Part shown: in pieces, positions 1-32,193 of the stretch | Numbering within the stretch: position 1 is the first letter of the stretch | How the letters are laid out: the number at the start of each line of letters is the position of its first letter | Assembly (NCBI GenBank): GCA_007695045.1 | Contig: REEP01000066.1 | Location: 1-32,193, forward strand | Reading direction: 5' to 3' | Source of the DNA: Rhodospirillales bacterium | GTDB taxonomy: Bacteria > Pseudomonadota > Alphaproteobacteria > Rhodospirillales > Defluviicoccaceae | Length of the DNA stretch: 32,193 bases | Program-made: the position numbers and the translations under genes | The notes under the pieces: model-generated | The model's database searches: none | Told to the model about the DNA's origin: nothing | The model's input: only the letters and a program-made list of their open reading frames with translations

Positions 1-1635
<1,635 letters not shown>

Positions 1636-1640
<5 letters not shown>

Positions 1641-1669
1641 GCACTGCCCGGTCGTGAACACTGCCCGGT
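1636..1669. repeat. 17-bp tandem duplication across the metH stop codon
   Basis: Two adjacent 17-base units, 1636-1652 and 1653-1669, differ at one position (CGTGAGCACTGCCCGGT and CGTGAACACTGCCCGGT). The first unit contains the metH TGA. The second copy is outside the reading frame. Confidence 0.85.
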
Positions 1670-1703
1670 GCGGCGGGGACCGGCCGTCGGCCCCGCCGTG
1701 CCG
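1666..1703 (+). terminator. GC-rich hairpin after metH (terminator-like, no T-tract)
   Basis: The arms CGGCGGGG (1671-1678) and CCCCGCCG (1691-1698) pair perfectly. Five more pairs outside them (two are G-T) extend the stem to 1666-1703. Inside, CCG/CGG can pair after a one-base 5' bulge. It starts 26 bases after the metH stop, which fits a transcript end. No T-run follows, so a classical Rho-independent terminator is not proven. Confidence 0.45.
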
Positions 1704-1831
1704 CCACCATCCGGTGTATGATCAAAAAGTGATGACAAGGAGATCGCCAACGGAGATAGTCCGCCGTGGCGCGAAACACTTTACGGCTCGCCCGAAATTT
1801 ATGTTCTTGATTTGATCTCTAAGAGGTAGAA

Positions 1832-2596
1832 ATGAACATCAGCAAGCGTCTCGGAGCAGAATTCTTCGGTACGTTCTGGTTGGTCCTTGGTGGTTGCGGC
1901 AGCGCTGTGTTGGCGGCGCAGTTCGGCGGCGATGGCAATCCTTTAGGCATCGGCTTGCTCGGCGTGTCCCTGGCTTTCGGACTGACGGTTCTGACCATGG
2001 CTTATGCCGTTGGTCATATCTCCGGCGGGCATTTCAATCCGGCGGTCAGTGTCGGCTTGTGGGCGGCGGGACGCTTCCCCGCCAAGGATCTGCCTCCCTA
2101 CATCCTGGCGCAAGTGATCGGCGGTCTGGTTGCCGGAACCGTCTTGTACCTGATCGCCACCGGCCAGGCGGGCTTCGACGCGGCGGCCAGCGGTTTCGCC
2201 AGCAATGGTTTCGGGGAACGCTCGCCCGGCGGGTACGGCCTGAGATCGGCGGCATTGACCGAGATGGTCATGACCTTCTTTTTCCTGGTCATCATCCTCG
2301 GGGCCACGAGCAAGCTTGCACCGGCCGGTTTTGCCCCCGTTGCCATCGGTCTGGGGTTGACCCTGATCCACCTGATCAGCATTCCCGTCACCAACACCTC
2401 GGTGAATCCGGCGCGATCCACCGGCGTGGCATTCTTCGCCGACGCGGGTGCGGTCTCACAGTTGTGGCTGTTCTGGCTGGCGCCGATCATCGGGGCGGTT
2501 GTCGCCGGCTTTCTGTCGCGCTGGCTCAACAGCACGGATGAGGACCAGCAGATCGAAGCCGAGCCCACGGCGGGCCCTGCCCCGCGCATAGCCTAG
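1832..2596 (+). CDS. aqpZ: Aquaporin Z, water channel
   Basis: This is a 254-residue inner-membrane MIP-family channel for rapid osmotic water flow. Both pore NPA motifs are present, in [16 protein letters not shown] and [16 protein letters not shown]. The aromatic/Arg selectivity filter matches water-specific AqpZ: Phe in AFGLTVLTM, His in [11 protein letters not shown], Thr in TNTSVN and Arg in NPARS. This favours a water channel over a glycerol facilitator. Six hydrophobic helices can be followed. The protein is about 20 residues longer than the E. coli form, with extra residues in the loop after helix 3 ([18 protein letters not shown]) and a charged C-terminal tail. AAGAGG at 1821-1826 is a good ribosome-binding site for the ATG. 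It stands alone, between metH and hisZ. Confidence 0.96.
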
Positions 2597-2704
2597 GCGG
2601 AAGCCGGGCAAAGGCGCGTCCTGATCGTCGGAAGCCCGATCAGCTCTCCGAAGTCGTCCCACACGACGAACGGGGCGCGCCATGGTTTTTCTCGCCGTCG
2701 TTGA

Positions 2705-2735
2705 CCGCGGGAGACGCCGTGCTCGGCGCCCGCGG
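2705..2735. other. Strong bulged stem-loop downstream of aqpZ
   Basis: CCGCGGG (2705-2711) pairs with CCCGCGG (2729-2735). After a three-base 5' bulge (AGA), CGCCG (2715-2719) pairs with CGGCG (2724-2728) around a TGCT loop. No T-run follows on either strand. It may end the aqpZ transcript or be a leader structure of hisZ-purA. Confidence 0.5.
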
Positions 2736-2839
2736 GTGCGATGGCGATAGCCGAGGAAGGCAGGCGTTCAGGCGGCGGTGGCGGCGTTTTTCTTTGCTGC
2801 CGCCGGCGGGAGCGTCTAGTACCGCGAGTTCGGAACCGA

Positions 2840-2868
2840 CCGTGCGACCGGCTATGTCGATCGCACGG
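2840..2868. repeat. 8-bp inverted repeat upstream of hisZ
   Basis: CCGTGCGA (2840-2847) and TCGCACGG (2861-2868) form a perfect inverted repeat with a 13-base spacer. It ends 39 bases before the chosen hisZ ATG. It could be an operator or an mRNA hairpin. If the alternative ATG at 2854 is the real start, that start codon lies in the spacer. Confidence 0.4.
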
Positions 2869-2907
2869 CTGCGCCCGCATTCCTGCCCAGGGAAGTCGTT
2901 GCCCGTC

Positions 2908-4131
2908 ATGGTCCCAAAGACGCTGCTGCCGGCCGGCATGGTCGATGTGCTGCCGCCCCAGGCCGAGCACGAGGCCGCCTCCGTTCATCAGCTGATGCAG
3001 CGCTTCGCCAGCTATGGGTATGAGCCGGTCAAGCCGCCGTTGATCGAGTTCGAGGACAGCCTGCTCGCCGATGCCGGTGCCGCCCTGGCGCCCCAGGCCT
3101 TCCGGCTGATGGATCCGGTGTCCCGGCGGATGCTGGCGCTCCGTCCCGACATGACGATGCAGGTGGCGCGGATCGCCACCGAACGGCTGGACCGGCGGCC
3201 ACGACCGTTGCGTCTCGCCTATGCCGGGCAGGTGGTGCATGTGAGCGGGACGGCAACGCGCACGGCCCGCCAGGTTGGCCAGGTAGGGGCGGAACTGATC
3301 GGTGCCGGCCCGCCCGACGCGGATGCGGAAGTGATCGTGATGGCCGTCGAAGCGTTGGCCGAACTGGGCCTTGGTTCGGTCACCGTGGACCTCGGGATGC
3401 CGACCCTGATCCCGACCCTGATCGGCGACGTGCCGCTCGACGCGGCTGTACGCCGTCGCCTCAGGACCGCCCTTGATCGCAAGGATGCGGGCGAGGTGAC
3501 GAGCCTGATCCGCCCTCGGCTGGGCGTGGACCGGGCGGCTCTGTTGGCGCGGTTGGTAACCTTGGCCGGGCCGGCGGAGCATGTGCTGGAGGCACTCATG
3601 CGGCTCGACTTGCCGCCGCCCGCAGCGGCGGAACGGGCTGCCCTGGCCGCGGTCGTAACCGCGGTTGAAACCCTCGCCGCGGCCGTCGGTTGCGGGGCGA
3701 TCCGGCTCAGCATCGATCCGGTGGAAAACCGCGGCTTTGAGTACCATTGCGGCGTCACGTTCGCGCTGTTCGCGGCAGGCGTCGCCGCCGAACTCGGCCG
3801 GGGTGGTCGCTACCGGGCCGGTTCGGGCGCAGGGGGTGAGCCGGGGACCGGCGTGACCCTGTTTCTCGACGCTCTCCTGGCGGCGCTTCCGGCGCTGTCG
3901 CCGGGGTGCCCCCGGGTGTTCGTTCCGGTGGAAGCCGGCGCTGCGGTGGCGTCACGACTGCGCCGCGACGGCTGGATTGTCGTTGCCGGTCTGGCCGCGG
4001 CTGCCGATCCGGTGGCGGAGGCGCGCCGTCTCGCCTGCAGCCATGTGGTGGTCGCGGATGCGGTCCAACCTTTGGATACCAAGGCGCCGAGAGAACCAGG
4101 CACCATGCCAATTGACCAACACCAGGGATAA
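2908..4131 (+). CDS. hisZ: ATP phosphoribosyltransferase regulatory subunit
   Basis: HisZ is a catalytically inactive histidyl-tRNA synthetase paralogue. It pairs with short-form HisG to make the first enzyme of histidine biosynthesis and gives it feedback control. The 407-residue product has the class II synthetase-like core: LLPAGMVDVLPPQ at the N-terminus, GYEPVKPPLIEFEDSLL, and the motif-2 region RPDMTMQVARIATERL. It then has the FEYHCGVTFALF segment typical of HisZ. There is no anticodon-binding domain, as expected for HisZ. The ATG at 2908 was chosen because HisZ proteins begin just before this Leu-Pro-x-Gly segment. An in-frame ATG at 2854 and still longer forms would add low-complexity residues. 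hisG is not in the window. It is followed after 9 bases by purA, so the two are very likely cotranscribed. Confidence 0.93.
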   Translation: MVPKTLLPAGMVDVLPPQAEHEAASVHQLMQRFASYGYEPVKPPLIEFEDSLLADAGAALAPQAFRLMDPVSRRMLALRPDMTMQVARIATERLDRRPRPLRLAYAGQVVHVSGTATRTARQVGQVGAELIGAGPPDADAEVIVMAVEALAELGLGSVTVDLGMPTLIPTLIGDVPLDAAVRRRLRTALDRKDAGEVTSLIRPRLGVDRAALLARLVTLAGPAEHVLEALMRLDLPPPAAAERAALAAVVTAVETLAAAVGCGAIRLSIDPVENRGFEYHCGVTFALFAAGVAAELGRGGRYRAGSGAGGEPGTGVTLFLDALLAALPALSPGCPRVFVPVEAGAAVASRLRRDGWIVVAGLAAAADPVAEARRLACSHVVVADAVQPLDTKAPREPGTMPIDQHQG

Positions 4132-4140
4132 GGATGAACC

Positions 4141-5433
4141 ATGGCCAACGTCGTCGTGATCGGCTCGCAATGGGGGGACGAGGGCAAGGGCAAGATCGTC
4201 GACTGGCTGTCCCAGCGCGCCGATGTGGTCGTTCGCTTCCAGGGTGGGCATAACGCCGGACATACCCTGGTGGTGGACGGCATCACCTACAAGCTGAGCC
4301 TGCTGCCGTCGGGGGTGGTGCGCGCCGGCAAACTGTCGGTGATCGGCAACGGCGTCGTGCTCGATCCCCATGCCCTGCTGAAAGAGATCGAGACCATCCG
4401 CGACCAGGGCGTGGACGTGGGGCCGCACAATCTCCGCATCGCCGACCGGGCGGTGCTGATCCTGTCCCTGCATCGGCGGCTCGATCAGGCACGGGAACTG
4501 GCGCTTGGCCGCCTGAAGATCGGCACCACCGGCCGCGGCATCGGTCCTGCCTATGAGGACAAAGTGGCCAGGCGCGCCATCCGGCTGGGGGATCTGGCCG
4601 ATCCCGCCGTGGTGGAGACCAAGCTGGAAGCCCTTTTGCATCATCACAACGCCCTGCTGCGCGGCCTTGGCCTGGAGCCGGTCGACCGTGATGCGCTGCT
4701 GGCCGAGCTTGCGGCGGTGGCACCCCTGGTGCTGCCCTACGCGGACGCCACCTGGAAGACCCTGGATCAGGCCCGTCGCGCCGGCAAACGCATTCTGTTC
4801 GAAGGCGCCCAGGGCACCATGCTCGACATCGACCACGGTACCTACCCCTATGTCACCTCGTCCAACACCGTGGCCGGGCAGGCGGCGGCCGGCGCCGGCA
4901 TGGGGCCGGGTACCCTGGATTATGTCCTCGGCATCACCAAAGCCTATACCACCCGGGTTGGCAGCGGCCCCTTCCCGACCGAACTGGAGGACGACATCGG
5001 CCGCGGCCTCGGTGAGCGAGGCCGGGAGTTTGGCACCGTCACCGGCCGGGCCCGCCGCTGCGGCTGGTTCGATGCGGTGCTGGTGCGCCAGGCCGTGACC
5101 GTTAACGGCATCCGCGGCATCGCCCTCACCAAGCTGGACGTGCTGGACGGAGTCGACAGCCTGAAGGTGTGCGTCGGCTATCGCCTGGATGGGCAGCCGC
5201 TCGACCACTTGCCCGCCTCCACCAGTCAGCAAGCCAGGGTGGAACCGGTCTACGAAACCTTGCAGGGCTGGTCGGAAAGCACCCGCGGCGCCCGTTCCTG
5301 GGCCGATCTCCCGGCCAGCGCGGTCAAGTACATTCGTCGCATCGAGGAACTGATCCAGGCGCCGGTGCACCTGCTATCAACCAGCCCGGAACGGGACGAC
5401 ACCATCCTTGTGCGCGATCCCTTCGTAAATTGA
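4141..5433 (+). CDS. purA: Adenylosuccinate synthetase
   Basis: PurA catalyses the GTP-dependent joining of IMP and aspartate to adenylosuccinate, the first committed step to AMP. The 430-residue length is the usual bacterial size. The N-terminal P-loop [11 protein letters not shown] (residues 8-18) is followed by the catalytic [23 protein letters not shown], the IMP-binding [21 protein letters not shown], and [12 protein letters not shown] are all present. The downstream ATG has an AAGGA ribosome-binding site overlapping the end of hisZ. The hisZ-purA pairing is common in alphaproteobacteria. The gene ends 38 bases before the convergent HDOD regulator and no clear terminator is seen in between. 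Confidence 0.98.
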
Positions 5434-5471
5434 TGCGCATGGGTCATGTCAACGGGCGCGATGGCGCACAC

Positions 5472-6686
5472 TCAGGCGTTCTCGCCCGGCATGGTCTGCT
5501 TAAGCGCGGCCCAGACCGGTAACCGATCGAGGATCCCAACCCGATCCAGGTAGTCCCGGTCCAGCACCGAGGCAGGAATGTCCTGACCATTGCCGCCCGC
5601 TTCCGGCTGACCGCTGAGGAACTCCGACACATGGACGATGGCGACCGGCCCGACGTTGTCACCGCCGTATCGGCCGGGGCTGTGGTGATAGGCCACCGCC
5701 TCGACGATCGGATCGGTGAAGCCCCACAGCCCGAGCAGGTAGGCACCCACGTCCGCATGTGACGCGCCGAACACCTGTATCTCCGCTTCGGACGCTCCGA
5801 TCGAGTCCCGCTCCATCAGACGGCCAGCGGCGCGAACGCGCTCGGGCCATCGGTCCATCAGCACCAGGCTGCCCACATGGGCCAACACGCCCGCCGCCTC
5901 GGCGTGGGCCACGGTGCGGTCGTCGAGCCCTTCCAGTCGGGCGATCGCGGCCGCCAATTCGCCGATGCCGAGGGATCGGCGGATCAGCAGGCTCAGGCGC
6001 TGCGAGGTCTCGGCATTGCCGCCACGATGCCGAAAAAAGCCCCCCAGCAGCACGAGATTGCGGATGGTCTCCAGGCCCAGAAGCCGCACCGCCTGGGTCA
6101 GAGACTGAACCTTGACCGGCAGGCCGAAGTAGGCGGAGTTGGTGAGCTTGAGGGTTTGCGCCACCATCGCCACGTCGCGCGCCATGACTGCCGCGACCGA
6201 TGCGGCCGAGCTGCCCGGTGCATCCAGTTCGTGGACCAGTTCCGCGAAGTGCGCGGGTGGTGTCGGCAGGGTGTCGACCGCCGCGACCAGGGCGCGCACC
6301 TTGTCGGATGCAATGTGGCGTCGCAGTTCCAGGGTTCGGCCGATGGTCTGGATCAGGATCTGGTGATCGCACGGCTTGGCCAGATACTGGTGCGCCGGCC
6401 CGAGGGTACGAAACACCGCCTCCTTGTCCGAGTAACCGGACAGAATGATGCGCACCGCATCCGGAGAACGCTGCCGCACCCACTTGAGCAGATCGGCACC
6501 GTCCATGCCGGCCATGCGCATGTCCGATACGACCACGTCACACGGTGCCTGTTCCAACGTTGCCATCGCCGCCTCGGAGCCCTCGGCAAACAGCATGTCC
6601 CAGTCCTGGCGCATGCAGCGCAGCGAGCGTGCGAGCCCTTGCTGTATCCGCGCGTCATCATCGACGAACAGGATGCGCGGGCGCAT
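5472..6686 (-). CDS. Response regulator with HDOD output domain
   Basis: This 404-residue cytoplasmic protein starts with a receiver domain (residues 1-125). The acidic pair is in ILFVDDD, the phospho-acceptor is Asp55 in VVSDMRMAGMDG, Ser/Tyr switch residues are in ILSGYSD, and the Lys is in YLAKP. A HDOD domain follows from about 145 to 345 (LPTPPAHFAELV, LKLTNSAYFGLPVKVQSLTQAVRLLG, GLWGFTDPIVEAVAYHHSP). HDOD domains resemble HD phosphohydrolases but usually lack their metal ligands, and they act as signalling scaffolds. Its start overlaps the stop of the upstream kinase by one base (TGATG), which indicates translational coupling and suggests it is a direct target of that kinase. It is the last gene of the three-gene signalling operon. 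Confidence 0.93.
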   Translation of the reverse strand: MRPRILFVDDDARIQQGLARSLRCMRQDWDMLFAEGSEAAMATLEQAPCDVVVSDMRMAGMDGADLLKWVRQRSPDAVRIILSGYSDKEAVFRTLGPAHQYLAKPCDHQILIQTIGRTLELRRHIASDKVRALVAAVDTLPTPPAHFAELVHELDAPGSSAASVAAVMARDVAMVAQTLKLTNSAYFGLPVKVQSLTQAVRLLGLETIRNLVLLGGFFRHRGGNAETSQRLSLLIRRSLGIGELAAAIARLEGLDDRTVAHAEAAGVLAHVGSLVLMDRWPERVRAAGRLMERDSIGASEAEIQVFGASHADVGAYLLGLWGFTDPIVEAVAYHHSPGRYGGDNVGPVAIVHVSEFLSGQPEAGGNGQDIPASVLDRDYLDRVGILDRLPVWAALKQTMPGENA

Positions 6687-9600
6687 CAGGCCGCCTCCTG
6701 CGCCGTCCGACCGATGTTTCTGACGGGCAGGCGGACAATGAAGGTGGTGCCATGGCCGGGCGTGGTCTCGAACGTCAACACGCCCTCGTGCTTCATCACC
6801 ACGATGTCTCGCGCGATGGTCAGGCCCTGGCCGGTGCCCTTGCCGATTTCCTTGGTTGTGAAGAACGGATCGAAGATCCGGCGCTGGATCGCCTCCGGCA
6901 CACCGGTCCCGGTGTCGCTGATGCGCACCTCCACCCAGTCACCGTCTTGCCGGGTGGCGATGGTGATCCGGCCCTTGCTGTCATCATGCGCCGCAGGCTT
7001 GCCGTTCTTGGCGGCAATGGCGTGGGCGGCATTGACGATGAGATTGAGGAACACCTGAGACAGATCCCCCGGCAGGCACGGCACGGGCGGCAGCGTCGGA
7101 TCCAGCGCGCGCTCCACCTCTGCCACATACTTCCATTCATTGCGGGAGACCGTGAGCGTGTTCTCCAGGGTGTGGTTGATGTCCACCAGCACCTTCTCGC
7201 GTGTGCCTGGGTAGGAGAACTCCTTCATCGCGCGGACAATGCGGCTCACGTGTTCGACCCCTTCCAGCGATTGCCGGGCGGCCGACGGCAATTCGCTGGC
7301 CAGGTAATCAAGGTCGGCACTGGCGGCGGCGGCCCGGGCGGTCGCCACCACGGCCTCGAACCGGCCCTCCCGCTCTGCGGCATCCGCGACTTGCTGATGC
7401 GCGGTGATCACCGCCATCAGATCCGTGAGCGACTGCACGATGAAGCTCAGGTTGTCGCCGATGTATTGGATCGGCGTATTGATTTCGTGTGCGATTCCAC
7501 CCGCCAGCTGGCCGATGGCTTCCATCTTGTGGGTCTGCTGCAACTCTCGCTCCAGCGCTTGCCGGCGTTCGGCGTCGCGCACCGCGCGGGTGACGTCCCG
7601 GCGGATCAACGTGCGTCCCCCGCCACGGATGCGGTACTCGTCCACCTCGACGCAGCGGCCGTCGCCGGTCTCGAACGCACTCTGAACCCGGTCCGTCGTG
7701 CGCTCCGACAGTCGCGCCTGGATCCAGGCTTCCGCGGTCACGCCCTCCGGCAGCCGAACGTCGCCGCGTTGCACCAGGGCAGTCATGAGTTCGGAAAAGC
7801 AGGCACCCGGCTTCAGCAGATCCCGCACCGTGCTCATGGCATCGGCGTAATGGCTGTTGAACAGCACCAAGCGGTCGTCGGCATCGTAGATGGCAAAGCC
7901 ATCGGCAATGCTGTCCACCGCGTCCTGCAGCAGTTCGCGAGCTCGGGTGGCCTCCGCCTCCGCTTGCACTTGGGTGGTGATGTTGGCGCCGGTGCCGCGG
8001 TAGCCTTGGAAGCCGCCGTCGGCATCGAACACAGGCACCCCGCTCACCCGGATGTGGGCCACGCTGCCGTCAGCGGCGGTTACCGGATAGACGAAATCCC
8101 GGAACGCCCGGTGCGCGGCAAGGTCAGCCTGGTGTGGCGCCCAGAACGCCTCGTCATCGACGTTGCAAGCGATCTCCCGGCGGGTGCGGCCAATGATATG
8201 CCGAACCGGCCCGCCCTGCGGCGTCCGCTTTCCATCCGGGTCGGAAAACCAAATGAATCGGAGGTCTGGCCCCATCTCATAGAACCAGTCGGAACTGGCC
8301 AGCGCGAAATCCTTGAATCGCTGTTCGCTCTCGCGCAGCCGTGCCTCGAACAGTTTTCGCTCGGTGATGTCCTCCTTGACGGCCACGAAGTGGGTGATGG
8401 CGCCGTCATTGTCGATGATTGGCCCGATCGTCGCGAACTCCCAGAAAAGCTCGCCGTTCTTCTTGCGATTGAGCAGCTCTCCTCGCCAGGTTTCACCCAC
8501 GCTGATGGTGCGCCACAGCGTCACGTAAGTCTCAGGCGTGTTCTCTCCGGATTTGAGGATGCGCGGGTTCTGGCCGACCGCTTCTTCCGCGCTGTAGCCG
8601 GTGAGGGCCACGAAGGCGGCATTGACGAACTGAATGGCACCGGTGGCATCGGTGATCACCACGGTGGCCGGGCTCTGCTCAACCGCGCGGGACAGGATGC
8701 GGAATTGTTTTTCCGCCTCGTTTCGATCGGTCAGGTCCTGGATGGCCCCGACGATCCCGCCGATGGTTCCGTCCGGCTTGAGGAACAACGCCTTGGTCAC
8801 GGTTTCGTGGCGCCGCCTGCCGCACTGTTCGGGGATGACCTGATCGTAGGTGCGCACGCCGCCGCCGCGCAGCAGAGTCAGGTCTTCCGCGCGCTGTTGG
8901 TCAGCGAGTTCGGGCAACAACAGGTCATGGACGGTGTGCCCGATGATGTCTTTCGTCGGCAGACCGGCAAGCCTGGCAAACGCCTGGTTGCAGATCCGGT
9001 AACGACCGTCGAGATCCTTGAAGAACATCGGGATGGGGACGGTATCGATCAGGGTGCGGCTGAACGCCAACTGCTGCTGCAGGTCGATCTGCGCCTGCTT
9101 CAGCACGCTCACGTCCGACAGGGTGCCGATGAAGTGGGTGGCTGTGCCGTTGTCGTCGATCACCGGCGCGATGGTGATCTCGTTCCAGAAGGGGCTGCCG
9201 TCCTTGCGGTAGTTACGGGTGGTCACGGTCACCGGCCGGCCCGAGAGCACGGCGTCGCGCATGGACTCGATCGCCGCGTCATCGGTATCGTCACCCTGCA
9301 GAAACCGGCAGTTCTTCCCCGCCACGTCCGGGAACGCGTAACCGGTCAGGCGCTCGAACGCCGGGTTGGCGTAAAGGATGGGACAGTCCCGATCCACCGG
9401 GCCGGTGATGATAATCCCGGTGTTGGCAGCCTCCATCGCCCGGGTCCGCAGGTGGAGTTCAGCCGCGGCATGGTGCCGCTCGGTCACGTCCTGGATCGTG
9501 CACACGATCAGCGGAGAGCGGGTGCCGTCATCCTCGATCCGCTCTCCCTCGTGATGCACGATGCACTCGTTGCCATCCGGGCGCAGCACCCGGTAATCAA

Positions 9601-10627
9601 TACTGAATGCGCTTCCGCGGTCCGTCGCGCCCCGAAGCGCCGCCGCCACGCGCGCCCGGTCACCGGGATGGACCGCGCCCAGGAGCGCATTCGTACCAGG
9701 CCGCGTCTCCTCAACGGTGAGGCCCAGGATACGCAACGCCTCCGCCGACCACTGGGCACTTCCTGTGATCGCACACACGTCGAAGCTGCCAAGTCGCGCC
9801 ATCGCCTGTGCGCGTGTGAGATGCAAGCGGCTTTGCTGCAAGGCGCTGGCGGTCCGCGCTTGGCTGACGATGGTGCGCAACAGTGTCCGCTGGAACCACA
9901 CCAGCGCCATCGCGGCGACGACCAGGGCCGGCACCAGCAGGAGCGCCGGCACCGCGAGCAAGCCCACCTCGCGCAATCGGGATGCTGTCCCCGTGATCGA
10001 TTGTCCGACGGTCGCTTCGGTCGCCTGGACCAGGTCGGCGAGGGCCTGAATCGCGGCCTGTCCGTCGACGGTCGGCACCGCCGACAGCGGCAAGGGGGCC
10101 AGATCGGTGCGGGCTGCCGCAGCGAGGATGGCCACCGCGATCTCATAGCGCTCCAGGGCATCGCCGATGATGGCCACGGCCTCGGCCTCGGCGAGAGTCA
10201 CGCCGGCGGCGCGATACTGGCGGAGGGCGGCACGTGCGGACCGGAGGCTGGCTTCGGCACGAAGCGCGGCGTCCCGGTCCTGATCCAGTGCCAGTTCGAC
10301 GTAACTATGGATGAGTCCGCCGAAGCCGAGTGCCGATTGCAGCCGATCCAGCGCTTGCGGCTTGCTGGTGCTGATCTCGGCCTGGCTGTACCAGTGCTCG
10401 ACCATGCGGTCGTAGCCGGCAAATGCCACCAACCCGAACCCGAACAGGGCCACCAAGCTCACAACGATCAGGCCGATCGCGAGCCTGGAGCGGCCCCGCA
10501 CATTGCGGATCATGTCGCTATCGGCCGGCATCGCCGCGGGCAAGCCGCTAAGCCCGTGGTGCGCCGCCCCCGCCGCCTTGACGCTCGGGGCGTCGTCCGG
10601 TCCGTCAAGTGCCGCGGTCACCGGCAT
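6686..10627 (-). CDS. Membrane LOV/PAS histidine kinase
   Basis: This is a very large sensor kinase (1313 residues from the ATG at 10627). Two transmembrane segments (about 48-71 and 222-245) flank a mostly helical periplasmic region. Then come PAS1 (about 270-390), a LOV-type PAS (394-512) with GKNCRFLQG and Cys440, PAS3 (517-640), PAS4 (641-760), PAS5 (765-888) and PAS6 (892-1020). A DHp helix with GGIAHEINTP (His1047) and a HATPase domain (NLIVNAAHAI, SDTGTGVPE, GTGQGLTIARDIV) complete it. It has no receiver domain of its own; the two flanking genes supply them. LOV domains bind flavin and sense blue light, but here the usual signalling Gln is Leu503. The start is uncertain: the frame is open to 10882 inside the upstream gene, and other ATGs lie at 10666 and 10513. 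None has a strong ribosome-binding site. 10627 gives a 23-base overlap with the upstream gene. Confidence 0.92.
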   Translation of the reverse strand: MPVTAALDGPDDAPSVKAAGAAHHGLSGLPAAMPADSDMIRNVRGRSRLAIGLIVVSLVALFGFGLVAFAGYDRMVEHWYSQAEISTSKPQALDRLQSALGFGGLIHSYVELALDQDRDAALRAEASLRSARAALRQYRAAGVTLAEAEAVAIIGDALERYEIAVAILAAAARTDLAPLPLSAVPTVDGQAAIQALADLVQATEATVGQSITGTASRLREVGLLAVPALLLVPALVVAAMALVWFQRTLLRTIVSQARTASALQQSRLHLTRAQAMARLGSFDVCAITGSAQWSAEALRILGLTVEETRPGTNALLGAVHPGDRARVAAALRGATDRGSAFSIDYRVLRPDGNECIVHHEGERIEDDGTRSPLIVCTIQDVTERHHAAAELHLRTRAMEAANTGIIITGPVDRDCPILYANPAFERLTGYAFPDVAGKNCRFLQGDDTDDAAIESMRDAVLSGRPVTVTTRNYRKDGSPFWNEITIAPVIDDNGTATHFIGTLSDVSVLKQAQIDLQQQLAFSRTLIDTVPIPMFFKDLDGRYRICNQAFARLAGLPTKDIIGHTVHDLLLPELADQQRAEDLTLLRGGGVRTYDQVIPEQCGRRRHETVTKALFLKPDGTIGGIVGAIQDLTDRNEAEKQFRILSRAVEQSPATVVITDATGAIQFVNAAFVALTGYSAEEAVGQNPRILKSGENTPETYVTLWRTISVGETWRGELLNRKKNGELFWEFATIGPIIDNDGAITHFVAVKEDITERKLFEARLRESEQRFKDFALASSDWFYEMGPDLRFIWFSDPDGKRTPQGGPVRHIIGRTRREIACNVDDEAFWAPHQADLAAHRAFRDFVYPVTAADGSVAHIRVSGVPVFDADGGFQGYRGTGANITTQVQAEAEATRARELLQDAVDSIADGFAIYDADDRLVLFNSHYADAMSTVRDLLKPGACFSELMTALVQRGDVRLPEGVTAEAWIQARLSERTTDRVQSAFETGDGRCVEVDEYRIRGGGRTLIRRDVTRAVRDAERRQALERELQQTHKMEAIGQLAGGIAHEINTPIQYIGDNLSFIVQSLTDLMAVITAHQQVADAAEREGRFEAVVATARAAAASADLDYLASELPSAARQSLEGVEHVSRIVRAMKEFSYPGTREKVLVDINHTLENTLTVSRNEWKYVAEVERALDPTLPPVPCLPGDLSQVFLNLIVNAAHAIAAKNGKPAAHDDSKGRITIATRQDGDWVEVRISDTGTGVPEAIQRRIFDPFFTTKEIGKGTGQGLTIARDIVVMKHEGVLTFETTPGHGTTFIVRLPVRNIGRTAQEAA
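9089..9448 (-). other. LOV photosensor domain within the histidine kinase
   Basis: This segment encodes kinase residues 394-513. It has the flavin-pocket signature of LOV domains: ANPAFERLTGY, GKNCRFLQGDDTDD with the adduct cysteine (codon 9308-9310), a second Arg in SMRDAVLSGR, and the two Asn residues of NYRKDGSPFWNEI. The final strand reads FIGTLSD, where canonical LOV domains have a Gln two residues after Gly; here it is Leu (codon 9119-9121). Confidence 0.85.
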
Positions 10628-12809
10628 GAGCACGAGCCGCGCCGGCCTCGCGGCGGTCAAGGTCATGGGGGGAGCCGTCATCGTGGCGTTCGGCGGCATG
10701 AGCGTCGAACGCGCTCGCGGAACCCGACGATTCGGCGGTGGCTGACGCCCGGCGGTGCTCGGCGATCCAGCCGGGCACCTGCGCCGGCGGCAGTGGCGGA
10801 GTGAACAGATAGCCTTGCGCCTCGCGACATCCCAGCGCCGCGAGCAGGCGTGCCTGCGCCGGCGTTTCCACCCCTTCGGCAATCACTTCGAGCTTGAGCG
10901 AGCGCGCAAGCACCAGGACCGCTTCGACGATCGCGCGGTCTTCGCCGTCGTCGGGGAGATTGCGCACGAAACTGCGGTCAATTTTGAGGCGATGCACGGG
11001 AAGTTGGCGCAAGTAGCGCAGGCTGGAATAGCCGGTCCCGAAGTCGTCGATCGCCAGTCGGATCCCCAGCTCATCAAGCCGGACCAGTTCCGCTATGACG
11101 TCGTCCCCTTCCTGTACCGCCGTGCGTTCCGTAATTTCCAGTTCCAGTGCGTGTGGCGGCAGGCCGGAGCGCGCCAAGGCTTGCCGCACCGTCGCCAACA
11201 ACTTGCCTCCGCCGATCTGCTGTGCGGAGATGTTGACCGCCACCCGGAACTCGCCGAGGCCCTCGTGCTGCCAGCACAGAGTCTGCGCCGCAGCCGTGGC
11301 AAGGGCCCATTCGCCCAACGGGATAATCAGGCCGTTGGCCTCGGCCAGCGGGATGAAGATATCCGGCGGGATCGTTCCCAGGCTGGGATGAGTCCACCGC
11401 ATCAGGGCTTCAAAACCGGCGATCTCCCCGCTCGGCAGGTGGATCAGGGGTTGGTAGGCGAGGGACAGTTGCCCCTGGTCCAGGGCCGAGGCCAGGGCCC
11501 GCTCCAGATCGCGGCGCCGCGCTACGCCGCCATCCTGCCGCTCGTGGTACAGGCAGAAGGTGGTGCGTGGTGTTTCCCGGGCACGTCGGGCCGCCAGCGT
11601 CGCTTCCTGCCAGAGCCGATCCGCTGGTGCGTGCCTTTCCGTGTTAAGGGTGGCGCCAATGCTGGCGATGCAGGGAATTTTGTGTCCGTCGACCGGCACC
11701 GGCGCGGCGAGCACGTCCACCAGTCCGCCCAGGAGCGCGCGCAGCGCGTCCTCGCCGGCCACCGCTGGCAGCAGGATGGCAAACTCGGTGTTTCCGATCC
11801 GGGCGACCTGGTCCGGATGAGAGGTGTTGCGCTTCAAACGCTCGGCCGTTTCCGACAGCACGGCGTCGCCGGCATCATGTCCGAACGCTTCGTTGATCTC
11901 GCCCACCTGTCGCAAGTCGACGATGGCAAGGCCCGTGGCCTGCCCCCGTTCGCCGTCCCGCGCCAACGCATCGAGCAGCCGGCCGCGCATGACCCGGCCA
12001 TTCGCCACTCCCGTCAACGCGTCGTGCGAGCTGTTGCGGTGCAGGGCCTCTTCGGCGCGCCGCTCCGCACTGATGTCACGAACGATGGCTGTGCCGGCCC
12101 GGTCTTCGCGTTCATGGTCGGCCCCCAAAACCAGTTCCACCGGGAAGCGCCGGCCGTCACGGTGGCAGCCTTCGGTCTCAAGGGCAGCAACCTTTCCATC
12201 CGAGGCAGGGACATGGAGCTGTCGCGGATCGAGGTCCGGGATCAGCCGACTGAGGCACTGGCCTGCCAACTCTGTCTGCCCCAGCCCGAACAGCCGTTCC
12301 ACAGCTTGGTTGCACGACACGATGCAGCCGACGCTATCGAGGCCGATTACCGCTTCCGCGAGGGTATCGATCACCAACGAGATATGCCGGCGTTCCGCTT
12401 CCAGCCGGACCAGTTCACGGCGCACCAGGGCGTGACGGCAGTACTCCGCCGCCGCGTCGGAAATCGCGGCCACCAGATTCGGCTGCGCGCATGGCTTGGT
12501 CAAAAACCGGAAGACCTGGCCGTGATTGACCGCGGCCATGGCCGTCTGCAGGTCGCCCTGCCCGGTCAGCATGATGCGCATGATCTCCGGCGCGCGCGTG
12601 CGGACCTGGTTGAGGAAAGCGACCCCGTCCATGCCCGGCATCTGCATGTCGCTGACGACCACGGCGAAGGGGCCCTGGCGTTCCAGAAGGTCGAGACCTT
12701 CCGGGCCGCTGGCGGCGGTGACGATGTCGAAGTGATGACGCAGGCCGCGGTGAAAACCCGCCAGCACGTGGGGTTCGTCGTCCACGACCAGAACCCTGGT
12801 GCGCGTCAT
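10605..12809 (-). CDS. Response regulator with PAS, degenerate GGDEF and EAL domains
   Basis: This 734-residue protein is predicted to hydrolyse c-di-GMP. The receiver domain (1-125) has DD at 10-11 and phospho-acceptor Asp54 (VVSDMQMPGMDG). A PAS domain spans about 138-255. A GGDEF domain (about 258-420) is degenerate: the signature GGDEF reads GNTEF (339-343) and the metal-binding DLD reads DLR, so no cyclase activity is expected. The EAL domain (about 433-685) keeps FEALMRW (467-469 = EAL), NIS, ELEITER, DDFGTGYSSL, LKIDRSFV and EVIAEGVET, so it looks active. The start has a good ribosome-binding site (GGAAGGA). The 50-residue C-terminal tail is Ala/Arg-rich and overlaps the kinase start. 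As first gene of the operon with the LOV kinase and HDOD regulator, it is a likely phosphorylation target. Confidence 0.93.
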   Translation of the reverse strand: MTRTRVLVVDDEPHVLAGFHRGLRHHFDIVTAASGPEGLDLLERQGPFAVVVSDMQMPGMDGVAFLNQVRTRAPEIMRIMLTGQGDLQTAMAAVNHGQVFRFLTKPCAQPNLVAAISDAAAEYCRHALVRRELVRLEAERRHISLVIDTLAEAVIGLDSVGCIVSCNQAVERLFGLGQTELAGQCLSRLIPDLDPRQLHVPASDGKVAALETEGCHRDGRRFPVELVLGADHEREDRAGTAIVRDISAERRAEEALHRNSSHDALTGVANGRVMRGRLLDALARDGERGQATGLAIVDLRQVGEINEAFGHDAGDAVLSETAERLKRNTSHPDQVARIGNTEFAILLPAVAGEDALRALLGGLVDVLAAPVPVDGHKIPCIASIGATLNTERHAPADRLWQEATLAARRARETPRTTFCLYHERQDGGVARRRDLERALASALDQGQLSLAYQPLIHLPSGEIAGFEALMRWTHPSLGTIPPDIFIPLAEANGLIIPLGEWALATAAAQTLCWQHEGLGEFRVAVNISAQQIGGGKLLATVRQALARSGLPPHALELEITERTAVQEGDDVIAELVRLDELGIRLAIDDFGTGYSSLRYLRQLPVHRLKIDRSFVRNLPDDGEDRAIVEAVLVLARSLKLEVIAEGVETPAQARLLAALGCREAQGYLFTPPLPPAQVPGWIAEHRRASATAESSGSASAFDAHAAERHDDGSPHDLDRREAGAARAHAGDRGT

Positions 12810-12917
12810 CAGCCCCTATCCTTCCGTCACGGGTGCGGAACGACACCTCAAGGTTGAGCATTATGTCGTGGAGTACGGCCCGGTTGTCTGCGCCGCGGAC
12901 CGCCATACCCCTTTTGG

Positions 12918-12947
12918 ATAGTAAGACAACAAAACCCCGAACATCAA
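12918..12947 (-). promoter_or_regulatory. Possible promoter of the EAL-kinase-HDOD operon
   Basis: On the - strand, TTGATG (12942-12947) and TACTAT (12918-12923) are 18 bases apart and lie about 110 bases upstream of the EAL gene start. They resemble sigma-70 -35 and -10 boxes only partly. The 256-base region between this gene and 13066 is the divergent promoter region and shows no other clear signal. Confidence 0.25.
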
Positions 12948-13065
12948 GTTAACGCTTCGACCATGCCATCGCATCCGACCGGTCAACAAGAGCGCCTTTT
13001 AAGGTTTTGGCAGGGCCACCCGACTACCCTGGCCTTCGCAATCGTTCGACCCGAGGTGTGCGTTC

Positions 13066-15138
13066 ATGGCCGATTCCGTCGAGTCCGGCACTGTGGCGCC
13101 GACAGCAACCGATGCCGCCGCCGTGGCGGATCACATGACCGACGCGGCCTCCGGACAGGCGCCCGTTCTGCACCAACGGTTCGAGATCGATGCCAGGACC
13201 CCGCTACCGGCATTCGATAACGGCACGTCCCGGGCGTATGCCGTCACCGATCGTCTCCAGGCCGGTCGTGCCCTGTTCGCCTTGGTGTGCTCTCCGGTGC
13301 TGCCGTTCCGGGCCCATGTGCTGGAGCGCCTGAATGGCAGTTTGCCGTCCGGTTTGCTGCCTCTGGTGGATCACGGCCTGGTGTCGTGGGCTGGCGAACG
13401 GGTGCCCGTCCTCGTCTACGTCCGGCCCGAAGGCGGCGCGGTCGGCGCCGTCTACGGCCGGGACGGACGCAGCATCGCAGAGAACGATATTATCCGCCGG
13501 ATCGCCACCCCAATCGTCCGCGCGTTGCGGGGGCTGGATTCAAGCAGCGTCAGCCACCGCAACATTCGCCTCGGCAACCTGTACTTCCTGGATGAAGGCC
13601 GGTCCGAGTTGGTATTGGGCGATTGTGTGGCAGGGCCTCCCGGGATGGCCCAGCCGATAGCGTCCGAGCCTGTGGAACGGGCGATCGCCTCGCCTGCCGG
13701 TCGCGGCGAAGGCGGCAGCGCCGATGACGTGTACGCCCTCGGCGTGGCCCTGGTGTCCCTGTTACTGGGATACGATCCCATCGCGGACACCGACGATGAT
13801 GACATCATCATGGCCAAGCTGGAGCGCGGCAGCTACAGCGTGTTATGCGAACGTCAGCGCGTGCCGCTCGCCATGCTCGAACCGCTCCGCGGCATGCTTT
13901 GCGACGAACCGTTGGCGCGCTGGAGTCTCGACGAGTTGCAGGCGTGGATCTCCGGCGGTCGTACCAGCCTGCCGCGCCGCACTGCCGGTGCCCGGCCCGC
14001 GGCGCCATTCGCGTTCGGCCGCAAGGAGCATTTTTCTTTCAGGACCTTGGCGCGAGCGTTCTCCAAGGACGTGGTCCGCGCGGGTGGGGTGATACGCGCC
14101 GGTCATCTGGAGTTGTGGCTACGCCAGCGGGTGCGCGATGAGGACCTGGCCAACCGGGTCGCCGATCAGGTTCACGTCGCCACCAAGGCGGCCCGCGGCA
14201 ATGCCAACGCCGAACAGGTGCTGGTCTCCCGGGTCGCGATGCTGCTCGATCCCCGCGCACCGATCTGCTTCCAGGGCTTGAACGTGATGCCGGACGGCAT
14301 TGGCCCGCTTCTCGCCCAGCGCTGGCTCGGCGACGGCGATGCGCAGACGCCGGCGGCTCTGCTGCAATCGGATTTGCCGGGATTCTGGTTGTGGGCTCAG
14401 GGCAAGGATGGGACGAGCCTGATCGCGGCTCACCGGCAGATTCCGCGACTGCATTTCCTTATCGGCAAGCAGACGATTGGCTACGGGCTGGAGCGCTGCC
14501 TGTATGAGACCAACCCGGGCATTCCATGCCAAAGCCCGCTGGTGCGGGGAAGCTATGTCCTGACCCTGGAAAGATTGTTGATCGCTCTGGACCGGGCAGC
14601 CGGCACGGCCGGCGAGGCAGATCTGCCGATGGATCGGCATATCGCGGCTTTCATCGCGTCGCGTAGCGAGGGTGGTACGGAAGCGCTGCTGGCGGCCATC
14701 GGCGACGCTTCCCGGGCCAAAGTGGTGTTGGGCACCTTGGGGCTGCTGGCGCAGGGTCAGCGCGCTTGCGGTGGGCTTGCGGTTCCCAGGCTGTCGGCAT
14801 GGATGGCGCGCCTGCTGCCACCGGTGATCGACGAGTTCCATCATCGCCGGACCCGCCGCGAGGTGGAGAAGCGCATCAAGGCGGTGGCGCCCAACGGTTT
14901 GCTGACCGAACTCAGCGATATCGTGAACGATCAGGACCGGCGCATGTCGGACATGAGCGGATTCATGGCGGCCTCCGCTGCGTTCGAAGCGGCTTCGACG
15001 CGTATCCGCACGCTGGAGTCCGATGATCCCCGGCAAATCGCTCGGATCCAGGAGGCCGGCCGATCGGCCGCTGCCACCGCGTCGATTCTGGCCTCGGCGG
15101 TGGCGGTCTGCCTGATCCTGATGAGCCACCTGCTGTAA
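13066..15138 (+). CDS. Tail-anchored protein with kinase-like (pseudokinase) domain
   Basis: The 690-residue protein has an N-terminal segment with a Ser/Thr protein kinase fold (about residues 55-300). The catalytic-loop equivalent is SHRNIRLGNLYF: the HRD Asp is replaced by Asn166, while the metal-binding Asn171 is kept. LGDC supplies a DFG-like Asp186, and SADDVYALGVALVSLLLGYDP matches the kinase region after the activation loop. The beta-3 lysine (VAIK) is not apparent; the matching stretch reads ALFALVC. It is therefore probably a pseudokinase. The C-terminal 370 residues are unrecognised. They end in one hydrophobic segment (about 668-690, ILASAVAVCLILMSHLL), which predicts a tail anchor with the bulk of the protein in the cytoplasm. 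The next gene starts 4 bases after its stop. It is transcribed divergently from the c-di-GMP operon. Confidence 0.8.
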   Translation: MADSVESGTVAPTATDAAAVADHMTDAASGQAPVLHQRFEIDARTPLPAFDNGTSRAYAVTDRLQAGRALFALVCSPVLPFRAHVLERLNGSLPSGLLPLVDHGLVSWAGERVPVLVYVRPEGGAVGAVYGRDGRSIAENDIIRRIATPIVRALRGLDSSSVSHRNIRLGNLYFLDEGRSELVLGDCVAGPPGMAQPIASEPVERAIASPAGRGEGGSADDVYALGVALVSLLLGYDPIADTDDDDIIMAKLERGSYSVLCERQRVPLAMLEPLRGMLCDEPLARWSLDELQAWISGGRTSLPRRTAGARPAAPFAFGRKEHFSFRTLARAFSKDVVRAGGVIRAGHLELWLRQRVRDEDLANRVADQVHVATKAARGNANAEQVLVSRVAMLLDPRAPICFQGLNVMPDGIGPLLAQRWLGDGDAQTPAALLQSDLPGFWLWAQGKDGTSLIAAHRQIPRLHFLIGKQTIGYGLERCLYETNPGIPCQSPLVRGSYVLTLERLLIALDRAAGTAGEADLPMDRHIAAFIASRSEGGTEALLAAIGDASRAKVVLGTLGLLAQGQRACGGLAVPRLSAWMARLLPPVIDEFHHRRTRREVEKRIKAVAPNGLLTELSDIVNDQDRRMSDMSGFMAASAAFEAASTRIRTLESDDPRQIARIQEAGRSAAATASILASAVAVCLILMSHLL

Positions 15139-15142
15139 CGCC

Positions 15143-15676
15143 ATGACCGATTGGCCGAGCCGGGCTCGTCTGAGACCGTCGCAAGCGCAGTCGCAGCCCC
15201 CCCAAGGTCATCAGCGTCGACGTTTCCGACGGCCGATGCTGGCGGCGGTTGTGCTGGTCCTGGTCACCGCCTTCACGCCGGCGACCTTGGTGGTCTTGCT
15301 GGTGGGAATGCTGCCCACCCTCGTGGCCGCCATAGCCAGTCGTACCCCCGGTCACCACGCCGTGGTGACCATCGGCAGCATCAACTTCATCGGTGTGTTT
15401 CCGTTCGTCCTGCGTTTGTGGATGAGCGGCAACGCCGTTCACGATGCCGCCGCCGTGGCGACCGACCTGATCAACCTGGTGCTGATGTACGGAGCGGCCG
15501 CTCTGGGCTGGGTGGTGTATCTGGCGATGCCGCCGCTGGTGGTCGCCCTCTGGCGCGTGCGTTCCCGCAGCGAAGTGGCGGCGCTGCGTGCTCGGCAAAA
15601 GGACTTGATGGAGGAGTGGGGGGAGGAGCTGGGGCGTCCACCCCCCCGGCGCGAACCGACCCCGGCCGGCGTTTGA
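15143..15676 (+). CDS. Small polytopic membrane protein, unknown function
   Basis: The 177-residue product has an Arg/Gln-rich cytoplasmic-looking N-terminus (about 1-30). Three or four hydrophobic segments follow: about 32-65 (LAAVVLVLVTAF ... LVVLLVGMLPTLVAAIA), 72-93 (VVTIGSINFIGVFPFVLRLW) and 108-137 (LINLVLMYGAAALGWVVYLAM). A charged C-terminal tail (RSRSEVAALRARQKDLMEEW) could form a short helix. It starts 4 bases after the pseudokinase gene, so the two are almost certainly cotranscribed and may form one membrane complex; that is inference from position. No family was recognised. It ends 13 bases before the convergent rpoH. Confidence 0.8.
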   Translation: MTDWPSRARLRPSQAQSQPPQGHQRRRFRRPMLAAVVLVLVTAFTPATLVVLLVGMLPTLVAAIASRTPGHHAVVTIGSINFIGVFPFVLRLWMSGNAVHDAAAVATDLINLVLMYGAAALGWVVYLAMPPLVVALWRVRSRSEVAALRARQKDLMEEWGEELGRPPPRREPTPAGV

Positions 15677-15689
15677 CCGCCCGGAGCCT

Positions 15690-16574
15690 TCAGGATGCCA
15701 GTTGCTGATCGAAGGCCGCGTTGCGAACCGACTTCTGCAACTTCTCGAACGCCCGCACCTCGATCTGGCGTACCCGTTCGCGGGAAATGCCGTACCGCTG
15801 GCTCAGGTGTTCCAGTGTCGACGGGGTCTCGCTCAGCCGGCGTTCGGCGATGATTTCGCGTTCCCGCGGGGTCAGGGTCCGCAGGGCACCGTCCAGCAGG
15901 CTGCGCCGGGAGTTCATCTCCTCGGCGTCGGCCAGCCGTGACTCCTGGTCCGGCTCCCCATCTACCAGCCAGTCCTGCCACTCTCCTTCGCCTTCTTCGC
16001 GCAAGGGTGCATTGAGCGACATGTCCTGACTGGAAATTCGCCGGTTCATGTTGATGACATCGGAATCGCTGACGTTCAGCCGATCGGCGATCCTGGTGAC
16101 ATGTTCGGGTAACAGGTCGCCGTCCTCGATCGCCTGCATCTGTCCTTTCAGCTTGCGCAGGTTGAAGAAAAGCTTCTTCTGCGCGGCCGTCGTGCCGATC
16201 TTCACCAGCGACCACGAATGCAGGATGTATTCCTGGATCGAGGCACGGATCCACCACATCGCGTAGGTGGCCAAGCGAAAGCCGCGGTCGGGATCGAACC
16301 GGCGCACCGCCTGCATCATGCCCACGTTGCCCTCCGAGATCAGTTCGCCCAACGGCAGGCCATAGCCGCGATAACCCATGGCGATCTTGGCGACCAGGCG
16401 CAGATGGCTGGTGACCAGCCGGTGAGCGGCGGCCATGTCCTGGTGGTCGACCCACCGCCGGGCCAGGGCCAACTCCTCCTCGGGGCTCAGCATCGGGTAG
16501 GCCCGGATTCGCTGCAGGTAAAGGCTCAGGTTCCGTTCGGGACTGACGTCATGATCGAAACTCATGTAGGACAT
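15690..16574 (-). CDS. rpoH: RNA polymerase sigma-32 (heat shock) factor
   Basis: RpoH directs RNA polymerase to heat-shock promoters. The 294-residue length is usual. Region 2 is clear (LVTSHLRLVAKIAMGYRGYG, ISEGNVGMMQAVRRFDP, FRLATYAMWWIRASIQEYIL). The RpoH box AAQKKLFFNLRKLK separates it from other group 2 and 3 sigma factors. Region 4 contains LTPREREIIAERRL and the helix-turn-helix LEHLSQRYGISRERVRQIEVRAFEKLQ. GGGGAG with a 6-base spacing precedes the ATG. It lies 92 bases downstream of rluD in the same direction. An A/T-rich TTATTAT on the - strand near 16655 might serve as a -10 box for its own promoter, but no -35 could be assigned. Confidence 0.96.
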   Translation of the reverse strand: MSYMSFDHDVSPERNLSLYLQRIRAYPMLSPEEELALARRWVDHQDMAAAHRLVTSHLRLVAKIAMGYRGYGLPLGELISEGNVGMMQAVRRFDPDRGFRLATYAMWWIRASIQEYILHSWSLVKIGTTAAQKKLFFNLRKLKGQMQAIEDGDLLPEHVTRIADRLNVSDSDVINMNRRISSQDMSLNAPLREEGEGEWQDWLVDGEPDQESRLADAEEMNSRRSLLDGALRTLTPREREIIAERRLSETPSTLEHLSQRYGISRERVRQIEVRAFEKLQKSVRNAAFDQQLAS

Positions 16575-16666
16575 CGCATCTCCCCCGTCTGTTCGGGGTT
16601 GGCTCGAACCGGCGATCAGTGCCGGCCGTGGGCTCTCCGCCCGCTCAACGCTCCGCCGATAATAAC

Positions 16667-17665
16667 CTAGCGTGGCACTGCGGTATAGGGGGCGATTTGG
16701 ATCGCCTGTAAACAGCCGACCAACGCCCTGATCTCAGGATCCAATGGTACCTGGAAGCGGCACGATTTGCCCGTCACAGGGTGCTGACACCCAATCAAGA
16801 AGGCGTGAAGTGCCTGCCGACGAAACGAGCGGAGCGTGCCCACTGCCGCCTCCGGCAACTCACGCGGCCATGGCTTGCGCCGGCCGTAAACCGGATCGCC
16901 GATCAGGGCGTGGCCGATGCTGGCCAGATGCACCCGGATCTGGTGGGTGCGCCCGGTGATCGGGCGACATTCCAGAAGCGCCGCCACCCCGCCACCCATC
17001 ACCTGGAGCACCCGGTAGTCGGTGGCAGCCGGCTTGCCTGCGGTCGGCACCACGGCCATGCGGGTCCGGTGTAGACGGTCCCGGCCGATGGCACCGGTGA
17101 TGCGCCCGGCAGCAGGCGAGGGGACACCCCACACAAGTGCGAAGTAGGCGCGCTCGATGGCATGGGCGGCGAATTGCCGGATCAGGCCTTGATGCGCGGC
17201 ATCGGTCTTGGCGGCAACGATGAGACCGCTCGTATTCTTGTCCAGGCGGTGGACGATGCCGGGCCTGAGCGGCGCTCCGACGCTGGAAAGCCGCCCCCCA
17301 GTATGATTGATCAGGGCGTTGACCAGGGTGCGTTCGGGATTGCCGGCCCCCGGGTGAACCACCAAGCCGGCCGGCTTGTCCACTATAATGATGTGGTCGT
17401 CTTCGAAGACCACCTCGAGGGGGATGTCCTGACCGGCCGGGCGCACGTCCGGCGGCGGCGGCAGGTCAACTGCATAAATTTCGCCCGTGCGTACGCGCGT
17501 CGACGGCGCGCGAACCGCATCGCCCGATGTGTCCTGGACCCGGCCGGACTCGATCAAGGCCTTCAGCCTGGACCGGGAAACCGACGGGAGGGCATCGGCC
17601 AGCACCCGGTCCAGCCGCAAGCCGGCCTTGTCCTCGGCAATGACGACGGTTAAAGGAGGCGTCAT
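16667..17665 (-). CDS. rluD: 23S rRNA pseudouridine synthase, RluD type
   Basis: RluA/RluD-family enzymes isomerise uridines of 23S rRNA to pseudouridine. The 332-residue product has an N-terminal S4 RNA-binding domain (about 13-70, GLRLDRVLADALPSVSRSRLKALIESG). The catalytic domain follows, with VVDKPAGLVVHPG and the signature GIVHRLDKNTSGLIVAAK, in which Asp142 is the nucleophile. RTHQIRVHLASIGHALIGDPVYG is the conserved C-terminal motif. The frame stays open up to 17977, but that extension overlaps the divergent gene at 17699. The ATG at 17665 gives a standard family N-terminus. The RluD subtype, rather than RluA or RluC, is favoured by the S4 domain and length; the exact rRNA targets are inferred. 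Confidence 0.92.
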   Translation of the reverse strand: MTPPLTVVIAEDKAGLRLDRVLADALPSVSRSRLKALIESGRVQDTSGDAVRAPSTRVRTGEIYAVDLPPPPDVRPAGQDIPLEVVFEDDHIIIVDKPAGLVVHPGAGNPERTLVNALINHTGGRLSSVGAPLRPGIVHRLDKNTSGLIVAAKTDAAHQGLIRQFAAHAIERAYFALVWGVPSPAAGRITGAIGRDRLHRTRMAVVPTAGKPAATDYRVLQVMGGGVAALLECRPITGRTHQIRVHLASIGHALIGDPVYGRRKPWPRELPEAAVGTLRSFRRQALHAFLIGCQHPVTGKSCRFQVPLDPEIRALVGCLQAIQIAPYTAVPR

Positions 17666-17698
17666 CGTTCTGGGCAGCACAACTGTGGCAGGTTTTCC

Positions 17699-18022
17699 AT
17701 GCAGGCCATCAAGGCGGTCGTCATCGGACTCGGCGTTCTGATCGTGATCAGCTTCGGTCTGCTCGTCTATGGATTCTATACCAAGCTCACCGACCCCGAC
17801 TTCCGGGTAACCACAGCCGACGGCCCTTCCGGGCCGCCGGAGGCCCAAATCGATGTGCCCGAGGGATGCGGGGTATTCGAAATGGCAGCTGAGGAGGATC
17901 GGCTGTTCCTGCGCCTGGACGGCCCCCATGAGGGATGCAGGCGGATCCTGGTGATCGACGCCGACAGCGGCCGGCACCTGCGCACCGTCACCTGGGAACG
18001 GGCGGCGCCGGAACAGCCGTAG
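17699..18022 (+). CDS. Small membrane-anchored protein, DUF6476-like
   Basis: The 107-residue protein has one N-terminal transmembrane segment (about residues 4-27, IKAVVIGLGVLIVISFGLLVYGFY). A soluble domain of about 80 residues follows, with the pattern DVPEGCGVFEMAAEEDRLFLRL and ILVIDADSGRHLRTVTW. The layout matches the small alphaproteobacterial DUF6476 proteins, which are often found next to RluA-type synthase and rpoH genes, as here. The match is from memory of the pattern and is moderate. It starts only 33 bases from the divergent rluD start, so both promoters must overlap coding sequence or each other. The next gene follows after 2 bases. Function is unknown. Confidence 0.8.
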   Translation: MQAIKAVVIGLGVLIVISFGLLVYGFYTKLTDPDFRVTTADGPSGPPEAQIDVPEGCGVFEMAAEEDRLFLRLDGPHEGCRRILVIDADSGRHLRTVTWERAAPEQP

Positions 18023-18024
18023 CC

Positions 18025-18456
18025 GTGATCGTTCTGTCCCGGTCCATTTTGGCCGCCATCGCCCGGCATGCGGAACGAACCTATCCGGAAGAGTGCTGCG
18101 GCCTTCTTGTCGGTACGCGCCGTGTGACCGGGGACATTGTGATCAGCCGCGCCGAGGCCGCGACCAATGTGGCGCCGTTGTCGCGCGGCGACCGTTTCGA
18201 GGTGGACCCGCAGGTACGGTTCAACCTGATGCGCGACCTTCGTGGTGGCGGGGGAGCCGAGGCGATCGTCGGCCACTACCACTCCCACCCGGATCGGCCG
18301 GCGTCGCCGTCGCCCACGGATGCCGCGATGGCGTACGAACCGGACCTGGTCTGGGTGATCATCGCGGTCCGGGACGGGGTTGCCGGCACGACGGCGGCAT
18401 TCCGTTTCGACGCCGGGTGTGGTCGCTTTCAGCCTGTGGTCCTCAGCGTGATATGA
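18025..18456 (+). CDS. JAMM/MPN+ (Mov34) metallopeptidase
   Basis: The 143-residue single-domain protein carries the zinc JAMM signature. GHYHSHP with His86 and His88 is followed by ten residues and Asp99 (SPSPTD), and the upstream acid is Glu22 or Glu23 in YPEECCGLLVG. Such stand-alone bacterial MPN+ proteases cleave isopeptide or C-terminal peptide bonds of ubiquitin-like or sulfur-carrier proteins. No ubiquitin-like, ThiS/MoaD or E1-like gene is in this window, so the substrate is unknown. The start is taken as GTG at 18025, two bases after the previous stop, because it gives a normal family N-terminus. The ORF could be extended upstream only through out-of-frame overlap with the previous gene. 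It probably shares an operon with the DUF6476-like gene. Confidence 0.85.
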   Translation: MIVLSRSILAAIARHAERTYPEECCGLLVGTRRVTGDIVISRAEAATNVAPLSRGDRFEVDPQVRFNLMRDLRGGGGAEAIVGHYHSHPDRPASPSPTDAAMAYEPDLVWVIIAVRDGVAGTTAAFRFDAGCGRFQPVVLSVI

Positions 18457-18568
18457 TTTGCTGGATCGCGATCATCTCGGGCTGCCGGCTGATAACGCTC
18501 CGGTATGGTTGCCACGGCGACGTTTGTGTCTGGTCAGAATGCAGCTCACGGCAAGGAGCCATCGGAGA

Positions 18569-19984
18569 ATGCTCCCAGAGATTGTGCCCGAGTCCAACTA
18601 CCTGATGCGGATGGCCGACGGCACCATCAAGCAGGTCAACCCCTTCACCGGGACCGAGGTGTGGACAGTGCCGGGCCGCGCCAACCGCCCCCTCGGCGTC
18701 GGTGACCGGGAACCCGTTCGCCTCGACCCCGACCGTGTGGACGCTCACTGTGCATTCTGCGCCACCCGCTACCTGGAAACACCGCCGGAGAAGGCGCGCC
18801 TGGTGCGCGACGCTACCGGAGAACACGTCACCTGCCGCCACCTCCCGGCGTCGGCGCTGTTCGACACGGTGGCCGAGTTTCGACGTATCCCGAACCTGTT
18901 CGAGATCGTGTCCCTGGACTACTGGCGGCGCAACTTCGGCTACCGGCTGCCGGACGCGGTCGCCACGTGGCGGCGCGACTACCTCGCCAAACCCGAGGGT
19001 CGCCGTCATGTGCTCGATGTCGTGGCACAGCGCCTCAAGGCGTTCGGCATGGCCTCTATGGCGATCGAGCGCCTGTCGGAAGCGGACCGCCTGGCCATCG
19101 GCGATGCCTTCTTCGGCGGCGGCCACGAACTGATCGTTGCCCGTCGCCATCATGTGGACGGTGCCGAATTCGACGACCAACTCGCCTCCTCCGGCACCCT
19201 GTCTCCGGAAGAGCATTTTCAGTACATGCGGTTCACCATCGACGCGGTACGCGAGATCTATCGGGCCAATCGCTACGTCCGCTACGTAGCCGTGTTCCAG
19301 AACTGGCTGAAGCCGGCGGGGGCGTCATTCGACCATCTGCATAAGCAATTGGTCGCCATCGACGAGCGCGGCGTCCAGAATGAAATGGAGGTCCGCCACG
19401 CCCGTGCCAACCCGAACATCTATAACGAAGCGGCCGTGAATTTCGCCGCGTATCGCAACCTGGTGTTTGCCGAGAACGAGCACGCGATCGCCTTCGCCGG
19501 CTTCGGCCATCGGTTCCCCTGCTTGGAAGTGTACTCCAAGAGCGATCGCAGCGAGCCCTGGACGCATACCTCTGACGCCCTGCGCGGCATGTCCGACCTG
19601 ATCCACGCCTGCCATGCCGCCAGTGGAGCCGACGTCCCCTGCAACGAGGAATGGTACTACAAGCCGCCCGATGTGGACGTGCCGATGCCGTGGCGCGTGT
19701 TGATCAAGTGGCGGATCTCCACGCCGGCGGGGTTCGAAGGGGGCACACGAATCCACGTCAATACCATCGATCCCGAGTCCCTGCGCGACCGGGTGGTGCC
19801 GCGCCTGTTCGCGCTCAAGAACGAGGGCCGCATCGCCCCCATGCGCATCGCGTTCGAGTGTGCATGCGTGCCCAACTGCCTCAAATACAACCCGGCAGTG
19901 CGACGGCCCTCCGAGCGGGAGCCCGGGATGCGGACACGCTTGGATGGCGCAGGGTCTCGCCACGAACCATCGCACGGCAGCTGA
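18569..19984 (+). CDS. DUF4921 / galactose-1-phosphate uridylyltransferase-like protein
   Basis: The 471-residue protein belongs to the HIT superfamily. A zinc-type CAFC (Cys61, Cys64) is preceded by LDPDRVDAHC. The nucleotidyl-transfer motif FDHLHKQ (His256, His258, Gln260) matches the HxHxQ of GalT-type transferases rather than the three-His motif of HIT hydrolases. The strand pattern before it, VRYVAVFQNWLKPAGASFDHLHKQ, is typical of GalT and DUF4921. A second conserved half follows (GFGHRFPCLEVYSKS, PCNEEWYYKPP, FECACVPNC). The true substrate is unknown; no galactose genes are nearby. The ATG at 18569 has AAGGAG (18553-18558) and CGGAG upstream. Longer in-frame starts lack a ribosome-binding site. 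The stop codon sits inside a strong hairpin. Confidence 0.83.
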   Translation: MLPEIVPESNYLMRMADGTIKQVNPFTGTEVWTVPGRANRPLGVGDREPVRLDPDRVDAHCAFCATRYLETPPEKARLVRDATGEHVTCRHLPASALFDTVAEFRRIPNLFEIVSLDYWRRNFGYRLPDAVATWRRDYLAKPEGRRHVLDVVAQRLKAFGMASMAIERLSEADRLAIGDAFFGGGHELIVARRHHVDGAEFDDQLASSGTLSPEEHFQYMRFTIDAVREIYRANRYVRYVAVFQNWLKPAGASFDHLHKQLVAIDERGVQNEMEVRHARANPNIYNEAAVNFAAYRNLVFAENEHAIAFAGFGHRFPCLEVYSKSDRSEPWTHTSDALRGMSDLIHACHAASGADVPCNEEWYYKPPDVDVPMPWRVLIKWRISTPAGFEGGTRIHVNTIDPESLRDRVVPRLFALKNEGRIAPMRIAFECACVPNCLKYNPAVRRPSEREPGMRTRLDGAGSRHEPSHGS

Positions 19985-20010
19985 CCAAAGCCGGTCGGCT
20001 TGTCAGCTGC
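19977..20010 (+). terminator. Bulged hairpin spanning the DUF4921 stop codon
   Basis: GCAGCTGAC (19977-19985, which contains the TGA stop) pairs perfectly with GTCAGCTGC (20002-20010). After a two-base 5' bulge, AAGCC (19988-19992) pairs with GGCTT (19997-20001) around a GGTC loop. No T-run follows. It is a likely transcript end or mRNA-protecting structure. It cannot fold fully while a ribosome is terminating. Confidence 0.5.
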
Positions 20011-20044
20011 GCTGCTCACCGAGGATCCTGGATCTTCGCGGAAG

Positions 20045-20059
20045 GCCGCCCTTGGCGGC
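20045..20059 (+). terminator. Second hairpin between DUF4921 and gapR
   Basis: GCCGCC (20045-20050) and GGCGGC (20054-20059) pair around a three-base loop, 34 bases after the previous hairpin. No T-run follows. Together the two hairpins may separate the DUF4921 transcript from gapR. Confidence 0.35.
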
Positions 20060-20121
20060 GAGACCGTTATCTGACACACCACGCGGCCCAACAGGGGCTC
20101 AGTGCAACCGAGGAGAACGTG

Positions 20122-20472
20122 ATGATTGGTCGCAACACCGAAGCCGGCAAGAAGCTGCTAACCTATGCTGAACGGATCGAACGTCTCATGGACGACATCG
20201 ATGGCCTGAAAGAGGATTTGAAATCAGTCAAGGTCGAGGCCAAGAACGAAGGCTTCAACGTCCAGGCGCTGAGCCGGCTGGTCTCCATCCGCCGCACCAA
20301 GGGGCGGGCCGACCGTGAGGCCGAACTGCTCAACGATCTGGTGCTTTATGCCTATGCGACCGGAACCCCGCTCGATGTCGCCTTTCAAGGGGATGCCCCG
20401 CCGGCGGATGCCGCCGCCCGGGCCCACGCGGAGCGGGAGGACCCGTCGGACATGGCCGCCGAGGCCGAGTAA
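20122..20472 (+). CDS. gapR: GapR-family nucleoid protein (DUF2312)
   Basis: GapR is an alphaproteobacterial DNA-binding protein that prefers overtwisted, AT-rich DNA and helps topoisomerases during replication. The 116-residue protein shows the family helix pattern AGKKLLTYAERIERLMDDIDGLKEDLKSVKVEAKNEG in three parts: a coiled-coil helix (about 8-38), then GFNVQALSRLVSIRR, then ADREAELLNDLVLYAYATGTP. The C-terminal 30 residues (APPADAAARAHAEREDPSD) are acidic and Ala-rich and go beyond the usual 80-90 residue domain. AGGAG at 20111-20115 is well spaced for the ATG. Assignment to DUF2312 is good. Being the functional GapR rather than a paralogue is inferred, because some genomes carry several copies. 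Confidence 0.88.
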   Translation: MIGRNTEAGKKLLTYAERIERLMDDIDGLKEDLKSVKVEAKNEGFNVQALSRLVSIRRTKGRADREAELLNDLVLYAYATGTPLDVAFQGDAPPADAAARAHAEREDPSDMAAEAE

Positions 20473-20521
20473 GCGATACCGGCGCGCGGGCGGCTGCTGC
20501 AAGGACGTGGCCGGCTGAGCC

Positions 20522-21241
20522 ATGGGGTGCGCCGCGGCCAGGCTCGTCATCGGTTTGATCCTTGGTCTGCTGGCGCGCCTGGAGCCTGTCCTTGAACCTC
20601 TCGGGCTGGATTGGGGACGGGCGGCGACGCCGCTCTTGGCGCACGCACCCATCAGTCAAGGCACTGGCTTCTTCGTCAGCCGCGACGGAGATTTCGTCAC
20701 CGCGGACCACGTCCTCGGCAACTGCCGGCGCCCTGCGGTGGAAACGCCCGCGGGGGTGTTGCCGGCGACCGTGGTGGCGCGGTCCGGTAGCCGCGACTTG
20801 GCGGTGCTCCGGACCGAGCGTCCGTCCCTTGCGGCGGCATTGCTGCTGCCGCGCCGGCCATTCCCGGTCAGGGAACGCATCACCATTACCCGGTACCGTA
20901 GTTGCGGTGGCCTCGCCTCCCGCGGCATTGTTGCCGGCCACGCCACCGCCATGCGTTTCGGGTCCTTCGGTGCTCTGGCTGTGACCGCGGAACAGCCGAT
21001 CGTGGGCGGCAACAGCGGCAGCCCGGTGATCGACTCGCACGGCCTCCTGCTCGGGATGATCGTGGCCCGCTTGGTCCACGAGAGCACCAGCGCCTTGGCC
21101 GTTGATGCCACCACCATCATGGCGTTTCTCGACGAGCACGACATCGCTTTCGAGACCGCTCCGCCGATGCTGTTTCTGCTGCCCGAGCGATCGCCGGCTT
21201 CCGCGGTGCCGTACACCTTTCCGGTGATCTGTCTGCATTGA
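20522..21241 (+). CDS. Trypsin-like serine protease, no PDZ domain
   Basis: The 239-residue protein begins with a hydrophobic segment (about 3-20, AAARLVIGLILGLLARL), a signal peptide or anchor that would place the catalytic domain in the periplasm. The chymotrypsin-fold triad is complete: His63 in FVTADHVL, Asp92 in SRDLAVLRT, and Ser165 in VGGNSGSPVID. GTGFFVSRDGDFVT and LLLGMIVARL match HtrA/DegP-type catalytic cores. There is no PDZ domain after the catalytic domain; only about 35 residues (ending PVICLH) follow. It is therefore a short, PDZ-less relative. It lies 49 bases after gapR. The substrate is unknown. The ATG lacks a strong ribosome-binding site, so expression may depend on readthrough from gapR. 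Confidence 0.88.
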   Translation: MGCAAARLVIGLILGLLARLEPVLEPLGLDWGRAATPLLAHAPISQGTGFFVSRDGDFVTADHVLGNCRRPAVETPAGVLPATVVARSGSRDLAVLRTERPSLAAALLLPRRPFPVRERITITRYRSCGGLASRGIVAGHATAMRFGSFGALAVTAEQPIVGGNSGSPVIDSHGLLLGMIVARLVHESTSALAVDATTIMAFLDEHDIAFETAPPMLFLLPERSPASAVPYTFPVICLH

Positions 21242-21397
21242 TGGCCGGCGTCTCCGACCCTGACGCACGCTCACCCCCTCCCGATCATTGACGTATGTTG
21301 GTGCGCGAGACGCGAAAATCAGCTATGTTTGTTTCGGTTTTCGAATGATCGGCAGCCCCGCGTCCGAGGCGAGCGCGATCCAATTTTCATTAAGAAA

Positions 21398-21448
21398 AGC
21401 CGAGGGTTGGATGTCCGAAATAGGCCCGAAGGTGCGGGCCACTCGGCT
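21398..21448 (+). promoter_or_regulatory. Nested stem-loop in the leader of the 21479 operon
   Basis: AGCCGAG (21398-21404) pairs with CTCGGCT (21442-21448). Inside, GGCCCG (21423-21428) pairs with CGGGCC (21435-21440) around an AAGGTG loop. An unpaired 18-base arm (21405-21422) stays on the 5' side. The structure ends 30 bases before the ATG at 21479 and 11 bases before its ribosome-binding site, so it could control translation. It could instead be the end of the protease transcript. The 237-base gap also contains an A/T-rich stretch but no convincing promoter. Confidence 0.4.
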
Positions 21449-21478
21449 ATGACGCCATGAGGGAAGGGATGGTTAACC

Positions 21479-21769
21479 ATGCTCACGGACCTCTATGCCC
21501 AGTTGACCCGTCTGCACGAGGACTTGCAGAAGCTGTCCGCCGGACCCTGCGGAGATGACGAGGCGGCCCAGCTCTTCGCCCGGATCGCCGCCATCGAGCG
21601 CAAACTCGTGACCTTTCCGCCGGAGACCATCGATGACGCCATCATCAAGCTGCAGATGCTGCGGATGGAGGCGGGGGGCGATCTGCCGGACTGGCAGCGC
21701 CAGATGCTGGGACAGGTGGTGTCCGTCCTGAAGCGTGAGGCCGGCAGCCGTCAAACCGCATCGGCGTGA
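21479..21769 (+). CDS. Small helical protein, unknown function
   Basis: The 96-residue protein is predicted to be almost entirely helical, with a heptad-like N-terminus (MLTDLYAQLTRLHEDLQKL) and further helices ARIAAIERKLVTF, IDDAIIKLQMLRMEA and WQRQMLGQVVSVLKRE. There is no signal peptide or membrane segment. AGGGAAGGGA just upstream (21460-21469) is a good ribosome-binding site. The next gene, encoding a LuxR-type regulator, starts 12 bases after its stop, so the two probably form an operon and may act together. No family was recognised. Its codon use and clean spacing argue for a real gene. Confidence 0.7.
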   Translation: MLTDLYAQLTRLHEDLQKLSAGPCGDDEAAQLFARIAAIERKLVTFPPETIDDAIIKLQMLRMEAGGDLPDWQRQMLGQVVSVLKREAGSRQTASA

Positions 21770-21781
21770 AAGCGCTGCTGA

Positions 21782-22174
21782 ATGCGCACGAGTGTTAACG
21801 GCAGGGCTGTCGCCGACATCGAGTCCGCCGATCTCCCACAGATTGATGCCCTTGGCCGCCGCTGCGGTGGCACGCCCGAATGCGGCCATAGCGGGCATCA
21901 GTGTAGCCTGCAGGATTTGGTGGCACTGTCGGCCGTATCGCGAGCGCTCTTGGCGACCTTGTCTGAGCGGGAGCGTCAGGTGCTCAACGGTCTGTTGGAC
22001 GACAAGCCGAACAAGGTGATTGCGCAGGATCTGGGCATTAGTCCCCGGACGGTGGAGATTTTTCGTGCCCGCGTGATGCGCAAGACGGGCGCCCGCGGCA
22101 TCGCCGAACTCACGCGGATGAGCATCGCCGCCACGGTCGCGGGCGCGCCGCTCCCCTGCTCTGCAGAAGCTTAG
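21782..22174 (+). CDS. LuxR/FixJ-type solo regulator with N-terminal Cys/His cluster
   Basis: The 130-residue protein has a C-terminal LuxR-type helix-turn-helix (about 57-115): LSERERQVLNGLLDDKPNKVIAQDL followed by GISPRTVEIFRARVMRKTGA, closest to FixJ-like regulators. The receiver domain that FixJ proteins carry is missing. Instead there is a short N-terminus with a cluster Cys28, Cys34, His36, His39, Cys41 (CGGTPECGHSGHQC). It could bind zinc or an iron-sulfur cluster, or act as a redox switch; that is inference. The ATG has only a weak ribosome-binding site, and coupling with the preceding small gene is likely. Because no longer frame with a receiver is visible upstream, the short form is probably native rather than truncated. 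Confidence 0.82.
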   Translation: MRTSVNGRAVADIESADLPQIDALGRRCGGTPECGHSGHQCSLQDLVALSAVSRALLATLSERERQVLNGLLDDKPNKVIAQDLGISPRTVEIFRARVMRKTGARGIAELTRMSIAATVAGAPLPCSAEA

Positions 22175-22198
22175 CGAAGGTTGCGCCGGCCGTTGGCT

Positions 22199-22669
22199 TC
22201 AGTGCAGCACTGTGCCTTCCGGGATGGGCGCCGGTTCGGCGGAACTGTCCGCCGCCGGCCGGGTTTTCAAGATGCGATACACGAGATTGCAGTCCTCGAC
22301 CAGACCCGCGAGGTCATCAATGGACACGATACCCACCAGGCGTGCCTCCCGGGAATGGGTCAGTACCGGCAAGCGTCGCACGTGGGCCTTCGCCATCCGG
22401 TTGAGCACTGCTGGTAATTCGTCGTTGTCGTGGCAAGCCACCACCGCCCTCGTCATGACATCGGCGACGCGGCGAACTTCCGAGTCCAGTTCCGCTTGGT
22501 GCCCGCGCAGGAGAAGGTCGCGATCGGTCAGAACGCCGACGACAACCCCGTCTTCCACCACCGGCACAAACCCGATGCTGTGCTGGCGCATCACGCTCCG
22601 GATGCTGGCAAGCGTGTCCCACGGATGGGCGGTGTACACGTCGCGTTTCATGACCTGGGTGACGAACAT
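22199..22669 (-). CDS. CBS-domain pair protein
   Basis: The 156-residue protein consists of two CBS domains in tandem. The first is about 4-62 (VTQVMKRDVYTAHPWDTLASIRSVMRQHSIG, then VVGVLTDRDLL) and the second about 72-135 (VADVMTRAVVACHDNDELPAVLNRMAKAHVRRLPVL, then LVGIVSIDDLAGLV). Bateman modules of this kind bind adenine nucleotides and act as energy or ligand sensors for partner proteins. The frame runs open to 23128, but that region overlaps the divergent gene. The ATG at 22669 was chosen because GGAG (22679-22682) stands 9 bases before it. The ATG at 22720 has no ribosome-binding site. It converges with the LuxR-type gene, 24 bases apart. The partner is unknown. Confidence 0.88.
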   Translation of the reverse strand: MFVTQVMKRDVYTAHPWDTLASIRSVMRQHSIGFVPVVEDGVVVGVLTDRDLLLRGHQAELDSEVRRVADVMTRAVVACHDNDELPAVLNRMAKAHVRRLPVLTHSREARLVGIVSIDDLAGLVEDCNLVYRILKTRPAADSSAEPAPIPEGTVLH

Positions 22670-22778
22670 GACTTCTGACTCCAGCGTAGCGAAGGGTTTT
22701 TCCGATCCGGCAAAGCCCATGGTGATGGTCGGTGGATCAACTCGCACCCAGGATGTGTCGGCTGTCGGTAGAAAATCA

Positions 22779-22796
22779 ATACGTGATATTTCGTAT
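22779..22796. promoter_or_regulatory. Inverted repeat in the CBS / 22889 divergent region
   Basis: ATACG (22779-22783) and CGTAT (22792-22796) form an inverted repeat with an A/T-rich 8-base spacer. It sits in the 219-base region between two divergent genes, at a position suitable for an operator. The repeat is short and could be chance. Confidence 0.25.
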
Positions 22797-22888
22797 GATG
22801 ATTGAGGCTTGGCGGTGTTACACTGCTGATGCGACGGCGTTCCCGTCACCGCCCGGGGATGCCACCAGGGAAGGAAAGGACACGAACA

Positions 22889-23398
22889 ATGCAATCCACA
22901 ACCCGCACCATGTTGGAGCAGATGCTGGCTCACTATGACCACACCATCAGCAAAAATGAGGGCGGACCCAGCGACGTTGAGCTTATGAACGCGCGCTTTC
23001 GCGACCTGAGTATGACTGTTGTGGAGCCGATGATGCAGGCCTTCGCCGAGGTGCTGCAAGCACACGGCCATGAGACTCGGGTATTCGGACGGGAGATGTC
23101 GGTGTCTCCCGGCGGTTTTGCGCAGCATGCGGAGACCGTTATGGAGATCCGGCCGCGTCGCTTCGGAGACAACGCTTCAGACGGCTTTCGCATCGCATTC
23201 CAGATGCACACCGACTGCCGTAAGGTATTAGCGCAGGTCACCGACTGTGGGTCCGAGCATACCCACTATGTCCGTCCCCACGACATCCATCCGCTGGAAG
23301 GCGTGACCCCGGAAATGGTCGAGGCGGAGTTGCTGGAGATGGTGGGTTACGTATTCGGCAAGGTCGACCCACAAGCATCCATGGTCATGCCGGCCTGA
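22889..23398 (+). CDS. Unrecognised cytoplasmic protein
   Basis: The 169-residue protein is soluble with no signal peptide. The N-terminal part looks helical (TTRTMLEQMLAHYDHTI, LMNARFRDLSMTVVEPMMQAFAEVLQAHGHETRVF). The middle has alternating strand-like segments (AETVMEIRPRR, DGFRIAFQMHTDCRKVLAQV). Towards the end are several His and Cys residues (DCGSEHTHYVRPHDIHPLEG) that could bind a metal, followed by a helix (EMVEAELLEMVGYVFGKV). No family was recognised. AAGGAAAGGA (22871-22880) is a good ribosome-binding site for the ATG. It is divergent from the CBS gene and lies 56 bases before the next unknown gene in the same direction, so the two may be cotranscribed. Confidence 0.75.
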   Translation: MQSTTRTMLEQMLAHYDHTISKNEGGPSDVELMNARFRDLSMTVVEPMMQAFAEVLQAHGHETRVFGREMSVSPGGFAQHAETVMEIRPRRFGDNASDGFRIAFQMHTDCRKVLAQVTDCGSEHTHYVRPHDIHPLEGVTPEMVEAELLEMVGYVFGKVDPQASMVMPA

Positions 23399-23454
23399 AT
23401 TCGCCGGTCCCATCCGACAATGGGTTCCGCCACGATCGATGCAGGAGGATGGCG

Positions 23455-23859
23455 ATGAAAGCATCGGAAGCCCTGTGGTCACAGGATCTTCGTTCACATG
23501 TGCTGGCGGTGTCCGAGGAGATGCATGCCTATTACGACTTCCTGCATCGCAACGGCTGGTTCGATGCCGTGGTGGACATCGTCCTCGATGAGATATTGGA
23601 CCTGCTGGTGAGCGAAGATCTACCGCAATCCCGGCATGTGGATGACATGAAGCTCACCCTCGCCCGGGAAAAGCCCGAGCGTACCGCCAACGCGATCTTC
23701 CGCTTTGTCATCGACGATACGCTCGAGAAGATCGGGACCCCGGAAGCCGGGCCGCTGCACTGGATCACGTTCGGATACTACTGGTTCCGCTGGCGGGAGG
23801 GCACGACGGCGCGGATGCGGGCCATTCTGGACGAACTGCCTGAATTCTTCCCCGAATAG
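23455..23859 (+). CDS. Unrecognised small acidic helical protein
   Basis: The 134-residue protein is rich in acidic and aromatic residues and is predicted to be helical (LRSHVLAVSEEMHAYYDFLHR, WFDAVVDIVLDEILDLLVSE, ANAIFRFVIDDTLEKIG, HWITFGYYWFRWREGTTARM). There is no signal peptide or membrane segment. The ATG at 23455 is chosen over the in-frame ATG at 23449 because AGGAGG ends at 23448, giving a normal 6-base spacing only for the later codon. No family was recognised. It follows another unknown gene by 56 bases. Its stop codon lies in a 13-base tandem duplication. Confidence 0.75.
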   Translation: MKASEALWSQDLRSHVLAVSEEMHAYYDFLHRNGWFDAVVDIVLDEILDLLVSEDLPQSRHVDDMKLTLAREKPERTANAIFRFVIDDTLEKIGTPEAGPLHWITFGYYWFRWREGTTARMRAILDELPEFFPE

Positions 23860-23876
23860 TCGGCCCGAATAGTCGG
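23851..23876. repeat. 13-bp perfect tandem duplication across a stop codon
   Basis: CCCGAATAGTCGG occurs twice back to back (23851-23863 and 23864-23876). The first copy carries the TAG stop of the gene starting at 23455. The 46-base convergent gap to gcvPB contains nothing else of note. Confidence 0.85.
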
Positions 23877-23905
23877 CGGCTCGCGCCGGCCGCGGGAGCG
23901 TCCCT

Positions 23906-25423
23906 CTATTCGGCCGCTATCTCGGGCGCCGGCGGTCGCCACCGCAACACCGGCTGCCGGGCCGCCCGGGTTTCGTCCAGCCGTCGGCGCGGCGCCAGCC
24001 GCGGCGCCTCCTCGAAGAACCGGGCGTCGCCGCCGTGGGCCCTTGCCACCAAGCTCTTCAGGCTGGCAATGAACGCGTCCAGGGTCTGTTTGCTCTCGGT
24101 CTCCGTGGGCTCCACCAGCATCGCTCCGTGCACCACGAGGGGAAAATACACGGTCATCGGGTGGAAGCCTTCGTCGATCAGGGCCTTGGCAAGGTCGAGG
24201 GTGGTCACACCCGTGTCTTTCAGGGTGTCCTCATCAAACAGCGCTTCGTGCATGCAAGGGCCGGGAAACGCTGGGTGCAGGGTACCATCCAGGCGCGCCA
24301 TCAGGTAATTCGCGTTCAACACCGCATCTGCCGAAGCCTGATGCAGGCCATCGGCCCCCATGCTCATCATGTAAGCCAAGGCGCGCACGAACATGCCAAA
24401 CTGCCCATGGAAGCCCTTGACCCGGCCGAACGGCTTGGCGTCGGACTGGCACGGATGCTCGATGATCCTGAACGTGCCGTCCTCCCCGTGCACCACCGAA
24501 GGCACCGGCGCGAACGGCGCCAGTGCCGCCGACAGCACCACCGGCCCGGCCCCCGGCCCGCCGCCGCCGTGCGGGGTCGAGAAGGTCTTGTGCAGGTTGA
24601 TGTGCATACAGTCGATGCCGAGATCGCCCGGCCGCACCCGGCCAACGATGGCGTTGAAGTTAGCGCCGTCGCAGTAGAAGAACGCACCGGCGTCGTGCAC
24701 CGCCTCGGCAATCTCCAGGATGTCGTTCTCGAACAGTCCGCACGTATTGGGGTTCGTCAGCATGATGGCGGCCACATCGGGGCCAAGCTTCTGCTTCATC
24801 GCGGCCACGTCCACCCGGCCGCGCCGGTCCGCCGGGATGGCCTCCACCCGGTAGCCGCAGAAGCGGGCGCTGGCCGGATTCGTCCCGTGCGCCGATTCCG
24901 GCACCAGCACCCGGGCGCGCGCGTCGCCACGGTCTTCAAGCGCGGCGCGGATAGTCATCAAGCCGGTGAGTTCGCCGTGCGCGCCGGCGCCGGGGGACAT
25001 CGCCACGGCTGGAAGCCCGGTCAGTGCCTTCAGCCAGCCGGCACAGGCGTCGATCAGGGCGAGGGCGCCCTGCACCGTGCTGACGGGCTGCAGCGGGTGC
25101 AGGTCACCGATCCCGGGTAGCCGAGCGAGCTTTTCGTTAAGCCGGGGATTGTGCTTCATGGTGCACGAGCCGAGCGGATAGAAGCCGCCGTCGATGCAGA
25201 AGTTCTGCCGCGAGAGGCGCAGGTAGTGGCGCACCACTTCGGGCTCGGCCAGACCCGGCAGTCCGATCGGCCGAGTGCGGGTGAGGCCGCCCAGGCGGTC
25301 GACGCCTGCGGCCGGTTCTGGCAGGTCGACGCCGGTCTTGTCCGGCGATCCCTGCTCGAAGCTCAGCGGCTCCTCGGCGTCGAGTCCGCGGTGGCCGCTC
25401 GTCGTTGATCCCTCCTGAGTCAC
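23906..25423 (-). CDS. gcvPB: Glycine dehydrogenase (decarboxylating) subunit 2
   Basis: This is the PLP-binding subunit of the glycine cleavage P-protein. With GcvPA it decarboxylates glycine and transfers the aminomethyl group to lipoyl-GcvH. The 505-residue product contains [54 protein letters not shown], and the PLP-lysine motif [19 protein letters not shown] with Lys279. The start is GTG at 25423, overlapping the gcvPA stop as GTGA, so the two subunits are translationally coupled. It is the last gene of gcvT-gcvH-gcvPA-gcvPB. No terminator was found in the short gap after it. Confidence 0.97.
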
Positions 25424-26778
25424 CGTAACTCCTCTTCAAGTGCCGTGGCGAAGCGATCCATATCGTCCTCGCTGTTGGTTTCGGTGGCTGCCACCAGCAA
25501 CCGTGCATCTGCCTCGGCTGCATGATCGGCCTCGGGGAACAGCCGGGCTGCCGGCACGCCGGCCAGGATCCCCCGCCCCGCCAGCGCTTCCACCACGGCC
25601 ACAGCCGGCTTGGGAAGGTGCACGGTGAACTCGTTGAAAAACGGGCCGTCCATCACCGTGACCGCCGGTATGGCGGCAAGCCGGTCGGCGAGAGATACCG
25701 CGGCGACGTGGTTGAGCTTGGCCAGCCGCGCAAACCCCGCTTCACCCAACAATGTCAGGTGAATCGTAAATGCGAGCGCACACAGCCCGCTGTTGGTGCA
25801 GATATTGCTGGTCGCCTTCTCGCGGCGGATGTGCTGTTCCCGGGTGGACAGCGTGAGCACGAAGCCGCGGCGGCCGTCGGCATCCACTGTCTCACCCACC
25901 AGGCGGCCCGGCATCTGTCGCACGAACTTTTCCCGGGTGGCGAACAGGCCCACCGTGGGGCCGCCGAAACCGGTCGCGTTACCGAGGGACTGGCCCTCCG
26001 CGGCGACGATGTCGGCCCCCATGTCTCCCGGCGGCCGCAGCATGCCGAGGGAGACGACCTCATTGACGACCACCACCAGCAGCGCTCCCGCCGCGTGGCA
26101 GGTCGCGGCCAGCGGTGCCAAGTCACGAACACGACCAAACACGTCGGGATTCTGCACCACGACACACGCGGTCGCGGAATTGACTGCGTCGGACGCAGTC
26201 TCGCCCCCATCCCAGTCCGGCGGCAACTGCACCAAGTCCAGGTTCATGAAGCGGGCGTTGGTGGCGGTCACCTCCCGGGCATGCGGGTGCAGCCCGCCCG
26301 ATAGCACGATCCGGGACCGACGGGTGATACGTGCCGCCATCAGCACCGCTTCCGCCGTGGCAGTGGCGCCATCGTAAAGGGAGGCGTTGGCCACCTCCAT
26401 GCCGGTCGCCAGGGCCACCTGGGTCTGGAACTCGAACAGGTATTGCAGCGTCCCTTGCGCCACTTCCGGCTGGTATGGTGTGTACGCAGTGAGAAACTCT
26501 CCCCGCTGGATCAGGTGGTCGACGCTTGCCGGGATATGATGCCGGTAGGCGCCGGCACCAAGGAAGCAGGGCGCGTTGGCCGGGCTCAGGTTGCGGGCGG
26601 CCCACGCCTGGAAGGCCCGCTCTACCGTCAGTTCGTCAGCATGGTTCGGCAGGCCCGGCACCGGACCCGGCAGACGGGCGGCGGACGGCACGTCGCAAAA
26701 CAGAGCGTCGACGGTCTCGGAACCGATGGCCGCCAACATGGTGCGGCGATCGGCTTCGGTCAGGGGCAAATAGCGCAT
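25420..26778 (-). CDS. gcvPA: Glycine dehydrogenase (decarboxylating) subunit 1
   Basis: This is the non-lysine half of the split P-protein, 452 residues and of normal length. Landmarks are [18 protein letters not shown] at the N-terminus and [41 protein letters not shown], the segment that defines the family, is followed by [39 protein letters not shown] and [13 protein letters not shown]. The start ATG shares a base with the gcvH stop (TGATG), which again points to coupling. Together with gcvPB it replaces the single long GcvP of E. coli. Confidence 0.97.
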
Positions 26779-27155
26779 CAGTCCAAGCTGTCCACGTAAT
26801 CCTTGTAGGTGGCGGTATCCATCAAATCGTCGAGTTCCGCCGAAGCGGTGATCCGCATCTTGAAGAACCAGCCCTCCGCGGTCGGGGCGCTGTTCACCGT
26901 GGCCGGCTCCTCGGCGAGTTTCTCATTGGTCTCGGTCACGTCGCCGCTGACCGGCGCATAGACTTCGCTGGCTGCCTTGACCGACTCAACGACAGCCACT
27001 TCGTCCCCTTTAACGACTTGGCGTCCAACCTCGGGAAGTTCAACGAATACGACGTCGCCCAATTGCTCCTGGGCGTAATCGGTAATGCCGACGGTGCCGA
27101 TCTCTCCGTCGACCCGAATCCACTCATGTTCACGGGTGTAACGCATTGATGTCAT
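26778..27155 (-). CDS. gcvH: Glycine cleavage system H protein
   Basis: This is the lipoyl carrier of the glycine cleavage system, 125 residues. [29 protein letters not shown] is followed by the lipoylation motif [17 protein letters not shown] with Lys60, and by EGWFFKM near the C-terminus. It shuttles the aminomethyl group from P-protein to T-protein. The ATG at 27155 has GGGGGAG about 8 bases upstream. An ATG three codons later is also possible. The frame extends upstream to 27203 without a better start. It lies 44 bases after gcvT. Confidence 0.97.
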
Positions 27156-27199
27156 GTTCGGCTCCCCCTGCGTGCTGGAAATCATGCGGGTTGCTTGTA

Positions 27200-28333
27200 T
27201 CATGTGGCATAGCGATGCGGCACGAACGGCAACGACACGACCCGGCCCGGCAACGACTGCCCACGCACCACCGCACTCACCAGGGCATTTTCATTGGCAT
27301 GATCCGGGTTCACATACCCCATGGCGATGGGTGCCTCCACGGTAGGTCCGAAACCGCCGCTTGTAATCCGTCCGAGGTCCTTCCCCCACCGATCGGTGAT
27401 CGTGGCCCCGGCCCGGGCCGGAACCTTTCCCTGCAACACGATACCGACGCGTTTGCGCTTCGGACCCTCAGCCATCTGGCGGAGAATGATTTCGTCACCC
27501 GGAAAACCACCCTCTTCCCGCCTCCGCCGTCCAATGGTCCAGCCGAGCCCGGCTTCCACTGGTGTCGTCGTCTCGTCCAAATCCTGGCCGTAAAGGCACA
27601 AGCCGGCCTCCAATCTCAATGTATCGCGCGCACCAAGGCCAGCCGGCATCACCTCGGGTTCGCCCAGGATCATGTCTGCCAACTCGGCGGCGTGCTCGCC
27701 GGCAACGGCGATTTCGAAGCCGTCCTCTCCGGTATATCCCGACCTGGTGATGCCGCAGCGGATATCGCCAACCTTCAGGGCCTCCATGGTCATGAATAAC
27801 ATGTGCCGGCTGGCCGGGACGAAGCGCGCAAGCACCGACGCGGCCGCCGGGCCCTGCAGCGCCAACAGAGCGCGGTCCGACCAGACATCGATGTCGATAC
27901 GGTCGCCGATGCGTTCACGGATGAGCGCGAAGTCGTGGTCCTTGCGCGCTGCATTGACCACCAGGACCACATAATATCCCCCGTTGATCACCATCAGGTC
28001 GTCGACAATGCCGCCGCTCTCATTGGTCATCAGGGTGTAGCGAAGCCGTCCCGCGCCCAGACTGCGGATGTCGCCGACCACCAGGGTCTCGAGCGCCCCC
28101 GCCACATCGTCGCCGCGCAGCAGCGCCATACCCATGTGCGACACGTCAAACAGGACGGCCTGGTTGCGGCAGTGGCGATGCTCGGCCAGGATGCCGTCGT
28201 ATTGGAGCGGCATTTCATAGCCGGCGAAAGGGACCAGCTTTGCGCCGAGCTTGCGGTGCAGGTCGTACAGCGGCGTCCGCTTCAATGCCTGGGTGGCGGC
28301 TGCTTCAGTCAAGCAAATCTCCTTCGATCGCAT
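27200..28333 (-). CDS. gcvT: Glycine cleavage system aminomethyltransferase (T protein)
   Basis: GcvT releases ammonia from the aminomethyl-lipoyl arm of GcvH and passes the methylene group to tetrahydrofolate. The 377-residue product has the folate-binding fold with RTPLYDLHRKLGAKLVPFAGYEMPLQY, FDVSHMGMALLRGDD, ITRSGYTGEDGFEIAV, GARDTLRLEAGLCLYGQDL, and the C-terminal SGGFGPTVEAPIAMGYV. It is first in the operon. The ATG at 28333 is chosen because it gives the family N-terminus; an in-frame ATG at 28387 would extend it. Neither has a strong ribosome-binding site. The 113-base upstream gap shows no glycine-riboswitch pattern. Confidence 0.96.
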   Translation of the reverse strand: MRSKEICLTEAAATQALKRTPLYDLHRKLGAKLVPFAGYEMPLQYDGILAEHRHCRNQAVLFDVSHMGMALLRGDDVAGALETLVVGDIRSLGAGRLRYTLMTNESGGIVDDLMVINGGYYVVLVVNAARKDHDFALIRERIGDRIDIDVWSDRALLALQGPAAASVLARFVPASRHMLFMTMEALKVGDIRCGITRSGYTGEDGFEIAVAGEHAAELADMILGEPEVMPAGLGARDTLRLEAGLCLYGQDLDETTTPVEAGLGWTIGRRRREEGGFPGDEIILRQMAEGPKRKRVGIVLQGKVPARAGATITDRWGKDLGRITSGGFGPTVEAPIAMGYVNPDHANENALVSAVVRGQSLPGRVVSLPFVPHRYAT

Positions 28334-28446
28334 GATGTTGGTGGTGAGACGGTTGATATGGCATGGCTGCAACAACCGGCTCGACACCCCGCACGGTGAT
28401 CAGGCCACCGCGCTTGAAATTTCGGCCGGCCGGGTTGATGCGCCAG

Positions 28447-29040
28447 CTATCGCGTCTGACCGTCCCGCCTGCGGTTGTACTCCAGTTCATCCGGGGTAAG
28501 TTGAAAGCCGACCAGAATGTCGTACTGACGGCCGGTAGTGCCTTCAGTCAAAGGAATACGAACAGTGACAGGGGGATCGTTGTCGATGACGCTTAGCCGG
28601 GTCAGGTTGCCGGGAAAGCTCACCGCAATCGGAAATCTCTGAACGTTCAAAATGGATTGGTCGAGTCCAATAACGCTGACGAGGTAGCTGAAGTCGGCCT
28701 GCCGGTCATTATTGGCTGGGCCGCGCACCACGGTCATAACCGGAGCGACCGTGACCACGACAATTTGTCCGTTGCCGCGGCCTCCCATGACCTGGCAGTC
28801 TGCCTGCACGTCTGTAAATTCCGCCTGATAATCCACGTCGGTCAGATCTCGGCCGGGCCCGGGGGCAAACTGGGTCAGGGTCGCGGCATCGGCAAGCAGG
28901 CTCACCCGCGGACATCGGGCCGCAAGGTCCGGTGCCTGGCTGCTGCCGCAACCGCTGACCAAAAGGACGCCCATCAGGATCGCAGCCCAGCCAGGCCTGC
29001 GGTAGTGTCGCTTCCTTTCGTGTGTCGTGGCGGAGTTCAC
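28447..29040 (-). CDS. Predicted outer- or inner-membrane lipoprotein, unknown function
   Basis: The 197-residue protein has a lipoprotein signal: a basic N-terminus (HERKRHYRRPGW), a hydrophobic stretch (AAILMGVLLVSG) and the lipobox VSGC with Cys31. The mature part is about 165 residues, with regular strand-like segments (YQAEFTDVQADCQVM, GQIVVVTVAPVMTVVRGP, FPIAVSFPGN, VTVRIPLTEGTTGRQYDILVGFQL) that suggest a beta-sandwich. The end is charged. The start is GTG at 29040, forming a GTGA overlap with the stop of the CDGSH gene, so the two are coupled. Without that start, the next in-frame ATG would leave a signal too short. No family was recognised with certainty. Confidence 0.8.
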   Translation of the reverse strand: MNSATTHERKRHYRRPGWAAILMGVLLVSGCGSSQAPDLAARCPRVSLLADAATLTQFAPGPGRDLTDVDYQAEFTDVQADCQVMGGRGNGQIVVVTVAPVMTVVRGPANNDRQADFSYLVSVIGLDQSILNVQRFPIAVSFPGNLTRLSVIDNDPPVTVRIPLTEGTTGRQYDILVGFQLTPDELEYNRRRDGQTR

Positions 29041-29276
29041 AGTTGCTTGTGCGTGCCATCGCAGAACGGCTGCACAGCGGTCTGCTTGCATCCGCAAAAA
29101 TATACTGTCTCCGTCCGCTCTGCCTTGGTAATGACGGGAGACATATCGGTCTCCTTGTGACTGCCGTCGCACAGCGGTTGGTTTGAACTGCGCCCGCAGG
29201 CGCACCAAGCATATTTGCGGCCAGCCTCCACCGCCATGGCGAATGGCGCCCGCTGGGCGATCACGGCATCCGGCAT
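29037..29276 (-). CDS. Dual-CDGSH iron-sulfur protein
   Basis: The 79-residue protein contains two CDGSH motifs. The first is CACGRSSNQPLCDGSH with Cys25, Cys27, Cys36, His40; the second is CGCKQTAVQPFCDGTH with Cys61, Cys63, Cys72, His76. Each should hold a redox-active [2Fe-2S] cluster with three Cys and one His ligand. Tandem-motif members (CISD3/MiNT type) fold as a monomer with two clusters. There is no membrane segment. AGGAG stands 7 bases before the ATG at 29276, which is preferred over the upstream ATG at 29315. It is translationally coupled to a lipoprotein gene. Its physiological partner is unknown. Confidence 0.93.
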   Translation of the reverse strand: MPDAVIAQRAPFAMAVEAGRKYAWCACGRSSNQPLCDGSHKETDMSPVITKAERTETVYFCGCKQTAVQPFCDGTHKQL

Positions 29277-29331
29277 CGTTGTCTCCTGTTCTCCGATCTT
29301 CGAGCACGGTGGCACTGTAGAGGAAGGCCCT

Positions 29332-29379
29332 GTCCCGGTACAAGCGCGCCGGGACCTGGATCACCTCCCCGCGGCGGGG
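29332..29379. repeat. Two inverted repeats in the CDGSH / thrB divergent region
   Basis: GTCCCGG (29332-29338) and CCGGGAC (29349-29355) are a perfect 7-bp inverted repeat with a 10-base spacer. Next to it, CCCCG (29367-29371) and CGGGG (29375-29379) form a tight hairpin. Both lie in the 210-base region between the divergent genes and could be operators or leader hairpins of thrB. No -10/-35 pair could be assigned. Confidence 0.35.
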
Positions 29380-29486
29380 GATCGTTCCCACTGCGGGGGC
29401 ACTCTCGTCAACGGCGCCGCAGGGGATTATGGTTTCGCGAAGTGGCATGTCCGGTCGGCGATGCGCTGATAACGTGAGAACGAGGA

Positions 29487-30467
29487 ATGGCGGTTTATAC
29501 GGAAGTGACTGACGAGGAGGTGGCTGCCTTCGTGGCCGATTACGCCATTGGAGCCGTGGTCGCGTGCAAAGGCATCGCCGAGGGCGTGGAGAATTCCAAT
29601 TTCCTGCTCGCCACCGATCGCGGCACTTTTATCCTCACCCTGTATGAGCGCCGCGTTCGCCCTGAAGACCTGCCATTCTTCCTCGGTCTGATGGAGCATC
29701 TGGCCGCCGCCGGTGTGCCGTGTCCGGTACCGGTGCGGGCCCAGGATGGAACGGCGCTCCGCATGCTCGCGGGCCGGCCGGCGGCGATTGTGACGTTCCT
29801 GCGTGGCCTCTGGCCCAAGCGACCCACGCCGCACCACTGCTCGGGGGTGGGGGAGGCGTTGGCGGCCCTGCACTTGGCCGGCCTGGATTTTCCGTGTGGC
29901 CGTTCCAACGACTTGTCGGTGCAGGGCTGGCGGGCGTTGCTTGAAGCCTGCGTGTCCCACGGCGACCGCTTCGCCGCCGATCTTGCAGATGATCTGGCAG
30001 AGGAACTTACGGCCGAGCTGGCTGCCCTGGAGACGGCATGGCCGCAGCAGTTGCCGGCCGGCATCATCCATGCCGACCTGTTCCCCGACAATGTGTTCTT
30101 CGAGCGCGACCGGCTCAGCGGCGTGATTGATTTCTATTTCGCCTGCCGTGACTTTCTGGCCTATGACCTCGCCATTTGTCTGAATGCGTGGTGCTTCGAA
30201 CCGGACGGGAGCTTCAATATCACCAAGGCGCGGCGGCTGCTGACGGCCTATCACGCCCGCCGCCCGCTCACGGCATCGGAACTGGCAGCGCTGCCCTTGC
30301 TCGCCCGAGGCGCGGCGATGCGGTTTCTGCTGACCCGTTTATACGATTGGCTGAATACCCCGAGGAACGCGCTGGTTTCGCCCAAGAACCCCGCCGAATA
30401 CCTCCAGAAGCTGCGGTTTCACCGGCGCATCCGCGGCCCTGAGGGCTACGGGCTTGGCCGGCCCTGA
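29487..30467 (+). CDS. thrB: Homoserine kinase, type II (APH-fold)
   Basis: This enzyme phosphorylates homoserine for threonine synthesis. The 326-residue protein is of the aminoglycoside-phosphotransferase-fold type (ThrB2), not the GHMP type of E. coli. [16 protein letters not shown] and [13 protein letters not shown] at the N-terminus are characteristic. The catalytic loop is [13 protein letters not shown] with His195, Asp197 and Asn202, followed by the metal-binding GVIDFYFAC with Asp215. The C-terminus [12 protein letters not shown] is also typical. GAGGA just before the ATG is the ribosome-binding site. It overlaps the start of rnhA; the thrB-rnhA order, usually with ispH upstream, is common in alphaproteobacteria, but ispH is not here. 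Confidence 0.95.
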
Positions 30468-30960
30468 ACCGCCACTGCCGCCCGCTGCTGTGCCGCCGCA
30501 CGCAGTGCGATCCGACGACCGGGTGGCCATCTTCACCGATGGCGCCTGCCTCGGCAATCCGGGGCCCGGCGGTTGGGGGGCGGTGCTGCGCTGGCGCGGG
30601 GCGGAGCGCGAGATGTCGGGTTCCGATTCGGCCACCACCAACAACCGGATGGAAATGACAGCGGCGATCGAGGCACTGGAGACGTTGAAGCGTCCGGTGG
30701 CCGTCGACCTGTACACTGACAGCACTTACCTCCGTGACGGCATCACCCGCTGGATCCAAGGCTGGAAGCGAAACGGCTGGCGCACCGCTGAACGAAAACC
30801 GGTGAAGAATGCCGATCTGTGGCGGCGGCTCGACGCTGCTGCCGCCCGCCACAGGGTCGAGTGGCACTGGGTCCGTGGGCATGCCGGTCATGCCGAAAAC
30901 GAGCGCGCCGACCGTCTGGCGCTGGCGGCTGCCAAGCACGCTGCACGTCAGTCCTCCTGA
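30454..30960 (+). CDS. rnhA: Ribonuclease HI
   Basis: RNase HI degrades the RNA strand of RNA-DNA hybrids. The 168-residue frame has all catalytic acids: Asp29 in [16 protein letters not shown], Glu67 in [13 protein letters not shown], Asp89 in LYTDSTYL, and the final Asp in [11 protein letters not shown]. The basic handle region [21 protein letters not shown] is present. The start is uncertain: TTG at 30454 overlaps thrB by 14 bases. GTG codons at 30490 and 30505 would remove a Pro-rich N-terminus ([12 protein letters not shown]) and give the usual 150-residue size. Cotranscription with thrB is very likely. Confidence 0.94.
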
Positions 30961-30978
30961 TTGAAACTCGCATAACGG

Positions 30979-30992
30979 GAGCGTGATCGCTC
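30979..30992 (+). terminator. Possible weak terminator after rnhA
   Basis: GAGCG (30979-30983) and CGCTC (30988-30992) pair around a four-base loop 18 bases after the rnhA stop, followed by GTAGGGGTTTT. The stem is short. The rest of the 141-base gap is unusually A/T-rich. It includes a 6-bp inverted repeat AATCTT (31017-31022) / AAGATT (31031-31036), perhaps part of the hemerythrin gene promoter. Confidence 0.3.
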
Positions 30993-31101
30993 TGTAGGGG
31001 TTTTCGGACCCAAAATAATCTTTTTAGTAGAAGATTTTCTCTGGGTGCCCGGCATTCGCGTGTGCTAGGGTGCTGACAATAACCCGTTTGGGGGCAATTC
31101 G

Positions 31102-31644
31102 ATGAGCGTGTCAAACCCGAGGGACGTGGCCGTTCGCTGGTCGGCGGGCCTGAGCGTCGGCATTCCGGCGCTTGACGCCGATCGTCGCTGTCTGGTGAGG
31201 GTGATCAGCCTTCTCCAGGGTATTGACGATGGCGAGGAGGCCCGGACCATGGTGGGAGCCACTCTGGACACTCTCGCTCTCTATGCCCCGTTTCATTTCG
31301 CACGAGAAGAGCGGGTGCTGGAAGCCTTCGGCTATCCGGGACTGGAGGTTCACCGCAACGAACATCGGGGGTTCATCGCGGATCTGGAGCGCTTGCGCAA
31401 ACGTTTCGGCGGCCGCGCCGACCGGCGGGCGTCGGCCCGGCTGCTGGCCGAGTTGACCGACCGGCTGACCCATCATGTCCTGCTGTATGACATGGATTAC
31501 AAGGGTTTCATTGGCGACCTCGGGCGGGCTGAACAGCTTGCCCGCGGCGGCAGCAGCGAGTGTCTGCTGGCTGCTCAGCCAACCCAACGGCCGCGTCGGA
31601 ACCGTGCCCGATCTGCACCGGTGGCCGCTTCACTGATGCACTAG
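31102..31644 (+). CDS. Bacteriohemerythrin-like protein lacking one His ligand
   Basis: The 180-residue protein has the four-helix hemerythrin pattern: RWSAGLSVGIPALDADRR, YAPFHFAREERVLEAFGYPGLEVHRNEH, and LTHHVLLYDMDYKGF. Six of the seven di-iron ligands are visible: His65 and Glu69 (HFxxEE), His84, His88, His125 and Asp130. The first ligand, the His of the canonical DxQH, is replaced by Arg28 (DADR). Intact bacteriohemerythrins bind O2 for delivery or sensing. With a missing ligand the site may be altered or mononuclear. A 40-residue basic, low-complexity tail (QPTQRPRRNRARSAPV) follows the domain. It stands alone between rnhA and an efflux gene. The ATG at 31102 has GGGGGCAA upstream. Confidence 0.88.
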   Translation: MSVSNPRDVAVRWSAGLSVGIPALDADRRCLVRVISLLQGIDDGEEARTMVGATLDTLALYAPFHFAREERVLEAFGYPGLEVHRNEHRGFIADLERLRKRFGGRADRRASARLLAELTDRLTHHVLLYDMDYKGFIGDLGRAEQLARGGSSECLLAAQPTQRPRRNRARSAPVAASLMH

Positions 31645-31797
31645 GCAAGGTGTGTGCGTCAGCAAACCGTCCTGATCGGGAACCGAGGCTGCCGCCGTTC
31701 CTTGCCTTGCCAGGCGTTCCGGAGGTAGTCTCGCCCTCTGATCTGGGCGGGGCGGCAGGCAGGGGTTCAAGCGATACGACCGAGAGTGCACGCCCGC

Positions 31798-32193
31798 ATG
31801 CACAGACGCCGATCCGGAGACACGTGCCCGGCACCTTTGGCCTGCCGTTTGCTTTTTTTGATGCTGCTCGTTCCGGCTACGGCCTGTGACGATGTCGAGC
31901 GCGCCGGCGAAGCGCCGGAACCGCCGCCGCCTTCGGTAACGGTGGCCCCGGTGGAGGAAGCATCGATCAGCCCGGAGTTCACGTTCGTCGGCCAAACCCG
32001 GGCCGTTGACAGCGTCGACTTCCGGGCACGAGTGGAAGGGTTTCTGATCGACCGCCCGTTCGTTGAAGGCGATGATGTCGACGCTGATGCTCTTCTCTTC
32101 GTCATTGAACAGGCACCCTATCGCGCTTCGGTCGAGGCGGCGGAAGCGGCGCTGGCCGAGGCCGAAGCGGCCCACCAACTCACCAGCCGGGAT
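31798..32193 (+). CDS. RND efflux periplasmic adaptor, N-terminal part (partial)
   Basis: The frame is open to the right edge (132 codons visible). It begins with a lipoprotein signal: basic MHRRRSGD, hydrophobic LACRLLFLMLLVPA and the lipobox ATAC. The AcrA/MexA-type adaptor N-terminus follows: PPPSVTVAPVEEASISPEFTFVGQTRAVDSVDFRARVEGFL, here read in two parts, with the lipoyl-domain start FVEGDDVDADALLFVIEQAPYRA. The coiled-coil hairpin then begins (VEAAEAALAEAEAAHQL). These proteins link an inner-membrane RND pump to an outer-membrane channel; the pump gene should lie downstream. The ATG at 31798 gives a proper signal length, though its ribosome-binding site is weak. The 153-base gap before it holds no clear promoter. 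Confidence 0.9.
   Translation, partial: MHRRRSGDTCPAPLACRLLFLMLLVPATACDDVERAGEAPEPPPPSVTVAPVEEASISPEFTFVGQTRAVDSVDFRARVEGFLIDRPFVEGDDVDADALLFVIEQAPYRASVEAAEAALAEAEAAHQLTSRD

Follow-up and report, generated by a model that had tools for sequence, protein, structure and literature searches.

A LOV domain with leucine in place of the active-site glutamine in a six-PAS sensor histidine kinase, and its glutamine-bearing counterpart in a congeneric genome

Can a LOV domain that carries leucine in place of its active-site glutamine still serve as a light input? The question is raised by a predicted sensor histidine kinase encoded in the window, which here means the whole analyzed stretch of 32,193 nucleotides from a draft genome of a Rhodospirillales bacterium (138 contigs, one individual). 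A first-pass annotation of this DNA had offered two alternatives: a natural LOV domain that signals without the glutamine flip, or a redox- or flavin-sensing module that is no longer driven by light. Our analysis favors the former. The domain is probably a photoactive, slow-reverting LOV domain of the glutamine-deficient kind (LOV-deltaQ), acting as a blue-light input domain of weaker amplitude in a membrane sensor histidine kinase.

The LOV domain lies at positions 9089-9448 of the window and spans 120 residues (479-598 of the longest open frame), with the translation RTRAMEAANTGIIITGPV...GKNCRFLQG...NYRKDGSPFWNEI...FIGTLSDVSVLKQAQ. These coordinates, the adduct-forming cysteine and both flavin-contacting asparagines had been correctly annotated. 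The strand, absent from that annotation, is minus; the plus-strand translation of 9089-9448 is an unrelated reading with nothing LOV-like. The longest open frame runs from 6686 to 10882 on the minus strand and contains 1398 codons from a TTG. Three ATGs, with last bases at 10627, 10531 and 10513, are the probable candidates for the true start. The first of these, at 10625-10627 (residue 86 of the long frame), falls inside the upstream gene, whose end lies at 10605. The leucine in the glutamine column is residue 588 of the longest frame; its earlier designation as Leu503 fits translation from the ATG at 10625-10627.

From its N-terminus, the kinase consists of an N-terminal region, PAS1, the LOV domain, PAS3, PAS4, PAS5, PAS6, a histidine-containing region and an ATPase domain, all read from the minus strand. 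A piecewise Pfam scan thus bears out the earlier placement of the LOV domain as the second of six PAS domains in the chain. The N-terminal region (9767-10531), which gave no match in the Pfam scan, contains two hydrophobic stretches flanking a segment of about 150 residues. By eye, these stretches resemble membrane helices, suggesting that the kinase is membrane-anchored. PAS1 (PAS_3, 9458-9790, Pfam E 3.5e-14) precedes the LOV domain, and PAS3 (PAS_4, 8708-9085, E 1.5e-17) adjoins its C-terminal side. PAS4 (8345-8707) is followed by PAS5 (7943-8344), a weak PAS_4 match (E 1.5e-5; 25.6 bits versus a cut-off of 23.1), and PAS6 (PAS_7, 7553-7957, E 6.5e-17). The kinase core (6698-7570) contains a HATPase_c domain (E 1.5e-24) and, ahead of it, a putative phospho-acceptor histidine in GGIAHEINTPIQYIGDN, the combination by which histidine kinases are recognized in sequence. 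Pfam HisKA does not match the core at E<=0.01, and this histidine is assigned by motif only, with AHEINTP aligned to AHEINNP of LvrB.

The residues of the presumed flavin site were located by alignment with AsLOV2, YtvA and the homologous protein of a congeneric genome. The AsLOV2 and YtvA sequences were checked against the PDB. In domain numbering, Cys47 of GKNCRFLQG (codon TGC, 9308-9310) corresponds to C450 of AsLOV2, Asn79 of NYRKDG (9212-9214) to N482, Asn89 of FWNEI (9182-9184) to N492, and Leu110 (codon CTG, 9119-9121) to Q513, which is Q123 in YtvA. The codon at this last position is CAG, for glutamine, in the congeneric genome. The stretch from the cysteine to the leucine is ungapped against AsLOV2 and the congeneric protein; against YtvA there is a two-residue gap before the strand. 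A phmmer search of the PDB at E<=0.001 matched 161 distinct chain sequences, with the best E value (1.8e-32) obtained for 7r5n, whose FIGVQKD aligns over FIGTLSD of the window. All five of the printed PDB alignments place glutamine opposite the leucine (FIGVQKD, FVGIQSD and similar), again with an ungapped cysteine-to-column stretch.

The predicted structure agrees with these alignments. An AlphaFold2 model of the LOV domain had a mean pLDDT of 92.4, from an input of 13 rows, some of which are not LOV. Foldseek searches with this model returned LOV structures in all 50 rows listed. Among the rows listed by VIA-align, 47 of 50 were LOV structures and the other three were PAS domains of EAG channels (Z 18.5-19.1), so a fold match alone is no proof of a flavin site. 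The structural alignment to the Chloroflexus aggregans LOV domain gives end points only, and these set model residue 114 on residue 152 of 6rhg and residue 115 on residue 153 of 6rhf. If there is no gap, Cys47 would lie over C85 and Leu110 over Q148, which are the positions varied in those two entries. The Q148 variants among the fold matches listed, all of them engineered proteins, carry V, H, E, N, K, R or D, and none carries leucine; their presence indicates that the LOV fold tolerates other residues in the glutamine column. We also considered a misaligned column, with a glutamine elsewhere set against the flavin. We reject it on the strength of the ungapped cysteine-to-leucine alignments, together with the structural end points, which are consistent with Leu110 on Q148. 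Sequence and model thus confirm that the domain is a true LOV domain rather than a chance PAS resemblance, and that leucine occupies the glutamine column, as first annotated. Of the features of a canonical LOV domain, it has the PAS/LOV fold and the cysteine in GxNCRFLQ and lacks the active-site glutamine on strand I-beta.

A class for such domains already exists. Dietler et al. (2022, PMC9098866), cited throughout from excerpts of the paper, describe about 350 natural glutamine-deficient LOV receptors in which the glutamine is predominantly replaced by leucine or isoleucine. Their filter asks for at least 8 of nine residues (YtvA G59, N61, C62, R63, F64, L65, Q66, N94 and N104) and a residue other than glutamine at the position of YtvA Q123 and AsLOV2 Q513. 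The window LOV domain has all nine and leucine at the glutamine site, one of the two predominant replacements. It fits the LOV-deltaQ class, and the window protein may already be among those natural receptors. The glutamine-deficient kind of LOV domain having been described, the window LOV domain opens no new class of system. Among literature matches from 2022 on, PMC9098866 is the only one that concerns glutamine loss, as judged from titles and the beginnings of abstracts. A literature search found no paper joining a LOV domain, HDOD, a histidine kinase and blue light.

The excerpts of PMC9098866 indicate that LOV domains with glutamine replaced by leucine retain adduct formation and signaling, in many cases with a lower amplitude. 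In YF1, a YtvA-based histidine kinase, the Q123L variant binds flavin and yields the adduct; its recovery is slowed 10-fold and its light response has about half the amplitude. In AsLOV2 Q513L, recovery is slowed about 22-fold and the initial CD change is roughly halved; the structural changes that light induces are closely similar at about 1 Å resolution. NmPAL Q347L gave a response above that of the wild type in one reporter assay and was impaired overall. The first-pass annotation had held that glutamine-to-leucine variants lose much of the structural signal. This holds for an earlier study, noted in PMC9098866, that reported much-reduced CD changes for Q513L; it does not hold for the roughly half-amplitude responses of YF1 Q123L and AsLOV2 Q513L. 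As to its two alternatives, signaling without the glutamine flip is better supported by the light response of YF1 Q123L, the nine retained filter residues and the lack of significant relaxation described below, and nothing positive was found for a redox module that is no longer light-driven as far as the LOV domain itself is concerned.

YF1 Q123L is the nearest characterized parallel in that a LOV domain with leucine at this site feeds a histidine kinase and has glycine at the position of AsLOV2 N414. This glycine is also present in YtvA, and it means that an asparagine important in AsLOV2 is absent from the window LOV domain; in AsLOV2, Q513, V416 and N414 count among the positions with the strongest influence on recovery, according to excerpts of PMC10751770. 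At the V416 position, V28 in YF1, the window LOV domain has isoleucine. The V28I substitution slows YF1 recovery about 10-fold, and a V28I/Q123L double variant, which the window combination of isoleucine and leucine resembles, was also assayed (PMC9098866, excerpts). The two kinases differ in construction. YF1 is an engineered fusion of the YtvA LOV domain to the FixL kinase core, with its single LOV domain adjoining the kinase, whereas four PAS domains stand between the LOV domain and the kinase in the window protein. Unlike YF1, the window protein also has PAS1 and a hydrophobic N-terminal region ahead of the LOV domain. The natural LOV-deltaQ protein assayed in cells in the excerpted data is a LOV-GGDEF protein of M. 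loti with methionine at the glutamine site, which mediates blue-light repression (PMC9098866); the window protein is, in contrast, a six-PAS histidine kinase with leucine. The closest solved LOV domains by sequence, those of Meiothermus ruber Mrub_1259 (9vf7, 9vf8) and Pseudomonas fluorescens PF5-LOV (7r5n), both carry glutamine in the column where the window domain has leucine; 9vf7 also tops the Foldseek and VIA-align lists.

We infer flavin binding, photochemistry and slow kinetics for the window LOV domain. As in LOV domains generally, blue light would generate the adduct between flavin and cysteine. With the glutamine missing, protonation of flavin N5 would be passed on to the beta sheet with lower efficiency, possibly through a transient water, by analogy with the relay proposed for AsLOV2 Q513L (PMC9098866, excerpts). 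A helical linker and the four PAS domains that follow would carry the signal to the kinase, and the kinase is predicted to control the phosphorylation state of the adjoining EAL- and HDOD-containing response regulators. This mechanism predicts that absorption is shifted slightly to the blue, that the adduct decays several-fold to tens-fold more slowly than in the glutamine form, and that the amplitude is reduced.

Flavin might still be bound in a domain that functions mainly as a redox or flavin-occupancy sensor, the loss of glutamine marking the end of light signaling (ALTERNATIVES). We consider this rather unlikely. The case for it comes largely from PAS4 in the same chain. The best PDB match of PAS4 is 3ewk (5.4e-35, two stretches), an entry titled "Sensor protein" that we take to be the tandem PAS of MmoS, which senses redox state through FAD; the LOV domain 9vf7 (1.6e-19) and the NifL PAS domain 2gj3 (5.5e-18) come next. 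The whole kinase also passes the NCBIfam cut-off for NifL (256.9 versus 242.45 bits) over three stretches, the best of which is in PAS4. Redox-sensing PAS domains of the NifL/MmoS type rely on FAD redox chemistry and are not known to carry an adduct cysteine, and the window LOV domain has the cysteine. It matches the NifL model weakly, at 62.5 bits, against 137.8 bits for its top NCBIfam match, the YtvA blue-light family, whose full-length model has a cut-off of 250. LOV receptors have been suggested to descend from redox-active flavoproteins (Dietler et al., PMC9098866, excerpts), which would suit a redox role. Such a role alone gives the cysteine no reason to stay, however, and the cysteine is kept along with every other residue of the LOV filter; the published leucine variants, moreover, keep light signaling. 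A redox input to the kinase is plausible from these sequence likenesses, with PAS4 a likelier route than the LOV domain.

The genes flanking the kinase suggest what its output may control. Downstream, at 5472-6686 on the minus strand, is a response regulator with an HDOD output whose start codon shares one base with the stop codon of the kinase (TGATG). Upstream, at 10605-12809 on the same strand, is a response regulator-PAS-GGDEF-EAL protein with a degenerate GGDEF motif (GNTEF) and with EAL and DDFGTGYSS kept. Because the GGDEF motif is degenerate and the EAL residues are retained, the likely activity of this protein, as read from its sequence, is c-di-GMP breakdown. The congeneric genome (G001) has the same gene order around its homologous kinase. 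Its HDOD regulator has 404 residues and overlaps the kinase in the same way, and its GGDEF-EAL protein reads GGAEF by eye. The neighborhood and its conservation suggest that both response regulators are phosphorylated by the window kinase. Matches to BLUF, PHY and photosynthetic reaction-centre families were sought at E<=0.001 in the source and congeneric genomes, and neither genome had a match to any of the three; there is thus no independent sign of a light-dependent life in these two genomes. In another genome of the same family (G006) there are a PHY match, matches to reaction-centre families on a single contig, and a short LOV domain that has glutamine.

A census of LOV domains shows how common the loss of glutamine is. 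Sites encoding N-C-[RS]-[FL]-[FL]-Q-G were located with a 20-base pattern, which misses LOV domains with other motifs, in overlapping sets of genomes from the order (10 of 317 with a match), the class (28 of 385) and the phylum (54 of 397). The 117 loci found gave 116 distinct peptides. A LOV profile (E<1e-10), built from 35 tree rows that include the window, failed 17 of these, and the 8-of-9 filter removed one more (L055). Several genomes contribute more than one row to the 98 domains that remained. The glutamine column of these 98 domains holds glutamine in 87, leucine in six, isoleucine in three, cysteine in one and threonine in one, the window (row L053) being one of the leucine rows. Glutamine is thus missing from 11 of the 98, or about 1 in 9, with leucine the commonest replacement.

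By eye, the non-glutamine LOV domains precede GGDEF-like sequence (L080, L102, L150, L164 and L165), belong to kinases (L061, L085 and L128, the last by its HRVKNNLQV motif) or precede further PAS-like sequence (L135 and L137). The signal route through the PAS chain had initially been called unusual. LOV or LOV-like domains among PAS-like segments also occur, however, by eye in a protein with glutamine (L068), in one with isoleucine (L085) and in the degenerate L055, and the presence of a glutamine-bearing LOV domain in a PAS chain indicates that the architecture is not special. Isoleucine or leucine occupies the 416 position in 8 of 11 non-glutamine rows versus 33 of 87 glutamine rows (Fisher p 0.048). 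We do not count this association as evidence, because the grouping was chosen after looking at the data and the rows are related, with no phylogenetic correction. The threonine that the window has at the 512 position is rare, being present in 1 of the 87 glutamine-bearing rows.

The timing of the loss can be approached through the one relative of the same genus among 100 searched, the congeneric genome described above. Its kinase (locus L048, 5168-9202, 1344 residues) has the same domain chain by alignment and a LOV domain 74% identical to that of the window. It differs in having glutamine (CAG) rather than leucine (CTG), one base apart, valine rather than isoleucine at the 416 position, and NCRLLQG rather than NCRFLQG. 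A tree of 35 LOV rows, of which 30 have glutamine, pairs the window with the congeneric protein at 100/100. The tree left out hits without an aligned Asn-Cys pair. Nine loci were also set aside individually: eight duplicates of the window, the congeneric protein or L008, L009 and L012, plus L049, a hit whose proline at the cysteine position would have excluded it in any case. Deeper forks are mostly weak, with one of 32 inner branches starred, and none of the five non-glutamine rows pairs with another. A leucine inherited within a large orthologous group was considered and rejected, since the other congeneric genome has glutamine and pairs with the window at 100/100. By parsimony from these sequences, with one genome on each side, leucine is the derived state and a recent change.

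A change seen in a single draft genome of 138 contigs, with CTG one base from the congeneric CAG, could in principle be a sequencing or assembly error. This is very improbable. The adjacent codons differ as well (GTG CAG ACC in the congeneric genome versus ACC CTG TCG in the window), the frame is intact, and leucine is the commonest glutamine replacement in other genomes.

The same comparison bears on whether the LOV domain is drifting, with signaling no longer selected in this species and leucine an early sign of decay. Leucine is present in one of the two congeneric genomes, and both flanking positions have changed with it. Relative-rate comparisons with eight outgroups gave chi2 values of 0.07 to 2.27, none significant, from 8 to 15 informative sites each; in five the balance tilts toward the window having changed more (7:4, 8:3, 5:3, 7:4 and 8:7) and in three it tilts the opposite way (4:6, 4:7 and 3:8). 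The end branches of the tree, 0.18 for the window and 0.10 for the congeneric protein, lean toward a faster window side as well. A plausible later stage of decay is found in the same order in L055, a LOV-like domain with leucine in which both asparagines are lost. Against decay, the frame is intact and the window LOV domain keeps all nine diagnostic residues, whereas the glutamine-bearing congeneric domain has lost one, the phenylalanine of NCRFLQG. The pairwise dN/dS (NG86) between the two proteins, a value that averages both branches, is 0.18 for the LOV domain and 0.16-0.35 for the other parts, as low in the LOV domain as elsewhere. In another genus, two species have leucine LOV domains that are near twins (L164 and L165), so leucine can be kept. 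Taken at sequence level, constraint on the LOV domain shows no significant sign of relaxation, and mild relaxation is possible given the small counts. We judge decay improbable, and a weaker, slow-reverting light input remains our preferred reading of the domain.

A stronger version of the slow-reverting light input would make the loss of glutamine an adaptive tuning, in which leucine combined with isoleucine at the V416/V28 position yields a slow-reverting, more light-sensitive integrator that keeps its role in the c-di-GMP operon. We put this forward tentatively and think it unlikely. If it were true, the congeneric protein, with glutamine and valine, would preserve the earlier, faster-reverting state. 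What is new here is the closely related natural pair itself, one member with glutamine and one with leucine in the same operon and kinase. The excerpted evidence of PMC9098866 comes from laboratory substitutions and one natural protein, and the congeneric pair adds a natural before-and-after comparison. Comparing its members would reveal how natural glutamine loss retunes a receptor and whether slow recovery is what keeps glutamine-deficient LOV domains. The signaling strand itself has changed beyond a simple replacement of glutamine by leucine, reading VQT in the congeneric protein and TLS in the window.

The kinase of the congener (locus L048 of genome G001, 5168-9202, minus strand) was compared with the window's six-PAS histidine kinase by alignment. 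Its LOV domain retains the Gln, but reads NCRLLQG where the window's domain has NCRFLQG, and it thereby lacks one of the nine diagnostic residues of the published LOV filter (Dietler et al. 2022). A Leu at the Gln site also occurs in another genus, where two species (loci L164 and L165, genomes G989 and G740) share a common LOV domain with this substitution, an instance of Leu retained at the Gln site between species. GGDEF-like sequence lies downstream of the Leu-bearing LOV domain in both loci.

The top PDB sequence match of PAS4 of the window's kinase (8345-8707, minus strand) is 3ewk ("Sensor protein"; E 5.4e-35), which we take to be MmoS. It is followed by the LOV structure 9vf7 (1.6e-19) and then the NifL PAS domain 2gj3 (5.5e-18). 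Judged by sequence, light and redox state may both be sensed within this single PAS chain.

The genome of the window also carries a LOV-like PAS domain in a 143-codon frame (L002, C9:6048-6341), in which SPRMLQG replaces NCRFLQG and the Gln is retained (ALQHE); the predicted product is a cysteine-less LOV-like protein. Similar matches occur in G001 and in the same-family genome G006, recognized by similar frame length and identity alone. LOV-like PAS domains of Planococcus and Planomicrobium (L039 and L041-L044) have Gly at the adduct-cysteine position (NGxF[ML]HG) and retain the FWNEITI core.

Beside the kinase lies the gene of a response regulator-PAS-GGDEF-EAL protein (10605-12809, minus strand). 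Its GGDEF motif is degenerate (GNTEF; GGAEF in the congener) and its EAL motifs are intact, which together suggest a phosphodiesterase. The sole family match of a 690-aa protein (13066-15138, plus strand) is a weak one to Pkinase (E 9.2e-5), below the curated cut-off; the congener has a 696-aa frame at the corresponding position.
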